A stretch of 61,316 bases of DNA from positions 1-61,316 of the forward strand of contig JALZVU010000124.1 of assembly GCA_023301795.1 (NCBI GenBank). The letters are read 5' to 3'. A model generated the notes under the pieces. That model was given only the letters and a program-made list of their open reading frames with translations. It did not search any database and was not told where the DNA came from. Below are positions 1 to 61,316 of this stretch, piece by piece (the stretch's first letter is position 1; every line of letters begins with the position of its first letter). This stretch comes from Granulosicoccus sp. (lineage in GTDB: Bacteria > Pseudomonadota > Gammaproteobacteria > Granulosicoccales > Granulosicoccaceae). A program made the position numbers and the translations under genes.

Positions 1-261
1 ACCGCCGCCGTCTCTCGCCAGCTACCCGTTGCCGAATACGCCCCACGGTTAGTAAAAAAAGTTGTAACAGGCTCCGGTTCAGCGGACAAAAACCAGGTAC
101 AAACCATGGTGCGAGCGCTGCTACAAATCGTACCAGCCGTGCAAGTGGACGCTGCAGACGGCCTAGCCATAGCTATCTGCCACGCCCATTCAAGGCACAT
201 GGCAGGCGTAACAGCACCCCCCGCGCGAAGGCGTACTAAAGGTCGAGGATTAAGATTGTGA
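1..261 (+). CDS. ruvC: Holliday junction endonuclease RuvC, C-terminal part (5' end outside window)
   Basis: Open from the window edge to the TGA at 259-261. The visible 86 residues match the end of RuvC: a [19 protein letters not shown] stretch (RuvC proteins have K.AVTG.G.A.K.QV..MV), then [15 protein letters not shown], which carries the last acidic metal-binding residues of the catalytic site, and a basic tail. RuvC cleaves four-way DNA junctions as a dimer together with RuvAB. The last four bases overlap the GTG start of ruvA (GTGA), so the two genes are translationally coupled. The N-terminal catalytic Asp and Glu lie outside the window. Confidence 0.93.
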
Positions 262-854
262 TAGGGCGTTTAACAGGCAAACTGCTGGAAAAAAATCCCC
301 CCTCATTACTTATTGACGTCCAAGGTGTTGGGTATGAAGTTGATGCCCCCATGTCCACATTTTATGCGCTACCAGTGCTTAACGAGCCAGTCTCCCTATT
401 CACACACTTAGTAGTCCGTGAAGACGCCCAGCTTCTCTACGGTTTTGCCACCCGAACCGAGCGCGTTCTCTTCCGTGCGTTACTCAAGGTAAACGGAGTA
501 GGTGCCAAAGTGGCACTAGCCATACTATCCGGCCTAAGCGCCGACGAATTCTTAACGTGCATAGCCTCCAAAGACGTCAACGCGCTTATACGCGTTCCAG
601 GCATTGGCAAAAAAACAGCAGAACGCCTGCTAATAGAACTGGAAGATAAAGTCGACACCCTGGAAGTAGGTGGCCTTACCACAGGCACCCGCCCAAAAAC
701 CAACGACGAGTCAGCCAGAACCCAGGCCGAAGAAGCATTAGCCGCACTGGGCTATAAACCCGCAGAGGCTGTGAAGCTGCTGGACAAACACGCCAACGCC
801 GAAGATACCGTCGAGCAGATGATTCGCTCGGCATTGCGTGGAGCTGCGCGGTAG
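258..854 (+). CDS. ruvA: Holliday junction branch migration protein RuvA
   Basis: The 198-residue product has the usual RuvA length. Residues 1-64 form the OB-fold domain beginning MIGRLTGKL. Two helix-hairpin-helix motifs follow, [12 protein letters not shown] (about 79-90) and [12 protein letters not shown] (about 113-124), which contact the junction backbone. A flexible linker leads to the C-terminal domain (about 150-198) that binds RuvB. The GTG start overlaps the ruvC stop. In most gammaproteobacteria ruvB follows directly. Here ruvB is 23.8 kb downstream (24655), so RuvA and RuvB are not co-transcribed. Confidence 0.96.
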
Positions 855-1310
855 GCCTTTTTGGGCATTGACTGCCTGGGCGAATAGCCCCACCCCTGAT
901 AAATAACGCCTGCGAAGCCTTCATTGCGAGGCCACGGGCTCGTGTCCCTGTGCGCGCGTGGCTAAGTCTGCAGACCACGTCTCACTATGTTACTGCGCAC
1001 TGCTGCAGATAGGCCAATAGCCCTTGCCAACAGGGGTAGGCCACCCTTGATGTATCAAAAAAATGGTCACCAGCTAACATGCATTTACGTCAGAAAGTTA
1101 CTTTTTGAGTAACAGTTACGATTTGTGGTCTCAGTTTTGCCAAAGGCGGACGTTACATTTCTCAAGGTAGCGTTATCAGGGCAACAGCGGACTACTCTGA
1201 ATCACACCTTTTTTGTATTTATTGTTTTTTGTACTTCAAAAAAGTGCGTAGACCGCTGAAGGTACACGTACCCAGTCAGTAACGAAATATAACCTCAGGA
1301 AATAAGAATA
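855..1310. other. Intergenic region after ruvA, upstream of the DUF4402 gene
   Basis: 456 bases without a convincing gene. No strong terminator follows ruvA. The last 230 bases are AT-rich and probably hold the promoter of the gene at 1311. They contain a GTTAC/GTAAC dyad (1097-1113) and a short palindrome GGTACACGTACC at 1261-1272. CAGGA at 1296-1300 is the likely ribosome-binding site, 10 bases before ATG 1311. Confidence 0.6.
1097..1119. promoter_or_regulatory. GTTAC-N7-GTAAC dyad, candidate operator
   Basis: GTTAC (1097-1101), seven bases, then GTAAC (1109-1113), directly followed by a third half-site GTTAC (1115-1119). It lies about 200 bases upstream of the DUF4402 gene. The regulator is unknown and the half-sites are short, so chance occurrence is possible. 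Confidence 0.3.
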
Positions 1311-1976
1311 ATGATGACTATGAATAAAACACGCCTGGCACTTGCTGTAGCTGGTGCGGTAAGTTTGGTATCAGTGACAGCTCACGCTGTAGATTTTGGT
1401 GCTACAACTACATTGCAGAACACGCTGGAAGTAACTGTTGTGCAGGAACTTGACCTCGGAACTATCTTTGCGACAGCAACCGGTACAACCGCTGCTGAAG
1501 GGGTTGGAGCATTAGTGATCGCTGCATTAGATGGCGCAGTGAGTGATCCAACTACTGATAGTGCAGAGGTAAACTTGACTAGCTTATCGGCCCCGACACC
1601 AGCACAAGGATCTGTTGCAATGGCTGCTGATTTCACTCTGACGTTCACAGATACGTCTGCTATTGATTCAGCTACTTTTGGTGCTGCTGGTAGTGCAAAC
1701 ATCGCAACTGTCGGGATACCACTTTCACACGAAAGTGCTGACCCTGCTGTCCCTGACCTGTTTTTGATGCACTTCACCGTTGCTGACGTAAGCGGTGGTG
1801 TGTCCACAGAAAACGCTCCAAACGACGGTAGTTTTGAGATAGAGCAGGACTTTGGCGAAACTGAATTTGTTTTCAATATTGGTGCGACTCTCACAACAGC
1901 ACCTTTTGATACTGCAGAAGCAACTTACGAAGCTGGTATTTACGCTGGTACATTCGAAGTAACAGCTGCTTACTAA
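1311..1976 (+). CDS. Secreted DUF4402-domain protein, probable fibre subunit
   Basis: The 221 residues begin with a clear Sec signal peptide (basic start, hydrophobic core, cleavage after AHA at about 26). The mature part has two hallmarks of DUF4402 proteins: VVQELDLGTIFA shortly after the signal, and the ending YEAGIYAGTFEVTAAY. The protein is acidic, rich in Ala, Thr and Ser, has no Cys, and is predicted all-beta, as expected for a surface or fimbrial subunit. A strong terminator follows at 2002-2026, so this is likely an abundant single-gene transcript. The PapD-like chaperone at 3511 and usher-like protein at 6690 suggest it is the main subunit of that system; this role is inferred from context. 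ATG 1311, 1314 or 1320 could be the start. Confidence 0.75.
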   Translation: MMTMNKTRLALAVAGAVSLVSVTAHAVDFGATTTLQNTLEVTVVQELDLGTIFATATGTTAAEGVGALVIAALDGAVSDPTTDSAEVNLTSLSAPTPAQGSVAMAADFTLTFTDTSAIDSATFGAAGSANIATVGIPLSHESADPAVPDLFLMHFTVADVSGGVSTENAPNDGSFEIEQDFGETEFVFNIGATLTTAPFDTAEATYEAGIYAGTFEVTAAY

Positions 1977-2001
1977 TTGGTGGCAATTAGTGACGTTAAG
2001 A

Positions 2002-2026
2002 GGGCGCTATCAAAGCGCCCTTTTTT
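2002..2026 (+). terminator. Rho-independent terminator
   Basis: Perfect seven-base-pair stem GGGCGCT / AGCGCCC around a five-base loop ATCAA, followed by six T. It lies 26 bases after the stop of the DUF4402 gene and separates that gene from the rest of the locus. Confidence 0.9.
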
Positions 2027-2455
2027 ACGTGTTGAATTTCATCTTAAATATATCCGTATGTGTCGTAGGGAATTATTATTGATGGAATGCTAATCGCAAA
2101 AGGTGTTCGTCGTGTTGCAAACCTGGTGCCAGAGTGGGTGAAGTTCCAGGCCACAGCCCTGAGCTTTAAGGAGAGAGCGCTGTAAGCCTCTGATTCCCTC
2201 AGGATGATCAACCACGAGTCTAGATGCGTGGAATATAAAAGCCCCCAGTCTTTGCGATAACTGTAACGTGAAGCAAGTTAGTCTGGAAGTTGAGCCGAGC
2301 TTGAGAAAAGCTACAAGTAGATTTTGGCCTTTTACTTGCTCCTTCCCACTATAGAGGTCCCGCAGATTCAATTTTATCGTCACGCTTGGCCTCGTCGGCA
2401 TACTTTTTAAGGTATGGCCGATCCGTAACACAGACGCCTAGCGAGACAACAAATT
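2027..2455. other. Intergenic region without a recognised gene
   Basis: About 430 bases between the terminator of the first DUF4402 gene and the next subunit gene. A 113-codon open frame exists on the minus strand (2090-2431), but its product matches no family I know and it has no ribosome-binding site I can see, so it is not called. The region presumably contains the promoter of the 2456-5163 genes. Confidence 0.5.
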
Positions 2456-3451
2456 TTGTTAAAACAGCCAAAACTAACGAGCCGAAAGTCGCCTTTCATT
2501 CTAGCCATAGTGTTGTGGTTGGCAACGACAACTGCTGCGTTGTCCCAACCTGCTATCGAAGAAGAGCAGCGCCTGAACTTCGGTACTCTCGCGATTGCAT
2601 CTAATGTATCGGTATCGCGATTTAACTATTCAAGAACAGGCGTTAACAGCACCATAGAAGGCCAATTTGTATTGATTGAGAGCGGATCGCCGGGCCGATA
2701 TCGGTTCTCTGGGTTCCCTCCTAACACCACTCTTGACGTTAGCCTAAACACGACCACGTTGACTGCTGGTGCTAACGGAGTACTGGAACAGCTGAGTGTG
2801 GACAACTACGATTCAACTCAGGTGCTCACTAACGGATTGGGTGAGGCTGAAATGTCCCTCGGTGCACGCCTTAGCACGTCCGGAAGTGGTGGTAGTTATG
2901 TTGATGCACCCTTCAGTGGTACCGCGGTTTTGCGGGTTGACTACTGGCAGCCAGATGTTCAGCGTAATGTCTTTAACACCTCGACCATCGACTTAGAGGC
3001 AGAGCATCGTTCCACCCTGACAATTGATGAAGAGCAGCAGTTAAACTTTGGCACTTTATTTGCTCGCACCAGTAGCACAAGTCAGGCAGTCTTAACCGTA
3101 TCGCCGTCCGGCTCTTACTCAATCAGTGAGCCGGAGAACTCTCGTTTGGTCTCTTTAGTAAGGCCTGAAAAGGGCGTTCTTAAGGTAAGTGGTGCGGCAC
3201 CTAACTACAGTCTCACTGTAACACCGCAAGTGGCCGAAGTATTGCTTGAGCATACGGAAGACCCTGCCAGAGCACCGCATTTTATCTTGAGTGATTTAAT
3301 TACATCCCCGGATGTGACTGGAACTTCGGATGTGAATGGTGAACTGCTAGTGCAAATAGGCGGCACGTTAAAAACAGAGTTGACTCTATTGCCAGAAACA
3401 TATCCCAGTGGGGAGTATGAGGGAATCTACCAGCTTACTGTGTCCTATTAG
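2456..3451 (+). CDS. Secreted protein with two DUF4402-like domains
   Basis: The 331 residues start with a signal peptide (basic stretch KLTSRK, hydrophobic core, cleavage near AALSQ). The mature protein contains two related halves. Each opens with a variant of the same motif, EEEQRLNFGTLA (about residue 35) and DEEQQLNFGTLF (about 190), and the C-terminus PSGEYEGIYQLTVSY is the typical DUF4402 end. It may be a minor or tip subunit of the fibre whose main subunit is encoded at 1311. The proposed start is a TTG without a good ribosome-binding site, chosen because it gives an intact signal peptide; the frame is closed upstream at 2426. The chaperone gene follows 59 bases downstream. Confidence 0.68.
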   Translation: MLKQPKLTSRKSPFILAIVLWLATTTAALSQPAIEEEQRLNFGTLAIASNVSVSRFNYSRTGVNSTIEGQFVLIESGSPGRYRFSGFPPNTTLDVSLNTTTLTAGANGVLEQLSVDNYDSTQVLTNGLGEAEMSLGARLSTSGSGGSYVDAPFSGTAVLRVDYWQPDVQRNVFNTSTIDLEAEHRSTLTIDEEQQLNFGTLFARTSSTSQAVLTVSPSGSYSISEPENSRLVSLVRPEKGVLKVSGAAPNYSLTVTPQVAEVLLEHTEDPARAPHFILSDLITSPDVTGTSDVNGELLVQIGGTLKTELTLLPETYPSGEYEGIYQLTVSY

Positions 3452-3510
3452 TTGTTTGAGGAATAGGTGGAGAGTTGGGCAAACAAATTATGGAATTTAA
3501 GAGCAATACA

Positions 3511-4347
3511 ATGATAATTAATAATGCGCTTGTAAAGCTAGTGCTGATCAGTCTGGCGTTGTGGCTATCTTTGACATCCGTCTATGCGGATATGTTGATA
3601 AGTCCTACTCGCGTCATGATGGATAACGAGAATCGTAGTGCGACGTTGGTACTCCGAAATCCAAGCAATGGTTCCCGCTCATATCGCCTGACATGGGAGG
3701 ATAAACGTGCCACTGAAAGCGGTGGGTATAGCAAGATTGCAGAGGATGAGGAGTGGCCATCTGCCAGTGATATGGTCCGCCTCTCCCCACGGCAGATTAC
3801 TGTGGGCCCAGGCGAGAATCAGACGGTACGCTTTAGTTTTCGCCCTCCAGCTGATCTGCCCTCTGGAGAGTACCGTTCACACTTGCTGCTACAGGTTATT
3901 CCGGATATCTCAGAGCCTACCGCGACATTAGATTCTTCAAGTCCCGATGAAAATGTCGGTATTCGAGTGTTTATGCAAATGTCATTCTCGATCCCAGTGG
4001 TAGTTAGAAACAATACCGATGCGCCTCAGGTATCACTTGAAGGTGTCAAGGCTGTACCCATCAAAAACGGAGAGCGGCTCGGATTGGAATTGGTATTTAA
4101 GCGTGTTGGTAGGGCTAGTAGTTTTGGTAAAGTTTCGGTGGAGATGCAGCGTGATAACGATAGCCCTGTCGAGCTCATTGGAGAATACGGCGAACTCTCA
4201 ATTTATCAGGAGGTAGACAAGCGCAAGATAACTATCCCCTTGCGTGACACCCGTATTCCCGAAGGTGCCATGGTTCGGGTCGCCTATGAAGGACTTAATG
4301 AATATAAGGGAACTCTTTGGGCTGAAAAGGTATTTCAAACCAAGTAG
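3511..4347 (+). CDS. Periplasmic PapD-like pilus chaperone
   Basis: The 278 residues start with a signal peptide cleaved after VYA (about 26). The mature N-terminus MLISPTRVMMDNENRSATLV fits the first strand of PapD-type chaperones, with the Arg of PTR at the position that anchors the subunit C-terminus. NPSNGSRSYRLTW and a VRLSPRQITVGPGENQTVR stretch are the typical next strands of the first immunoglobulin-like domain, and the second domain occupies about 155-278. Such chaperones complete incomplete-fold subunits in the periplasm and hand them to an usher. ATG 3511 was chosen because AAGAG lies upstream and it gives a compact signal peptide; TTG 3475 and ATG 3490 are alternatives. Clients are presumably the DUF4402 proteins beside it. 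Confidence 0.85.
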   Translation: MIINNALVKLVLISLALWLSLTSVYADMLISPTRVMMDNENRSATLVLRNPSNGSRSYRLTWEDKRATESGGYSKIAEDEEWPSASDMVRLSPRQITVGPGENQTVRFSFRPPADLPSGEYRSHLLLQVIPDISEPTATLDSSSPDENVGIRVFMQMSFSIPVVVRNNTDAPQVSLEGVKAVPIKNGERLGLELVFKRVGRASSFGKVSVEMQRDNDSPVELIGEYGELSIYQEVDKRKITIPLRDTRIPEGAMVRVAYEGLNEYKGTLWAEKVFQTK

Positions 4348-4389
4348 GCAATTCGCCGAAATCTTCCCGAAGAATTGAGCGTTACCAAC

Positions 4390-5163
4390 ATGAGATTACT
4401 ACATAACAAACCTCTACACGCCATCACGTTAATTAGTGCCCTGTTCGTTTCATCTGAGTTATGCGCCCAGGAGCGGTTATCCGCATCAGACACGTTCACT
4501 GAACGAACAAAAGAGTTTCTGTCAGACCCCAGTCGCACCGGTAGTCTGGTGGGAAGTATCCTCGTTGGTGCCGCGGTAGCGAACCCACTTGCGCCCCTGC
4601 TGGGTAGTGTGGCTGGGTTCATGATTGGCAAAAGCTCTGCCTTTAGCAACAATGACAGCAATGCAGCGCGCCGACAAGCTTACGGCAATCGCAGTTTAGT
4701 GACTGACGATGGTAATCAGATTACCCAGTTGTCAGGACTCACTGGGAAATCGCTACAAGCGGATGGGCAAACCGCTGTGGTGGGATGGACTGGGGAAACG
4801 GAAGTTGAAATGGACGTGGGAACGCAATTAGAGCAGAGTGAGCCAACATTGGCAGCGGCATTGCCTGGAGAGCCACCGTCAAGTGCCCAGTTAGCGCGAA
4901 TTCGAGAGACAGCACCAGTTGAGTACTCTGAGAAAATGGAACTCCCAAATCGGCTCGGTCGGAGCGAACAAATACTTTTTGTGGAATTGCCAGAGGAAGA
5001 AGGCAGAGCCAATCAATCAGAGCGACTTGAACAAACTGTTGCTTTGGATATAACAGGCAATACAGCGATGGGGAGCGATATTCAAAAAAGGCTGGCCCGT
5101 GCTTGTAGTAATATGCAAATATCACAGCCTATGTCGTTGAGTTGCTATTACCATTCCCAGTAA
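4390..5163 (+). CDS. Secreted protein with glycine-zipper-like segment, unknown function
   Basis: I do not recognise a family. The 257 residues begin with a signal peptide (hydrophobic core HAITLISALFVSSE). At about residues 50-80 a Gly/Ala-rich hydrophobic stretch (GSLVGSILVGAAVANPLAP, then LLGSVAGFMIGKS) looks like a glycine zipper able to pair in or on a membrane. The remainder is acidic and polar, ending in a segment with two Cys (ACSNMQISQPMSLSCYYHSQ). It follows the chaperone gene by 42 bases and is likely in the same transcript, so it may be an accessory or anchoring part of the fibre system. ATG 4390 is preferred; TTG 4375 is also in frame. Confidence 0.55.
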   Translation: MRLLHNKPLHAITLISALFVSSELCAQERLSASDTFTERTKEFLSDPSRTGSLVGSILVGAAVANPLAPLLGSVAGFMIGKSSAFSNNDSNAARRQAYGNRSLVTDDGNQITQLSGLTGKSLQADGQTAVVGWTGETEVEMDVGTQLEQSEPTLAAALPGEPPSSAQLARIRETAPVEYSEKMELPNRLGRSEQILFVELPEEEGRANQSERLEQTVALDITGNTAMGSDIQKRLARACSNMQISQPMSLSCYYHSQ

Positions 5164-5614
5164 TTTGAATGATGTAACCTTGTATCGAGATACAAACAGC
5201 TCGCCAATGGTAATGCCGTTTACATTGAAAAGAGCTCTCATGGCTACGAACTATGATCTAGTTTTCGGTAAATTAAACCCTCAAATTTAAGACCCATGGC
5301 CATGCTGATTCGTGGCATGTGCGTCCATCGAATGCCTGTATTGGCGAATGCATTTTGTACGTCGATAGATGCCACTGGTGAAAATCTAAAGGCTGGTGAA
5401 TTTCATTGTCTTACTTAACCAGGCTAGTGGCGATATACAAAATCTAGTAGCTCACGTCGAAGCGGCTTAGGGAGCCTCGTAAACGACGCGCATAACTTGA
5501 CACGTTCAATGTAATCAGTTGTTATCTCAGTCGCCTTGGACGTACCTCCGGGAGTCGCTACCGCTTAGTATGCCCAGAAAGCCTTACCGTTGAATACGTG
5601 ATGCGTTCGAACAG
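5164..5614. other. Intergenic region between convergent genes
   Basis: 451 bases between the 3' end of the plus-strand subunit genes and the 3' end of the minus-strand lipoprotein gene. No gene, tRNA or strong hairpin terminator was seen. Confidence 0.5.
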
Positions 5615-6580
5615 CTACCAAGCTCGTACTACGTCCGCAATGCCTATTGGCTTGATGCCCAGACTGTCTTCAGCAGTGTTGGCAATGCTACGGTTTGGAA
5701 AAACGGTATGAACTTTAATCCAACCCTCATTTTCTTGCTGTTTTGGATCCCCATTGGGTGTCAGGATGTCATTGCTTCGATAGACCCTTAAAGTTTCTCC
5801 AGGTCGGATACCATTTAAATACCCAGCCTTGATGTACACGTTGTTTCCCTTTATCGCAGTTACTGCAGTGGTAAATGGAACACAGGCGAGTTTTTCATTG
5901 AGATCCTCGCTCATGGTCTTTAGTATTTTATCTACCTTTTTTCCTAAATCGGTGTTAAACCAAGGGGTTGTTACCGTGCTACCGTTTCCTGGATAACCCA
6001 CGACATTGCCGCTTGCCGTGCTTTCATATCGCTGCGAATGGAATAGTGCACCATACTCAGTGCCATAGACGTACAAGCTTATTCCCACGTTGCGCTTTGT
6101 GCTGCCACCGAGTAATTTTGGAAGGAGTCCCGCAGAGGAATGAGTAGTCAGGTCTTCGAGTTCGAGCTTCACGACAAACTGAGATTCATGCTCTCGACCA
6201 AGATCTTGGACGCGCATTGCCGTACCCGAACCCATGCTTTCAAAGCTCGAATCGTGGGTTGCCATTACGTTAAAGCGTCCTAGCGCATCCAAGTGCGTCT
6301 GCAGCCGCCTTGACGTTAAAGTATCGAGGCCGGGTAAATCCCTTGCAACGTCCGATACGCCTATGGTGCCAGCCACAAGAATGTCTTTGCGAAAATGGAA
6401 AGGTGATCCTGCTTCTGATGAACATACATCTAGTCCGCCTGGTTTTTCTACTTTAGCGGGTGATAGATCCTGTCTCTCGCTGAATCGATCAGCAAGGGGC
6501 ATTTTGCTGTTAAGTGAACAACCGACAAGTAATCCCAGCGCTACTCCAACGACTGAAAGCTTGCATAAAATATCACTCAT
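5615..6580 (-). CDS. Outer-membrane lipoprotein resembling FlgT/TolB-N-type proteins
   Basis: The 321 residues begin with a lipoprotein signal (LLVGC, acylated Cys at 21). Residues about 65-190 (DILVAGTIGVSDVARDLPGL, then a helix ending in LDALGRFNV) resemble the middle alpha/beta domain of FlgT and the TolB N-terminal domain. The C-terminal 70 residues, with VTAIKGNNVYIKAGYLNGIR, resemble the FlgT C-terminal SH3-like domain. FlgT is an outer-membrane flagellar ring protein, but no flagellar gene is nearby. The usher-like gene lies upstream on the same strand (109 bases away), so a periplasmic ring or collar role around the usher is a reasonable inference. A good ribosome-binding site (TAGGAG) precedes the ATG. 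The family assignment is from memory and moderate. Confidence 0.55.
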   Translation of the reverse strand: MSDILCKLSVVGVALGLLVGCSLNSKMPLADRFSERQDLSPAKVEKPGGLDVCSSEAGSPFHFRKDILVAGTIGVSDVARDLPGLDTLTSRRLQTHLDALGRFNVMATHDSSFESMGSGTAMRVQDLGREHESQFVVKLELEDLTTHSSAGLLPKLLGGSTKRNVGISLYVYGTEYGALFHSQRYESTASGNVVGYPGNGSTVTTPWFNTDLGKKVDKILKTMSEDLNEKLACVPFTTAVTAIKGNNVYIKAGYLNGIRPGETLRVYRSNDILTPNGDPKQQENEGWIKVHTVFPNRSIANTAEDSLGIKPIGIADVVRAW

Positions 6581-6689
6581 TTAGCTCCTACCTAACCTTA
6601 AAAAACTGGATGACGCACTTTCCCTACCTTTGAATGTAGGCTTCTGACCACTTATAGCAAGCAATGCAACATTCGTGCATGATTGATTT

Positions 6690-9350
6690 TTATTGTTGTA
6701 GAGTTTCATCTTCCAAGAGTTCTTCCAGCACTATTGGTTGTGTTTTGATTGCGCGCAGGGTGAAATCAAGTTCTCTGATAATTCCACTATCGGTAACCAC
6801 CGTGACGTTATCCGGACGATTGAGAAGGCGTGTCTCGAGAGGTTCTTCAAGTAGAACCTGATAGACACCTTGCTCGACACCGTAAAAAACATAAAATCCA
6901 TCGAATGCGCTGCGCGTTTGAGCGACCAGTTCCCCGTCAAGTGTCTCTAGTCGGATTAACGCTCGACTGACTGGTTGTTCATCAATACCATCAGTCGTGA
7001 CAACATGGCCTTCCAGTTCAGCAGTTCGAATAATTGGAAAATCAACTATCGAGTAACTACCCGGGCGTGGAATAATGGAAACCCCCGGAATTTTCGATTT
7101 TAGTTCGCTATCGGCAAGAGTTGACTCGTCAAGCTCAATGTCGACCTGGCGATGAGCAGGCATGTTCCCTAGATACGCCACGCCGTTCTTATCGGTTAGT
7201 GCACGGCGCCAAACCTGAACACCATTAACCTCCACTCCGGGTTGGATCACTCGCTCAGTATCCTCGTAAACACGCACTTCTACGCTTCCAGCATTAACAG
7301 ATGCTCGACTATCCAGTCTTGGCTTTAGTGTCCCGGGGCGATGCACTAAGGCAGTTGATAGTGTAATCAACCCACCCCAACGTTCATCACTGTCGTAGCT
7401 GACACTGGCATTGATTGCTACTTGTTCAAGTTGCCAGTTGATACCACCGGCATAGAATGTAGTGTCAGTGATTGTGTTTCGTCTTAAGCTAAGATCCAGG
7501 CTCAGGTCACGATCTATACGTAAGCTACTGTCGGCAGCAAGGTCGAGCAATTCGCTTTCAGGTGAGAATAAATAATTGGCTGATAGACGAAAAGCCCAAG
7601 GTCTCAGGGTCGTATAAAAGCTCGACTGGCCAGTTGTTCGAGATGTAGTAGAGGCGTTCTCATTGAGGCGATTTTCAATCGAACTGTATGAAAGAGAGGA
7701 AGAGAATCGCCCCAAGCCTGACAGGGGTATGGTTGCCGCAATAGCTGCGTTACGCTGGGTGAGGTTATCTTGTTCGTTAGTACCGAAAATAATTTTTATT
7801 GGGACCGTAAGGAAATATGAGCTGATATCTGCGTTGGATTGCCACTTCTGAGGGGAGTTGGCGAGTGCAGATTCATCAAAAAAGCGGGTATAGCCCAAGT
7901 TGAGATTGGTTTTACCCAGTCGGGTGCTTAGAGAGGTGCTCAGTGAATTCTGTACGTTTGAAGCATCTAAATAGCGAACGCTTGCGAAAGCTCGTGAGGT
8001 GCTCAGATTAAATCCTACATTGCTCGATTCAAGCCGTACCCCATTTTTTTTCTCACTGATAACGCCAGCTGCTGCAGTCAGGTTGCGCGATAGACCAAGA
8101 TTAACGTTGCTTTCATAAATTCCGCTATCCTGTTCCGCCTCGCCGTCTACGTCATTTACGCCAAATACTGTGCGTCCACTCTGCACCGCCGACACCTCAT
8201 AACTGATGCTCCCAGGTGCGAGCATGTCTGTGCCTAGAAAATGAAATTCTTCCCGAAATTCAGTTTCACCATTAGGTCCGAAGAATCTGATCTCAAACTT
8301 GTTTTGGCCGAATAAGAGCGGAATATCTTCAAACAGATACCGTCCGTCTGGCCCGGTTGTCAATATCAGAACCAAGCGACCATTCTGGTAAAGCTCCACA
8401 TCCCAATCGGGTAGTTGGCTACCCTCAATGTTCACTAGTTCATTATCAAAGCGTCCACCTTTGTTTTTGTTCTCACCGCCGCCGCGTAGTAAAAAACCAC
8501 GGAATCCGCCTGCGTCTACATCACCCACTTCAATGTGGTTGATACCTAGAGGGCCATCAAAGGCAGTTCGTTCCAGTTTTATGCGGGCCGCTGACAGTGA
8601 GTTACCGCGTTGGCCAGCAAGTGAGAGCGTGGACGTCATCCACCCAAGGTCTCCTCGAGATAATGAGGCATAGTTTGTACTGTATTCCGCGCTACTTTCC
8701 GGGGTCTGACGCGTTGTGGATTGAGTAATCCGAAGCTTCGTAATATGTGGACTAAAAATTTTGTACGGGTTTTCCAACAAGGGGTATTGGGGTTCCTGGT
8801 AACCTGATGTACGCGCAACAACGCGATTTCTGCGATTAAGGCGTTCTTGGATTGGAATTTTTTCTGTAGGCACTACATCAAGATACAGCTCGCGTATAAC
8901 CGCATCAAGCTGTATGGGAAGCCATTTTTGCAGCGCCTGCGTCGCTACATAAAGCCCACCTTCGAAGATCACTGCTTCGCCCTCTGTAACCGGCCAACTA
9001 TCGCTGCCACTGACTACCGTCGCACTCGCAATATCTAGCGAGAAAACACGATCTTCAGATATGTACCACCCGCTGGCCGAACCTTGTTCTCCGTTTACAG
9101 AAATGGCGAAACCCAAGCCGTTGGCGAGTTCGTCGAGTGAAATTAAAAAGTCAGCCCCGCGCTGATAACCCAGAATATCCTGCCCAAGGCTCTCTCCGTC
9201 GAGGCGCAAGTCCAATAGCAGCTCGTTTTCAAGCTGTAGCTCGGCGGGTGCTGAGAGGGCTTGCGTTACAAAAGCGGTACTAAGGAACGTAAAGCTAAGA
9301 AAGACTAGCAAGAGCCTCCATCTATGAGCAAAACTGCTATCGAAAAACAT
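6690..9350 (-). CDS. Divergent fimbrial usher-like outer-membrane protein
   Basis: The 886 residues have a signal peptide cleaved near ALSA (34). Residues about 38-160 form an N-terminal domain, followed from about 200 by a long beta-rich part consistent with a large barrel. A plug-like domain at about 308-375 has the usher pattern: DWDVELYQNGRLV, TTGPDGRYLFEDIPLL, GQNKFEIRFFGPNGE, then LAPGSISYEVSA. The C-terminal 200 residues hold two beta-sandwich domains of the carboxypeptidase-regulatory/CNA-B kind (VEVRVYEDTERVIQPGVEVN; ALIRLETLDGELVAQTRSAF). Ushers export and polymerise chaperone-subunit complexes. The length fits, but the sequence is clearly far from FimD/PapC. It runs convergent to the subunit and chaperone genes. 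A carboxypeptidase-regulatory surface protein without usher function is the alternative. Confidence 0.7.
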   Translation of the reverse strand: MFFDSSFAHRWRLLLVFLSFTFLSTAFVTQALSAPAELQLENELLLDLRLDGESLGQDILGYQRGADFLISLDELANGLGFAISVNGEQGSASGWYISEDRVFSLDIASATVVSGSDSWPVTEGEAVIFEGGLYVATQALQKWLPIQLDAVIRELYLDVVPTEKIPIQERLNRRNRVVARTSGYQEPQYPLLENPYKIFSPHITKLRITQSTTRQTPESSAEYSTNYASLSRGDLGWMTSTLSLAGQRGNSLSAARIKLERTAFDGPLGINHIEVGDVDAGGFRGFLLRGGGENKNKGGRFDNELVNIEGSQLPDWDVELYQNGRLVLILTTGPDGRYLFEDIPLLFGQNKFEIRFFGPNGETEFREEFHFLGTDMLAPGSISYEVSAVQSGRTVFGVNDVDGEAEQDSGIYESNVNLGLSRNLTAAAGVISEKKNGVRLESSNVGFNLSTSRAFASVRYLDASNVQNSLSTSLSTRLGKTNLNLGYTRFFDESALANSPQKWQSNADISSYFLTVPIKIIFGTNEQDNLTQRNAAIAATIPLSGLGRFSSSLSYSSIENRLNENASTTSRTTGQSSFYTTLRPWAFRLSANYLFSPESELLDLAADSSLRIDRDLSLDLSLRRNTITDTTFYAGGINWQLEQVAINASVSYDSDERWGGLITLSTALVHRPGTLKPRLDSRASVNAGSVEVRVYEDTERVIQPGVEVNGVQVWRRALTDKNGVAYLGNMPAHRQVDIELDESTLADSELKSKIPGVSIIPRPGSYSIVDFPIIRTAELEGHVVTTDGIDEQPVSRALIRLETLDGELVAQTRSAFDGFYVFYGVEQGVYQVLLEEPLETRLLNRPDNVTVVTDSGIIRELDFTLRAIKTQPIVLEELLEDETLQQ

Positions 9351-9593
9351 ATTGTTCCCAGGAGAATAACGTTTATGGCCTTAGGTTTTGTTGAGGCTGT
9401 CGTTACGGTCAGCAAGGATGAGGCCTGTTGTATCGATGAGGGGGTAATTCGGCTCTTTACAGTTACTAGATGACGGTGCGGTTACGTTTAAACAAGCGCT
9501 ACTCGCGTCAAAGTCCGCATTCTGTGTTGGTAGCTGTCAGCACGATTGAGACGTAAAGCGCGCTGGGTTTCTTGCTCAGAATTACATCAACAG

Positions 9594-9724
9594 ACTCCCG
9601 CGGGAGTGTGGTGAACAATTAAGCATGTAGCGTGTTGGTTGAATTTATGTGCTTGATCCAGCGTCATCAGAAAGTGTTGTCTGGTAGCTACATGAGAGAC
9701 TCATTGAAATTACACCCCCGCGGG
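9594..9724. promoter_or_regulatory. Pair of CCCGCGGG palindromes centred 120 bp apart
   Basis: A perfect 14-base palindrome ACTCCCGCGGGAGT occupies 9594-9607. A second CCCGCGGG core occupies 9717-9724. Their centres (9600/9601 and 9720/9721) are exactly 120 bases apart. GC-only cores stand out in this AT-rich intergenic stretch, so paired operator sites are plausible. No known regulator is assigned. Confidence 0.35.
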
Positions 9725-9834
9725 AATTGTCGGGAAGTTCATTCATGTTTCGATCTATTCAGAGATAGCTCAAAGCATGTTTTTATTGATAGTAGACTAA
9801 CTATAAATAAAACCAGTTAGTTGGTGATATTTTA

Positions 9835-9863
9835 TTGACACGCAACAGTGGCGCGTGCATCAT
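9835..9863 (+). promoter_or_regulatory. Sigma-70-type promoter of the HNH gene
   Basis: A perfect -35 box TTGACA (9835-9840), a 17-base spacer, and a -10-like CATCAT (9858-9863, four of six matches). Transcription would start near 9870, about 20 bases before the ribosome-binding site GGAG (9879-9882) and ATG 9891. This supports ATG 9891 over an earlier GTG at 9855. Confidence 0.55.
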
Positions 9864-9890
9864 AGAGCAACGAATAACGGAGTAAATAGC

Positions 9891-11363
9891 ATGGAAGCGC
9901 TACCCGATTTAACAGAACTTCCCACAGTCGAATTAGAAGCATCAATCACAGGTTTATGTGCTGACATCAATGCGGCTACCTATAAACAGCTTGTCATGGT
10001 CGCAGAGTTTGACAGGCGTCTAGGTTGGGGCGACGAGGGCGTCCGCTCGTGTGCGCATTGGTTAAATTGGAAATGTGGCATATCGTTAGTGGCAGCGCGT
10101 GAGAAGGTCAGGGTTGGCCATGCATTGGCGCTGTTACCAAACGTAAGTAAGGCGTTTGCCAGTGGAGAGCTAAGCTATTCCAAGGCACGGGCTATCACCA
10201 GAGTTGCCTCGGTACATAACGAAGATTGTCTGCTTTCGTACGCAAAGAATGGTACGGCCAGCCAGTTGGACAAAACGGTTCGCTTGTATCGTAAGCAATT
10301 TGATAGCGCGGGGCAGCCAATGGCTGACTATCAGCAACCTGTCTTTGATCCTGACGAAGAAGTTGACCAAGTGGAGCCTTCTGATTCAGAACGATTTGAC
10401 GCTGAGAATCAAGGTGCTGTTCACAACAGGGACTACCGGCAGCTAACGCATTTCTGGGATGAGCACGGTTGTCTGATTATTCGCGCCCGACTGACTGGTG
10501 AGCAAGGTGCCTTGGTTATCAAAGCCATAGATGCGGCGGTGGAGTCAATCAGAGAGGCAGGGCCATCCATTGACAGTGCTAGTCATGCTTTAGAGCGTAT
10601 TGCCGGGGAGGGCGATGAGTCAGCGTTGGAGAATCAATTGAGCGACGATGAAAAATCCAGACTAGATCGCCAACAGCAAACACTTAGGCATGCAGACGCT
10701 CTGGTCCTAATGGCTGAAGCACTACTTCGAGATTCGAAGGTGGCTTCCTGTACTGACGACAGGTACCAGGTTGTTGTACACGTTGATAGCAATGTATTGG
10801 CCAAACAGGTGTTTGAAAAACATGATGGAACGCCAGACTGCTATATCGATAATCAGGTGGGCATTCCGGTTGAGACAGCCCGAAGGCTAAGTTGTAGCTG
10901 TAAGGTAGTTACCGCATTAACCAATAAAGGTGAGCCGCTGAGTATTGGGAGAAGTAGCCGCGCTATTCCTACTGCCATAAAACGCGCATTAGATATCAGG
11001 GATCGTACTTGTGTTTTTCCCGGGTGTGATTGTCATAAGCATCTGGACGCTCATCATATTCAGCACTGGGCTAATGATGGAGAGACGTCGCTCTGGAATC
11101 TGATCAAAGTTTGCCATCACCACCATACGTTGTTGCATGAGGGGCAGTATTCGGTAGAACGTTTAGCGGATGGCGAGTTATTGTTTAAGCGTCCTGATGG
11201 CAGTGTTCTTAAATCCTCTGTAGTCCGCGATAGTGAGGATTTGCCGAGCACCCAAAGTGAGCCCTGGTCATGGTGTGGTGATTCGATGGACTATGATATG
11301 GCGCTGTTCGCACTGGCCAGTCAGACGCGGGCGTCGGTGAGGGATTCTGGATTGACGGGATGA
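9891..11363 (+). CDS. DUF222 (13E12-type) HNH endonuclease
   Basis: The 490 residues have the two-part build of this family. The N-terminal helical DUF222 region (about 1-290) includes KQLVMVAEFDRRLGWGDEG and SCAHWLNWKCGIS, which match the WL.W..G.....A.......AL pattern. A C-terminal HNH nuclease follows: RDRTCVFPGCDCHKHLDAHH, IQHWANDGETSLWNLI and CHHHHTLLHE, with the paired His at about 388-389. The zinc-type Cys and all HNH residues are present, so the enzyme should be active. Most recalled members are actinobacterial or phage/mobile-associated and multicopy; the biological role is unknown. ATG 9891 has GGAG eight bases upstream. It stands alone, ending against the thiolase gene. Confidence 0.85.
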   Translation: MEALPDLTELPTVELEASITGLCADINAATYKQLVMVAEFDRRLGWGDEGVRSCAHWLNWKCGISLVAAREKVRVGHALALLPNVSKAFASGELSYSKARAITRVASVHNEDCLLSYAKNGTASQLDKTVRLYRKQFDSAGQPMADYQQPVFDPDEEVDQVEPSDSERFDAENQGAVHNRDYRQLTHFWDEHGCLIIRARLTGEQGALVIKAIDAAVESIREAGPSIDSASHALERIAGEGDESALENQLSDDEKSRLDRQQQTLRHADALVLMAEALLRDSKVASCTDDRYQVVVHVDSNVLAKQVFEKHDGTPDCYIDNQVGIPVETARRLSCSCKVVTALTNKGEPLSIGRSSRAIPTAIKRALDIRDRTCVFPGCDCHKHLDAHHIQHWANDGETSLWNLIKVCHHHHTLLHEGQYSVERLADGELLFKRPDGSVLKSSVVRDSEDLPSTQSEPWSWCGDSMDYDMALFALASQTRASVRDSGLTG

Positions 11364-11387
11364 GGGATGAGGATTGACCCCATCCCG
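11356..11387. terminator. Possible bidirectional terminator between convergent genes
   Basis: CGGGATG (11356-11362) can pair with CATCCCG (11381-11387); an alternative nested stem GGGATG (11364-11369) / CATCCC (11381-11386) has an 11-base loop. A short T-rich run follows. It sits at the junction of the HNH and thiolase genes and overlaps the end of the HNH gene. The stem is short. Confidence 0.4.
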
Positions 11388-11393
11388 CTAATT

Positions 11394-12575
11394 TTACTGC
11401 CGCTCAATAGCAATGGCGATGCCTTGACCACCACCAATGCACATCGTAATAAGTCCGAACTTTGCGTCGATGCGTTCTAGTTCGTACATTGTTTTGATCG
11501 TTAGAATAGCGCCGGTTGCGCCTACGGGGTGGCCGAGTGCAATAGCTCCGCCATTGGGGTTTACCTTGTCAGTATTCAGGCCTAGTTCTTTGTTGACGGC
11601 GCAGGCCTGGGCTGCAAAGGCTTCGTTGGACTCTATAACATCGAACTGTTCATGGCTCATGCCCAGTTTTTCCAGTAGTTTGGCAACTGCGGGCACAGGG
11701 CCGATGCCCATGATGTCTGGGCGCACTCCGGCGTGGGCGTAGCCGAGGATTTTGGCACGTGGCTTTAGTCCGAGGCGTTTGACGGCTGATGCTGTTGCAA
11801 GCACCATGGCTGCGGCGCCGTCGTTGATTCCTGAGGCGTTGCCGGCGGTTACGCTGCCGTCTTTTTTGAAGGCGGTACGCAGCTGCGAGAGGCTATCAGC
11901 TGTTGTGTTGGGTTTGAGGTGTTCGTCGGTGTCAAAGCTGACGGTTTCGCGGCGCTGTTTAACATCCACTGGTAGGATCTGGCTTTTGAAATAGCCCGCT
12001 TCGATGGCGGCGGCTGCGCGGCGTTGGCTTTCGGCGGCGAATTCGTCTTGTTGGGCGCGTGTAATGTCGAATTCTGTAGCCACATTTTCAGCGGTGATGC
12101 CCATATGACCTGCGCCGAAGGGGTCGGAGAGGGCGCCTAACATCATATCGTCTATGACAACGTTGCCCATTTTCTGGCCAAATCGGGCAGATTGTGTGCC
12201 GTGGGGTGAGCGGGACATGACTTCACTGCCTCCGGCGATGGCTACATCGGCATCGCCTAGCATTAAGCTCTGGACGGCGGATACCACGGCTTGTGCGCCT
12301 GATCCACATAAGCGGTTGACGGTGAGTGCAGGGGTTGTCTGAGGGATGCCGGCGTCGATGGCGGCCACGCGTGGCAAGTACATGTCGCGGGGTTCGGTGT
12401 TGATGACATGTCCGAATACAACATGGCCCACCTCACTGGGCTCTATACCACTGCGTACCATGGCTTCACGGGTGACCAGTGTCCCAAGCTCGATAGGTGT
12501 TTTTGTTGACAGCGAGCCACCAAAGGTGCCGATAGCGGTACGCGCACCGTCAATTATGTAGATATCGTTGCTCAT
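11394..12575 (-). CDS. Acetyl-CoA C-acetyltransferase (biosynthetic-type thiolase)
   Basis: The 393 residues match the size and motifs of PhaA/AtoB-type thiolases. The nucleophile Cys90 is in NRLCGSGAQA, the active-site His349 in GGAIALGHPVGATGA, and the acid/base Cys379 in CIGGGQG, at nearly the positions known for the Zoogloea enzyme. The reaction joins two acetyl-CoA into acetoacetyl-CoA or cleaves 3-ketoacyl-CoA. No phaB, phaC or CoA-transferase gene is adjacent, so PHB synthesis cannot be claimed. It is transcribed away from the ureohydrolase gene, and the 134-base region between them has inverted TTACCA/TGGTAA hexamers, hinting at shared control with the catabolic genes. Confidence 0.93.
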   Translation of the reverse strand: MSNDIYIIDGARTAIGTFGGSLSTKTPIELGTLVTREAMVRSGIEPSEVGHVVFGHVINTEPRDMYLPRVAAIDAGIPQTTPALTVNRLCGSGAQAVVSAVQSLMLGDADVAIAGGSEVMSRSPHGTQSARFGQKMGNVVIDDMMLGALSDPFGAGHMGITAENVATEFDITRAQQDEFAAESQRRAAAAIEAGYFKSQILPVDVKQRRETVSFDTDEHLKPNTTADSLSQLRTAFKKDGSVTAGNASGINDGAAAMVLATASAVKRLGLKPRAKILGYAHAGVRPDIMGIGPVPAVAKLLEKLGMSHEQFDVIESNEAFAAQACAVNKELGLNTDKVNPNGGAIALGHPVGATGAILTIKTMYELERIDAKFGLITMCIGGGQGIAIAIERQ

Positions 12576-12614
12576 CGGGTGTTGCCTGTTCCGTTGATTG
12601 ATGGATGCACTGTT

Positions 12615-12656
12615 TTACCAGTGATTCGCTGGGCCGTCCAGTTTGCTGGTTGGTAA
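12615..12656. promoter_or_regulatory. Inverted TTACCA...TGGTAA hexamers, candidate operator
   Basis: TTACCA at 12615-12620 and TGGTAA at 12651-12656 are inverted with respect to each other in the 134-base divergent region between the thiolase and ureohydrolase genes. The same hexamers, closer together, form the core of the long dyad upstream of the TRAP binding-protein gene (15109-15139). Confidence 0.35.
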
Positions 12657-12709
12657 TTTGTTGGCTGGAATCGCTATAGTGGCGGCTAGGCTAATGAGTA
12701 TTTGAATCT

Positions 12710-13660
12710 ATGTACAACCAACCACTTAGTGGCAATGAGATGCCACGTTTTTCTGGACCGTCTACCATGATGCGTTTGCCATCTCAGGTGACGGCTGAAG
12801 GATTGGACGCCTGCTTTGTGGGAATTGGCATGGATATCGGTACGTCGCATCGTTCGGGCACACGCTTTGGCCCGCGACAGATTCGTCAGGAGTCGGCCAT
12901 GATCCGTCCCTACAATATGCGAACGCGCATCTCGCCGTTTGACAGAATTCAGGTGGCGGATATCGGGGATGTGCCTATCAACACGTTTAACTTAGGCAAG
13001 AGTGTTGAGATCATTGAGGCATTTTATGATTCAGTGCTAGCGCATGACGCGGTGCCGTTTACGATGGGCGGTGATCACACCATCGTGCTGCCCATTGTGC
13101 GGGCCATGGCGAAAAAGCATGGTCCCGTAGGTATCATCCACGTCGATGCGCATGCTGATGTTAATGATGAGATGTTCGGGGAGAAAATCGCTCACGGCAC
13201 ACCGTTCAGGCGCATGGTGGAGGAGGGGCTTGTCGTGCCTGAAAAAGTGGTTCAAATCGGGTTGCGTGCAACTGGCTATGCCGATGATGACTTTGACTGG
13301 CCTCGCAGTCAGGGCTTTAGAGTCGTGCAGGCTGAAGATATCTGGTATCAGTCACTGGTGCCATTGATGGAAGAGGTGCGAGAGATGATGGGTGATCATC
13401 CCGTGTATTTTTCATTTGATATTGATTCGTTCGACCCAGCGTATGCACCGGGTACCGGTACTGCTGAGCCAGGTGGTCTGACCTCCCATCAGGGTATTGA
13501 GATTGTGCGTGGTACGTATGGGTTGAATCTGGTGGGTGGCGATCTTGTTGAGGTGTCGCCGCCTTATGATCAATCGGGTAATACGGCTGTTCTGGGCGCT
13601 ACAATCTTGTATGAGATGTTGTGTTCTTTTGCTAGTGGGCATGATGTAAAAGAGGGGTAA
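12710..13660 (+). CDS. Ureohydrolase of the agmatinase family, GbuA/GpuA-like (guanidinobutyrase or guanidinopropionase)
   Basis: The 316 residues carry all six dinuclear manganese ligands of the arginase/agmatinase fold: His123 in GGDHT, Asp146, His148 and Asp150 in DAHAD, and Asp237 and Asp239 in SFDIDSFDPA. The start QPLSGNEMPRF followed by TMMRLP, plus RSGTRFGPRQIR, is the pattern I recall for Pseudomonas GbuA and GpuA rather than E. coli SpeB. The likely reaction is hydrolysis of 4-guanidinobutyrate (or 3-guanidinopropionate) to urea and the amino acid. It precedes an FAD oxidoreductase by two bases and probably forms an operon with it. Substrate choice cannot be settled from sequence; agmatine is the alternative. 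Confidence 0.88.
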   Translation: MYNQPLSGNEMPRFSGPSTMMRLPSQVTAEGLDACFVGIGMDIGTSHRSGTRFGPRQIRQESAMIRPYNMRTRISPFDRIQVADIGDVPINTFNLGKSVEIIEAFYDSVLAHDAVPFTMGGDHTIVLPIVRAMAKKHGPVGIIHVDAHADVNDEMFGEKIAHGTPFRRMVEEGLVVPEKVVQIGLRATGYADDDFDWPRSQGFRVVQAEDIWYQSLVPLMEEVREMMGDHPVYFSFDIDSFDPAYAPGTGTAEPGGLTSHQGIEIVRGTYGLNLVGGDLVEVSPPYDQSGNTAVLGATILYEMLCSFASGHDVKEG

Positions 13661-13662
13661 TC

Positions 13663-15060
13663 ATGTCCGACGCCTTAACAGCACTACAGCACACACGTTT
13701 TGCCAGTTATTGGCTGGATTCTCTTGCGCCTATTTCAAGTGAACCTGCGTTAAGCGTTGATGCACACTGTGACTTGCTTATTGTGGGTGGTGGCTTCTGT
13801 GGATTGTGGGGTGCAATTTTAGCAAAAGAGCAACAGGGCGATAGGGATGTCGTTCTTATAGAGGCTAAGTCAATTGCCAATGGTGCAAGTGGGCGAGCCG
13901 CAGCTATTGTCTCGACCTCGGTGATGCACGGTATTGATAACACGCTGCGCATGTTTCCGGATGAGGTTGCTGAGCTTGAACGATTGGGGCGCGAGAACAT
14001 TGATGCGTTGATAAGTGCTATTGAGCGCTATGATATTGATTGTGATCTTGAGCTGGGCGGCGAGATGAAGGTGTCCGTCGGTGATGATGGGCTGGAGGCT
14101 GTTCGGCTGGATTATGATTTGTATGAGCAGTATGGTCATACCGTCGAGTTGCTTGATAAGTCGGCCGCACAGGCTCAGATCAATTCACCTGTTTTTCATG
14201 GTGCAATCTGGTCCAAGGCTCGCAGTGGTACGTTGCATCCGGGCAAGCTGGTGCGAGAGTTGAAGCGAGTTGCGATAGAACTTGGTGTGCGCGTGTTTGA
14301 AAATACTCCGCATGTGAGTAATCAGTACACGGGTGATGTTGTGCGGGTGAAGACGCCAGAGGCTAGCATTGATGCGCGTAAAGTACTGCTGGCAACCAAC
14401 GCCTGGGCAGTTGGACATAAGCGCATAAAGACGCGTGTAGTGGCTATTCGCGATCGGGTAGTAGTTACCGAACCGTTGAGTGCTGAGCAGATGTCACAGC
14501 TTGGCTGGCAGAATAGGCAGGGTGTTTACGACACGCGAACACAATTGAACTACATGCGGCTGACCAAAGATAATCGGATATTGTTTGGAGGGCGGTTGGG
14601 GTATTTCTATGGTAACCATACCGACCCTGCGGCTGATAAGGAGTCCGCACCTTATGTGCGTCTGGTTGAAGCGTTCTACAGTACGTTCCCGCAGCTTGCT
14701 AGCGATGTAAAATTTTCACACGCATGGAGTGGGCCTATCGGATTGACCTCTCGCATGGCGGTTCATTACCAGAGTTTCCACCAGGGGCATATGGTGTTTG
14801 CGGGTGGCTATTCGGGTTTTGGGGTGACGGCTACGCGCTTTGGTGCACGCGTTGGACTTGCGTTACTTGATGAAGTTGATTTGCCAGAAACGCGGATGAC
14901 CTTCGCTCGGACAATTCCGGGGTATGTGCCCCCCGAGCCTTTTCGGTGGATAGGTGCAAAGTTGACGATGTACGCTCTGGATACGGTCGATGAGAAGGGC
15001 GGTTGGCGCAAACTGATGGTCGGTCTGGTACAAAAGATGGGTTTTCCGATTGTCTTGTAG
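13663..15060 (+). CDS. FAD-dependent amine/amino-acid oxidoreductase (DAO family, PuuB-like)
   Basis: The 465 residues have an N-terminal dinucleotide-binding motif LLIVGGGFCGLWGA (about 30-45) with the acidic ribose-binding residue in VVLIEA, a second family motif NGASGRAAAIVST, and a C-terminal FAD contact GHMVFAGGYSGFGVTATRF. This is the layout of gamma-glutamylputrescine oxidase and glycine/sarcosine oxidase relatives, which oxidise secondary or primary amines to imines with FAD. The two-base spacing from the ureohydrolase gene suggests it acts on the amine or amino acid released there, for example 4-aminobutyrate or a derivative; this is inference. Confidence 0.82.
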   Translation: MSDALTALQHTRFASYWLDSLAPISSEPALSVDAHCDLLIVGGGFCGLWGAILAKEQQGDRDVVLIEAKSIANGASGRAAAIVSTSVMHGIDNTLRMFPDEVAELERLGRENIDALISAIERYDIDCDLELGGEMKVSVGDDGLEAVRLDYDLYEQYGHTVELLDKSAAQAQINSPVFHGAIWSKARSGTLHPGKLVRELKRVAIELGVRVFENTPHVSNQYTGDVVRVKTPEASIDARKVLLATNAWAVGHKRIKTRVVAIRDRVVVTEPLSAEQMSQLGWQNRQGVYDTRTQLNYMRLTKDNRILFGGRLGYFYGNHTDPAADKESAPYVRLVEAFYSTFPQLASDVKFSHAWSGPIGLTSRMAVHYQSFHQGHMVFAGGYSGFGVTATRFGARVGLALLDEVDLPETRMTFARTIPGYVPPEPFRWIGAKLTMYALDTVDEKGGWRKLMVGLVQKMGFPIVL

Positions 15061-15108
15061 AGGCGACATTGGTCAGTGGTTTGGGGTATGCTTTCTGATC
15101 ACCACATT

Positions 15109-15139
15109 AGTTACCATATGGACACGCCAATTGGTAACT
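15109..15139. promoter_or_regulatory. Long inverted repeat, strong operator candidate for TRAP genes
   Basis: Half-sites AGTTACCATATGG (15109-15121) and CCAATTGGTAACT (15127-15139) are reverse complements at 11 of 13 positions, separated by ACACG. Each half itself contains an eight-base palindrome (CCATATGG, CCAATTGG). The site lies 65 bases before the TTG start at 15204, where a repressor or activator would act. GntR-type regulators use related sites, but no regulator gene is adjacent. An RNA hairpin is less likely as no T-run follows. Confidence 0.6.
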
Positions 15140-15203
15140 GAATCACAATCAGGCGTCGGTACTAGTCCTGAATTCAATGTTCTACAGCATGAGGAGAGAC
15201 CCC

Positions 15204-16235
15204 TTGACAACACTTAAGCCTATCTTTAAGACAGCAACGCTCAGTGCGGCTGGATTGGCACTGGCCATGGTTGCAGGTAACGCCAGCGCCGAAGAGACAA
15301 AACTCCGTATTCAAACGCATTTCTCTACAGAGACGCTGTCTGGCCAATTGGCTCAAGAATTCGTCGATGACGTCCAAGAGATGTCCAACGGTGAAATTCA
15401 GATTGAAATGTTTTTCTCAAGTGCTGTTGTCAAATCCACTGAGACATTTGATGCCGCAGCTACTGGCATCCTTGATTGCGATATGACAGGTGGGGCATAC
15501 CAGACAGGCAAGAACCCTGCGTTCCAGTTCACTGGTGATCTGTTAGGTGGTTACTCTAATCCTTATCAGCAGCTTTCCTGGTTGCTGCACGCTGATGGAT
15601 ACACACAAATCAACAACCTGTACAACCAGCACGATATGGAATTTGTCGGTTGGTGGATACCGGGTCCTGAGTCGCTAGCTTCAACCAAGCCTATCCGAAA
15701 CACAGAAGATTTCAAAAACTGGAAGTTTCGTTCGCCTCCAGGCATGGAGACAATGGTGTTCAAGAACCTTGGCGCATCGCCCATCGTCATGGACTTCAAC
15801 GAAATCTTTACAGCTCTGGAATCCGGAATCATCGACGGTGCTGATGCTGCCAACCTGACCAACAACGTTGGACTGGGTTTGTATGATATTGCTGAGCACA
15901 CCAACTATCCTGGTTTCCACTCCATGCCGGCTGATCATCTTGCTTGCCGCAAGGAGCTATGGGACGAGATGCCAGCTCATCACAGAAAAATCATGACGGT
16001 TGCCATGCAAGCGCTGGCTCTACGTAACGCTACAATCAACGAAGTCAAGAATGCTCAGACTGCGAAAGATCTTCGTGCGAAAGGCGTAACTTTGTATGAA
16101 TGGGAGCCTGCTGAGCTAGCCAAGTACCGTGATGCGGTACAAAAAGGCTGGACTGAGTACGCTACTACGCCGGAATCAAAAGCACTGCTTGAAAGCCACG
16201 TAGCGTTCCTGCAACAGATGGGCGCGATGAAGTAG
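15204..16235 (+). CDS. TRAP transporter substrate-binding protein, DctP/TakP-like
   Basis: The 343 residues begin with a signal peptide cleaved after NASA (about 29). Family features are the conserved Arg in the segment FKNWKFRSPPGMETMVFKNL, which binds the substrate carboxylate, and ALESGIIDGADAAN. QFTGDLLGGYSNPYQQLSW and NYPGFHSMPADHL are close to what I recall of TakP, a 2-keto-acid binder. It delivers an organic acid to the DctQM permease encoded just downstream. AGGAG at 15192-15196 lies seven bases before TTG 15204, so this start is preferred over ATG 15177 or 15189. A strong terminator follows, so binding protein is likely made in excess over permease. Confidence 0.9.
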   Translation: MTTLKPIFKTATLSAAGLALAMVAGNASAEETKLRIQTHFSTETLSGQLAQEFVDDVQEMSNGEIQIEMFFSSAVVKSTETFDAAATGILDCDMTGGAYQTGKNPAFQFTGDLLGGYSNPYQQLSWLLHADGYTQINNLYNQHDMEFVGWWIPGPESLASTKPIRNTEDFKNWKFRSPPGMETMVFKNLGASPIVMDFNEIFTALESGIIDGADAANLTNNVGLGLYDIAEHTNYPGFHSMPADHLACRKELWDEMPAHHRKIMTVAMQALALRNATINEVKNAQTAKDLRAKGVTLYEWEPAELAKYRDAVQKGWTEYATTPESKALLESHVAFLQQMGAMK

Positions 16236-16269
16236 ATTTCGACAATTTAGAGGTCTAGTCTTACAGGGA

Positions 16270-16313
16270 CGGCGATGAACATAATGCTCAGGCATTGTTC
16301 ATCGCCGTTTTTG
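16270..16313 (+). terminator. Rho-independent terminator (attenuating the TRAP operon)
   Basis: A perfect 12-base-pair stem CGGCGATGAACA (16270-16281) / TGTTCATCGCCG (16296-16307) with a 14-base loop and a run of five T. It sits between the binding-protein and permease genes, a common way to lower permease expression relative to the binding protein. Confidence 0.92.
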
Positions 16314-16359
16314 TTTCTGCACCCATCCGCGTTGAATTGTATTGACCACGAGAAACGTC

Positions 16360-17208
16360 ATGAAAGATGAATCCGGCAGCCTGATGCAGTGGCTTTGGCC
16401 GATAGCCTTCGTGTTTTGCGCTGGCTGGGCAATCTGGCACATCCCCGCATTTCTACTCGATTTTATTCCACCTGAAAGTGAGAGTCTGTTTAGTCAGATC
16501 AGCGAGCTTCATCTGCGTAAGGACGTAACGCCACAAATGGCTGGGCTGTTTGGCGGGTATGCAGACCCGATCGATTGGGGTGCTCTGATTCTGATTCCAA
16601 TTATTTTTTATTTTGGTGCCAGGAATGTAAAGTGCGCGCCCATGGAGTATCAGGATTGGACATCTATTGACCGGTTTGCTTTGTTTGTAGGGCGCATCAC
16701 AATGATACTTATTGTGTCCATGACCATTGTCATGCTGTACGAGGTGCTTCTACGCTATGCGTTCGAAGCGCCTACGCTTTGGGCAAATGAGTTGACGCTA
16801 TGGATAGCAGGGTTTGTTTTTCTGTTGTCCGGGTTGTATGCGATGCAGCAACGGTGTCATATAAGAATTTTTCTGCTTTACGATATGGTGCCTCGATGGT
16901 TGCAGCACCTGTTCGATATCATCTCGGTGACGTTGATCTGGTTCTTCACCTTCTGGTTGGTGTTTGGTAGCTACAAACAGATATTTGTTAAAAAATTCTA
17001 CAACTGGGAGATGTTTGGTACCGCGTTTGATCCGCCTATTCCTGCCACGTTGCAGCCAATGATATTGATCATGGTCACTTTGATCGCTGTTCAGGCAACG
17101 CTCAACCTTTTTGCTGACTGGAACAAAGTGCCTTCAGAAAATCAATCAATGACTGATATGGATGAAGATGAAATTGCAGCGATCAAGCGCGGCGTAGGAG
17201 CTGAGTAA
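16360..17208 (+). CDS. TRAP transporter small permease DctQ with N-terminal extension
   Basis: The product of 282 residues is much longer than a usual DctQ (about 160-180). The family core is residues about 105-270, with four membrane segments and the motif RYAFEAPTLWANELTLW. The extra N-terminal 90 residues contain two more hydrophobic segments (WLWPIAFVFCAGWAIW; ALILIPIIFYFGA). Long DctQ subunits occur with TakP-like binding proteins, consistent with the gene before it. ATG 16360 is proposed; TTG 16342 is in frame. The stop TAA shares one base with the dctM start. Confidence 0.88.
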   Translation: MKDESGSLMQWLWPIAFVFCAGWAIWHIPAFLLDFIPPESESLFSQISELHLRKDVTPQMAGLFGGYADPIDWGALILIPIIFYFGARNVKCAPMEYQDWTSIDRFALFVGRITMILIVSMTIVMLYEVLLRYAFEAPTLWANELTLWIAGFVFLLSGLYAMQQRCHIRIFLLYDMVPRWLQHLFDIISVTLIWFFTFWLVFGSYKQIFVKKFYNWEMFGTAFDPPIPATLQPMILIMVTLIAVQATLNLFADWNKVPSENQSMTDMDEDEIAAIKRGVGAE

Positions 17209-18836
17209 TGGATATCGGTACAATTTCGATTGTTGTTGTTCTTGGGATGTTGCTCCTGCTGGCCATCGGTATGCCGTTGGGGCTAGCCTCGGCGGTGTTG
17301 GCCGCTGGTGTGATGATCATGAAGTTTGAGCCCACGCTGATTACCAATCCTATGTCGTTTGGTGATGGATTGTTAACCGGGCGTCCGGGAACAGGGCCGT
17401 TGTACATTCTGGCTCAGAAGATATTCGACCTGTTAACCGAATACGTTTTGATATCCGTGCCGCTGTTCATTTTTATGGCATCACTGCTCGAACGTTCGGG
17501 AATTGCCAAGACTATGTACACATCTCTGGACTTCTGGTTGAGCCGGATGCGTGGTGGTATTGCTGTTGTGACCTCGCTGATGGCTGTATTGCTGGCTGCC
17601 ATGTCAGGCATTATTGGTGGCGAGATTGTTCTTCTTGGGCTCATTGCATTGCCGCAAATGTTGAGGCTTGGATATGATCAAAACCTTGCTATCGGCACCA
17701 TTTGCGCATCAGGCTCTCTGGGTACGATGATTCCACCATCGATTGTTTTGATCATTTACGGGTTGATCACTGAGACGTCTATCAAGGCCTTGTTTACAGG
17801 TGCCTTTGTACCAGGGTTCATGCTGGCCAGTTTTATCATCATCTACATCATTGTGCGCACCAACCTTAATCCTTCGCTTGCGCCGCTGCCTGAGCCTAAA
17901 GAGGGTGATCCTGAAGGCGCAGAAAAGCGCATGATGTTTGGTGGGTTTGTAAATCTTGTGGTGGTTGTACTCACTGCGCTACTGCTACTGCGTGTGGGGA
18001 TATACACACTGACGGGGGTTAACGCAAACGTCTCTGTCGATGATGGTCCGATACTGCTGGGGATGAGTTATCACATTCCTTATTTGGTGGGTGTTCTGCT
18101 AGTGGGTGTTGCACTTTTGTTTTTGGTGTTCGGGGTAGGCCGCACGCGCATGGGATGGACGCATGGCAAGGGCCTGGTTCCACCAATTACCATTATCAGT
18201 ATTGTTCTTGGTTCTATTTATGGCGGTATCACTGGCATAACAGAAGCTGCGGGCATGGGTGCGTTGGCGGTTCTTGTGTTTGCGCTGATTCGCGGTGAGT
18301 TCTCGATGAGATTGCTGTGGGACAGTTTGATGAGAACCCTGAAATCCACGGGTACTATTATCTGGGTGACGATTGGTGCAGCAGCATTGTCGGGTGCCTA
18401 CACGTTGGCAGGTGGTCCTACGTACATTGCAGATTTGATTGTGGGTGCAGAGATGCCTACGTTCCTGGTTCTATTGACCATGATGCTTATCTTGCTGTTC
18501 ATGGGCGCGTTCATGGATTGGGTGGGCATTGTGTTGCTGATCATTCCCGTGTTTCTGCCTATTGTTAAGGCGTTGCCGATTCAGGAAATCGGTTTTCTGG
18601 GGCAGCTCGAGCCGCAGCATGTGGCAGTCTGGTTTGGTGTGTTGTTCTGCATGAATATGCAGGTTAGCTTCTTGTCGCCGCCGTTCGGTGGGGCAGCCTT
18701 CTACCTGAAATCTGTGGCGCCACCGCATATTTCATTAACGGATATTTTCCGGGGCTTTCTACCGTTTATCGGCTTGCAGTTGTTGGCGTTGAGTGTGTTG
18801 CTAATCTGGCCTTCTATTGTCACGTTGTTTTTATGA
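17208..18836 (+). CDS. TRAP transporter large permease DctM
   Basis: The 542 residues are almost entirely membrane segments. Family motifs include GRPGTGPLYILAQ, SVPLFIFMASLLERSGIA, the signature SGSLGTMIPPSIVLIIYGLI, and GAFMDWVGIVLLIIPVFLPI. DctM is the sodium-coupled transport channel that works with DctQ and the periplasmic binding protein. It overlaps dctQ by one base (TAATG). An extra loop of about 80 residues in the middle (240-320) matches the longer DctM form found with TakP-type systems. The stop overlaps the start of a gene remnant (ATGA). Confidence 0.93.
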   Translation: MDIGTISIVVVLGMLLLLAIGMPLGLASAVLAAGVMIMKFEPTLITNPMSFGDGLLTGRPGTGPLYILAQKIFDLLTEYVLISVPLFIFMASLLERSGIAKTMYTSLDFWLSRMRGGIAVVTSLMAVLLAAMSGIIGGEIVLLGLIALPQMLRLGYDQNLAIGTICASGSLGTMIPPSIVLIIYGLITETSIKALFTGAFVPGFMLASFIIIYIIVRTNLNPSLAPLPEPKEGDPEGAEKRMMFGGFVNLVVVVLTALLLLRVGIYTLTGVNANVSVDDGPILLGMSYHIPYLVGVLLVGVALLFLVFGVGRTRMGWTHGKGLVPPITIISIVLGSIYGGITGITEAAGMGALAVLVFALIRGEFSMRLLWDSLMRTLKSTGTIIWVTIGAAALSGAYTLAGGPTYIADLIVGAEMPTFLVLLTMMLILLFMGAFMDWVGIVLLIIPVFLPIVKALPIQEIGFLGQLEPQHVAVWFGVLFCMNMQVSFLSPPFGGAAFYLKSVAPPHISLTDIFRGFLPFIGLQLLALSVLLIWPSIVTLFL

Positions 18837-19042
18837 TGGCCATGCAAATTTCACTCGAGGCTGAAAGCCTCACTATCCAGTGGGCTGACGATAAAGTCAG
18901 TGTCTTTCCTTATCTTTGGTTACGCGACACTGATCCTGCCGGGTTTGACAACCGCCGTCTGTTGCATGGGCGTGAAGCTTTTGAGCCAGGTAGCGGTCAA
19001 CGGGATTGTCGACTACGAATACTATCTACCCCACGGCTCTGA
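18833..19042 (+). pseudogene. Truncated N-terminus of a gamma-butyrobetaine hydroxylase-like protein
   Basis: This 69-codon frame starts ATGATG overlapping the dctM stop. Its first 50 residues, LEAESLTIQWADDKVSVFPY followed by LWLRDTDPAG, look like the small N-terminal DUF971 domain of GBBH/TauD-type dioxygenases (pattern W.DG..S.F...WLRDN). The similarity fades after LLHGREAFEPG and the frame soon stops. The whole C-terminal Fe(II)/2-oxoglutarate oxygenase domain is missing, and the 3' part overlaps the end of a minus-strand gene. It was probably a real operon member broken by rearrangement at about 18980-19030. A short free-standing DUF971 protein is a less likely alternative, being shorter than those usually seen. 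Confidence 0.55.
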
Positions 19043-20183
19043 TAAGTCGCGAGAGGCATTGGATAATCGGATTTTTCCAGATATCCAACGCTGTGGTGGT
19101 ATGAACTTGTTTGGCGTACGTGCGCTTGTATTCGTAGTCACCCATTAATAGATCAAGCCGCGTTGCGCCGTCCTCGATGCCTTGATCTATGGTTTGCGAC
19201 ATCAGTATGTGGCCAGGGCTTAGATGCTGATAGTCAGGGTCAAAGCCTGTCTGGAAAAAATAGAGAACACCTTTGCTCAGGAAGGCGTATTCAATCCCGA
19301 TGACTTGATCATCAAGCTTTAGTGTCAGCAAGCGTAGCTCGTTTTTTGCAAGTGCTTGCTTCATCAGCGCAAGGTGGAAGTCGCAATATCGTGTGGTCTT
19401 GAAACTATCTGACTCTTCGCCTTTGCTCTCTTGCCTTTTTTTGTGTAGCCGCAGCAGGTGTGCAAAGGCATCGTCTACATCTGAGGGACTTTCACACAAT
19501 GAGTATTGCACGTGTCCCGTATTGTGCAGTTGTTGTCTGCGGCGCCTACGCTGTTTGCGAGCATTTTTGCTGAGTTTTCGTTCGAATGCCTCGATGGAGT
19601 CTGGCAATGAGTCCACCAAACGCTGTTGTTTACGTTGAAGAGGCGTACACCATTTATTTTTAGTGGCTTCAAGGGTCAGCGCTGTGGCCAATGGTGAAGG
19701 CTCCACAATGGCGTAAAGCTGTAGGCGACGGCACTGAGTCTGGTTGAAAAGCTCATGGCATATCGTTGATAAAACCACTGTCTCGTGGTTTTGGTTAACT
19801 AGAAGCCCAAGATCATCGGGTGACGTGTCGCCACCGGTGCCAATAAATCGCAGTGTGTCCACCATGACGAGTTTCAGTGCGCGGGACTTGCAGCGGTAGA
19901 GCGGTGCTATGCCTTGCACGACATTATCGATGCGTACGACCATGATGCTTAGCTCGCCTAAGTAGCCGTAGTGCTGCCACCACAGTCGGCCCCAGTACCA
20001 GCTGTTGAACAGCCCGGCATCCTGGCTTTCGCGGTGCAGGCGTGTCCAGTCTTGTTCAAGAGTGTCCAACTGCACCTCTGTGGTGATATGTTGTACGGCT
20101 ACGTTAACAGGAGGCTCGGGTGTCATGCCCTTATTGGTAGATTGGTTTGTACAGCCATTAGGATTAGTGTTCACTGCGCTCAT
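19026..20183 (-). CDS. CelD/BioF2-type GNAT acetyltransferase
   Basis: The 385 residues have two GNAT-like halves typical of the CelD/BcsL (acetyltransferase_6) family. The first half includes DAGLFNSWYWGRLWWQHYG. The second includes ELRLLTLKLDDQVIGIEYAF, GFDPDYQHLSPGHILMSQTI, and LDLLMGDYEYKRTYA near the end. A very basic patch (KNARKQRRRRRQQL) lies at about 208-221. Relatives modify polysaccharides or cell-surface components, but the substrate is unknown. The gene ends inside the GBBH remnant and its 5' end overlaps the start of the divergent ElyC-like gene; an internal ATG at 20126 would reduce that overlap to two bases. Confidence 0.82.
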   Translation of the reverse strand: MSAVNTNPNGCTNQSTNKGMTPEPPVNVAVQHITTEVQLDTLEQDWTRLHRESQDAGLFNSWYWGRLWWQHYGYLGELSIMVVRIDNVVQGIAPLYRCKSRALKLVMVDTLRFIGTGGDTSPDDLGLLVNQNHETVVLSTICHELFNQTQCRRLQLYAIVEPSPLATALTLEATKNKWCTPLQRKQQRLVDSLPDSIEAFERKLSKNARKQRRRRRQQLHNTGHVQYSLCESPSDVDDAFAHLLRLHKKRQESKGEESDSFKTTRYCDFHLALMKQALAKNELRLLTLKLDDQVIGIEYAFLSKGVLYFFQTGFDPDYQHLSPGHILMSQTIDQGIEDGATRLDLLMGDYEYKRTYAKQVHTTTALDIWKNPIIQCLSRLIRAVG

Positions 20184-20880
20184 TATCAGTCAGTTGTGGC
20201 TGTTTTGTGTGGCAGGTGTGCCACGTTTATTAAAGCTGATTTTTGCTGGCGCCACAGCATTGCTTTGGGCCAGCAGCGCTCCATTGACAGCCAATGGCCT
20301 GGTGTATTTTCTGGAGGCACCGAACGTGCCGCTATGTGGTGCCATCGATGCGAATCAGCGCAGCACGCTGCCTGTTGTGGTATTGGGTTCTGATCTTGAC
20401 GCCTATGTGCCCTCTGACAGTCCCTACAGAGTATTGTCGCCTGAGTCGTTGTCCCGCACCTTGCACGCCGCAACTTTGGACACTGGGCGCAACCGGTTTT
20501 ACCTGATGGGTGGAGGACTGACATCGAGGAAATTGAGTGAGTATATGGCGCGAGTGCTTGTCGATCAAGGCATTGCAAGCGAGCGCATTGAACAAGAGAG
20601 AGAGAGCCTGAATACCGTTCAGAATGCTGCGCAGCTGGTCGGCCTGCCAGGCATCTCAACAGAGCTGCCTGTCATTCTGGTCACATCATCGTTACACATG
20701 AATCGCGCAGAGTCGATATTTGCAGCGCAAGGCTTTAGCATTTGTCACAGTTCATCCGGTTCGCTATATTCTCCATCTGCCGGTTGGGTTGGGCTGCTGC
20801 CCTATATCGATGCGCTAACCAAGACAACGTTTGCGTGGCGTGAGCTGCTAGCGACCATTAAATACAGGTTGACTTCGTAG
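20125..20880 (+). CDS. ElyC/SanA/YdcF family (DUF218) membrane protein
   Basis: The 251-residue product has two hydrophobic segments at the start (LLVDWFVQPLGLVFTALIIS; LLKLIFAGATALLWAS) and a DUF218 domain at about 80-250: LPVVVLGSD, then NRFYLMGGG, SLNTVQNAAQL and ILVTSSLHMNRA. ElyC and SanA affect envelope integrity and peptidoglycan precursor metabolism in E. coli; the exact reaction is not known. AGGAGG at 20109-20114 lies 10 bases before ATG 20125, which fixes this start. Transcription must begin inside the divergent GNAT gene. Confidence 0.83.
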   Translation: MPLLVDWFVQPLGLVFTALIISQLWLFCVAGVPRLLKLIFAGATALLWASSAPLTANGLVYFLEAPNVPLCGAIDANQRSTLPVVVLGSDLDAYVPSDSPYRVLSPESLSRTLHAATLDTGRNRFYLMGGGLTSRKLSEYMARVLVDQGIASERIEQERESLNTVQNAAQLVGLPGISTELPVILVTSSLHMNRAESIFAAQGFSICHSSSGSLYSPSAGWVGLLPYIDALTKTTFAWRELLATIKYRLTS

Positions 20881-20888
20881 CGTTAACC

Positions 20889-21857
20889 CTAGCCCTGCTG
20901 AGAGAACGATGCTGGTTTTGCTGCATCCAGTTTGCGGATTCCCAGTGGGCTGTCCGGGTCAATTTGCAGGTCGGTGACATAGCTTGCCGAGCGATTTCGT
21001 TTGGGAAATGGACGGATTTTGTTGGCTGCTCGATAGGTGAAACGTTTAAGTGCGGGTATGGCGCCATCTTCTGCCATGCTGCGTGATTTGAAGCCAAGGC
21101 CCCTGAGCACGTAACGATTGGCTAGCTGAACATACTGCCGCTTGTAGATTGTTGGTGTGTAATAGCTAGTGGCAAGGGATACGTTCATGTCCTGATTCAC
21201 GATGCGATGTGGGCCATTGTGCGGCCAGGATGCTACGTCCCCTGGGGACAACAGAAATTCTTCCGCTTTTTCGTCAAAGCTTGGGTCAAAGGGGAGGTTT
21301 TCGTCGATCTCGCCAGCGTATATATCCTCTAGTAAGTCTTGTGGCACCAGATTTGTGTCCATAGCAGGGTAGATCCAGACACGCTTCTGGCCACGCAGAT
21401 GCCACAGCATGTTGGGTTCTGCATCCAGATGGTAGTACACCTGGGCGCCCGGTGAGCTGATCAACAGTGTGCTGTAGTTAGCCTTTGGTTCTTGAAGGTG
21501 AGGGCAGTTTTCACCCAGATGCTCGTACATGCCATTGATCATCTGCGCATAGTCGTCGCTGAATTCTTCAACGTGTGTGATGTTTAGCCACAGACGCCCG
21601 TTTTCAACGGCGCGCCACAGTTGCTCACCCGTAGTACCTTCGGCTATGTCCACGCAGCCCCAGTCTCCAGCATTGCAAGGGTCTTCACCCATGGTGAATG
21701 CCTGGAGCCATTTGCGCGGAAAGTTGTCTAGTAAATCAATAAGTTCGGGTTTATCGAACCACGTGCGCTGATGATATTGATGTTTGCTAACCATCGGAAT
21801 CAGGCCAAAATTGTTGTACTCTTCCGATGACCAGGCGATGGGACTTTCAGTATTCAT
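20889..21857 (-). CDS. Cupin/JmjC-like domain protein (putative Fe(II)/2-oxoglutarate oxygenase)
   Basis: The 322 residues contain a cupin-like core. The metal-site pattern is YYHLDAEPNMLWHLRGQKRVW (a HxD pair) and, about 75 residues later, GDVASWPHNGPHRIVN with the distal His. This is the layout of JmjC-like cupin_8 hydroxylases. The C-terminal 80 residues are basic and lack a known domain. The substrate is unknown. It ends eight bases from the ElyC-like gene (convergent) and is divergent from the GNAT gene at 21992. Similar cupin-GNAT neighbours suggest a shared modification pathway, but that is speculative. Confidence 0.7.
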   Translation of the reverse strand: MNTESPIAWSSEEYNNFGLIPMVSKHQYHQRTWFDKPELIDLLDNFPRKWLQAFTMGEDPCNAGDWGCVDIAEGTTGEQLWRAVENGRLWLNITHVEEFSDDYAQMINGMYEHLGENCPHLQEPKANYSTLLISSPGAQVYYHLDAEPNMLWHLRGQKRVWIYPAMDTNLVPQDLLEDIYAGEIDENLPFDPSFDEKAEEFLLSPGDVASWPHNGPHRIVNQDMNVSLATSYYTPTIYKRQYVQLANRYVLRGLGFKSRSMAEDGAIPALKRFTYRAANKIRPFPKRNRSASYVTDLQIDPDSPLGIRKLDAAKPASFSQQG

Positions 21858-21991
21858 TTTATCCTGCGTAACGGTTACTTTAATGGTTTAATCGTATTAG
21901 GCACTACAAACCGCCAGTGGTTCAGCTCTTAAAACTACTAGGTGGAAGTTGTGTTTGTCATTTCACACCATGCAATCCACATTCCAGAACA

Positions 21992-22657
21992 ATGCACCCA
22001 TTATCGCTAGTTTACAAAGGTATTAACAGGTTGGGCCGTGTTGACATTACGCGCGTTCTAAAACTTGATACCCGCAAAATGAAAGCAGTGGATATCTGCT
22101 CCGAAGCACGCTGTCACTGGGTGGATGAGGCAGAGTTGACGGCTCTTCTGGAAGACAGCGATTTCAAGATTACACGTCAATTTGTTGAGGATTTTCGAAC
22201 CCTTGGATTCCGAGGCGTTGCGGCAAGCATCGACGGAAAGCTGGTTGGACTGCTTTTTTTGATGTCAGGCTCAATTTCTGGGCGTCACAACAGTGGCGGT
22301 ACACACTTCAACGGTATTGGTTTGAATTTGCCAGAAGCTGTGGAATACCTGTTTAAAGTAATCGTTAAACCTGATTTTCGCGGGCAGCGTGTCAATGGGT
22401 CTATGCTGATGTTTGCTGTGCAGCAACTCCATGAAAAAGGGGTAGATGCCATCGTCACAACAACTGACTGGACGAACATACCGTTTTTGAGCAGTGTGGA
22501 GAGGCTCGGATTCAAGCGCTGTGGGTATGCGTCAGAATTTGTATTCTTTGGCCAGCATTTTTATCAACTGCCAATGCGGCTGTCGGTGACAACGAAAACC
22601 AGCGACGAGCGAGCCGTGCAGTTTGTGCGGGAGTCATCCACGCCATCAGTTGCATAA
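21992..22657 (+). CDS. GNAT family N-acetyltransferase
   Basis: The proposed 221-residue product contains a GNAT core: GFRGVAASIDGKLVGLLFLM (strands beta-2 to beta-4), YLFKVIVKPDFRGQRVNGSM with the acetyl-CoA pyrophosphate loop RGQRVNGS, and NIPFLSSVERLGFKRCGY at the end. The substrate is unknown. ATG 21992 is preferred because the upstream GTG 21917 would add a 25-residue Cys-rich leader with no family character. The gene is convergent with the SDR gene. Confidence 0.75.
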   Translation: MHPLSLVYKGINRLGRVDITRVLKLDTRKMKAVDICSEARCHWVDEAELTALLEDSDFKITRQFVEDFRTLGFRGVAASIDGKLVGLLFLMSGSISGRHNSGGTHFNGIGLNLPEAVEYLFKVIVKPDFRGQRVNGSMLMFAVQQLHEKGVDAIVTTTDWTNIPFLSSVERLGFKRCGYASEFVFFGQHFYQLPMRLSVTTKTSDERAVQFVRESSTPSVA

Positions 22658-22699
22658 ACCGATGGCGTGTTTGGCTCTGAGTTGGAGCTTTTACTGGCT

Positions 22700-23473
22700 C
22701 TACAGGCAGGAGGACATGCCACCGTCGACGAACAACGTATGACCGTTGACAAAGCTTGATGAGGGTGACGATAGAAACACGCAAGCTCCTACCAGTTCTG
22801 GAAGTTGACCCCATCTGCCGGTAGGCGTGCGTTTTGATACCCAGGCGGTGAATTCCGGATCCGCTACCAGCGCGGCATTGAGAGGTGTATCAAAGTATCC
22901 GGGGGCGATAGCGTTTACTTGAATGCCGTATTGGGCCCAGTCGGTTGCCATGCCCTTGGTCAAGTTTGCAACCGCACCTTTAGTGGCGGTGTACGGTGCA
23001 ATGCCGGGGCGTGCCAGTGAGGTCTGAATGGATGCGATGTTAATGATCTTGCCGGCGTTTCGTTTGATCATGTGCTTGGCGACTGCTTGACCGACGTGAA
23101 ATACGGACGCCACATTGGTTTGTAATAACTTATCGAACATGGCAGGGTCGAAGTCTTCCAAGGGGGTGCGATGTTGCATGCCAGCGTTGTTAACCAGAAT
23201 ATCGATGGCACCGTGTTCGCTTTCGAATGCGTTGACCGCCGTGGCACAATCTTCGTGGCTTGTGACATCGAAGGGCAGTTGATGAACGGTGGCGCCTTCA
23301 CCTTGAAGCACCTTGGCTGCTGCACTGAGTTTTTCCTGGTCACGTCCATTGAGCACGATGGTGGCGCCGGCGTTGGCAAGTCCTTGTGCCAGCGTGTAAC
23401 CGATTCCCTGTGAGGAGCCGGTGACTAACGCCGTTTTGCCGCTTAGGCTGAAGAGTGAATTGATGTCGGACAT
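22700..23473 (-). CDS. idnO: Short-chain dehydrogenase, gluconate 5-dehydrogenase-like (IdnO)
   Basis: The 257 residues show the classical SDR pattern: cofactor loop TGSSQGIG (18-25), NNAG (95-98), catalytic Ser148, Tyr161 and Lys165, and the C-terminal GHTLFVDGG. The closest remembered relatives are IdnO and 2-deoxy-gluconate dehydrogenases, which interconvert 5-keto-gluconate and gluconate with NADPH or NADH. The divergent neighbour is an IdnD-like L-idonate 5-dehydrogenase, which makes exactly the keto-acid used by IdnO; this supports the assignment. No gluconate kinase is present locally. Confidence 0.75.
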   Translation of the reverse strand: MSDINSLFSLSGKTALVTGSSQGIGYTLAQGLANAGATIVLNGRDQEKLSAAAKVLQGEGATVHQLPFDVTSHEDCATAVNAFESEHGAIDILVNNAGMQHRTPLEDFDPAMFDKLLQTNVASVFHVGQAVAKHMIKRNAGKIINIASIQTSLARPGIAPYTATKGAVANLTKGMATDWAQYGIQVNAIAPGYFDTPLNAALVADPEFTAWVSKRTPTGRWGQLPELVGACVFLSSPSSSFVNGHTLFVDGGMSSCL

Positions 23474-23514
23474 ACGTTCTCGCTGTTGAGTGGCGTAAGA
23501 TAAGATTGTTCCAT

Positions 23515-23533
23515 CGGCATAGTATCCATGCCG
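23515..23533. promoter_or_regulatory. CGGCAT-N7-ATGCCG dyad, candidate operator of idnO/idnD
   Basis: CGGCAT (23515-23520) and ATGCCG (23528-23533) form a perfect six-base inverted repeat with a seven-base spacer. It lies near the middle of the 101-base region from which both idn-like genes are transcribed apart, so one regulator could control both. Confidence 0.5.
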
Positions 23534-23574
23534 CTCTCACCCTGCAAGTAAAGCCGCCTTAAGGATCCGAACTC

Positions 23575-24609
23575 ATGAAAGCCATTGTCATTCACAGTGA
23601 GAAGGACCTTCGTATTGAAGAGCGAGAGACAGGCGCGCCTGAGGCTGGCGAGGTGCAAGTGGCCATCGCTGCGGGCGGTGTATGTGGCTCGGATCTGCAT
23701 TATTACAACCATGGTGGTATTGGTGCTATCCGTGTGCGTGAGCCGATGATTCTGGGTCATGAGGTATCAGGGCATGTGACGGTACTGGGCGAGGGTGTCA
23801 GCGATCTGGAGGTAGGTGACCTTGTTGCCGTGTCGCCATCACGCCCATGCGGCAATTGCAGGTTTTGCTTTGAGGGTCGTCATAACCAGTGCTTGAATAT
23901 GCGGTTTTATGGGTCGGCAATGCCGATGCCACATATCCAAGGCGCGTTCAGGCAGACGTTGAATGCCAGTGCCGTGCAATGTGTCAAAGCCAATGGTTTG
24001 AGCGCAGGAGAAGCTGCCATGGCTGAGCCAATGGCTGTTGTGTTGCATGCGACACGCAATGCGGGGGAGATGTTGGGCAAGCGGGTGTTGGTGACTGGGT
24101 GCGGGCCGATTGGTGTGTTGTCTATTATTGCGGCACGGCGTGCAGGCGCAGTTGAGATTGTGGCCACTGACCTTTCTGATAATGCATTGCAGCACGCATC
24201 CACGGCGGGTGCTGATCGAACGATTAATACGATGACGGACAGAGATGCATTGCAAGGCTACACAAAAGACAAAGGTCACTTTGATGTGATGTTTGAATGC
24301 TCTGGAGCGGCGGTTGCGTTATCGTCAGGTATCAGTGCAATGCGCCCAGGTGGTGTGATCATGCAATTGGGATTGAGTGGTGATATGTCTTTGCCAATGA
24401 TGGCTATTACCGCGAAGGAGCTGCAGTTACGAGGCTCGTTCCGGTTTCACACCGAGTTTGCTATGGCGGTAAGTTTAATGTCCAGCGGGTTGATTGATGT
24501 AAAGCCTCTGATTACGCATACGCTGCCGCTTGACCGGGCGGAAGAAGCGTTTCTGATCGCAGGTGATCGTAGCCAGGCGATGAAGGCGCAAATAGATTTT
24601 GCTGCATGA
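23575..24609 (+). CDS. idnD: Zinc-dependent L-idonate 5-dehydrogenase (IdnD-like MDR)
   Basis: The 344 residues fit IdnD (E. coli 343). Catalytic zinc ligands are Cys37 (GGVCGSDLHYY) and His62/Glu63 (GHE). The structural zinc site is Cys92, Cys95, Cys98 and Cys106 (PCGNCRFC...NQC). The NAD-binding loop is VLVTGCGPIGVLS (about 172-184). The GGVCGSDLHYYNHGGIG string is typical of IdnD. It oxidises L-idonate to 5-keto-D-gluconate. The AAGGATC ribosome-binding site precedes the ATG. The gene ends 45 bases before ruvB, so read-through into ruvB is possible. Confidence 0.85.
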   Translation: MKAIVIHSEKDLRIEERETGAPEAGEVQVAIAAGGVCGSDLHYYNHGGIGAIRVREPMILGHEVSGHVTVLGEGVSDLEVGDLVAVSPSRPCGNCRFCFEGRHNQCLNMRFYGSAMPMPHIQGAFRQTLNASAVQCVKANGLSAGEAAMAEPMAVVLHATRNAGEMLGKRVLVTGCGPIGVLSIIAARRAGAVEIVATDLSDNALQHASTAGADRTINTMTDRDALQGYTKDKGHFDVMFECSGAAVALSSGISAMRPGGVIMQLGLSGDMSLPMMAITAKELQLRGSFRFHTEFAMAVSLMSSGLIDVKPLITHTLPLDRAEEAFLIAGDRSQAMKAQIDFAA

Positions 24610-24654
24610 GTAGGTGGTACCCTAAAGCGTAATTCTATACTGGCAGTACTATCA

Positions 24655-25665
24655 GTGAATCATCCCAATCCCCTGATCACCGCTGAGTCCCACCGAGAGG
24701 ATGCGCAAGAGCGCGCAATGCGGCCCAAAAAGCTGGCCGATTATCATGGTCAGCGCGCTGTCACCGAGCAGATGGACTTGTTTATTTCGGCAGCGAAATT
24801 GCGCTCTGAAGCGCTCGATCATGTGTTGGTGTTTGGTCCGCCCGGGTTGGGTAAAACTACGTTGGCTAACATTATCGCCAATGAGCTGGATGTGCGAATT
24901 TTGCATACCTCGGGGCCCGTTATGGAGCGTCCGGGGGATTTGGCTGCGATATTGACCAATCTTGAAGCCAATGATGTGCTGTTTATTGACGAAATTCATC
25001 GTATGAGCGCGTTGGTCGAAGAGGTGCTTTATCCAGCGATGGAGGATTACCAGATTGATATCATGACGGGCGAGGGTGTCAGTGCCCGATCGTTCAAAAT
25101 CGATTTGCCGCCTTTTACGTTAGTGGGTGCGACCACTCGCGCAGGGCTGTTAACAGCGCCATTGCGAGACCGCTTCGGTATCGTGCAACGGCTGGAATTT
25201 TATGAGGTCGATGATCTTGCCGGGATTGTTGCGCGTTCTGCCAAATTGCTGGATGTGGTGGTGGATCGCCAGGGTTGCATCGAGATTGCGCGGCGCTCGC
25301 GAGGTACACCGAGGATTGCTAATCGGTTACTCCGTCGGGTACGTGACTTTGCCGATATTCGTGCGGATGGCACGGTTAACGCTGATACTGCCGATAAGGC
25401 GCTCAACTTACTGAATGTCGATAAGCTGGGTCTTGATGCCATGGATCGACGCTTGCTGAACGCAATCATTCACAAGTTTGGCGGCGGGCCTGTGGGGGTT
25501 GATAATCTGGGCGCTGCACTGTCGGAGGAGACAGGTACGCTGGAGGAGGTTATTGAGCCTTATCTTATTCAACAGGGATTGTTGATGAGAACGCCCAGGG
25601 GGCGAGTGGTGACTCCGCGTACCTATGAGCATCTGGGATTGCCTGTTGTGCTGAATGACCATTAG
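24655..25665 (+). CDS. ruvB: Holliday junction DNA helicase RuvB
   Basis: The 336 residues match RuvB in length and motifs: Walker [10 protein letters not shown] (61-69), Walker B LFIDEIHR (109-116), sensor 1 GATTRAG (158-164), the Arg finger in RDRFG (171-175), and the C-terminal winged helix ending in [15 protein letters not shown]. It forms hexameric rings on either side of RuvA and drives branch migration. The start is GTG 24655, since the first in-frame ATG (24718) would remove conserved residues. It heads the ybgC-tolQRAB-pal-cpoB series, as in many gammaproteobacteria, but its ruvCA partners are 23.8 kb upstream. Confidence 0.97.
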
Positions 25666-25723
25666 TAAATATCTTGCGCCTTAGTGCCTGTATTTTCTAA
25701 AGTTTTTCTGCGATAATTTGAGC

Positions 25724-26128
25724 ATGCAGCCCTTCAACCTTCCCATACGCGTCTATATCGAAGATACCGATGCTGGAGGGATTGTCTATTACGCCAATTA
25801 CCTGAAGTACATGGAGCGGGCTCGCACCGAATGGCTCAGGTCATTGGGTATCGAGCTTGATCATTGGCAGGCGCAACACAGAACGCTTTTTGTGGTTCGC
25901 TCGGTAAACATTGATTACAAGATGCCAGGCAAATTCAATGATCAGCTGAGTGCTACGCTTGGCTTGATAGAGCTTAAAAAAGCCAGCATGCGCTGCGAGC
26001 AGGCTATTATGCGCGGCGACTGCACACTGACTACGGCCGTCGTGAGACTGGCTTGCGTAAATGCCGATACACTAGGCCCTTGTGCCATACCCACCCCCAT
26101 TCGAGAGGCTATGACTGTTGAACGCTGA
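25724..26128 (+). CDS. ybgC: Acyl-CoA thioesterase YbgC (tol-pal associated)
   Basis: The 134 residues form a single hotdog domain. The YbgC signature is YIEDTDAGGIVYYANYLKYM, with the catalytic Asp in EDTDAGG, followed by ERARTEWLRSLG. The enzyme hydrolyses short acyl-CoA or acyl-ACP and is linked to phospholipid metabolism at the inner membrane. ATG 25724 is preferred; TTG 25718 is two codons earlier. It overlaps tolQ by 11 bases. Confidence 0.94.
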   Translation: MQPFNLPIRVYIEDTDAGGIVYYANYLKYMERARTEWLRSLGIELDHWQAQHRTLFVVRSVNIDYKMPGKFNDQLSATLGLIELKKASMRCEQAIMRGDCTLTTAVVRLACVNADTLGPCAIPTPIREAMTVER

Positions 26129-26819
26129 TTTATCCATAGTGCACCTCATCCGGGACGCAAGCCCCGTGGTGCAAGGCGTCATGATAATTCTTGTCATTGC
26201 ATCCATCATGTCCTGGTCGTTGATTATCGGGAAATCGCTGCAGCTTCGCCGTGCCAAGCGTTCGGCTGAAGATTTTGAGCATGATTTCTGGGGTTCATCT
26301 GATATTGCCGGTACCTACTCCAAGCTCACCATGCGGCGTGGGACACTGGATGGCCTCGAGCGTATCTTTGAAGCGGGTTTCTCTGAGTTTGGACGCCTGC
26401 GGCGCAAGACAAGTAATGATGAAATCATTATGGATGGCGCGGGGCGCGCCATGCGCATCTCCTTGTCGCGCGAGGCGGACACCATTGAAACTCACCTGCC
26501 GTTTCTGGCTACCGTAGGGTCCATCAGTCCTTACATAGGCCTGTTTGGAACCGTCTGGGGCATCATGAACTCGTTTACCGCCCTCGGTAACGTGCAGCAG
26601 GCAACGCTTGCGATGGTGGCTCCGGGTATTGCCGAGGCGTTGATTGCTACTGCCATTGGATTGTTTGCAGCCATTCCTGCAGTTGTGGCTTACAACCGGT
26701 TTTCCACGGATGTAGACAGGTTGCTAAACCGTTACGAGAATTTTTCGGAAGAGTTTGCCACTGTGCTTCAGCGTCAGGCTATCCGTCGTTCCAAAGGTGA
26801 TGAAAGTTTTGAAGACTAG
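26118..26819 (+). CDS. tolQ: Tol-Pal system proton-channel protein TolQ
   Basis: The 233 residues have the three membrane segments of the TolQ/ExbB/MotA family: GVMIILVIASIMSWSLIIG near the start, ATVGSISPYIGLFGTVWGIM (about 134-153), and EALIATAIGLFAAIPAVVAY (about 174-193). TolQ with TolR converts proton flow into motion of TolA, which acts on Pal during cell constriction. The start TTG 26118 lies within the end of ybgC, so translation is coupled. Confidence 0.97.
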   Translation: MNADLSIVHLIRDASPVVQGVMIILVIASIMSWSLIIGKSLQLRRAKRSAEDFEHDFWGSSDIAGTYSKLTMRRGTLDGLERIFEAGFSEFGRLRRKTSNDEIIMDGAGRAMRISLSREADTIETHLPFLATVGSISPYIGLFGTVWGIMNSFTALGNVQQATLAMVAPGIAEALIATAIGLFAAIPAVVAYNRFSTDVDRLLNRYENFSEEFATVLQRQAIRRSKGDESFED

Positions 26820-26851
26820 CATCATGAACAAGCTTCGTTGGTGGTTCGCGC

Positions 26852-27304
26852 ATGGCTAGGGCCGTCCAGAGCTTACGTCGTACCCGACGCGTTCGTCGTC
26901 AGGTAGCGGAGATCAATGTGGTGCCGTACATTGACGTCATGCTGGTGTTGTTGGTTATCTTTATGATTACCGCGCCACTGCTACAAACCGGGGTGGAGAT
27001 CGACTTGCCTGATGCTGCGGCAACGCCTATCGCTGACGAGGGCGGCGAGAATCAGGAGCCTTTGGTGCTGTCTGTCGATGCGCAAGGGCTGTGGTACCTG
27101 AATGTAGGTGAGGACCCGGAATCGCCTCTAACGCGTGAAGAAGTGCAGCGTCTTGCCAGTGCCGTGCTGCGTCTGAATCCCGATAGAAGCGTGTTGGTGG
27201 CGGGTGATCAGGCTATTGAATACGGCCAGATAATGCAGGCTATGGTCACATTGCAATTATCAGGTGCCCCGGAGATCGGTCTGATGTCGGATCCTGAGCG
27301 CTAG
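26852..27304 (+). CDS. tolR: Tol-Pal system protein TolR
   Basis: The 150 residues have a basic cytoplasmic start, one membrane helix ([19 protein letters not shown]) with the proton-path Asp at 28, and a periplasmic domain that binds peptidoglycan in relatives. The sequence [20 protein letters not shown] is diagnostic of TolR/ExbD. It lies between tolQ (32 bases) and tolA (5 bases). Confidence 0.96.
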
Positions 27305-27309
27305 CGTCG

Positions 27310-28821
27310 ATGATTGAGCTGCTGCGCAAATATCCGCTGGCCATTATTGTTTCTGTGCTGTTGCACGGATCGTTGGTCGCAGCGTTGGTGTTTCAGCTGC
27401 AGAATGCACCTCCGTCTATCGCAGTTGATACCGGTGTTGATGCGCCGATAAAGGCGGTGGCTGTGAGTGAAGCGGATATTCAGGCAGAAGTTGACCGACT
27501 GCAGGCTTTGGAGGCACAGCGAGAACAAGAAGCTCTTGAAGAGCAGCAAGCTTTAGAGGCAACGGTTTCTGCCCTTGAAGCGGCGCAGAAAGCAGCGGAA
27601 GAAAAACTGAGTGAAGCTGAGCAGCTTACCGAGCAACAGCGTGCTGAATCCACGCAGGAAAAAGCCCGAATAGAGGAGCTACAAGCGCAGGCTTCTGAAC
27701 TTGAAACCCAGCGGGCAACTCAGCGTGAAAATGCTGAGGCTGAGGCCGCCCAGCTTGCGGCACTGCGCGAGCAGGAAGCCAGCCTGACCGAGCAGCAGGT
27801 GTTGGAGCGAGAAGCCACACTCGAGCGATTGCGGCAAGAGCGCCTGCGTGAAGAGCAGCGTATCAGTGATGCGCAAGCGCAACTTGAACGTGAGACTCAG
27901 AGAATAGATGAGGCGCGCAATCGCACGGATGCCGAGCGTGAGCGACTGGCAGAGGAGCAGCTAAAAGCTGAGGAGCGCAACCGGCAGTTGCAGGAAGAAG
28001 CTCGGATTGCCAATGAAGCTAAAGCGCAGGCTGACAAAGAACGCGCAGTACTTGAAGAACAGACTCGACAGGCCACTCTTGAGAAAGAGCGCTTGGAAGC
28101 TGCTGCGCTGGCGGCGACTCAGGCATTGGAAGCTGAGCGGGCCCGTGTAGACGAGGAACAGCGAGCACAGAAAGATGCGCTAGAGAAACAGGAACGCCTC
28201 GAGGCGGAAGCTGAGCGTGTCCGTCTAGAGTCAGAGTTAGCCGCTGCTGCGCAGGCGATAGAAGAAGCTCAGGCGCAGGCCGAAGAGCAGCGTCTGGCTG
28301 ATGAGGCTAGTAAAGCTGAAGAGGCTGCGCGTGCAGAAGAAGCCGCTCGTTTAGAAGAGGCTGCACGTGTAGAAGAGGCGAGATTGGCTGAAGAGCAAGC
28401 TGCCGAGGCAGAACGAGCGCGTGAAGCTCAAGAGGAGCAGCAAGCGCAGGAAGAACGTGCGGCTGCTGAGAAGGCCGAAGAAGAGTTGGCGGCATCGAGT
28501 GAAGAAGAGGTAAGGGCGGCTCGCCAAAAGCGGCAAGAGTTGATTCAGTTGCGTAATCGGTATTTTTCAGCTATTCGCCAACGTGTTGAGAGCAAGTGGC
28601 GCAAGCCGCCTGGACTTAACAGCAACGTGGATTGCACGGTGACCATACTGCAAGACAGGGTTGGTCAGGTCAGGCAGGTGCTAGAGGTCGATTGTGTCGG
28701 CGGGAATAATGCTCTGGAAAGCTCTGTGATAAAGGCTGTGACTGCAGCCTCGCCGCTGCCTGAGGCACCAGATTCTGCTCTTTTTGACAGCCGGGTAAAG
28801 TTCTTTTTCCAGCCAGGCTAG
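27310..28821 (+). CDS. tolA: Tol-Pal system protein TolA, long coiled-coil form
   Basis: The 503 residues consist of a short cytoplasmic start and one membrane helix (PLAIIVSVLLHGSLVAALVF, with the SHLS-like Ser/His site that contacts TolQR), a very long Ala/Glu/Gln/Arg-rich helix at about 48-400 spanning the periplasm, and a C-terminal domain at about 405-503 (RYFSAIRQRVESKWRKPPGL, VDCTVTILQDRVGQV) that binds TolB and Pal. E. coli TolA has 421 residues, so the rod here is longer. It is inner-membrane anchored and reaches the outer membrane. Confidence 0.95.
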   Translation: MIELLRKYPLAIIVSVLLHGSLVAALVFQLQNAPPSIAVDTGVDAPIKAVAVSEADIQAEVDRLQALEAQREQEALEEQQALEATVSALEAAQKAAEEKLSEAEQLTEQQRAESTQEKARIEELQAQASELETQRATQRENAEAEAAQLAALREQEASLTEQQVLEREATLERLRQERLREEQRISDAQAQLERETQRIDEARNRTDAERERLAEEQLKAEERNRQLQEEARIANEAKAQADKERAVLEEQTRQATLEKERLEAAALAATQALEAERARVDEEQRAQKDALEKQERLEAEAERVRLESELAAAAQAIEEAQAQAEEQRLADEASKAEEAARAEEAARLEEAARVEEARLAEEQAAEAERAREAQEEQQAQEERAAAEKAEEELAASSEEEVRAARQKRQELIQLRNRYFSAIRQRVESKWRKPPGLNSNVDCTVTILQDRVGQVRQVLEVDCVGGNNALESSVIKAVTAASPLPEAPDSALFDSRVKFFFQPG

Positions 28822-29012
28822 ACAGCTCCTCAAGCCGCGGGATTTTTACCGCAGAGGGCGTGTCCCTCATTACCGAATTTTTGCCGCCCACATACGTACA
28901 CTAGATTAGGTATAGAGGGCTTGAAACGCCGCTTATCTGCTACACCCTATTGCTAGCTGGAATGTTCAGCAACGAGACCGGTCTATGGTTTAGGATAGCG
29001 GGAATTTAACTT

Positions 29013-30347
29013 ATGTCGGGCATCAACAACGTGGTAAATAACAAACAATCGGGTTCTCGCAGGGTGGTACTCGTTTGCCTGTTTTTGCTGATGAGTGTGT
29101 TCAGTCCAGCCAAAGCCATTATTGAGATTGAGATCACCCAAGGTGGCCAGAACGCCATTCCGATAGCGATTGTGCCATTTGGTTGGTCAGGTACGGGGGA
29201 TGCGCCGATGGACGTTGCCGCCATCGTCGATGCTGACCTGCAACGCAGTGGTAATTTTTCGCCGCTTAATCGTGAAGATCTCGTCGCTAACCCTGTCAGT
29301 GGAGACGTGCCACGGTTTACGAACTGGCGCTTGTCTGGAGCTGATTTTCTGCTCGTGGGCGGAGCTCGGCCTGATGGGGATGGCTACGTTGTCGAATTCC
29401 AACTGTTCGATATCGTTCAGCAAGTCTTGATGACAGGGTTCAGCTATAAGGTGTCTGATCAGACGCTGAAAAGTGCCGCTCACCAGATATCTGATGAGGT
29501 GTACGAAGAAATTCTTGGCATAAAAGGGGCGTTTAATTCCCAAATTGCGTTTGTCTCGGTTAACGGGCAGGTTGGGGACAGAACCTACCAGCTCCAATTG
29601 GCGGACGCTGATGGTGAGAATGCTCAAGCTATGCTGACATCTCCCAGACCTATATTGTCACCAGCGTGGGCGCCGGACGGCGTGCGCATAGCGTATGTGT
29701 CGTTCGAAAACAGAACCCAATCTGCTATCTACATCCAGGATCGGCAAAAGGGGAGTCGAGTTAAAGCAATATCGCGTGCGGGCATCAATGGTGCGCCAAG
29801 CTGGTCGCCAGATGGTGAACGTTTGGCGCTTACGTTGTCTCACGAAGGCAATCCCGATATTTACATCCTGCAGATAGCTTCTGGCCAGTTACGTAAGATC
29901 ACTGACAGCGCCGCCATCGACACGGAAGCTGACTGGATTGATGACGATACGCTTGTGTTCACGTCCAACAGAAGCGGTGGTCCGCAGCTTTATGAGGTGT
30001 CTGCTCGTGGAGGCCGTGCCTCGCGAATCACCTTCGAAGGCAAGTACAACGCTAGCGCCACGGTCTCTGCTGATGGCGGTACGATTGCGTTTGTTCACGG
30101 AGCGGGTGCAGGCTTCCAGATTGCCGCTATTGATCGGCGCTCTGGATTGTTTCAGGTCTTGACGCAAGGCACGCTGGATGAATCGCCGAGCTTTTCGCCC
30201 AATGGGCAAATGATTATCTATGCGACTGAGAAAAATGGTCGAGGCACGCTGGGTGCCGTGTCGCTCGATGGCAGCGTGGTGCAGAGCCTGACGCTTGATG
30301 ATGGCGGGTCGGTCAGGGAGCCGGCGTGGTCGCCTTATTCGCAATAG
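29013..30347 (+). CDS. tolB: Tol-Pal system translocation protein TolB
   Basis: The 444 residues have a signal peptide (cleaved near AKA), an N-terminal domain with IPIAIVPFGWSGTGDAPMDV, and a C-terminal six-blade beta-propeller visible as repeats such as SPAWAPDGVRIAYVS, APSWSPDGERLALTL and SPSFSPNGQMIIYAT. TolB is periplasmic, binds Pal, and is released by TolA. A 191-base gap after tolA may hold its own promoter. Confidence 0.97.
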   Translation: MSGINNVVNNKQSGSRRVVLVCLFLLMSVFSPAKAIIEIEITQGGQNAIPIAIVPFGWSGTGDAPMDVAAIVDADLQRSGNFSPLNREDLVANPVSGDVPRFTNWRLSGADFLLVGGARPDGDGYVVEFQLFDIVQQVLMTGFSYKVSDQTLKSAAHQISDEVYEEILGIKGAFNSQIAFVSVNGQVGDRTYQLQLADADGENAQAMLTSPRPILSPAWAPDGVRIAYVSFENRTQSAIYIQDRQKGSRVKAISRAGINGAPSWSPDGERLALTLSHEGNPDIYILQIASGQLRKITDSAAIDTEADWIDDDTLVFTSNRSGGPQLYEVSARGGRASRITFEGKYNASATVSADGGTIAFVHGAGAGFQIAAIDRRSGLFQVLTQGTLDESPSFSPNGQMIIYATEKNGRGTLGAVSLDGSVVQSLTLDDGGSVREPAWSPYSQ

Positions 30348-30400
30348 CTTCTACACTATCTGGATTAACGGACTCAGTTAATGGGTCAAGGACTATGAAG

Positions 30401-30937
30401 ATGACACGAAACATATTGGTAGCAATTGCAGTCTTGAGTCTTGGGCTAAGTGCCTGTGGATCCAATCCGCCCAAGGTTGATGATGGGTTTATTGACACTA
30501 CGGTCCAGCAAAGTGCTGTTGTACAGCCGGTAACGATTGATGGATTACAGGATGGTTCGCTGATCGACCCGAATTCCATTGCCGGGCGTGCGCCGCTGGA
30601 GCGCGTCATCTACTTTGACTATGATCAAGCTGAGCTGCGCCCCGAGTTTCTGGATATCGTTGCCCAGCACGGTCGCTTTATAGCCGAGAATCCCGATGCG
30701 CAGGTGCGCCTTGAAGGTCACACGGACGAGCGCGGCACGCGTGAGTACAACATTGCACTAGGTGAGAATCGAGCCAAGACCATTGCGCGGATGTTACAGC
30801 TGCAAGGTGTGAACTCTGAGCAGACGCGCACTGTCAGCTATGGTGAAGAGCTGCCTGTGGATGAGGCTCATACGAATGATGCGTGGGCTAAAAACCGGCG
30901 GGTTAATGTCATCTATGAAGTAGCTATCCAGAACTAG
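30401..30937 (+). CDS. pal: Peptidoglycan-associated lipoprotein Pal
   Basis: The 178-residue form begins MTRNILVAIAVLSLGLSACG with lipobox LSAC. An OmpA-like peptidoglycan-binding domain (about 75-178) has YFDYDQAELRPEF, then VRLEGHTDERGTREYNIALG with the Asp that grips diaminopimelate, and the conserved Arg in GENRAKTI. It is an outer-membrane lipoprotein that tethers the envelope layers. AAGGA at 30388-30392 is eight bases before ATG 30401, so this is the best start; ATG 30395 is two codons earlier. Confidence 0.97.
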   Translation: MTRNILVAIAVLSLGLSACGSNPPKVDDGFIDTTVQQSAVVQPVTIDGLQDGSLIDPNSIAGRAPLERVIYFDYDQAELRPEFLDIVAQHGRFIAENPDAQVRLEGHTDERGTREYNIALGENRAKTIARMLQLQGVNSEQTRTVSYGEELPVDEAHTNDAWAKNRRVNVIYEVAIQN

Positions 30938-30970
30938 AACAGTGTTTTTTTCAATAGTATTGGAGATCGA

Positions 30971-31912
30971 ATGAACGCCACAAGGCTCAACAGACAGTTC
31001 ATCCAGCTGCTCGCTATTGTTGCGGTTACCGTGATGGGGCCGGGTGCTGCTTACGCCCAGGACAGAGCTACCGTTGAAGCTATTGACTCCCGAGTGAGTC
31101 GAATCGAGCGGGTTTTAGACCAGTCGTTACTCGAGCAGCTACAGCGTGTGGACAGTCTGCAGCAGGAGATTCGAGTCTTGCGAGGTGAAATCGAAAGTCT
31201 CACTTTTGAAGTAAACACGCTGCAAAAACGCAGTACTGATCTGTACGGCGACACCGATCGTCGAATCACGGATCTGGAAGAACTGCAGGGTTCACTCGAT
31301 CTTTTTGATGAAGACGGTAATTTGGCTGAAGGTGCCTTTCTGGATGAGACCACCAATTTTCTTGATGAAACTGCTGGCGACGGCGCGTTTGATGGTGGTA
31401 GAGCTAGCGGCGGCGGGGCTGCTGTGATTGTGCGTGAGGGTGGACCGACTATCCCGGTAGCCAATGCCGATGAATTCGGTGCAGGGCCCAAACCACCGAC
31501 TAACGCCTTGCGTGATACTGCCACCAATGCCGAGAAGCTTGCCTACAACAGCGCCTATGACCAACTTGCGCGGGGACAAGTGCAAGAGGCTACCAAGTCT
31601 TTTGACAGCTTTCTACTTCAGTATGCGGATGGTCCATATTCTGACAACGCATGGTACTGGCAAGGTGAGGCGATGTACGCCCAGCGGGACTTCGAAATGG
31701 CCCTCAGAAACTTTGGTGTGGTGATCAATTCATTCACTAGCAGTCCGAAAGTGCCTGATGCGCGATTGAAAATAGGTTTTGCCTTGTATGAGCAAGAGCA
31801 GTTTGAACAGGCGCGGGCCATTTTGACAGGCGTTCAGGACGACTACCCTGGCAGATCTGCTTCTGTCTTGGCACGTAAGCGCCTGCAGAAGATGGATAGA
31901 GAAGGTTTGTAG
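30971..31912 (+). CDS. cpoB: Cell division coordinator CpoB (YbgF)
   Basis: The 313 residues have a signal peptide cleaved after AYA (29), a coiled-coil trimerisation segment (about 33-115, heptads such as LQRVDSLQQEIRVLRGEIES), an acidic Gly-rich linker, and TPR repeats at about 190-305 (AYNSAYDQLARGQVQEATKS, DNAWYWQGEAMYAQRDFEMA). CpoB links PBP1B activity with Tol constriction in the periplasm. It closes the tol-pal operon, 33 bases after pal. Confidence 0.94.
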   Translation: MNATRLNRQFIQLLAIVAVTVMGPGAAYAQDRATVEAIDSRVSRIERVLDQSLLEQLQRVDSLQQEIRVLRGEIESLTFEVNTLQKRSTDLYGDTDRRITDLEELQGSLDLFDEDGNLAEGAFLDETTNFLDETAGDGAFDGGRASGGGAAVIVREGGPTIPVANADEFGAGPKPPTNALRDTATNAEKLAYNSAYDQLARGQVQEATKSFDSFLLQYADGPYSDNAWYWQGEAMYAQRDFEMALRNFGVVINSFTSSPKVPDARLKIGFALYEQEQFEQARAILTGVQDDYPGRSASVLARKRLQKMDREGL

Positions 31913-32009
31913 TAATTCTGGAGAAAATACCTCATCGTATTTACCCACACACCGAATGCGATGCGGTATCATATGCCGCTTCAGCGTTGGCTGCTGATGA
32001 TCGCCTTTG

Positions 32010-32085
32010 GGGGCGTTAGCTCAGTTGGTAGAGCATCTGACTTTTAATCAGGTGGTCGTAGGTTCGAATCCTACACGCCCCACCA
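32010..32085 (+). tRNA. tRNA-Lys (anticodon UUU)
   Basis: A 76-base cloverleaf: acceptor GGGGCGT (32010-32016) pairs with ACGCCCC (32075-32081), discriminator A, and encoded CCA (32083-32085). The D arm contains AGCTCAGTTGGTAGAGC, the anticodon loop CTTTTAA gives UUU, and the T arm contains GGTTCGAATCC. It lies 97 bases after cpoB, a position where tRNA-Lys genes are common near tol-pal. No repeat of its 3' end was noticed downstream, so there is no sign of an integrated element here. Confidence 0.98.
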
Positions 32086-32466
32086 TAGTTCACAAAGGTT
32101 TGCAGTTCGCTCTTGAATCTGCCGATGCAACCTCTGTAAGGTGCAAGCATCATGTAACACCAAAGATCCTGCAGGGACTGCCATATAGAGGCACACTGAT
32201 CTTGGAAAGCACTATTGTTACAGTCCAAATTCGAAAGAGTGCACCAATCAACTTGAACGTCCCGAAATTCCTAAAGAACGCCGTGATGGCTGCGTGCATG
32301 ATCACGATGTACAACACCGTGAGGTTTGTCTGCATCATCACTGACGAATCAGAGCCCCGTTGCAGGACTCTGAGATTGGTGTCTGTCGTGGCAATTTTGG
32401 TAGCAGTTGCGCTCCTGTGGTTTTTGATCTAGATTTTTTGGTTATTACATAAGCAGCCAACACCCA
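32086..32466. other. Region after tRNA-Lys without a firm gene
   Basis: 381 bases. A frame running through the tRNA and on to 32432 is an artefact at its start. The last part (ATG 32286 to 32432) would give a 48-residue peptide with a hydrophobic C-terminal helix (LVSVVAILVAVALLWFLI). It has no clear ribosome-binding site, so it is only a possible small membrane protein. Confidence 0.4.
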
Positions 32467-33108
32467 ATGCGACGACCACTTGCAGGTATTGCTCTGATAT
32501 TGCTGCTGGCCGTGATTATCGGTCTAAGTATCGCTTTTCCACCATCTGACTACATTCCCGCGGCGCAATGGGGGGAAGCTCTTGAATCCGCAGGCTTCGT
32601 TGGGGTCATCATTTTTCTGGTAACGGGTATGTTGGCCACATCAGTGGGCTTGCCCAGACAGTTAGTCGCGTTTATAGGCGGACTGGCCTACGGTGTAGTG
32701 GTCGGGCTGAGTCTGTCGTTATTGGCGGCCTTATGTGGTTGCTTTCTGACAGCGACGGTGTCGCGGCGTTTTTTTGCAGATATCGTCAACAAGCGGTTCC
32801 CCAAGCCGATTGCTACCCTGGACAAATTCATCGAGCAAGACCTGTTTCTGAAGGTTCTGGTGTTGCGTCTGCAGCCCTTGGGAACCAACCTGCTAACGAA
32901 TGTTTGCATCGGGTTTACCCGAGCGTCGATACCCGGGTTTATCGCAGCTTCTGCCATCGGGTATGTTCCTCAGATGCTGGTGTTTACTTTGTTGGGTGTC
33001 GGTGTGCGCGTTGATTCACAAGCCCAGCTGATGCTGAGTATTGTGCTTTTGCTGGTCTCTGTCGCGTTAGGGGTGCTCTTGTACAGGCGACATATCGCAT
33101 TAAAGTGA
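32467..33108 (+). CDS. TVP38/TMEM64 (VTT-domain) membrane protein
   Basis: The 213 residues contain a VTT domain with the family motif GLPRQLVAFIGGLAYG (usual form lP...l....G..fG), the re-entrant segment LQPLGTNLLTNVCIGFTRA, and several membrane helices at each end. Relatives (DedA/YdjX/TMEM41B superfamily) move lipids across membranes or act as proton-coupled carriers. No partner gene is adjacent, so the substrate is unknown. Confidence 0.83.
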   Translation: MRRPLAGIALILLLAVIIGLSIAFPPSDYIPAAQWGEALESAGFVGVIIFLVTGMLATSVGLPRQLVAFIGGLAYGVVVGLSLSLLAALCGCFLTATVSRRFFADIVNKRFPKPIATLDKFIEQDLFLKVLVLRLQPLGTNLLTNVCIGFTRASIPGFIAASAIGYVPQMLVFTLLGVGVRVDSQAQLMLSIVLLLVSVALGVLLYRRHIALK

Positions 33109-33444
33109 GCAGCGGTTAATCTGCATTAAATATCGCTAAGCTTATTTGTTAATTTGTCAATACAGGTTGACACTTTGCCGGTAAACCCTTTTAATCGATT
33201 TGTGGCGTGTGATTTGCATCACATCGTGACCTCCTCCAAGTGGTACTTGCAGGCAAGGATGTCGATAAAGGCTAGGGAAGGCCGCTTTTTTTTTGCGCTT
33301 ATCCGTTCTCTATCACACCACTGTCGCGTATTCCCCGCTCATCGGCTTGCAAAATAATCCGGCTGTTTGCGGAATGTTCAGTGTGTTTTGCGTTATTGTT
33401 TCCGCGAAATTGAACGATTGACTCATTGAAAGGAATATCCGCTG
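33109..33444. other. Control region of the OmpA/TSP3 surface locus
   Basis: 336 bases between the VTT gene and the first OmpA-like gene. No gene is called. It contains a perfect CRP-type site at 33208-33223 and an AAAGGAA ribosome-binding site just before ATG 33445. Confidence 0.6.
33208..33223. promoter_or_regulatory. CRP/Vfr-type binding site TGTGA-N6-TCACA
   Basis: TGTGATTTGCATCACA has both consensus half-sites of the cAMP receptor protein at the correct spacing and is a perfect palindrome over its outer six bases on each side. It lies 221 bases upstream of the first OmpA-like start codon, so cAMP-CRP (or a related CRP/FNR protein) likely controls the surface locus. Confidence 0.65.
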
Positions 33445-34542
33445 ATGTCTGTCTTGCCTCGCACGTCTTTATTCTTGCTGCCAGCATTTTTGTCGGGTGC
33501 ATTGATCTCGTCATCGGCGTTTGCACTAGAGGGCAGTTGGCAGGCAGGCATTAATGTTGGGTTGTCCAATCTTCAGCCCGATACCGACGGTTCTGGCTTC
33601 ACCCTCGAGGATGATCGATCCACTGCAGTCAGCGCCTATCTGTCATTAGATATTACGCCCATTTTTTCAGCAGAGATTGCTTTCACGGATCTGGGTGAGG
33701 CTGAGTTGAGCCAAGATCAGGACATTTCTTATCAGGCTATCTCGGTTGGAGCAACGGCCTATGTCTGGGGCGCAACCGCGGCGCAGAACCGTGGGGATGG
33801 CATATCTGCTTATCTGCGATTAGGTTTGAGTTCCATCGATAACGAATCTGATATCGCATTAAATGAATCTAACAATAATGCTGTGTGGTTGGGTGCGGGT
33901 GTTCAGTATCCAATATCGAATAATTGGGGGCTTCGCCTTGAGCTGACCAGTTACGACGGTGATGCTCAGGCTTTATTGGCTGGTGCTTTCTGGCGTGTCG
34001 GTGGTCAACCTAAAAGTCGTTCATCACGGCCAGCGCCTGATGGCGGTTTGATACGTGTACCGGCGCCTACCAACGATGTAGTGGTAGCGCCTGTTGCCCC
34101 GCCTCAACCTGTGCCCACACCTACGCCTGCGCCGATCGCTGAGAGCGTTGCATCTTGCCCATCTGCAGCACAAGCAAAAATTCAAGATTCTGCCCAGTGC
34201 AATCTACTGAACAGCGTCGTAGCTGGTTTGGAGTTTGTTGGCAATACCGCAGAAATTGCGCCTGGTAGCAATGCCGCACTTGATCAGATCGCAAATGCCA
34301 TGTTGGCTAATCCGGCTGCTGGTGTAGAAATCAGAGTGCATACGCAGTCTTCTGGCAACGTGCAGCAAGATGCGGAGCGTGCAGCTCAACGAGCGCGATC
34401 GGTGGCTCGTTACCTGGTCCAAAAAGGTGTGTCTGTTGGCCAGCTAGGCGCGAAGGCCTTTGGTGCCAGCCAACCTCTGGGTGATGATCGAACGACTGCT
34501 GGACGTAAGATCAATAACCGAGTTGAACTAAGCTCATTTTGA
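33445..34542 (+). CDS. OmpA-type barrel protein with atypical C-terminal OmpA domain
   Basis: The 365 residues have a signal peptide (cleaved after AFA, about 27), an eight-strand-type barrel at about 28-192 (GSWQAGINVGLSNLQPDTDG at the start, then AVSAYLSLDITPIFSAEIAF and GISAYLRLGLSSID), a Pro-rich linker (VAPPQPVPTPTPAPI), and an OmpA-like domain at about 250-365. In that domain the usual HTD motif reads HTQ (299-301), so the Asp that binds diaminopimelate is missing, while the Arg in AQRARSVARYL remains. It is the first of three paralogous barrels in the locus; unlike the other two it has no lipobox. Confidence 0.88.
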   Translation: MSVLPRTSLFLLPAFLSGALISSSAFALEGSWQAGINVGLSNLQPDTDGSGFTLEDDRSTAVSAYLSLDITPIFSAEIAFTDLGEAELSQDQDISYQAISVGATAYVWGATAAQNRGDGISAYLRLGLSSIDNESDIALNESNNNAVWLGAGVQYPISNNWGLRLELTSYDGDAQALLAGAFWRVGGQPKSRSSRPAPDGGLIRVPAPTNDVVVAPVAPPQPVPTPTPAPIAESVASCPSAAQAKIQDSAQCNLLNSVVAGLEFVGNTAEIAPGSNAALDQIANAMLANPAAGVEIRVHTQSSGNVQQDAERAAQRARSVARYLVQKGVSVGQLGAKAFGASQPLGDDRTTAGRKINNRVELSSF

Positions 34543-34732
34543 TTCAGGCTTGGTTTATTCATCGATAGGTTTGAGGTATCGGTCGCAGATCGATAGATCG
34601 CTGTGTGACTTGTTACTCGAATTGTTTATGAGGTAGCAGGGTTTTCGGGTTTGCGCCGATAGCGAGGTAATCAAAGGGTCAATACAGGGCTCTTTCGCTT
34701 ATTTCGCGTATTGGCAGGAACCCGAACCCACG

Positions 34733-36709
34733 ATGAAAACAGATCCGTCATCAGCACGCCCGATTGTTGCAGTTACTCGCCTTGCGCCATTGCGTAAGAG
34801 TATTACTGCGCTGCTTGTAGCCAGCCTGATGTCTGGTTGTGCGGCGCTAAGCAACCCCGACGATATCAAACTTAATATACCTGCCAATACGTCTGACTTT
34901 ACCAGTCGTTTGTATGCAGGGGCGGCCATGGGTAGTTCGCGTCTGAGCCCTAACACCCGTGGCGAAGGGTTTTCTGTAGATTCAGAAAGCGACGCGGGTA
35001 CGCAGCTTCGCCTTGGGTATGATGTGCACAACATGTTGTCTGTCGAAGTGGATACTTCGGTGTTGGGTACTTCCCAACTCAGAGGGCAAAATGCTGCTGC
35101 GGGTCAGACGGGTGAAGTAAAGTATTCTGCCGCTACGTTCAGCGCCCTGGTGTACGGGTGGAGTGGCGTGCAAAATCGGTCACGCCGTGAGGGGCTCAGC
35201 GCCTATGGCAGACTCGGTTTTTCAGCGCTGAGTAAATCGTCCAACGTTCCTGAAATTGAGGAAAGTGGTGCAGTACCCATTGTGGGCATCGGTGCCGAAT
35301 ACGGGTTTGTGAACGGGCTAGGCATTCGTTCTGAAATTACGCGCTTTGACAGTGACGTTACCTACATCGGCTTTGGCGCAGTTTATCGGTTCGGTATTTC
35401 TCCAATGGGTATCGGTCGGCTGGTTGCTAAGGCTGCCGAGCCTGGATTGGCCGGCGCCAATCCTGACGTATCAAGACGCGGTGGAAGCTCGCAAGAGACT
35501 GTGGTGGAACGATATGCAGGTTCTGGTGCACGACCTGCTGGAGGCCGTGCCCCGCACTTGCATTATAATTCAGGAGCAGAGCCTGACGCGCGCTACGTGG
35601 GCAGCATGGCTGATCGATGGCGCCCCGCAATGCGTGCTGGCGACCGGGATGTGGATGGCGTGATGGACGGTGCGGATAGTTGTCCTGATACTGCTAACCA
35701 TGTAACGGTTGATCGCTACGGTTGTGGGCTTTTCGATGCCGTTCTGCACGAAGTCACGTTCAAAAGTGGTTCGCGCTGGCTGACGCCACGTGCACGGGGT
35801 CAACTTGATTTACTGGGGGAGACGTTGTTGGCATTTCCCGAGTCGCGAGTGCAGGTACGTGCTCACACAGACTCGTTGGGGCCTGCTGACATGAACCTTG
35901 GGCTGTCGTCACGCCGCGCTGAAGTCGTTGTTCAGTATCTGCAATCTCGCGGAGTAAACGAGCTCCAGCTGCAAGCTGTCGGGATGGGTGAGGCACAGCC
36001 TCTGGATAGCAACCAGACGCTCGTTGGTCGCAAGCGCAATCGACGGGTAGACATCGTAACCTTGCCAGATCAGGATGCCGGACAGTTACTGTTTGCTGCG
36101 AATGTGCCCTCAAATGTTGTCATGACAGTGCAAGACAGTTCCGCATCTCAAGGGCAATTAGCCGGCACGCTTGCGGTGAATAACGATGAGTGGAATTCGA
36201 GGATTCATTCAAACAAGAGCAGCAACGCGCCGGCATTGCTGGCCGCTTTGCCAGCGCCGGATAAGCGCAGTACCAGAACTAAAATTCCTGTAACAGGTGA
36301 TCGGCTTGTTCCGCGGGTCGAGGCTTTGCCTCAGCCCGGCTATGCACCAGATTTTCAAGTCGACGGTGTTTTGAAGGGTGTGAGCTTTGCGCAGGGTAAT
36401 AGTACCGTTTCGCAAGATTCTAAGGAGGCGTTACAGCCTTTGGTGAATGCCTTGACTGCGAACCGTTCCGTTACTGTTGCGATTATGGCGCACACGGACA
36501 ACCAAGGCGGCACGGACGATAACAAGGCGTTATCGACGAAGCGCGCCCAGTCGGTGGTTGAGTACCTTGTGGAGCAGGGCGTTAGTCCAGCGCGGCTGAA
36601 GGCTGAGGGATATGGCGAACTTCTGCCGTTGGTTCAGAACGTTACCGAGGCGGATAAAGAGCGAAACCGCCGCATTGAAGTGCGAGTGTTGCAAGATAAT
36701 TACCGTTAG
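34733..36709 (+). CDS. Lipoprotein with OmpA-type barrel and two OmpA-like domains
   Basis: The 658 residues have a lipobox LMSGC (Cys36), a barrel at about 60-225 (SRLYAGAAMGSSRLSPNTRG, then EGLSAYGRLGFSALSKSSNV and EYGFVNGLGIRSEITRFDSD), one thrombospondin-type-3 element (RDVDGVMDGADSCPD, about 303-318), a first OmpA domain (about 335-445, HTD 378-380), a long Ser/Ala-rich linker, and a second OmpA domain (about 545-655, HTD 587-589). Both keep the peptidoglycan-binding Asp and Arg. Two such domains in one lipid-anchored barrel are unusual and imply firm or bivalent attachment to the cell wall. The barrel is paralogous to those at 33445 and 40934. Confidence 0.86.
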   Translation: MKTDPSSARPIVAVTRLAPLRKSITALLVASLMSGCAALSNPDDIKLNIPANTSDFTSRLYAGAAMGSSRLSPNTRGEGFSVDSESDAGTQLRLGYDVHNMLSVEVDTSVLGTSQLRGQNAAAGQTGEVKYSAATFSALVYGWSGVQNRSRREGLSAYGRLGFSALSKSSNVPEIEESGAVPIVGIGAEYGFVNGLGIRSEITRFDSDVTYIGFGAVYRFGISPMGIGRLVAKAAEPGLAGANPDVSRRGGSSQETVVERYAGSGARPAGGRAPHLHYNSGAEPDARYVGSMADRWRPAMRAGDRDVDGVMDGADSCPDTANHVTVDRYGCGLFDAVLHEVTFKSGSRWLTPRARGQLDLLGETLLAFPESRVQVRAHTDSLGPADMNLGLSSRRAEVVVQYLQSRGVNELQLQAVGMGEAQPLDSNQTLVGRKRNRRVDIVTLPDQDAGQLLFAANVPSNVVMTVQDSSASQGQLAGTLAVNNDEWNSRIHSNKSSNAPALLAALPAPDKRSTRTKIPVTGDRLVPRVEALPQPGYAPDFQVDGVLKGVSFAQGNSTVSQDSKEALQPLVNALTANRSVTVAIMAHTDNQGGTDDNKALSTKRAQSVVEYLVEQGVSPARLKAEGYGELLPLVQNVTEADKERNRRIEVRVLQDNYR

Positions 36710-36855
36710 CACGAGTAAGGCTGGTAATAAGATAAGTGCTTCACAGATAAACACTTCTTCAAGTTTTTTTGCACTGATGTGAGGTTGCCAGAGTGGGCGC
36801 TGGTAGACCTACTCTGGTGTGTAACCTGTTATCGTATGTCTAGTACCGGAGAGTT

Positions 36856-39800
36856 GTGACACCGGTGAAATGGACAAGCAAAACAGGTGTCGCTAAGCGA
36901 CAGGCATCACTCATGAATAAACTCACCACCCCTCGTTTTTCGCAACCAGCTAAGCCTGGTTCCCTCACCTCGGTGGCTTTTGCAATAAGCCTTGCCTTAG
37001 GTGGTTTTTCTGCGACAGCGTACGCGATGCCTGCGGGATCGGCATCTGTACCAACCAGTTCCTGGTCCGCTATCTTCGATCAATCCAGGATGAGCCTGGT
37101 AGACGGTCCGGATTCAGACGGAGACGGAATCCGCAATCAGGATGACCTGGACGATGACAACGACGGCATACTCGATTCGGCGGAAGGTCTTATTGATAGC
37201 GACGGCGATGGCTTTGCCGATGGATCATCGGTCGATACCGATTCTGACGGCACCCCCGATGCGTTGGATCTTGACAGCGATAATGACGGTATTCTGGATA
37301 ACATCGAAGCGCGTCTGGACACCGTTGCTGCGAGAGCGCTTGATCAGGTTACCAACGGCGCGATCGACATTGGCATTGCGGTAGGCGCTAACGGCATTGC
37401 TGACGTCATCGAGACTTTTGTAGATTCCGGTGAATTGGCGTTTGGCTTGCAGGATTCGGATGCTGATGGCACCCCTGATTTTCGCGATCTGGATTCGGAT
37501 AACGATGCAATTTTTGATCTGGTAGAGGCTGGCGGTGTAGACAACGATTCTGATGGCCGAATCGATGGGTTCAATGACACTGACGGTAAAGGTGTTGCCG
37601 ACAGTGTGCAGTCTGCATCACTGCCTTTATTCGATACAGACGGCGATGCAATTCTGGATTTTCGCGATCTGGATTCAGACAACGACACGCTCTCCGATAC
37701 TATCGAAGGGGGAGGCAATCGCAGTTTCCCGACAGATACCGATGGTGATGGTGCGCCAGATTTCCGCGAAAACGATAGTGATGGCGACGGCATTTCAGAT
37801 CGAGTAGAGGCTGGCGCCAATCCGGGCGCACCTGTAGACACAGACGGAGACGGTACGCCTGATTTTCAGGATGCAGATTCAAATCCTTCTTCAGGTTCGG
37901 GAAATGGTGCACCATCAGCCCCGCCAACTGATTTACCAAGCGATGGTAGTCGTCCAGATGTGGATGGCGACGGTATTGCCAATCAGGATGATCTGGATGA
38001 TGACAATGACGGCATTCTGGACACCGAAGAAGGCATTATTGATGCGGACGGCAATGGTGTAGCAGATTCAAACTCCAGAGATACTGACGGTGACGGGACG
38101 CCCGATGGTAACGATCTGGATAGTGACAATGATGGCATTCTCGATTTTTACGAAGCGCGTTTTAACGCAGCAACCATTGCCGCATTAGATGTCGTGCAAA
38201 ACGGCGCCATCGACATTCAAGTGCCTGTAGGTGCTAATGGTCTGGCTGACAGCATCGAGACCTCGGTAGATTCGGGTAGCCTCAGCACAGCCTTGTTTGA
38301 CACTGATGGTGATGGCATATTCGACTACCTGGATCTGGACAGCGATAACGACGGCATTTCTGACCTTGTCGAGGCAGGTGGCAGCGACAGCAACGCCGAT
38401 GGCCGGATTGATAACTTTGTCGACCAGGATAATAAAGGTGTCGACGACGTAGTTCAGGCTAGCGCGTTACCCATTTTTGATACTGACGGAGATGGCATTC
38501 GGGACTTCCAGGATCTGGATTCGGATGGCGATGGCCTGCCTGATAGCGTAGAAACAACTGGAAATCTTGCAACGCCTCCAGATACTGATGGCGACGGAGC
38601 TGCTGACTATCGTGAGCAGGATGCTGATGGTGATGGTGTGCTTGATAGCATAGAGGCTGGATCAGATATCAATAATCCGGCCGACAGTAACAACAACGGT
38701 ATCCCTGATTTCCAGGAAGGCTCCTTTCAGGGTTCTGGTGCTGGCGGCGGTGCGGATGCTCCGGTAGATGGCAATCCTGACGATAACGGTCCTGTAGACA
38801 ACGGTCCTGTCGATAACGGTCCTGTAGACAATGGCCCTGTTGATGACGACCCACGGCCCGATCGAGATGCAGATGGTATTGCCAATCAGGATGATCTGGA
38901 TGATGATAATGACGGCATCCTTGATTCGGAAGAGGGCATTATCGACGCTGACGGTAATGGTGTGGCGGATGCTAATTCGCGAGACACTGATGGAGACGGT
39001 ACGCCAGATGGCAATGATCTGGACAGCGATAACGACGGCATTCTGGACCTTGTTGAAGGGCGTCTGGATGCGCAAACCATTGCAGCCTTAGACCCTGTTC
39101 GAATCGGCGCCATTGATATTCGCGAGCCAGTCGGTGCTAACGGCATCGCTGATGTTATAGAGACATCACCGGATTCAGGTTCTATCAGTACAAATCTCAG
39201 AGATACAGATGGCGATGGCATCTTTGACTATCTGGACATCGACAGTGATGGAGACGGTATCGGAGACCTGGTGGAAGCAGGTGGATCCGATGCTGATTCT
39301 GACGGGCGTATTGATAACTTCATTGATCAAGACGATAAAGGGGTTGCTGATTCGGTGCAGGCCAGCGCCTTACCGCTTTTTGATACCGACGGTGACGGCA
39401 CACTGGATTTTCGTGACCTTGACTCCGACAACGACGGTCTTCCAGACCGGGTTGAAACGCGTGGGCCACTAGGGCTCCCGACTGACAGTGATGGCGATGG
39501 CGCTGCTGATTACCGCGAGCTGGATTCGGATAACGATGGTATCGACGATGCAACTGAAGCTGGCCCTGATGCAAACTCACCTGTAGACACCAACGGCGAC
39601 GGGATTCCTGATTTTCAGGAACCACTGGGTGGTGCCGCGCCTGTAGTACCAGATGCCGGTGCTGATGGCGATGGCGATGGGCAGGCAAACGGTGTAGATC
39701 TGGACGATGATAACGATGGCATTGCCGACCTTGTTGAAGGTAACGCAGACAGTGATAGTGACGGTATCCCTGACTCTCTTGATTTGGACAGCGACAACGA

Positions 39801-40941
39801 CGGCATTCTTGATTCACTGGAAGGCAATGGTGATGCAGACAACGATGGCGTTGCAAATTTTCGTGATCTTGATAGTGACAACGATGGTCTTTACGATGCA
39901 CTCGAGGGCTCTCGTGGCGCAATTTCAGCCACTGGCCGACTCTCCGCAGGCAGTGTTGATAATATGGGGTTAGTGGCCGGTGCCAGTGCCCAAATTGTGG
40001 ACACTGACGGCGACGCAGTTCCTGACTGGCTGGATCTGGACTCTGACAACGATGGACTGACCGACGTGTCTGAATCGTTGGGAGCCGATCAGAACCTCGA
40101 TGGCATGCTTGACAGCACAGCTGACGCAAACTCAGATGGAGCTGATGATTCTCTGGCTAACCGTGCATTACAGGCTGATGATCGTGACAGCGATCGAATT
40201 CCTAACTACCGGGATCTGGATAGCGATCAGGATGGCATTGCTGACATCGTAGAGAACTTCAGCGCAGGGGCTGATCTTGATGGTGACGGGCGAATAGATA
40301 ACTTCGTTGATTCCAATAGCGACGGATACGATGATAGCTTTGCGGCCGCAACAAGAGCGTTGGTGGACAGCGACAGAGACGGACTGCCCAATAGTCTGGA
40401 TCTGGATAGTGACAATGACGGTATCAACGATCTGGTAGAAGCAGGGTTTACCGATACCGATGACAATGGGCAAGTTGATGTCCTTGTTGATAGCGATGGA
40501 GACGGTATCAGTGATGTCAATGACGCCGATATTACCGGTGGTAATGACAGCGACGGCGACAGCATCGACGATGCGGTCGACAGTGATTTTGCTTCAGATA
40601 CTGATTCGGACGGAGATGGGGTTGTTGACGGCGGTGATCCAGACAGTGATGGCAACGGCTTTGCCGGACCATTGGCTGATGGGGTTGGCCAGGGCACGCC
40701 TATCGTGCTACCCGACACCGACAGTGATGGTGTACCTGATATTGTTCAGGCAGGTTCATCGCGTGCTGGCGAAATTGAAACAGGTCTGGATGGTAGTGGA
40801 TTTGGATGCAGTATTATGCCTGTACTTTCATCGAGCACCGACGCACGGTTTGATCCGTCGTTAGGGCTTCTATTAGGTAGCAGCGCATTGTTGTTAGCAA
40901 TGCGACGGTTCCGCATTCGAGTGTCAAAAGTTGATGTCTGA
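36856..40941 (+). CDS. Giant thrombospondin type-3 repeat surface protein with C-terminal sorting-like tail
   Basis: The 1361 residues are strongly acidic and consist largely of thrombospondin-type-3 calcium-binding elements (DTDGDGIFDYLDLDSDNDG and variants). A signal peptide (SVAFAISLALGGFSATAYA) leads in. Three long modules start at Asp86, Asp368 and Asp669; each contains an embedded non-TSP3 segment of the form NGAIDI..VGANG.AD.IET..DSG. A DNGPV x4 linker separates modules 2 and 3. The C-terminus has GSGFGCSIMP (Cys1318), a hydrophobic helix and MRRFRIR, like a tripartite sorting signal. It is likely an exported, calcium-stiffened rod. The GTG start at 36856 has GGAG nearby; ATG 36913 is an alternative. 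Confidence 0.85.
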   Translation: MTPVKWTSKTGVAKRQASLMNKLTTPRFSQPAKPGSLTSVAFAISLALGGFSATAYAMPAGSASVPTSSWSAIFDQSRMSLVDGPDSDGDGIRNQDDLDDDNDGILDSAEGLIDSDGDGFADGSSVDTDSDGTPDALDLDSDNDGILDNIEARLDTVAARALDQVTNGAIDIGIAVGANGIADVIETFVDSGELAFGLQDSDADGTPDFRDLDSDNDAIFDLVEAGGVDNDSDGRIDGFNDTDGKGVADSVQSASLPLFDTDGDAILDFRDLDSDNDTLSDTIEGGGNRSFPTDTDGDGAPDFRENDSDGDGISDRVEAGANPGAPVDTDGDGTPDFQDADSNPSSGSGNGAPSAPPTDLPSDGSRPDVDGDGIANQDDLDDDNDGILDTEEGIIDADGNGVADSNSRDTDGDGTPDGNDLDSDNDGILDFYEARFNAATIAALDVVQNGAIDIQVPVGANGLADSIETSVDSGSLSTALFDTDGDGIFDYLDLDSDNDGISDLVEAGGSDSNADGRIDNFVDQDNKGVDDVVQASALPIFDTDGDGIRDFQDLDSDGDGLPDSVETTGNLATPPDTDGDGAADYREQDADGDGVLDSIEAGSDINNPADSNNNGIPDFQEGSFQGSGAGGGADAPVDGNPDDNGPVDNGPVDNGPVDNGPVDDDPRPDRDADGIANQDDLDDDNDGILDSEEGIIDADGNGVADANSRDTDGDGTPDGNDLDSDNDGILDLVEGRLDAQTIAALDPVRIGAIDIREPVGANGIADVIETSPDSGSISTNLRDTDGDGIFDYLDIDSDGDGIGDLVEAGGSDADSDGRIDNFIDQDDKGVADSVQASALPLFDTDGDGTLDFRDLDSDNDGLPDRVETRGPLGLPTDSDGDGAADYRELDSDNDGIDDATEAGPDANSPVDTNGDGIPDFQEPLGGAAPVVPDAGADGDGDGQANGVDLDDDNDGIADLVEGNADSDSDGIPDSLDLDSDNDGILDSLEGNGDADNDGVANFRDLDSDNDGLYDALEGSRGAISATGRLSAGSVDNMGLVAGASAQIVDTDGDAVPDWLDLDSDNDGLTDVSESLGADQNLDGMLDSTADANSDGADDSLANRALQADDRDSDRIPNYRDLDSDQDGIADIVENFSAGADLDGDGRIDNFVDSNSDGYDDSFAAATRALVDSDRDGLPNSLDLDSDNDGINDLVEAGFTDTDDNGQVDVLVDSDGDGISDVNDADITGGNDSDGDSIDDAVDSDFASDTDSDGDGVVDGGDPDSDGNGFAGPLADGVGQGTPIVLPDTDSDGVPDIVQAGSSRAGEIETGLDGSGFGCSIMPVLSSSTDARFDPSLGLLLGSSALLLAMRRFRIRVSKVDV
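37111..39640 (+). repeat. Three in-frame modules of about 280-300 codons
   Basis: Modules begin at 37111, 37957 and 38860 with near-identical openings (D.DGDGI.NQDDLDDDNDGILD). Each continues through the same order of motifs: an E-G-I/L-I-D-(S/A)-D-G element, an NGAIDI insertion, a D-GRID-F segment, a V-Q(A/S)(S)A(S)LP(L/I)FDTDGD element and a final DFQ(D/E). Modules 2 and 3 are more alike than either is to 1, suggesting a recent duplication. Confidence 0.8.
38782..38841 (+). repeat. Four tandem 15-base repeats encoding DNGPV
   Basis: Four copies of a 15-base unit (GATAACGGTCCTGTA and close variants) at 38782-38796, 38797-38811, 38812-38826 and 38827-38841, each coding Asp-Asn-Gly-Pro-Val. 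They form the linker between modules 2 and 3 of the giant TSP3 protein. The copy number could vary by slippage. Confidence 0.9.
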
Positions 40942-42118
40942 TTACACGTTAAGTCAAATCCGGCTAGCTGCGATGCTAGCCGGTGTCACCGTTATCAGCG
41001 GCTGTGGAACGGGTAACGTGTTCCAGACTGATAGCGACTTTGATAGTCGATTTTACGCCGGTGGCGGGTTATTGATCAGTCAACTTGAACCTGAGACCAG
41101 CGGCGTTCAAGGTGTGAGCGTTGACGACTCTGACAGTGAAGGACTGGGTCTACTACTGGGTTATGATTTTAGTAATCGGTTTAGTGTTGAGGGACATATT
41201 GCTGACCTAGGTGACGCCACTTTTTCACCCGCAGGATCCATCTCCTATCAAGTAGCGGGTTTAAGCGGTTTGTTCTATGCTTTTGGCAATGAAGGGTCTC
41301 GACAGCGGCGAGAAGGATTCTCAGGTTTTGGAAGACTTGGCATTGGTACGTTGGACAACGATGCGGAGCAGGTAAATTTTAATCAGATTAATAGTGTTCA
41401 TCTGCTCGCAGGAGCAGGCGTCGAGTACGGTTTTAGTAATGGTTTAGCGGCCAGAGCTGAGTTGGTAGCGCACGAGACCGATGCACGGTACGGGCAGCTT
41501 GCGTTGTTGTATCGTTTTGGCGGCGAGCCTCGCCGCGGGCGGAACTCAACCTTTGTTGATCCAGTCCCTGAGCCAGACGACTTACCTGCTGCTAGCACGG
41601 ATTCAGAAGGAAGCGCGGTAGACCTCTCCTCCGTGGTGACAGCGGCGGTTGCCGATGAGCCAGCACCTGTCGCGGTACCACTCGACCTAGATGCTGATGC
41701 AGACGGTGTAACGGATAGTGTGGATGAATGCCTGAATACAGAGCCAGGCTTGCCTGTGAATCTGGAAGGTTGTGAGGTTTTTAACGGCGCGATCGAAGGT
41801 ATCAACTTTCTTCCGAATTCAGCTGACCTGACTGAGAGCGCGGCCACGATACTGTCTGAGGTTGCGCAAACACTGCGTGATTCTGGCGACGTAGCCATCA
41901 CGATAGAGGCTCATACTGACAGCTCCGGCAACGCTGCAGACAATCTGCAATTGTCCAGACGTCGAGCACTCGCTGTTGCGCGTTTTCTTGTTGATGAGGG
42001 GATAGCAGGTAGCAGGCTGAAGCCGCAGGCGTTTGGAGAGTCCAGGCCCAGGCAGCCAAATGCCACCGCTGCTGGCAGAGTAGCAAATCGTCGTGTTGAA
42101 TTTAATATTGTGCGTTGA
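40934..42118 (+). CDS. Lipoprotein with OmpA-type barrel and C-terminal OmpA domain
   Basis: The 394 residues have a lipobox VISGC (Cys24), a barrel at about 38-205 (SRFYAGGGLLISQLEPETSG, then EGFSGFGRLGIGTLDNDAEQ and EYGFSNGLAARAELVAHETD), a TSP3-like element (LDADADGVTDSVDECLNTEP), and an OmpA-like domain at about 280-394 with HTD (327-329) and the conserved Arg in RRRALAVARFL. It is the third barrel paralogue of the locus and should sit in the outer membrane bound to peptidoglycan. Its start lies eight bases inside the end of the giant TSP3 gene, indicating coupled translation and a functional pair. Confidence 0.87.
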   Translation: MSDYTLSQIRLAAMLAGVTVISGCGTGNVFQTDSDFDSRFYAGGGLLISQLEPETSGVQGVSVDDSDSEGLGLLLGYDFSNRFSVEGHIADLGDATFSPAGSISYQVAGLSGLFYAFGNEGSRQRREGFSGFGRLGIGTLDNDAEQVNFNQINSVHLLAGAGVEYGFSNGLAARAELVAHETDARYGQLALLYRFGGEPRRGRNSTFVDPVPEPDDLPAASTDSEGSAVDLSSVVTAAVADEPAPVAVPLDLDADADGVTDSVDECLNTEPGLPVNLEGCEVFNGAIEGINFLPNSADLTESAATILSEVAQTLRDSGDVAITIEAHTDSSGNAADNLQLSRRRALAVARFLVDEGIAGSRLKPQAFGESRPRQPNATAAGRVANRRVEFNIVR

Positions 42119-42139
42119 GTTTTTTCTGAGGTTTTTCCC

Positions 42140-43885
42140 ATGATGAATCTTGCGCCCTCTGCAAGTGTTTTAAACAACGGTTCGCGCGTATCTTTTGTCG
42201 TTGCTGTGTCGGTTGCTCTAGCGGCGAGCTGCGGCGGCGCCATAGCTGCTGATACTGGTGATGCGCCGATCTCCTTTGGGGCTGCAACGCACGAAATAGT
42301 TGCGTTGAGTCCATTTTTGGGCGATGTTCCAGCTGACGACAACCCTCCAGTAGGCGATCAATCGGCTTTGGCTGATGACAACGACGGTCTGGACGACGAG
42401 GGGGGCGTTTTTGATTTTCCGGTTCTTGTGCAAAATGGAAAATCGTACGATACGAATGTGTTTGTCACAAACCCTTTGGAGGTTTCGGCCACTCTCGCAG
42501 GTTGGATTGACTTTGATGGTGATGGTGCATTTGACACTGACGAATTTTCGACAGCGCCAGTGTCTGCAGGTGCGCAGAACGTAAAAATCAAACTTGCCTG
42601 GCCTGCTTTGACGGGAGTGACTACATCGTTTGTGGGAACAACTTACGCCCGTTTTCGTATCACCACTGCCGCTCTGTCGGCCAGTGATGCAGCAGGCTCA
42701 GCACCCGATGGTGAGGTAGAGGATTATTCGCTACAGGTACAACTGGATTCTGATGGTGACGAACTGCCCGACGCTGTGGACCCTGATAATGACAACGATG
42801 GCATTCCTGACGCTGTCGAGGGCATAACGGCTGATACCGATAGCGATGGAATACCTGACTACCTGGATACTGATTCAGACGGTGATCTTATTCCTGACTT
42901 CATTGAAGCCGGTGAAAGCCCATTAGCCCCCGTTGACACAGACGGCGATGGACAGCCCGATTTTCTGGATACTGATTCAGATAATGATGGTGTGCTAGAC
43001 ATTGATCAACCTACCGATGACAGCGACAGGGATGGCCTGACTGATGCTGTGGAGGGCTCGCTGGATCCCGATGGAGATGGTATCGGAAATTCGCGCGATC
43101 TGGATTCTGATAACGACACCATCCCGGATGCTATTGAACGAGGTCAGTCCGATCAGCCGCTTGATACTGATGGCGACGGAATTGCTGATTATCTGGATCT
43201 GGACAGTGACAACGATGGTATCGGCGATATTCGGGAAGCTAACGGCGGAGAGCTGAACGTCAATATTATCGATCTGGACAATGATGGGCGAGTAGATGAC
43301 GCCCAGCTTACAGGCATCAATGGCTATCTCGACCGTGCCGAAACGGCATCCGATTCCGGTGTGCCAATATTTGCAATTATTGATAGTGATGGAGACGGCG
43401 TACGCGACTTTCGTGATCTTGATAGCGACGATGATTCGGTAAGTGATTTACTCGAGACGCAAGGTGTTGATACTGACAGTAACGGTGTTCTCGACAGCGC
43501 TACTGATCTGGATCAGGATGGCTTTATAGATGGCGGCAATACGCTGCTCAATCGTGATTTTCTGGCTGATACTGATGAAGATGGCATACCTGATTTTCAG
43601 GATGCTGATGCTGATGGCAGTGAATCTGGAGCGGTGGCCCCTGAAAATGATTCGAATCCTGCGACACCGGCGGATGCCAATCCTGATGGTGCGCCAGATA
43701 GCGAGCCAGATAGCACCCTAGCTGCCACACCCATCGTTGAAACCGGATTATCAGGTGGAGCTGGATGTTCTGTTGCTGGCGGGTCGTCGGGAGCTGGGGC
43801 AGGTGTTGGGGTGTTCTTCCCTGCAATGTTGGTGTTTTGCCTGGTGGGTCTGCTGCGAAGACGTTACTTTGTTCGCATGAATTGA
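42140..43885 (+). CDS. GEVED-domain and thrombospondin type-3 surface protein with C-terminal sorting-like tail
   Basis: The 581 residues begin with a signal peptide (VSFVVAVSVALAASC; cleavage at AIA or lipid attachment at the Cys). Residues about 35-200 form a beta domain ending in DGEVEDYSLQV, the GEVED signature. About 12 TSP3-type calcium-binding elements follow (210-505). The C-terminus repeats the organisation of the giant TSP3 protein: VETGLSGGAGCS (Cys543), a hydrophobic helix VFFPAMLVFCLVGLL and RRRYFVR. A GAGG ribosome-binding site precedes the ATG. It closes the locus, 21 bases after the third OmpA gene. Confidence 0.84.
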   Translation: MMNLAPSASVLNNGSRVSFVVAVSVALAASCGGAIAADTGDAPISFGAATHEIVALSPFLGDVPADDNPPVGDQSALADDNDGLDDEGGVFDFPVLVQNGKSYDTNVFVTNPLEVSATLAGWIDFDGDGAFDTDEFSTAPVSAGAQNVKIKLAWPALTGVTTSFVGTTYARFRITTAALSASDAAGSAPDGEVEDYSLQVQLDSDGDELPDAVDPDNDNDGIPDAVEGITADTDSDGIPDYLDTDSDGDLIPDFIEAGESPLAPVDTDGDGQPDFLDTDSDNDGVLDIDQPTDDSDRDGLTDAVEGSLDPDGDGIGNSRDLDSDNDTIPDAIERGQSDQPLDTDGDGIADYLDLDSDNDGIGDIREANGGELNVNIIDLDNDGRVDDAQLTGINGYLDRAETASDSGVPIFAIIDSDGDGVRDFRDLDSDDDSVSDLLETQGVDTDSNGVLDSATDLDQDGFIDGGNTLLNRDFLADTDEDGIPDFQDADADGSESGAVAPENDSNPATPADANPDGAPDSEPDSTLAATPIVETGLSGGAGCSVAGGSSGAGAGVGVFFPAMLVFCLVGLLRRRYFVRMN

Positions 43886-44188
43886 AATTACACGAATAAA
43901 AATCGGGAATGTGAAAAGTGACACTAATGCAAGCTAGATGGAAATTCGAGAGCATTGGTAACCCTTGTTTCTACTGAAAAAAACCGTAAACACTGTCTGG
44001 AGGGTTTCGTAATTTAACTACAAAAATCAGGTAGTATCGTCGCAAGTGACTGTTTTAGAATGATATTGTCGACTATGACCATAACCTGAAGCTACTGATT
44101 ACCGTATAGTTTGCCGCTTACGGGGGAGACACCCCGTAGCTTGTCCAGCTTTGCTGGCAGGCATTCGCCTTTTCAAACGGATCGAACT
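43886..44188. other. Intergenic region and 5' leader of pckA
   Basis: About 300 bases. No gene was seen. Its last 70 bases contain two adjacent hairpins, listed separately; the first part is AT-rich and could hold the pckA promoter. Confidence 0.5.
44120..44157 (+). promoter_or_regulatory. Two adjacent stem-loops in the pckA leader
   Basis: ACGGGG (44120-44125) / CCCCGT (44132-44137) with a six-base loop, and CCAGC (44145-44149) / GCTGG (44153-44157) with a TTT loop. Both lie just upstream of ATG 44189. No T-run follows, so these are not simple terminators; RNA-level control of pckA is possible. Confidence 0.4.
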
Positions 44189-45814
44189 ATGAATCAGACA
44201 GCTCGAGTAGTGACAACTGGATTAAACCTCTCGCTTTACGGAATTTCGGCAGCCTCCGAGATCGTGTACAACCCAAGCTATGAGACGTTGTTTGCCGAGG
44301 AAACTCGTGATGATCTGCAAGCCTTAGAGCGCGGGACGCTCACAGACAGCGGGGCTATTGCTGTCGATACTGGCGCATTTACCGGCAGAAGCCCGAAAGA
44401 CAAATACATTGTAGAAGACGCCCTGACTAAGGATGTTCTATGGTGGTCTACTCAGGGTGAGAACGACAACAAGCCTATCTCTGAAGCTATCTGGGCGCAG
44501 CTCAAAACGCGTGTGTGCGATCATCTTACGGGTAAGCGATTGTTTATCGTTGACGCGTTTTGTGGAGCGAACGAAAACACCCGTCTGGCTGTGCGGTTCA
44601 TCACTGAAGTCGCGTGGCAGGCGCACTTCGTTACCAATATGTTTATCCGGCCGAGCATAGAAGAGCTTGCTGCTTTTGATCCGGACTTTGTCGTCATGAA
44701 TGGTGCATCGGTCGTTAATCCGGATTGGCAGGCACAAGGACTGAACTCAGAGAACTTTGTCGCATTCAACTTCAGTGAAAAAATTCAGCTGATCGGCGGA
44801 TCGTGGTACGGCGGAGAGATGAAGAAAGGCATGTTCTCTTACATGAATTTTCTGTTGCCACTTCAAGGCATAGCGTCAATGCATTGTTCTGCTAACGTGG
44901 GTGAAGATGGTGACACTGCAGTATTTTTTGGCTTGTCTGGCACCGGTAAGACAACCCTTTCTACAGATCCCAAGAGACGCTTGATTGGTGACGATGAGCA
45001 CGGTTGGGACGACGAGGGTGTTTTCAACTTCGAAGGAGGGTGTTACGCCAAAACCATCCGGTTAAGTGCGGAGCAAGAACCTGAAATCTACGCAGCGATT
45101 CGTCGTGACGCATTGTTGGAAAACGTTGTAGTCAAAGACGATGGATCTGTTGACTACGACGATGCGAGCAAGACAGAGAACGCTCGAGTGTCCTACCCGA
45201 TACACCACATCGAAAATATTGCCAAACCGGTCTCCAAGGCAGGGCATGCCAAACGGGTCATTTTTCTAACGGCAGATGCCTTTGGTGTTCTGCCAGCGGT
45301 ATCCATATTGACACCGGAACAGACTCGTTACCATTTTCTTTCGGGATTTACAGCAAAGCTTGCTGGAACGGAACTCGGAATTACCAGCCCGCAGCCAACT
45401 TTCTCTGCCTGCTTTGGCAAGGCGTTTCTGAGTTTGCATCCCACCCGATACGCTGATGAACTTGTGAAGCGTATTGAGGCTTCAGGAGCCCGGGCTTATC
45501 TTGTGAACACGGGTTGGAACGGCAGCGGAGAACGTATTTCTATCAAAGCGACGCGTGCAATCGTAGACGCGATTCTTGACGGCTCCCTCGATGATGCGCA
45601 AACAACGATTGTTCCAACGTTTAACCTGAGTGTGCCGATGAGCTTGCCTGGCATCGATGCTCAGTTACTCGATCCTCGTAGTACCTATGCAAGTGCTGAT
45701 GAGTGGCAAGCCAAGGCAGACAAGCTTGCCAAGTTATTTATTGATAATTTTGTACAGTACACCGATACCGACAGTGGTCGCCAGATTGTCAGCGCTGGTC
45801 CAATCTTGAGTTAA
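44189..45814 (+). CDS. pckA: Phosphoenolpyruvate carboxykinase (ATP)
   Basis: The 541 residues match E. coli PckA (540). Motifs: [11 protein letters not shown]; the P-loop [11 protein letters not shown] beginning at residue 248; the metal-binding [20 protein letters not shown]; and INTGWN-like [13 protein letters not shown]. It converts oxaloacetate and ATP into phosphoenolpyruvate, CO2 and ADP, the entry step of gluconeogenesis, fitting growth on organic acids. ATG 44189 is favoured over TTG 44111. The stop overlaps by four bases the end of the convergent protease gene. Confidence 0.97.
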
Positions 45815-47256
45815 CGCGAACGACTGGCTTTTTCTTTCAGTGTCTTTACGCTGGCGTTGAGTCGAATCTCGTCTTGTGAGCCCGCAGTGACTTCGCGCAG
45901 GGCAAGTTGTAACTGCCCTTGCGCGCGGTTTATTTCATCAAGAGCCTCAAAATAGCGAGCCAAAGATTCATGACTGCCTGCGCTGTCATCGAGCATTTGC
46001 TGGATGCTAGCCAGTTGTCGCCAGGCAAGTGGATTGGGTGCTGAATTGGTGCGAACGTAGCGCGTTGCCACTTGTAGCGCTTCGGGTAGTGCGCGTTTCT
46101 GCACCAGCATATCCAGTCTTTTTTCAACGATCGAGTATCGATCGGGATACAGATCAGCCAAGGCTGCAAGTGTGGTGTTGACACGGGCACTGTCTTTTTT
46201 GCTACTGATGTCAGCACGTAACAGCTCAACAACCGGGTTGGCGGACACCATGGTATCGAGTATGTCGACATAATCGCGGGCATCGGCGACTCGGTTATTG
46301 CGTTGGGATATCATGGCAAGCGCGTATGTATTTTCGATGTTCGCATTGCGCTTGTGTTGTGAGTTGAACACCCGCATGGTCTGCGCAGGGTCTGTTGATG
46401 TCAAAACAGCCATTCGTGCCTTGAACAAATCGAATTCCACTGACATGACACGTGCTTTGGCGGACTTGGTGCTAGCCCTATCCGCGGCTTCGGCAATACG
46501 ATTGTTGTCGAGGGGGTGGGTGCGCAGATACTCCAGCGCTAGCCCGGAGGTGTTCAAGGAATTTTGTCGACGCAGGATATCGAACGTTTCTGCCATTGCC
46601 CGGGCGTCGTAGTCGGCGTTGGAAAGAATCTCAATGCCTATGCGATCCGCCTCCACCTCATTGCCACGGGTAAAATTAATGGCTGATTGCTGGGTTGCTG
46701 CCAATCCTGCTGCCAGAGCTGCCTGACCAGCTTGTGGTGAAGCCTGACCGATAATGATGGCTGCCAGAACCGCAGCGGCAGCACTCAATGAGGCTCGGTT
46801 GCCAGTGGCGAATGCGCGAGCATGATGACGCTGTGTTACGTGTGCGATTTCGTGAGCAACGACGCTGGCTAGCTGCTCCTCATGCTTCATAGCGGCGATG
46901 AGGCCTGAATTAATACCGACGTAACCCCCCGGAATGGCGAAAGCATTAATTTGAGGGTCGTCGATAACAAAAAACGTAAAGTCACCGCTGTCCGCCTTGC
47001 CCGATGCCACTGTCAGTCTGTCGCCAAGAGTCTGTATGTACTCAGTTAACTGTACATCACGGACCAGAGGCAGTTGCGCACGGATTTGACGCATGAACTG
47101 GGCGCCGAGTCGCTGTTCTTCAAGTGGTGATAGTGCGGCGTCTGCCGGTTCACCCATGATGGGTAGATTCTGCTGGGCGAATACACTGAAGCAGCTAAAA
47201 ACAAGCGTGACGCCAAGCATTGTACTGGCGGCGGTTCGCGAGAGTTTATGTTTCAT
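45811..47256 (-). CDS. bepA: M48 metalloprotease, BepA-like outer-membrane assembly protease
   Basis: The proposed 481-residue protein has a signal peptide ([16 protein letters not shown]), an M48 protease domain with HEIAH (135-139) and the glycine-rich [13 protein letters not shown] before it, the third ligand region NEVEADRIG, and a C-terminal TPR-like helical part (about 270-470). BepA degrades or helps fold misassembled outer-membrane proteins such as LptD. ATG 47256 gives a proper signal peptide; ATG 47331 or TTG 47337 would extend it by 25 or 27 residues. E. coli BepA has 487 residues. It converges on pckA. Confidence 0.88.
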
Positions 47257-47943
47257 GGCGTTTCGCAAGGTGAGTGATCCTGCGATCTTCGAAAGACCGT
47301 TGGCACACAGTTGCGAAAGATTCGACGACATATTCAAAAAATGGCTCTGATCGTGGGTTGAGCACTCACAATATTAGTATGGACAAATAGTGAACAGTTC
47401 AGCTTTGGCAGTATAACTGTTACTCAAACGATGCCAATCCTATGACTCATACGATACACAATTGGATGTATAAGTCATTAAACATGCCACTTGACTGCCG
47501 AGCTACTTCATCTAGTGCCAATTTATCACGAGCATTAGGCGCGCATGTGACTCTAAATCAGTCCCCGTGACGGGTTAACTGAGGCTATACTGCAGAGTCT
47601 CCGGAGGTTCGACACAATCCGGCCAGCGAGCAGTTCCATCACCTTTGCGATCTACCTCTCGTATTGTGTGATTCGGCGGTCCACCCACCACCGCTGTCAG
47701 TCATTTTGATCCTCGCGCTGCTGGCCACCTTCTGGAAAACAACAATACACAACTGCGTCCATGTGCTTCGGCGTCCAGAGCGAATTCCGCTCAGATTTGA
47801 TCAGCGTCGATTTCGCATGACATTTGTAAATCATTCATGTTTTTTACTCGTACAAAGTCAACCATTTGCCTGATGTGTCCGGGACAGTCTCCTGGGTTAG
47901 GGCAAGAATGGCTTGCGTTGCGATCAATCTAGAGGAATTATCG
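47257..47943. other. Divergent control region between bepA-like gene and ilvI
   Basis: 687 bases. TATACT at about 47586 could be a -10 box. A frame from TTG 47664 contains a run of branched-chain codons (Val-Ile-Leu-Ile-Leu-Ala-Leu-Leu), but no ribosome-binding site or attenuator hairpin was found, so a leader peptide is not called. AGAGGA at 47931-47936 is the ilvI ribosome-binding site. Confidence 0.5.
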
Positions 47944-49662
47944 GTGGAGTTATCAGGTGGTGAGGTATTAATCGAGGCACTCAAAGAAGAGGGTGTGGAA
48001 TTTCTGTTCGGGTACCCCGGTGGTGCTGTGCTGCATATCTACGATGCGCTTTACGAGCAAAACTCGGTAAAACATATTCTGGTGCGTCATGAACAAGGTG
48101 CAACGCATGCAGCTGATGGTTATGCGCGTGCAACCGGCAAGCCCGGTGTTGTGTTGGTTACATCAGGTCCTGGTGCTACAAACGCGATAACCGGTATAGC
48201 TACGGCCTTTATGGACTCCATACCTATGGTAGTTCTGTCTGGGCAGGTGCAAAGTCGGTTTATCGGCAGTGATGCGTTTCAGGAAGTGGATTGCATTGGC
48301 ATTACGCGGCCGTGCGTAAAGCATAATTTTCTGGTGGATTCTCTGGAGAATTTCGCTGACACGCTGAAGAAAGCATTTCACGTTGCCACCACAGGGCGTC
48401 CAGGGCCCGTGGTCGTTGATATTCCAAAAGACTTCACCACGCCTGGTGTCAAGGTGCCGTTCGAGTACCCAAAGACAGTTAACATGCGCTCGTACAGTCC
48501 GGCAGAGCAGGGCCACCCTGGCCAGATCCGAAAGGCGGTTGATCTCATTTTGTCAGCTAAGCGACCGATGATTTACTCGGGTGGTGGTTGCGTACTCGGT
48601 GATGCGGCTCCTCAGCTAATTGAATTTACAGAGCTGTTGGGCTACCCGATCACCCAGACTCTGATGGGCCTGGGTGCCTTCCCCGCGTCTAACAAGCAGA
48701 ATATAGGCATGTTGGGTATGCATGGGACCTATGAAGCCAACATGGCGATGCACGACTGTGATGTTCTGATTGCCATTGGTGCGCGTTTCGACGACCGTGT
48801 TACAGGCGAGATCGAGAGTTTTTGTCCATACGCCAAGATTGTGCATATCGATGTCGACCCAGCATCAATTTCCAAGAACGTGACAGTTGATGTGCCGATC
48901 GTCGGTAACGTCAGTCAGGTGCTGGACGCTATGAATTCCTTGATCAAGGAAACTGACAAACGCGCAGACCCTGCTGATATTGCAGCGTGGTGGGCGATTA
49001 TCAAGAAGTGGGCTAGCGTGGATTGCCTGGCTTACGAACAAGGCAGCAAGCTCATCAAGCCGCAATCGGTAGTGGAATCGCTGTGGCGCACTACGAAAGG
49101 TGATGCCTACATTACGTCAGATGTTGGGCAGCATCAGATGTGGGCAGCTCAGTTCTATGGGTTTGATAAGCCGCGGCGCTGGATTAATTCTGGCGGCCTT
49201 GGCACCATGGGATTTGGACTGCCTGCCGCCATTGGTGTGCAGTTGGCGTTTCCTGATGAACAGGTTGCCTGTATCACCGGCGAAGCCAGCATTCAGATGT
49301 GTATCCAGGAACTATCCACCTGCCTGCAGTACAACACGCCAGTAAAGATCATTTGCTTGAATAACCGTTATATGGGTATGGTGCGGCAGTGGCAGGAATT
49401 TAATTACGAAAAGCGTTACTCACATTCGTACATGGATGCTTTGCCGGATTTTGTCAAACTTGCTGAAAGCTACGGTCATGTTGGTATGCGTATCGAAAAT
49501 CCTGCGGATGTGGACGGCGCAATGGACGAGGCATTTGCCATGAAAGATCGCGTTGTCTTTATGGATTTTCAAACTGATCAGGCAGAGAATGTGTATCCAA
49601 TGATCGAAGCTGGAAAAGGACATCATGAAATGCGCCTCAATCCTGCCAGGGAGCTTGCGTAA
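47944..49662 (+). CDS. ilvI: Acetolactate synthase, large (catalytic) subunit
   Basis: The 572 residues match IlvI (E. coli 574). The catalytic Glu50 is in RHEQGATHAADGYARA, the FAD/dimer region contains FQEVDCIGITRPCVKHNF, and the ThDP site is ITGEASIQMCIQELSTC with the following LNNRYMGMVRQW. GEA replaces the more usual GDG/GEG. The enzyme joins two pyruvate (or pyruvate and 2-oxobutyrate) in valine, leucine and isoleucine synthesis. GTG 47944 has AGAGGA seven bases upstream and gives the family's normal N-terminus; an upstream start at 47866 would add 26 foreign residues. ilvH overlaps by one base. Confidence 0.96.
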   Translation: MELSGGEVLIEALKEEGVEFLFGYPGGAVLHIYDALYEQNSVKHILVRHEQGATHAADGYARATGKPGVVLVTSGPGATNAITGIATAFMDSIPMVVLSGQVQSRFIGSDAFQEVDCIGITRPCVKHNFLVDSLENFADTLKKAFHVATTGRPGPVVVDIPKDFTTPGVKVPFEYPKTVNMRSYSPAEQGHPGQIRKAVDLILSAKRPMIYSGGGCVLGDAAPQLIEFTELLGYPITQTLMGLGAFPASNKQNIGMLGMHGTYEANMAMHDCDVLIAIGARFDDRVTGEIESFCPYAKIVHIDVDPASISKNVTVDVPIVGNVSQVLDAMNSLIKETDKRADPADIAAWWAIIKKWASVDCLAYEQGSKLIKPQSVVESLWRTTKGDAYITSDVGQHQMWAAQFYGFDKPRRWINSGGLGTMGFGLPAAIGVQLAFPDEQVACITGEASIQMCIQELSTCLQYNTPVKIICLNNRYMGMVRQWQEFNYEKRYSHSYMDALPDFVKLAESYGHVGMRIENPADVDGAMDEAFAMKDRVVFMDFQTDQAENVYPMIEAGKGHHEMRLNPARELA

Positions 49663-50156
49663 TGCGTAGGCACGTAATATCAGTATTGCTTGAAAACGAA
49701 TCGGGCGCCCTCTCGAGGGTGTCGGGTCTGTTCAGTGCTCGTGGATACAACATCGAGTCATTGACGGTGGCGGCGACTCATGACCCTACGCTGTCCCGGA
49801 TGACCATCGTGACAATCGGCACCGAGCAGACTGTCGAGCAGATTATTAAACAGCTGAACAAGCTTATTGATGTCGTTCGACTCACTGACCTTACCGAAGT
49901 CAATTTCATTGAGCGCGAAATCATGTTGCTCAAGCTACGTGCCGTCGATGGTGCGCGCGAGGAATTGAAGCGGCTGACTGATATTTTTCGTGGCAGCATA
50001 CTGGATGTCACCGATACCAGTTACGTGGTGGAGCTGACAGGCAACGATCACAAGATCAACGCTTTTCTGGATGCCGCTGGTCGCGACAATGTTATCGAGG
50101 CTGTGCGTTCTGGTACAACCGGCATTGCTCGCGGCGATAAAAGCCTGAAAGCGTAA
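49662..50156 (+). CDS. ilvH: Acetolactate synthase, small (regulatory) subunit
   Basis: The 164 residues match IlvH (163). The N-terminal ACT domain starts RRHVISVLLENESGALSRVS and continues GLFSARGYNIESLTVA, which forms the valine-binding site; the C-terminal domain (about 80-164) contacts the catalytic subunit. The start shares one base with the ilvI stop. In many gammaproteobacteria ilvC comes next, but here pssA follows after 13 bases. Confidence 0.97.
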   Translation: MRRHVISVLLENESGALSRVSGLFSARGYNIESLTVAATHDPTLSRMTIVTIGTEQTVEQIIKQLNKLIDVVRLTDLTEVNFIEREIMLLKLRAVDGAREELKRLTDIFRGSILDVTDTSYVVELTGNDHKINAFLDAAGRDNVIEAVRSGTTGIARGDKSLKA

Positions 50157-50169
50157 CCGAGACCGAGCA

Positions 50170-50940
50170 ATGAAAAGCCCAGCTACTGAACAGAAACGCC
50201 CATCGCGTGGCATTTACTTATTGCCGAATCTGTTTACCACAAGCGCTCTGCTAGCGGGTTTCTACAGTATTATCCTTGCCTATAACGGCTCATACGGGCA
50301 CGCAGGGCTGGCCATCATTGTCGCTATGGTGCTGGATGGGTTCGATGGGCGGGTAGCGCGGATGACCAATACCTCCACCGCATTCGGGGCCGAATACGAC
50401 AGCATGTCTGACATGGTTTCATTCGGTGTTGCACCGGCTTTCCTGATGTATTCCTGGTCGTTGTCAGGTCTTAGTGAAGCTCACTATGGTCAACTCAGTT
50501 GGGTTATAGCCTTTGTCTACACGGCATGTTGCGGTTTGCGGCTGGCACGCTTCAATGTGGCGGTGGGCACAGCGGACAAGCGTTTTTTCCAAGGTCTGGC
50601 ATGTCCTGCCGCTGCCGCTATTCTGGCAAGTTTTGTCTGGGTGATGACGGGGTTGGGTGTCAGTGGTGACGACGTGGTAATTCTTGCGGCTGCGATGACA
50701 GCGCTTAGTGGTGTGTCCATGGTCAGTACGTTCACCTACTACAGCTTTAAGGATCTGGGCGACAATAAGAGAGTGCCATTTGCCATGTTGTTGGGCTTGC
50801 TACTGTTGTTCGTGGTGACGGCCGTGGATCCACCAAAAATGATTCTCATTGCTTCTGTTATTTATGGATTGTCGGGGCCGCTCTATTATCTGTTTCGTTT
50901 GTACCGTAAGCGTCAGAGAGGCGGCACTGTTGGCGAGTAG
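50170..50940 (+). CDS. pssA: CDP-diacylglycerol-serine O-phosphatidyltransferase
   Basis: The 256 residues carry the CDP-alcohol phosphotransferase signature within DGFDGRVARMTNTSTAFGAE and YDSMSDMVSFG (pattern DG..AR........G...D...D), which binds metal and CDP-diacylglycerol. About eight membrane segments follow or surround it. It makes phosphatidylserine, the precursor of phosphatidylethanolamine, in the inner membrane. This is the integral-membrane PssA type, unlike the E. coli enzyme. The link with ilvIH is a known but unexplained gene order. Confidence 0.94.
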   Translation: MKSPATEQKRPSRGIYLLPNLFTTSALLAGFYSIILAYNGSYGHAGLAIIVAMVLDGFDGRVARMTNTSTAFGAEYDSMSDMVSFGVAPAFLMYSWSLSGLSEAHYGQLSWVIAFVYTACCGLRLARFNVAVGTADKRFFQGLACPAAAAILASFVWVMTGLGVSGDDVVILAAAMTALSGVSMVSTFTYYSFKDLGDNKRVPFAMLLGLLLLFVVTAVDPPKMILIASVIYGLSGPLYYLFRLYRKRQRGGTVGE

Positions 50941-50951
50941 TCGTCCATAAT

Positions 50952-51623
50952 ATGGCGTATTCTGCTCGCCAGATTCATTGTATGAACGCGATGGGCCTTG
51001 TTGCCTGGGCTAGTGAAGATACGCTTGCTGAGCCAGTGAGTAATGCGTCTGCCGAGCCGGATGTACCGTCGGTGTCGATTGTTGCAGAACCTGTGGCGTT
51101 GCCAGATATTGCGACTGACAGATCTGATCTTGCCTCTCTCGCACAGTGGCTTGTGGAGCAGCCATTAATCCCTTTTGTTTATCGGGGCACCACAGTTTGC
51201 CATGTCGGACCTGACCAGGCGCAGATTCTGGTTGTGTCTCTACACCATGGCACCCCTCAGTCAGCGCCTTTGGATGCGCAAAGTTCGCAGCTGTTTGACT
51301 TGATGATGCGAGCAGTTGAGCAGCCGCGCAATGCGATCAGACAATGTGCCGTGAGCTCTGCGCAGCGTAGCGTGCCTGACAATTCACTTGTTCCGACCTA
51401 CCTGGAACAGATTTGCACGCCACACACGCGAGCTTTGCTTATCCTTGATTCGAGCATCGTCGACTCAGCGAGCCCCGCTGATGCTGACCAGGGGCGGCTG
51501 CCGACCTCATCGCTGCCTGTCTGGCGTCTGCCTCACCCGGAAGTTCTGCTTCGGACGCCAGCGATCAAGCGCCGCGCCTGGCAGACTCTTAAAGCCATGC
51601 GGCGCTCTCTGGTGAGCCTGTGA
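50952..51623 (+). CDS. Degenerate family-4-type uracil-DNA-glycosylase-like protein
   Basis: The 223 residues are uncharacterised. The C-terminal LPVWRLPHPEVLLRTPAIKR then RAWQTLKAMR resembles the end of family 4 UDG proteins (HP..LLR.P..K...W.DL), and APLDAQSSQLFDLMMRAVE resembles their G.AG.LLD.ML helix. The N-terminal Fe-S Cys pattern and the GEAPG catalytic motif are not seen, so glycosylase activity is doubtful. It overlaps rimI by four bases (GTGA) and lies 11 bases after pssA. UDG-like or HolD-like genes often precede rimI, so a partner role there is plausible. Confidence 0.55.
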   Translation: MAYSARQIHCMNAMGLVAWASEDTLAEPVSNASAEPDVPSVSIVAEPVALPDIATDRSDLASLAQWLVEQPLIPFVYRGTTVCHVGPDQAQILVVSLHHGTPQSAPLDAQSSQLFDLMMRAVEQPRNAIRQCAVSSAQRSVPDNSLVPTYLEQICTPHTRALLILDSSIVDSASPADADQGRLPTSSLPVWRLPHPEVLLRTPAIKRRAWQTLKAMRRSLVSL

Positions 51624-52114
51624 GCGGTCACCCTGTCACAGCTAACATCACGTTTGCACCCATGTATCTTCGCCACGTGGCGCTCATCGGTACCATGGAA
51701 AGAAGGAACTACGAGTTTTCATGGAGCGATGGCATTTTCCGTGATTGCCTCAAGGCCGGTTACCTGTGTCAAATGGTGTTACTCGACGACGAATTAATTG
51801 GCTACGGCATTGTGCAAGTGGCTGCTGATGAGGCTCATATTCTGAATCTGTGTATCGATGATTCATATCAACGACAAGGCTTTGCAAGGCTTTTGCTTGA
51901 GCATCTGGTGCGTCAGGCCGAGCATCGTAAAGCTCACACGGTGTTTCTCGAAGTCCGGCCATCCAACCCTCGAGCGATAGAACTGTATGAGCGCTCAGGA
52001 TTTAATGAAGTCGGTTTGCGCAAGGCTTACTATGACTCTGCCAAAGGACGAGAGGACGCTATAGTGATGGCGCGAAATCTTGTCAGCAACGATGAGACGC
52101 TTTTTCGGCACTGA
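51620..52114 (+). CDS. rimI: Ribosomal protein S18 N-alpha-acetyltransferase RimI
   Basis: The 164 residues form one GNAT domain. The acetyl-CoA loop is DSYQRQGFARLLLEHLV, followed by VFLEVRPSNPRAIELYERSG and FNEVGLRKAYY, which is the typical RimI ending with EDAIVMAR. N-terminal NYEFSWSDGIFRDCL matches the RimI start. It acetylates the N-terminus of ribosomal protein S18. The GTG start overlaps the upstream gene's stop. Confidence 0.92.
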   Translation: MSGHPVTANITFAPMYLRHVALIGTMERRNYEFSWSDGIFRDCLKAGYLCQMVLLDDELIGYGIVQVAADEAHILNLCIDDSYQRQGFARLLLEHLVRQAEHRKAHTVFLEVRPSNPRAIELYERSGFNEVGLRKAYYDSAKGREDAIVMARNLVSNDETLFRH

Positions 52115-52209
52115 TACGCTGTTGGTACGGCATTGCGATAGAATGGCACGCTTTGGGGTATGACGCATTCTGAGCCAGTCTGCCGTGTGCCAACAGGAGT
52201 GACCTACAG

Positions 52210-53805
52210 ATGGCTGATGCAGAGTTTCTCAAAGAAGTTGAAAAGCGCCGCACCTTCGCAATCATCTCGCATCCGGATGCCGGTAAAACCACGCTAACCG
52301 AAAAGCTCTTGCTGTTCGGTGGTGCTATACAGCTAGCGGGTACGGTTAAAGGACGCAAAGCGGCACGTCATGCCACATCAGACTGGATGGCGATGGAGCA
52401 GGAACGTGGTATCTCCGTGACGTCATCGGTCATGCAGTTTCCCTATGCAGAGCACATCGTAAATCTGCTGGATACGCCCGGGCATGAGGATTTCTCGGAG
52501 GATACCTACCGTACGCTTACGGCCGTGGATTCTGCCTTGATGGTAATCGATTGCGCAAAAGGCGTTGAAACACGCACTAAAAAATTAATGGAAGTGTGTC
52601 GCTTGCGAACCACACCTGTTATGACCTTCATCAACAAGATGGATCGTGAAGGTCGTGATCCCATCGAGCTCATGGATGAAGTGGAGGAGATGCTCAATAT
52701 TCGCTGTGCTCCCGTGACCTGGCCGATTGGAATGGGCAAACGTTTCAAGGGGGTTTATCACCTGCATACCGGCGTTGTGCATTTCTACTCGTCCACCCAC
52801 GGTGGCAAGGTACAGGAAGGCGAGGTTGTAGAGGGCATCGACAATCCCAAGCTGGATGAAATCCTTGGCCCGATGGCTGCTGAATTACGTGAGGAGCTTG
52901 AACTGGTGCAGGGCGCTTGTCATGAATTTGATATTGACGCGTATCGGGCCGGAGAGCTGACACCTGTGTATTTTGGTTCAGCAATAAACAATTTTGGTGT
53001 CGCCGAGCTGCTGGCTGATTTCGTCAAGTACGCCCCTGGCCCGCAAGCTCGAACCACCATTACACGAGAAGTCAGTCCGCGTGAGGAAAAGTTCACAGGC
53101 TTTGCCTTCAAGATTCAGGCGAACATGGATCCGCAGCATCGAGATCGGGTAGCTTTTGTACGCATTTGCTCTGGAACCTTTGCCAAAGGCATGAAGGTCC
53201 GGCATGTTAGGCTGGGCAAAGAGGTTCGCTTGAACGATGCGCTAACGTTTATGGCCGCAGACAGAGGGCATGTGGAAGAGGCTTTCAGTGGCGATATTAT
53301 CGGTCTGCATAACCACGGTACCATTCGCATCGGCGACACCTTTACCGTTGGTGAGGAATTGGCGTTTACCGGTATTCCCAATTTTGCGCCAGAGCTGTTT
53401 CGCCGTGCGGTGCTCAAAGATCCATTGAAGATGAAAGCCTTGCAGAAGGGGCTTAGTCAGTTGTGTGAGGAAGGTGCTACGCAGCTGTTTAAACCGTTGA
53501 TCAGCAATGACTTGATTCTGGGTGCTGTGGGTGTGCTGCAATTCGAGGTGGTCGCTCAACGACTACGCGATGAGTATAAAGTGGAATGTCAGTTCGAGAC
53601 TATTGGTGTCCAGCAAGCTCGCTGGATCCGTTGTAGTGATGAGAAAATGCTGGATGATTTTCGGAAGAAGCTGGATATGAACTTGTCGATCGATCACGCC
53701 GGTGAGCTGGTGTATCTGGCTCCCACTCGTATAAATTTGCAGATGTCGCAAGAGCGCTGGCCGGATGTGGAATTTCTGGCAACGCGTGAACAGGTATTCA
53801 ATTAG
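52210..53805 (+). CDS. prfC: Peptide chain release factor 3
   Basis: The 531 residues match RF3 (E. coli 529). GTPase motifs: HPDAGKTTL (21-29), the switch region [28 protein letters not shown] (88-95), and NKMD (142-145). The middle and C-terminal domains follow, ending [14 protein letters not shown]3 is a GTPase that removes RF1/RF2 from ribosomes after termination. Its own upstream gap (95 bases) suggests a separate promoter. Confidence 0.97.
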
Positions 53806-53861
53806 ACTTTATTATGAGTGGCTATTGCTGCTCATCAACACACGCTTATAAGGGATATAAA

Positions 53862-54539
53862 ATGCATCAATCGTCTTTCTATTTTCTGAAGTCGGTCTGC
53901 AAAGCACGGACCAGCCTTTGTGCTATCGCGGCCACTCTGCTGCTGTGCTCCACAGCTCATGCGGAGTATCTTGGTCTGATATCAGGTCGTGAGGCAAGCC
54001 CTGCGAACACCAGCGATCTCTCGGTTGAGCTTGGGTTTGTCACTGGGGATCTGGGGGATCTGGATTATCAGAATATTGCAGCACGGGTAAATTATCGCCT
54101 GTCGCCAGAGCTGGTGCTCATTGGTACAGTCGGTACCAGTGAATTTGGTGACACTGATGGCGTACCTCTGGGTCTGGGTGCCATGTATTTTCTGTCCAAT
54201 CAGCGAATCAGCAAAAAGGTAAATATTGCGGGCAAGGCAAGTTATCATTTTGGCGATTATTCTCTTCGAGAAATCGATGGCGATCTAAACACCATATCGC
54301 TGGACGCATTGGTCAGTGGTGCTAATCCTTTGATGGAGAATGGTCTGGCCTGGTACACAAGTTTCGGATATCAACGTATAAATGTTGACTTTGGCTCTAG
54401 TGATACTGCCCATGAATTGGCTTTGGGGGCGGGGCTTGTGCTGCCGACAGGTTTAGGTGAAGCCTATCTGGGTGCAGCCCTTGTCGATGAGGTAACGATT
54501 GGTGTCGGCATACGCTACTTCGTAAAGTCGGGCGGCTAG
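53862..54539 (+). CDS. Predicted outer-membrane beta-barrel protein, unknown function
   Basis: The 225 residues start with a signal peptide (SLCAIAATLLLCSTAHA). The mature part alternates polar and hydrophobic residues with frequent Gly and aromatic residues (NIAARVNYRLSPELVLIGTV; KVNIAGKASYHFGDYS; VDEVTIGVGIRYFVKSGG), as in small barrels of eight to ten strands. No family is recognised with confidence. AAGGGA lies about eight bases before ATG 53862, favouring it over ATG 53814. Confidence 0.7.
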   Translation: MHQSSFYFLKSVCKARTSLCAIAATLLLCSTAHAEYLGLISGREASPANTSDLSVELGFVTGDLGDLDYQNIAARVNYRLSPELVLIGTVGTSEFGDTDGVPLGLGAMYFLSNQRISKKVNIAGKASYHFGDYSLREIDGDLNTISLDALVSGANPLMENGLAWYTSFGYQRINVDFGSSDTAHELALGAGLVLPTGLGEAYLGAALVDEVTIGVGIRYFVKSGG

Positions 54540-54587
54540 ACTGCCGGGACTATTTATTAAACGCGCAAAACATGACGACGTGAGGCT

Positions 54588-55652
54588 ATGAGCACAATTC
54601 AGATTGATGTAGTAATTGTTGGGGCGGGTCCTGTGGGCTTGTTTCAGGTGTTTGAGCTGGGGCTTCAGGGATTATCAGCTGCAGTCATCGATGCGCTTCC
54701 GCAGTCTGGCGGGCAGTGCACGGAGTTGTACCCTGACAAGCCAATTTTTGATATTCCAGCTGTGCCGGAATGCACTGGGCAGCAGCTTATTGATAATCTT
54801 GAGCAGCAGATTGCGCCATTTTCACCACAGATGTACCTCGACCAGACAGTGGAAGAGTTACAAAAGCGTGGTGAAAATGATTTCTATCTGAAAACCTCTA
54901 CGGGCACAGAATTCGAATGCAAGGCTGTGATCATAGCCGCAGGTGCTGGCTCATTTACGCCTGTGCGGGTACGTGTGCCGGAGATTGAAAAATTCGAAGA
55001 TAAACAATTGTTTTACCGTGTCCGGAATCCTGCTCAGCATGCAGGGCGCGATATTGTATTGTTGGGTGGCGGTGATTCAGCGCTAGACTGGGCGTTGCAG
55101 CTTGCGCCTGCAGCGAAAAGTCTGACGGTTGTTAATCGTACTGAGCGTTTTCGTGCCGCTCAGGCCTCGGTAGACAAACTACATGCTCTGGCTGACGCTG
55201 GTGGTGCCAAGGTGATGATGGCAACGCTCAAATCCTTTGGCGAAACTGATGGCAAGCTAAGCGATGTCACTTTTGTTCAGCGTGATGAAGAAAAAACGGA
55301 AGTAACGCTGCCGGTAGATGATCTTCTGGTGTTCTTTGGTTTGTCGCCAAAGCTTGGGCCTGTAGAGAACTGGGGCTTGGAACTTGAGCGTAAGCTTGTG
55401 ACCATCAATCTTGCAACGTTTGAAACCTCTGTCCCCGGCATCTATGCCATCGGTGATATCAATACCTATGAGGGGAAAAAGAAGCTGATCCTCAGCGGAT
55501 TCCATGAAGCCGCCATGGCAGCATTTGCTATCAAGCAAGCCTTTGAACCAGGCAAAAAAGTGAACCTGCAATACACCACCACCAGCCCGCTGATGCATGA
55601 GCGCTTGGGTGTCGATGCCAATGGTGAAGCTGTGGCGCAAGCTGGGAGCTAG
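54588..55652 (+). CDS. Thioredoxin-reductase-like ferredoxin-NADP(+) reductase
   Basis: The 354 residues have an FAD motif VVIVGAGPVGLFQVFELG (about 8-25), then ALPQSGGQCTELYPDKPIFD, an NADP motif IVLLGGGDSALDWALQLAP (about 157-175), and the closing FAD contact GIYAIGDINTYEGKKKLILS. The redox CxxC of thioredoxin reductase is absent, which together with the GGQCTELYPDK string marks the FNR type 2 family. It transfers electrons between NADPH and ferredoxin or flavodoxin. cysB follows after 35 bases; FNR supplying sulfur assimilation is a possible link. Confidence 0.92.
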   Translation: MSTIQIDVVIVGAGPVGLFQVFELGLQGLSAAVIDALPQSGGQCTELYPDKPIFDIPAVPECTGQQLIDNLEQQIAPFSPQMYLDQTVEELQKRGENDFYLKTSTGTEFECKAVIIAAGAGSFTPVRVRVPEIEKFEDKQLFYRVRNPAQHAGRDIVLLGGGDSALDWALQLAPAAKSLTVVNRTERFRAAQASVDKLHALADAGGAKVMMATLKSFGETDGKLSDVTFVQRDEEKTEVTLPVDDLLVFFGLSPKLGPVENWGLELERKLVTINLATFETSVPGIYAIGDINTYEGKKKLILSGFHEAAMAAFAIKQAFEPGKKVNLQYTTTSPLMHERLGVDANGEAVAQAGS

Positions 55653-55687
55653 CTTTTGGTGATGCAAACGCTCGGCCTGGGTGAGTC

Positions 55688-56671
55688 ATGAAGCTACAAC
55701 AATTGCGCTGCATCGTGGCTATGGTGCAGAACAACTTGAATGTCTCTGAGACCGCTACTTCTCTCTATACCTCACAGCCTGGTGTCAGCAAGCAGATTCG
55801 GGCTTTGGAAAATGAACTTGGCATCGAGCTGTTTGATCGCAGTGGCAGGCAGATTGTCTCAGTCACAGCGGCAGGCAAAGACATCATTCCAATAGCTGAG
55901 AAAATTCTGGCAGGTACTGAAGACATTCTCAATATTGGGCGTCAACACGCTGACCCGCACAGTGGCGAGCTCAGGCTTGCTACCACGCATACGCAAGCAC
56001 GCTATGTGTTGCCATCTATCATTGAAGCGTTTGGCGAACATTACCCTCGGGTGAATATCCATCTTCATCAAGGTACGCCTGCTCAAATGGCGACTATGGT
56101 GGAAACTGGTGAAGTGGATTTTGTCATCGCTACTGAGGGGCAGCATCTTTATGACAACCTAGTGATGTTGCCATGTTCGCGATGGAACCGAGCGGTTGTC
56201 GTAAAACCTGATCATGCTTTGTTTAAGTTGGCTCAGTTGGGCAGCCTGACGCTGGAGGCCCTGGCCAGTTTTCCGCTGATCACGTATGTATTCGGTTTCA
56301 CTGGGCGCTCTCAGCTGGATAACGCGTTTGGTGCACGAGATTTAAAGCCGAGTGTGGTGCTAACAGCAACCGATGCTGACGTTATCAAAACCTATGTACG
56401 TTCAGGGCTTGGCGTAGGTATCATTGCGCGCATGGCCTATGAGCCTGAGTTGGATGGTGACTTGAAAGCTCTGGACGCATCTCATCTTTTTGACAGCAGT
56501 GTTACGCATATCGGTATGCGTCAGCATCGTGAATTACGGCCGTTCATGTACGACTTCATAGCTCGATTTGCACCCCATTTGACAAAGGAACGGATAGATC
56601 AGGCGTTGGCAAGTCCTTCACGAAATGCCAGAAGCCAATTGTTTGAAGATACTGAATTACCGCAGTATTGA
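55688..56671 (+). CDS. cysB: LysR-type regulator CysB
   Basis: The 327 residues match CysB (E. coli 324). The helix-turn-helix region is MKLQQLRCIVAMVQNNLNVS then ETATSLYTSQPGVSKQIRAL, and the inducer-binding domain contains TTHTQARYVLP, the CysB-specific site for N-acetylserine and sulfate. CysB activates cysteine and sulfur-assimilation genes. It ends 15 bases inside the convergent guanine deaminase gene. Confidence 0.94.
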   Translation: MKLQQLRCIVAMVQNNLNVSETATSLYTSQPGVSKQIRALENELGIELFDRSGRQIVSVTAAGKDIIPIAEKILAGTEDILNIGRQHADPHSGELRLATTHTQARYVLPSIIEAFGEHYPRVNIHLHQGTPAQMATMVETGEVDFVIATEGQHLYDNLVMLPCSRWNRAVVVKPDHALFKLAQLGSLTLEALASFPLITYVFGFTGRSQLDNAFGARDLKPSVVLTATDADVIKTYVRSGLGVGIIARMAYEPELDGDLKALDASHLFDSSVTHIGMRQHRELRPFMYDFIARFAPHLTKERIDQALASPSRNARSQLFEDTELPQY

Positions 56672-57970
56672 TGCTGCAGTTGGGTAGTGCTTTCCCATAA
56701 TCCACGTCTGTTCGATACATCTGTCATCGCCTAGCATCAAGACGCTGAACAACCGGTCCTGCCAACTTTTCTGGCTTGCTGTGCGTCTCGCGAGCAGCGG
56801 AGTTGCCTGCTCGTCAATCACCAGAAAATCAGCTTCCTTGCCTGCCTCGAAACTGCCTATTTTTGTATCCAGATCCAGTGCTCTGGCACCTCCCAATGTG
56901 GCAAGGTAGAAGGCGTGTTCTGGTGTGAGTGTGTGGCGTTGCAGTTGTTGCACCTTGTAGGCTTCATTGACCACCCTTAACAACGATACGTTGTCGCCTG
57001 CGCCGATATCGGTTCCTAGTCCAACACGTACCTGATGTTTTTGTGCTGATCGTAGATCGAACAAACCGCTACCGATAAACAGGTTGGAGCAGGGGCAGTG
57101 AGATACTGAGGCATCGTGCATTGCCAGCCGCTTCCAGGCATTGTCTGACAGGTGAATAGCGTGCGCAAACATGGATCGTTTTCGCACAAGGCCAAACTGC
57201 TCGTAAACCGCAAGGTAGTCTTTGGTGTCAGGAAATAAAGATGCCACCCAGTCGCATTCGTCCGCGTTCTCTGCCATGTGCGTGTGCAGATGCACCCCTG
57301 GATTCTCATCCAGCAATCGCCCCGCCATACGCAGTTGTTCGGCTGTGCTGGTGGGGGCGAAACGAGGGGTTACTGCATAGCCCAGCCGGCCTTTCTCGTG
57401 CCATCTGTCGATCAGTTGCTGGCTTTCTTGGTATGAGCCCTCGGGTGTGTCCAAAAGATTCTGAGGTGCATTTCTGTCCATCATCACCTTGCCGCAGATC
57501 ATGCGTAGGTTACGCGCGTGCGCCTCGTTAAAAAAAGCGTTGACCGATTCGGGGTGGACGGTGCCGAACACCATCGCAGTGGTGGTGCCGTTAGTGAGCA
57601 GTTGATCCAGAAAGAAACTGGCAGCGTTGGTGGCATGCTCCTTGTCACAAAATGCAGCTTCGGCAGGAAAAGTATAGCGTTCCAGCCACTCCAGCAACTG
57701 CGTGCCGTAGGCTGCAATCATGTCTAACTGTGGATAGTGGACGTGAGTATCAACAAACCCGGGTATCACAAGCTTACCCGTGAAATCACTGACTGAGGCA
57801 TGTTCAGGGATGGGTGTGGTGTCGGCGGTACCACACGTTTTGATGATGCCGTTTTCTATAAGCATTACACCGTCGGGTACATAGACGATGTTGTCCGTAC
57901 TGTAGCGGTCGGGATCACCTGTGCAGTGTAAGAGGCTGGCTTTCACTGCGTGGATGGAGGAGCTGCTCAT
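56657..57970 (-). CDS. guaD: Guanine deaminase
   Basis: The 437 residues belong to the amidohydrolase superfamily. Zinc and catalytic motifs are GFVDTHVHYPQ, HLHTHMAENADECDW, FAHAIHLSDNAWKRL, and GLGTDIGAGDNVSLL; the HYPQLDMIAAYGTQLLEWLE string is specific to guanine deaminases. It hydrolyses guanine to xanthine and ammonia. ATG 57970 is chosen over TTG 58030. The divergent nucleoside-type ABC importer (58109 onwards) suggests a purine-salvage unit. Confidence 0.94.
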   Translation of the reverse strand: MSSSSIHAVKASLLHCTGDPDRYSTDNIVYVPDGVMLIENGIIKTCGTADTTPIPEHASVSDFTGKLVIPGFVDTHVHYPQLDMIAAYGTQLLEWLERYTFPAEAAFCDKEHATNAASFFLDQLLTNGTTTAMVFGTVHPESVNAFFNEAHARNLRMICGKVMMDRNAPQNLLDTPEGSYQESQQLIDRWHEKGRLGYAVTPRFAPTSTAEQLRMAGRLLDENPGVHLHTHMAENADECDWVASLFPDTKDYLAVYEQFGLVRKRSMFAHAIHLSDNAWKRLAMHDASVSHCPCSNLFIGSGLFDLRSAQKHQVRVGLGTDIGAGDNVSLLRVVNEAYKVQQLQRHTLTPEHAFYLATLGGARALDLDTKIGSFEAGKEADFLVIDEQATPLLARRTASQKSWQDRLFSVLMLGDDRCIEQTWIMGKHYPTAASILR

Positions 57971-58108
57971 AGGTGTGTATCTACAAAGTACGTCGCGCTC
58001 AAGCCTACCGGTCCCTGCAATCCATCGCAAGCAATGTTGGCTCCTTGTGGCCCTGCGCGGTACACTCTAGACCTAAGTCCTGTCAGCAGATAACCGCTCT
58101 CGATTCAC

Positions 58109-59665
58109 ATGCCGCCAACTAGTTCTCAAAATACCGATGCGTCAGCGCTGGTTGCCTTGCATAATATATCCAAGGCCTACCCCGGAGTGCTGGCAAACGA
58201 TGCCGTTAACCTGGTACTTGAGGCCGGCAGCATTCATGCATTATTGGGTGAGAACGGTGCTGGCAAAAGCACGCTTGTAAAAATACTCTATGGTTTGCTG
58301 GCGCCTGATACGGGTACGATCCACTGGCAAGGTCAGCAGGTCAGCATTACTGAACCCAATGTCGCTCGGCAGTTGGGCATTGCCATGGTGTTTCAGCATT
58401 TTTCACTGTTCGATTCTCTAAATGTTCTCGAGAATATTGCCTTGGGCATGGGCGTTAAGGCTGATGACACTTTGGCTCGGCGGATTGTCGAAGTCTCTGA
58501 GCGTTACGGACTACCACTTGATCCGCAGCGCTCGGTCTACACCTTGTCGGTGGGCGCAAGGCAGCGCATAGAAATTGTCCGTTGCCTGTTGCAGGACCCC
58601 AAATTGTTGATCATGGACGAGCCTACCTCGGTACTCACGCCGCAGGAAGTAGGCGATCTGTTTGAGACTCTGAACGTGTTGGCTGAGGACGGTATGGCGA
58701 TACTTTATATCAGTCATAAGCTGGAAGAAATTCGAACACTGTGCAGTGCTGCCACTATCTTGAGAGGTGGGCGAGTGGTCGCGGCAGCTGATCCGCGGCA
58801 AGAGAGTGTTGCCAGTTTAGCGGCACTTATGATGGGTGATGAGCTACCGCCATCCTCAATGCGCAAACCTCACAAAGGCACCGCGCGTGTATTCGAGGTT
58901 GCGGAGCTGAACGTGTTGGCACCTGATGCCAATACGGTTGGCCTGCGTGATATCAACCTGCACGTCAGCGCAGGCGAGATTCTAGGGATTGCGGGTGTAG
59001 CAGGTAATGGACAGGATGAATTATTACAAGCGCTTGCCGGTGAGCGAATAAGCGATGAGGCGGTGCACATCAAACTTGATGGGCGGCCGCTGGGCAAGCT
59101 GGATGCGGGTGCACGTCGACGCAGAGGCCTGTGCTGTGTGCCTGAGGAGCGCCTTGGTCATGCTGCTGTGCCGAGTCTGTCGCTGACTGAGAATGTTTTT
59201 CTTACCGGGCATCATCGGCGAGATCTGCGCACGTTCGGGCTGATCTCATACGGTCGTAGTAAGCGGTTTGCGCAAGATGTCATTGATCAGTTTAACGTTC
59301 AATGTCAGGGTCCTGAGGCCTTGGCGTCCAGTCTTTCTGGCGGTAATCTGCAGAAATTTATTGTTGGTCGGGAAATCATGCAAGCTCCCCGCGTTCTGGT
59401 TATTTCTCAACCTACATGGGGCGTTGATGCGGGAGCAGCAGCTGCCATTCACAAGGCCATTGTCGAGCTTGCAGCGCAAGGATCTGCGGTGTTGTTGATA
59501 TCACAAGACCTTGACGAGCTCATGCAGGCCACTGACCGAATCGGTGCGTTATGCGCTGGGCGTCTTTCCGATTTTTATCTAACGCGGGACGTCACTGTGC
59601 AGCAAGTGGGTTTGCTAATGGGTGGAGAGGCGCTTGCAGGTGCGCATGATGGGGTAGTGGCATGA
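58109..59665 (+). CDS. Nucleoside/purine ABC importer, double ATPase subunit
   Basis: The 518 residues contain two ABC domains. The first has Walker A GENGAGKST (48-56), signature LSVGARQRIEI and Walker B LLIMDEPTS. The second has the degenerate Walker A VAGNGQDELL, signature LSGGNLQKFIVGRE and RVLVISQPTWGVD. This build is that of YufO/RbsA-type ATPases. The following BmpC/YufP-like permeases point to nucleosides or purines. It overlaps the next gene by four bases (ATGA). A BMP-type binding lipoprotein is not in the window. Confidence 0.92.
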   Translation: MPPTSSQNTDASALVALHNISKAYPGVLANDAVNLVLEAGSIHALLGENGAGKSTLVKILYGLLAPDTGTIHWQGQQVSITEPNVARQLGIAMVFQHFSLFDSLNVLENIALGMGVKADDTLARRIVEVSERYGLPLDPQRSVYTLSVGARQRIEIVRCLLQDPKLLIMDEPTSVLTPQEVGDLFETLNVLAEDGMAILYISHKLEEIRTLCSAATILRGGRVVAAADPRQESVASLAALMMGDELPPSSMRKPHKGTARVFEVAELNVLAPDANTVGLRDINLHVSAGEILGIAGVAGNGQDELLQALAGERISDEAVHIKLDGRPLGKLDAGARRRRGLCCVPEERLGHAAVPSLSLTENVFLTGHHRRDLRTFGLISYGRSKRFAQDVIDQFNVQCQGPEALASSLSGGNLQKFIVGREIMQAPRVLVISQPTWGVDAGAAAAIHKAIVELAAQGSAVLLISQDLDELMQATDRIGALCAGRLSDFYLTRDVTVQQVGLLMGGEALAGAHDGVVA

Positions 59666-60729
59666 TTGCATTACAAAAGCGTGCTCGTCCTTCGCAGCTA
59701 ATGGGGTATCTTGCGCCGGTTATTGCGCTTGGAATTACCATTCTTGCTGGGCTTGTATTGTTTGCTGCTCTGTCTGTGCCTGTCGGTGCTGCGTTTCACG
59801 CGTTTTTTATTGAGCCCATCAGCTCTTTGTACGGGCTGGCAGAGCTTGGTGTAAAAGCGGCGCCGTTGATCATTATAGCGGTTGCGCTGTCTATCGGGTT
59901 TCGTGCTCAGGTCTGGAACATTGGTGCCGAGGGGCAGTTGATTCTGGGTGGTATAGCAGGTTCGGTTGTGGCGCTGGCGTTTTATGAGGTGGAGGCGTGG
60001 TATGTACTGCCTGCCATGATGATCGCTGGTGTGCTGGGCGGAATGAGCTGGGCGGCAATACCTGCGCTGCTCAAGACACGCTTTGGTGTGAACGAGATTC
60101 TGACAAGTCTCATGCTGACCTATGTAGCTGTCCTGCTGCTTTCCTATCTCGTGTCAGGGCCTATGCGAGATCCGGATGGGTTTAACTTTCCTGAGTCGCG
60201 TTTGTTTCATGATGCGGCGACACTACCGAAAATTCTCTCGGGCACACGATTGCATATCGGTGCATTGGTGGCTTTGGCGCTAGTGGTGGCAGGGTGGGTT
60301 CTGTTGTCGCGAACGCTGTTGGGTTTCGCTCTGCGGGTGAATGGTGCTGCCCCGAAAGCTGGATCGCACGCTGGCTTCAATCAGTCCCGTCTGGTTTGGG
60401 TGGCTTTGCTGCTAGGCGGTGGCGCAGCCGGGCTTGCCGGCTTGCTTGAGGTAGCCGGTCCTATCGGACAACTGCTTCCCACCATTTCGCCAGGTTATGG
60501 TTTTACAGCCATTATTGTGGCCTTTCTGGGTCGTCTTCATCCCGTGGGTGTTTTGTTTGCAGGCTTGGTTATGGCGCTGTCTTACCTGGGTGGGGAGTCA
60601 GCTCAGATCACGCTGAATTTGCCGCTGGCAGTAACTGGTGTTTTTCAGGGGATGTTGCTGTTCTTTTTATTGGCTACTGATGTATTGATTAATTATTCGA
60701 TTGTCTGGAGGGCGCGTCGTGTTGCCTGA
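59662..60729 (+). CDS. Nucleoside/purine ABC importer permease (YufP-like)
   Basis: The 355 residues have about ten membrane segments and the family motifs VWNIGAEGQLILGGIAGSVV and LLKTRFGVNEILTSLMLTYV, plus GYGFTAIIVAFLGRLHPVGV near the end. It forms half of the transmembrane channel with the next gene's product. Its start overlaps the ATPase gene. Confidence 0.92.
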   Translation: MIALQKRARPSQLMGYLAPVIALGITILAGLVLFAALSVPVGAAFHAFFIEPISSLYGLAELGVKAAPLIIIAVALSIGFRAQVWNIGAEGQLILGGIAGSVVALAFYEVEAWYVLPAMMIAGVLGGMSWAAIPALLKTRFGVNEILTSLMLTYVAVLLLSYLVSGPMRDPDGFNFPESRLFHDAATLPKILSGTRLHIGALVALALVVAGWVLLSRTLLGFALRVNGAAPKAGSHAGFNQSRLVWVALLLGGGAAGLAGLLEVAGPIGQLLPTISPGYGFTAIIVAFLGRLHPVGVLFAGLVMALSYLGGESAQITLNLPLAVTGVFQGMLLFFLLATDVLINYSIVWRARRVA

Positions 60730-60756
60730 TGCCAGCCGCCTGGACTTGAAAAACCG

Positions 60757-61316
60757 ATGAACGAGACGCTGATACTCACACTGTTGACCATCATCACAGC
60801 GGCAACGCCGTTGGTCTATGCCGCCATTGGTGAGTTGGTGGTGGAGCGCTCAGGGGTTCTGAATCTGGGCGTTGAGGGCATGATGCTGGTAGGGGCTGTC
60901 TGCAGTTTTGCTACGGCCCACTACACAGGAATAGCTGGCATGGGGATCCTGGCGGGTATTATGGCCGGGGTGTTGATGGCCGGATTATTTGGCTTTTTGA
61001 CACTAGTGCTGCAGTCCTCACAGGTGGCTACGGGTCTGGCGCTGACGATTTTTGGTATCGGTGCTAGCGCATTGATCGGGCAGTCCTTTATCGGCGTTGC
61101 TTATGAGGGCCTACAGCCGCTGCCTATTCCAGTGCTGAGCGAAATACCGATTCTGGGGAGGTTATTGTTCAGCCACGATGTGCTGGTCTATGGCTCTTTT
61201 ATTCTGGTGGCAGCTGTAGCGTGGTTTCTCAGTCACACGCGTGGTGGGCTTATTTTGCGTTCAGTAGGCGACTCGCATGATGCAGCTCACGCTTTGGGTA
61301 TTAAAGTGATTCGCAC
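60757..61316 (+). CDS. Nucleoside/purine ABC importer permease (YufQ-like), 3' end outside window
   Basis: ATG 60757 opens a frame that continues to the window edge (186 codons visible). The product begins MNETLILTLLTIITAATPLV and contains the family motif ERSGVLNLGVEGMMLVGAV, then GLALTIFGIGASALIGQSFI and LRSVGDSHDAAHALGI. It is the second channel subunit, 27 bases after the first permease gene. Confidence 0.93.
   Translation, partial: MNETLILTLLTIITAATPLVYAAIGELVVERSGVLNLGVEGMMLVGAVCSFATAHYTGIAGMGILAGIMAGVLMAGLFGFLTLVLQSSQVATGLALTIFGIGASALIGQSFIGVAYEGLQPLPIPVLSEIPILGRLLFSHDVLVYGSFILVAAVAWFLSHTRGGLILRSVGDSHDAAHALGIKVIR

Follow-up and report, generated by a model that had tools for sequence, protein, structure and literature searches.

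The window, a contig of 61,316 nucleotides that is one of the 313 contigs of a 5.78-Mb Granulosicoccus sp. genome, carries five consecutive genes on its forward strand that encode barrel and rod proteins. ORF1 (33445..34542) encodes a barrel-OmpA protein with an ordinary signal peptide, ORF2 (34733..36709) a lipoprotein with a barrel, a weak TSP3 unit and two OmpA domains, and ORF3 (36856..40941) an acidic TSP3 rod composed of three modules of about 285-300 aa and a tail. These are followed by ORF4 (40934..42118), a lipoprotein of barrel, linker and OmpA domain, and by ORF5 (42140..43885), which has a signal peptide, a GEVED domain (42494-42733) and a TSP3-type acidic part. The positions that the preliminary description had given for the five reading frames were all confirmed, and the eight-base overlap it reported is real: the ATG of ORF4 at 40934 lies inside the end of ORF3, whose TGA stop is at 40939-40941, so that the overlap covers 40934..40941. 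ORF3 opens with GTG at 36856, though an in-frame ATG at 36913 is the likelier start, as it better fits the N-termini of the relatives; for ORF4 there is a TTG alternative at 40931. The distances between the genes, from ORF1 to ORF5, are 190, 146, -8 and 21 bp. A single transcript had been proposed from small gaps and the overlap, but our promoter and terminator scan gave no operon signal over shuffled sequences, with 7 promoter-like sites at the locus vs 11.3 in the shuffles and 13 terminator-like sites vs 9.0. An RNA family search of the window reported a tRNA-Lys at 32010 as its only match.

The three barrel proteins are homologous, as had been suspected from shared motifs: in sequence searches ORF4 matched ORF1 at 31% identity (E 2e-41) and ORF2 at 37% (E 3e-26), and the Pfam models OMP_b-brl and OmpA scored above cut-off in all three, OmpA twice in ORF2. 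PHROGs gave solely OmpA-type matches, in these same three proteins and in neither ORF3 nor ORF5. Reading the signals by eye, we found an ordinary signal peptide in ORF1 and a lipobox-like SGC in both ORF2 (Cys36 at 34838) and ORF4 (VISGC, Cys at 41003). This upholds the earlier view of two lipid-anchored barrels, but the OmpA domains are not limited to those two, since all three proteins have them. The TSP3 elements said to occur inside the OmpA proteins were recovered weakly in ORF2 (17.1 bits vs the Pfam cut-off of 25), while Pfam TSP3 had no match in ORF1 or ORF4. The sequence of ORF4 includes a two-Cys TSP3-like linker (41687..41773) before its OmpA domain. An AlphaFold2 model of ORF4 built from 4 sequences (mean pLDDT 64.4, pTM 0.43) predicts an eight-strand barrel at 41051..41515, with strands mostly at 75-90, and a disordered linker with pLDDT <50 over most of its length. 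By Foldseek the model matched OmpA (9a2m and 1bxw, the latter with E 1e-7) and the periplasmic part of a Capnocytophaga OmpA (5wtl). The OmpA domain of ORF4 (41807..42091, Pfam 79 bits) has the HTD...R motif intact in the alignment. In ORF1, HTQ stands in place of the HTD of wall-binding relatives; of the 16 ORF1 orthologs that could be scored for this motif, 2 retain HTD, and 3 further orthologs gave no motif match. We also considered PdsO, a sortase-associated OmpA-like protein, and rejected it, as the TIGR03789 scores of ORF1 (46.6 bits), ORF4 (56.3) and ORF2 (108.7) were all below the cut-off of 152.2.

The two rods are acidic, with 25.5% D+E and 49 D.D.DG motifs in ORF3 and 22.4% and 15 motifs in ORF5. 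Their description as large acidic TSP3 proteins is right in acidity and motifs, but Pfam TSP3 stayed below cut-off in both. The rod of ORF3 had no sequence match in the PDB and its AlphaFold2 model was useless (pLDDT 43.5). The GEVED domain of ORF5, overlooked before, was matched in Pfam (E 4e-13). Also overlooked was a C-terminal sorting tag on each rod. The tag of ORF3 (40777..40938) consists of ETGLDGSGFGCS, with Cys1318 at 40807, then 15 residues, a hydrophobic transmembrane segment and the basic end RRFRIR, and that of ORF5 (43739..43882) of ETGLSGGAGCS, with Cys543 at 43766, a transmembrane segment and the end LLRRR. Judged by their residues, both ends are arranged in three parts, as in sorting tags with a Cys, and are of the JDVT-CTERM kind. 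The JDVT-CTERM model NF033191 gave 14.8 bits for ORF3 (cut-off 27) and no match for ORF5, while in orthologs it reached scores over cut-off, up to 48.1 bits on the ORF3 side (G015) and 33.6 and 33.3 bits for ORF5 (G022 and G023); one genome in which rod and barrel are separate genes (G014) had no NF033191 match at all. In addition, the ORF3 tag matched a 20-row profile of rod-barrel polyproteins, A1, with E 2.4e-14 across the in-frame TGA, and the tag Cys is invariant in 20/20 rows of this profile. The intramembrane protease cognate to such tags, MrtJ, has a family member encoded elsewhere in this genome (contig C18, 107.4 bits vs a cut-off of 75); counting this genome, 21 of the 24 Granulosicoccus genomes gave an MrtJ score over cut-off. 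The three in which it was not found include G017 and G021 (88% and 76% complete), which have the single-ORF form described below. The genome also encodes the type II secretion system secretin GspD (608 bits).

To compare the locus across the genus, we took locus stretches from relatives among the 24 Granulosicoccus genomes and compared their ORFs with those of the window. The place of ORF4 was located in 22 genomes, window included (of the other two, G004 has a contig that ends after ORF1-ORF2, and in G011 the place was not located), and it lies upstream of PEPCK in 21/21 relatives with the locus. The ORF4 barrel is present in all 22 genomes, a rod in 17 and ORF5 in 14. Rod and barrel are split into two genes in six of these genomes, form one uninterrupted ORF in 11 of the 17 rod-bearing ones (three of the 11 copies are truncated on the rod side by a contig start), and five genomes have no rod. 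Stop and start overlap in 6/6 split pairs at the locus, by 8 bp in the window, 4 bp in G012, G014 and G019, and 22 bp in G008 and G020. The single ORFs run in the order rod, internal tag, transmembrane segment, basic loop, second hydrophobic segment, lipobox, barrel and OmpA, with 49-64 aa between the tag Cys and the lipobox Cys in the 11 orthologs. The ORF4 tree implies at least two changes, in either direction, between the split and the single-ORF form, although only one of them is demanded by branches with strong support. A further rod-tag-barrel polyprotein lies between ORF4 and ORF5 in five congeners. Altogether, at least 35 stop-free frames span tag to barrel in at least 17 of the 24 genomes, as counted with a profile built partly from the same frames.

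These distributions bear on the model of the preliminary description, by which the five products assemble as one calcium-dependent rod machine. The five genes are consecutive and their order is common to congeners, but rods and ORF5 are gained and lost between species, and separately from one another, which makes a fixed five-gene machine unlikely; the extra polyprotein between ORF4 and ORF5 and the promoter and terminator scan also argue against it. We regard this model as highly improbable. Its narrower element, a rod displayed with a barrel as its anchor, finds support in the case of ORF3 and ORF4 from the tag, the lipobox together with the OmpA domain, the overlap and the single ORFs in 11 of 17 rod-bearing genomes, while the five-gene unit is loose. 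Likewise, the co-conservation that had been proposed as a check on the locus holds for the rod-barrel pair and for the barrels, but only partially for ORF5 (14/22). At this surface locus ORF1, ORF2 and ORF5 would be accessory to the ORF3-ORF4 pair, and the persistence of the ORF4 barrel without a rod in 5 of the 22 genomes indicates that this barrel also serves a function independent of the rod.

The tag and the internal signal peptide of the single ORFs stand back to back and form a hydrophobic hairpin. To learn how widespread it is, we examined frames of at least 250 codons from related loci. A barrel match was found in 110 of 401 frames, and 50 of these had at least 200 residues ahead of the barrel; a hairpin directly preceded the barrel in 50/50. 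The same hairpin test was passed by 13 of 846 windows elsewhere upstream, taken from 44 of the 50 ORFs. A search with ORF4 only had picked the regions that supplied 35 of these ORFs; the 15 derived from the A1-profile search are biased towards the hairpin, since A1 itself contains it. By a loose pattern, the tag is of the Cys type in 33 hairpins and of a glycine, non-Cys type in 17. At least four TSP3-like motifs precede the barrel in 49/50 ORFs and an OmpA-like end follows in 44/50. The ORFs were drawn from 10 families of one class. A related-locus search of a collection of genome contigs yielded one locus, which was used as an alignment row. Outside the locus studied here, not all split pairs overlap (L182, L183 and L210 are exceptions). 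A search across the phylum (E 1e-45) gave matches in 11 of 398 genomes; among the matches listed, only that of the window's genome spans tag to barrel, and the other 10 are confined to the C-terminal part, so that we make no claim outside the class.

By standard topology rules, given a basic loop between the two hydrophobic segments, the tag Cys and the site of signal cleavage would both lie at the outer face of the inner membrane. The OmpA domain at the C-terminus is known from its family to be periplasmic, and with eight modelled strands the N- and C-terminus of the ORF4 barrel would lie on the same side; with both barrel ends in the periplasm, a rod left uncut ahead of the barrel would be periplasmic as well. 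This geometry can be cited for a reading in which the single-ORF forms stay whole, with the rod still joined to the N-terminus of the barrel and lying in the periplasm, where it would bind calcium and act as spacer or sensor in the gap from wall to outer membrane. Such a chain, however, would retain both hydrophobic segments together with the basic loop found in all 50 ORFs; moreover, the stop falls within the basic loop in 6 of the 17 rod-bearing copies, and two rod-OmpA ORFs that combine TSP3 repeats and an OmpA end without a barrel match (L116 and L187) have no hairpin. Because of the hairpin we demoted the uncut rod to an alternative that we judge quite unlikely. Excision of the hairpin is the reading we prefer; cuts at both of its ends would release the rod for sorting.

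We next asked which proteases accompany the tags, and searched 21 genomes for MrtJ and rhombosortase; one of them (G097), which had no tag, was left out of the MrtJ comparison. MrtJ was over cut-off in 8/8 genomes with Cys tags and in 1 of the 12 in which only non-Cys tags were seen (G075); matches below cut-off in G154 and G387 were counted as absent. One genome, G335, owes its place among the Cys-tag genomes to the later retrieval of the contig with its mrtJ, and otherwise the counts are 7/7 vs 2/13. The Fisher p of 7e-5 for the table of 8/8 vs 1/12 is optimistic, as the genomes are related. Rhombosortase was over cut-off in 20/21 genomes, the sole miss being G124, a Cys-tag genome, and being near-universal it does not by itself separate the tag groups; G016 has both tag kinds. 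A barrel-OmpA gene adjoins mrtJ on the same strand in 23/25 loci, the misses being the two copies of G014, one of them at a contig start. Four more mrtJ loci were inspected: G335 has the barrel-OmpA neighbor, G075 and G098 do not, and in G124 the OmpA ORF is cut by the contig end. Three genomes (G066, G235 and G335) have the tagged rod, the barrel and mrtJ as consecutive genes.

It could be argued that rod and barrel are mere neighbors with separate functions, the rod being released or used otherwise and the barrel serving as an ordinary OmpA/OprF-like wall tether. The ORF4 barrel does stay where the rod (5/22) or ORF5 (8/22) is absent, and a barrel-only paralog is found elsewhere in the genome, on contig C29. 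Against this stand the single-ORF versions in 10 families, the overlap in all six split pairs at the locus and the recurrent position of the barrel gene beside mrtJ, and we consider separate functions unlikely.

The preliminary description knew of no characterized system with this build, but the TraA/TraB pair of myxobacterial outer-membrane exchange, as described in the papers on it, has the same one: a Cys-tagged surface protein followed by an overlapping gene for a protein of barrel, TSP3 linker and OmpA domain. The overlap of traA with traB is four bases long (PMC3325183), and TraB consists of a barrel, a short TSP3 linker and OmpA, with a reported TraA:TraB ratio of 1:1 (PMC12045341). ORF3-ORF4 shares with it the C-terminal Cys tag on the first protein and the overlapping second gene. 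The first proteins themselves differ, since a variable recognition domain and Cys-rich repeats make up TraA where ORF3 has TSP3 repeats; searches of Pfam and NCBIfam at E 0.1 gave no match in ORF3 to the PA14-like variable domain or the Cys-rich repeats. Assignment of ORF4 to the TraB family was rejected, since NF033763 gave 95.7 bits vs a cut-off of 700, over residues 207-394, i.e., linker and OmpA only. As for the tag, MrtX was reported to cut the related MYXO-CTERM tag, in E. coli too, and the same paper, in its accessible portion, describes MXAN_5598 of Myxococcus xanthus, in which an internal MYXO-CTERM tag lies between adhesin and barrel-OmpA and processing of the N-terminal part is proposed (PMC11980579). 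MXAN_5598 thus resembles our single ORFs, with adhesin region, internal tag, barrel and OmpA in one frame, and is the single case already in print; in that portion it is presented as one atypical case, with no discussion of an internal signal peptide, split orthologs or other tag types (PMC11980579). In the accessible text of the 2011 GlyGly-CTERM paper the words "internal" and "OmpA" do not occur (PMC3237569). GlyGly-CTERM tags share the three-part layout, but their protease, rhombosortase, is a serine rhomboid protease, they have no Cys, and they are not the tag type of the window. With the JDVT-CTERM system the window's genome has in common a Cys-type tag and an MrtJ family protease, and the position of mrtJ beside a JDVT-CTERM gene is already in print; different here are the many tags per genome, the tags inside polyproteins and the barrel-OmpA gene beside mrtJ. 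The literature searched contained no internal JDVT-CTERM or GlyGly-CTERM polyproteins, nor a description of the pattern across the genus and the class, of the internal signal peptide or of the swaps between split and single-ORF forms. A 2024 J Bacteriol paper reportedly describes MrtJ and may say more. Another bacterial polyprotein divided at an internal signal sequence is FbcH of Bradyrhizobium, which gives rise to inner-membrane cytochromes and has no sorting tag.

Taken together, we consider it likely that ORF3 and ORF4 are a TraAB-like pair of surface rod and wall-binding outer-membrane barrel, encoded by overlapping genes in this genome and, in relatives, by one gene for a polyprotein that would be cleaved. 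Its N-terminal signal peptide would take the rod across the inner membrane until it stops at its C-terminal tag, where MrtJ would cut near the Cys, itself probably lipidated; the rod may then pass to the cell surface, perhaps through the type II secretion system. ORF4 would become an outer-membrane lipoprotein whose eight-strand barrel sits in the membrane and whose OmpA domain grips the cell wall, and translational coupling may hold rod and barrel near 1:1 in this genome. Binding of the rod by the barrel, a role in adhesion and a dependence on calcium would fit this arrangement. In the relatives, the hairpin of the one ORF would be excised at both periplasmic ends, by MrtJ or rhombosortase at the tag and by LspA or LepB at the signal, and the same two proteins would result. 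Overlapping genes here and one chain in relatives suggest how bacteria could produce the two partners of such a pair in matching amounts. With less assurance, we lean towards a wider statement: that Gammaproteobacteria encode rod and wall-anchored barrel as polyproteins with a self-contained excision hairpin, in which the tag may be of the Cys/MrtJ or the Gly/rhombosortase chemistry and the signal that of a lipoprotein or an ordinary one, and that stop-start overlaps interconvert polyprotein and coupled genes with the function kept.

To our knowledge, few polyproteins of bacterial cells give rise to two exported proteins by cleavage. Granulosicoccus is known from kelp surfaces. If the hairpin is excised, one ORF would yield an outer-surface rod and a wall anchor in equal numbers, via two different membrane proteases, and the TraAB kind of adhesin-anchor pair would extend from myxobacteria to Gammaproteobacteria. 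Species pairs with split and single-ORF forms are ready test cases for the question whether a 1:1 supply of adhesin and anchor is required.

In five congeners, an additional polyprotein, the second of its kind, is encoded between ORF4 and ORF5 and comprises a rod, an internal tag, a lipobox and a barrel (L047, 4164-6800; L049, 13449-16226; L050, 4914-7523; L056, 12915-15683; L058, 3433-6240). A tag, an internal signal and a barrel-OmpA module also terminate a 7519-aa open frame on contig C94 of the Granulosicoccus genome G005 (L102). Two polyproteins of another Granulosicoccus genome, G016, bear glycine, non-Cys tags (L112 and L113), and the same genome also encodes Cys tags and both proteases, MrtJ and rhombosortase. 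In the congener G014 mrtJ is present twice (L199, L200), and a search of this genome with the JDVT-CTERM model gave no match. G097 (L187) and G032 (L116) encode long proteins of the TSP3 type that have an OmpA domain at their end, and neither a barrel nor the tag-signal hairpin was found in them.

The Asp of the HTD motif has a role known from Acinetobacter OmpA. In the OmpA domain of ORF1 (33445-34542) HTD is replaced by HTQ, and among the ORF1 orthologs where the motif was found HTD is retained in two of 16. With this replacement, the OmpA domain of ORF1 may lack wall binding.
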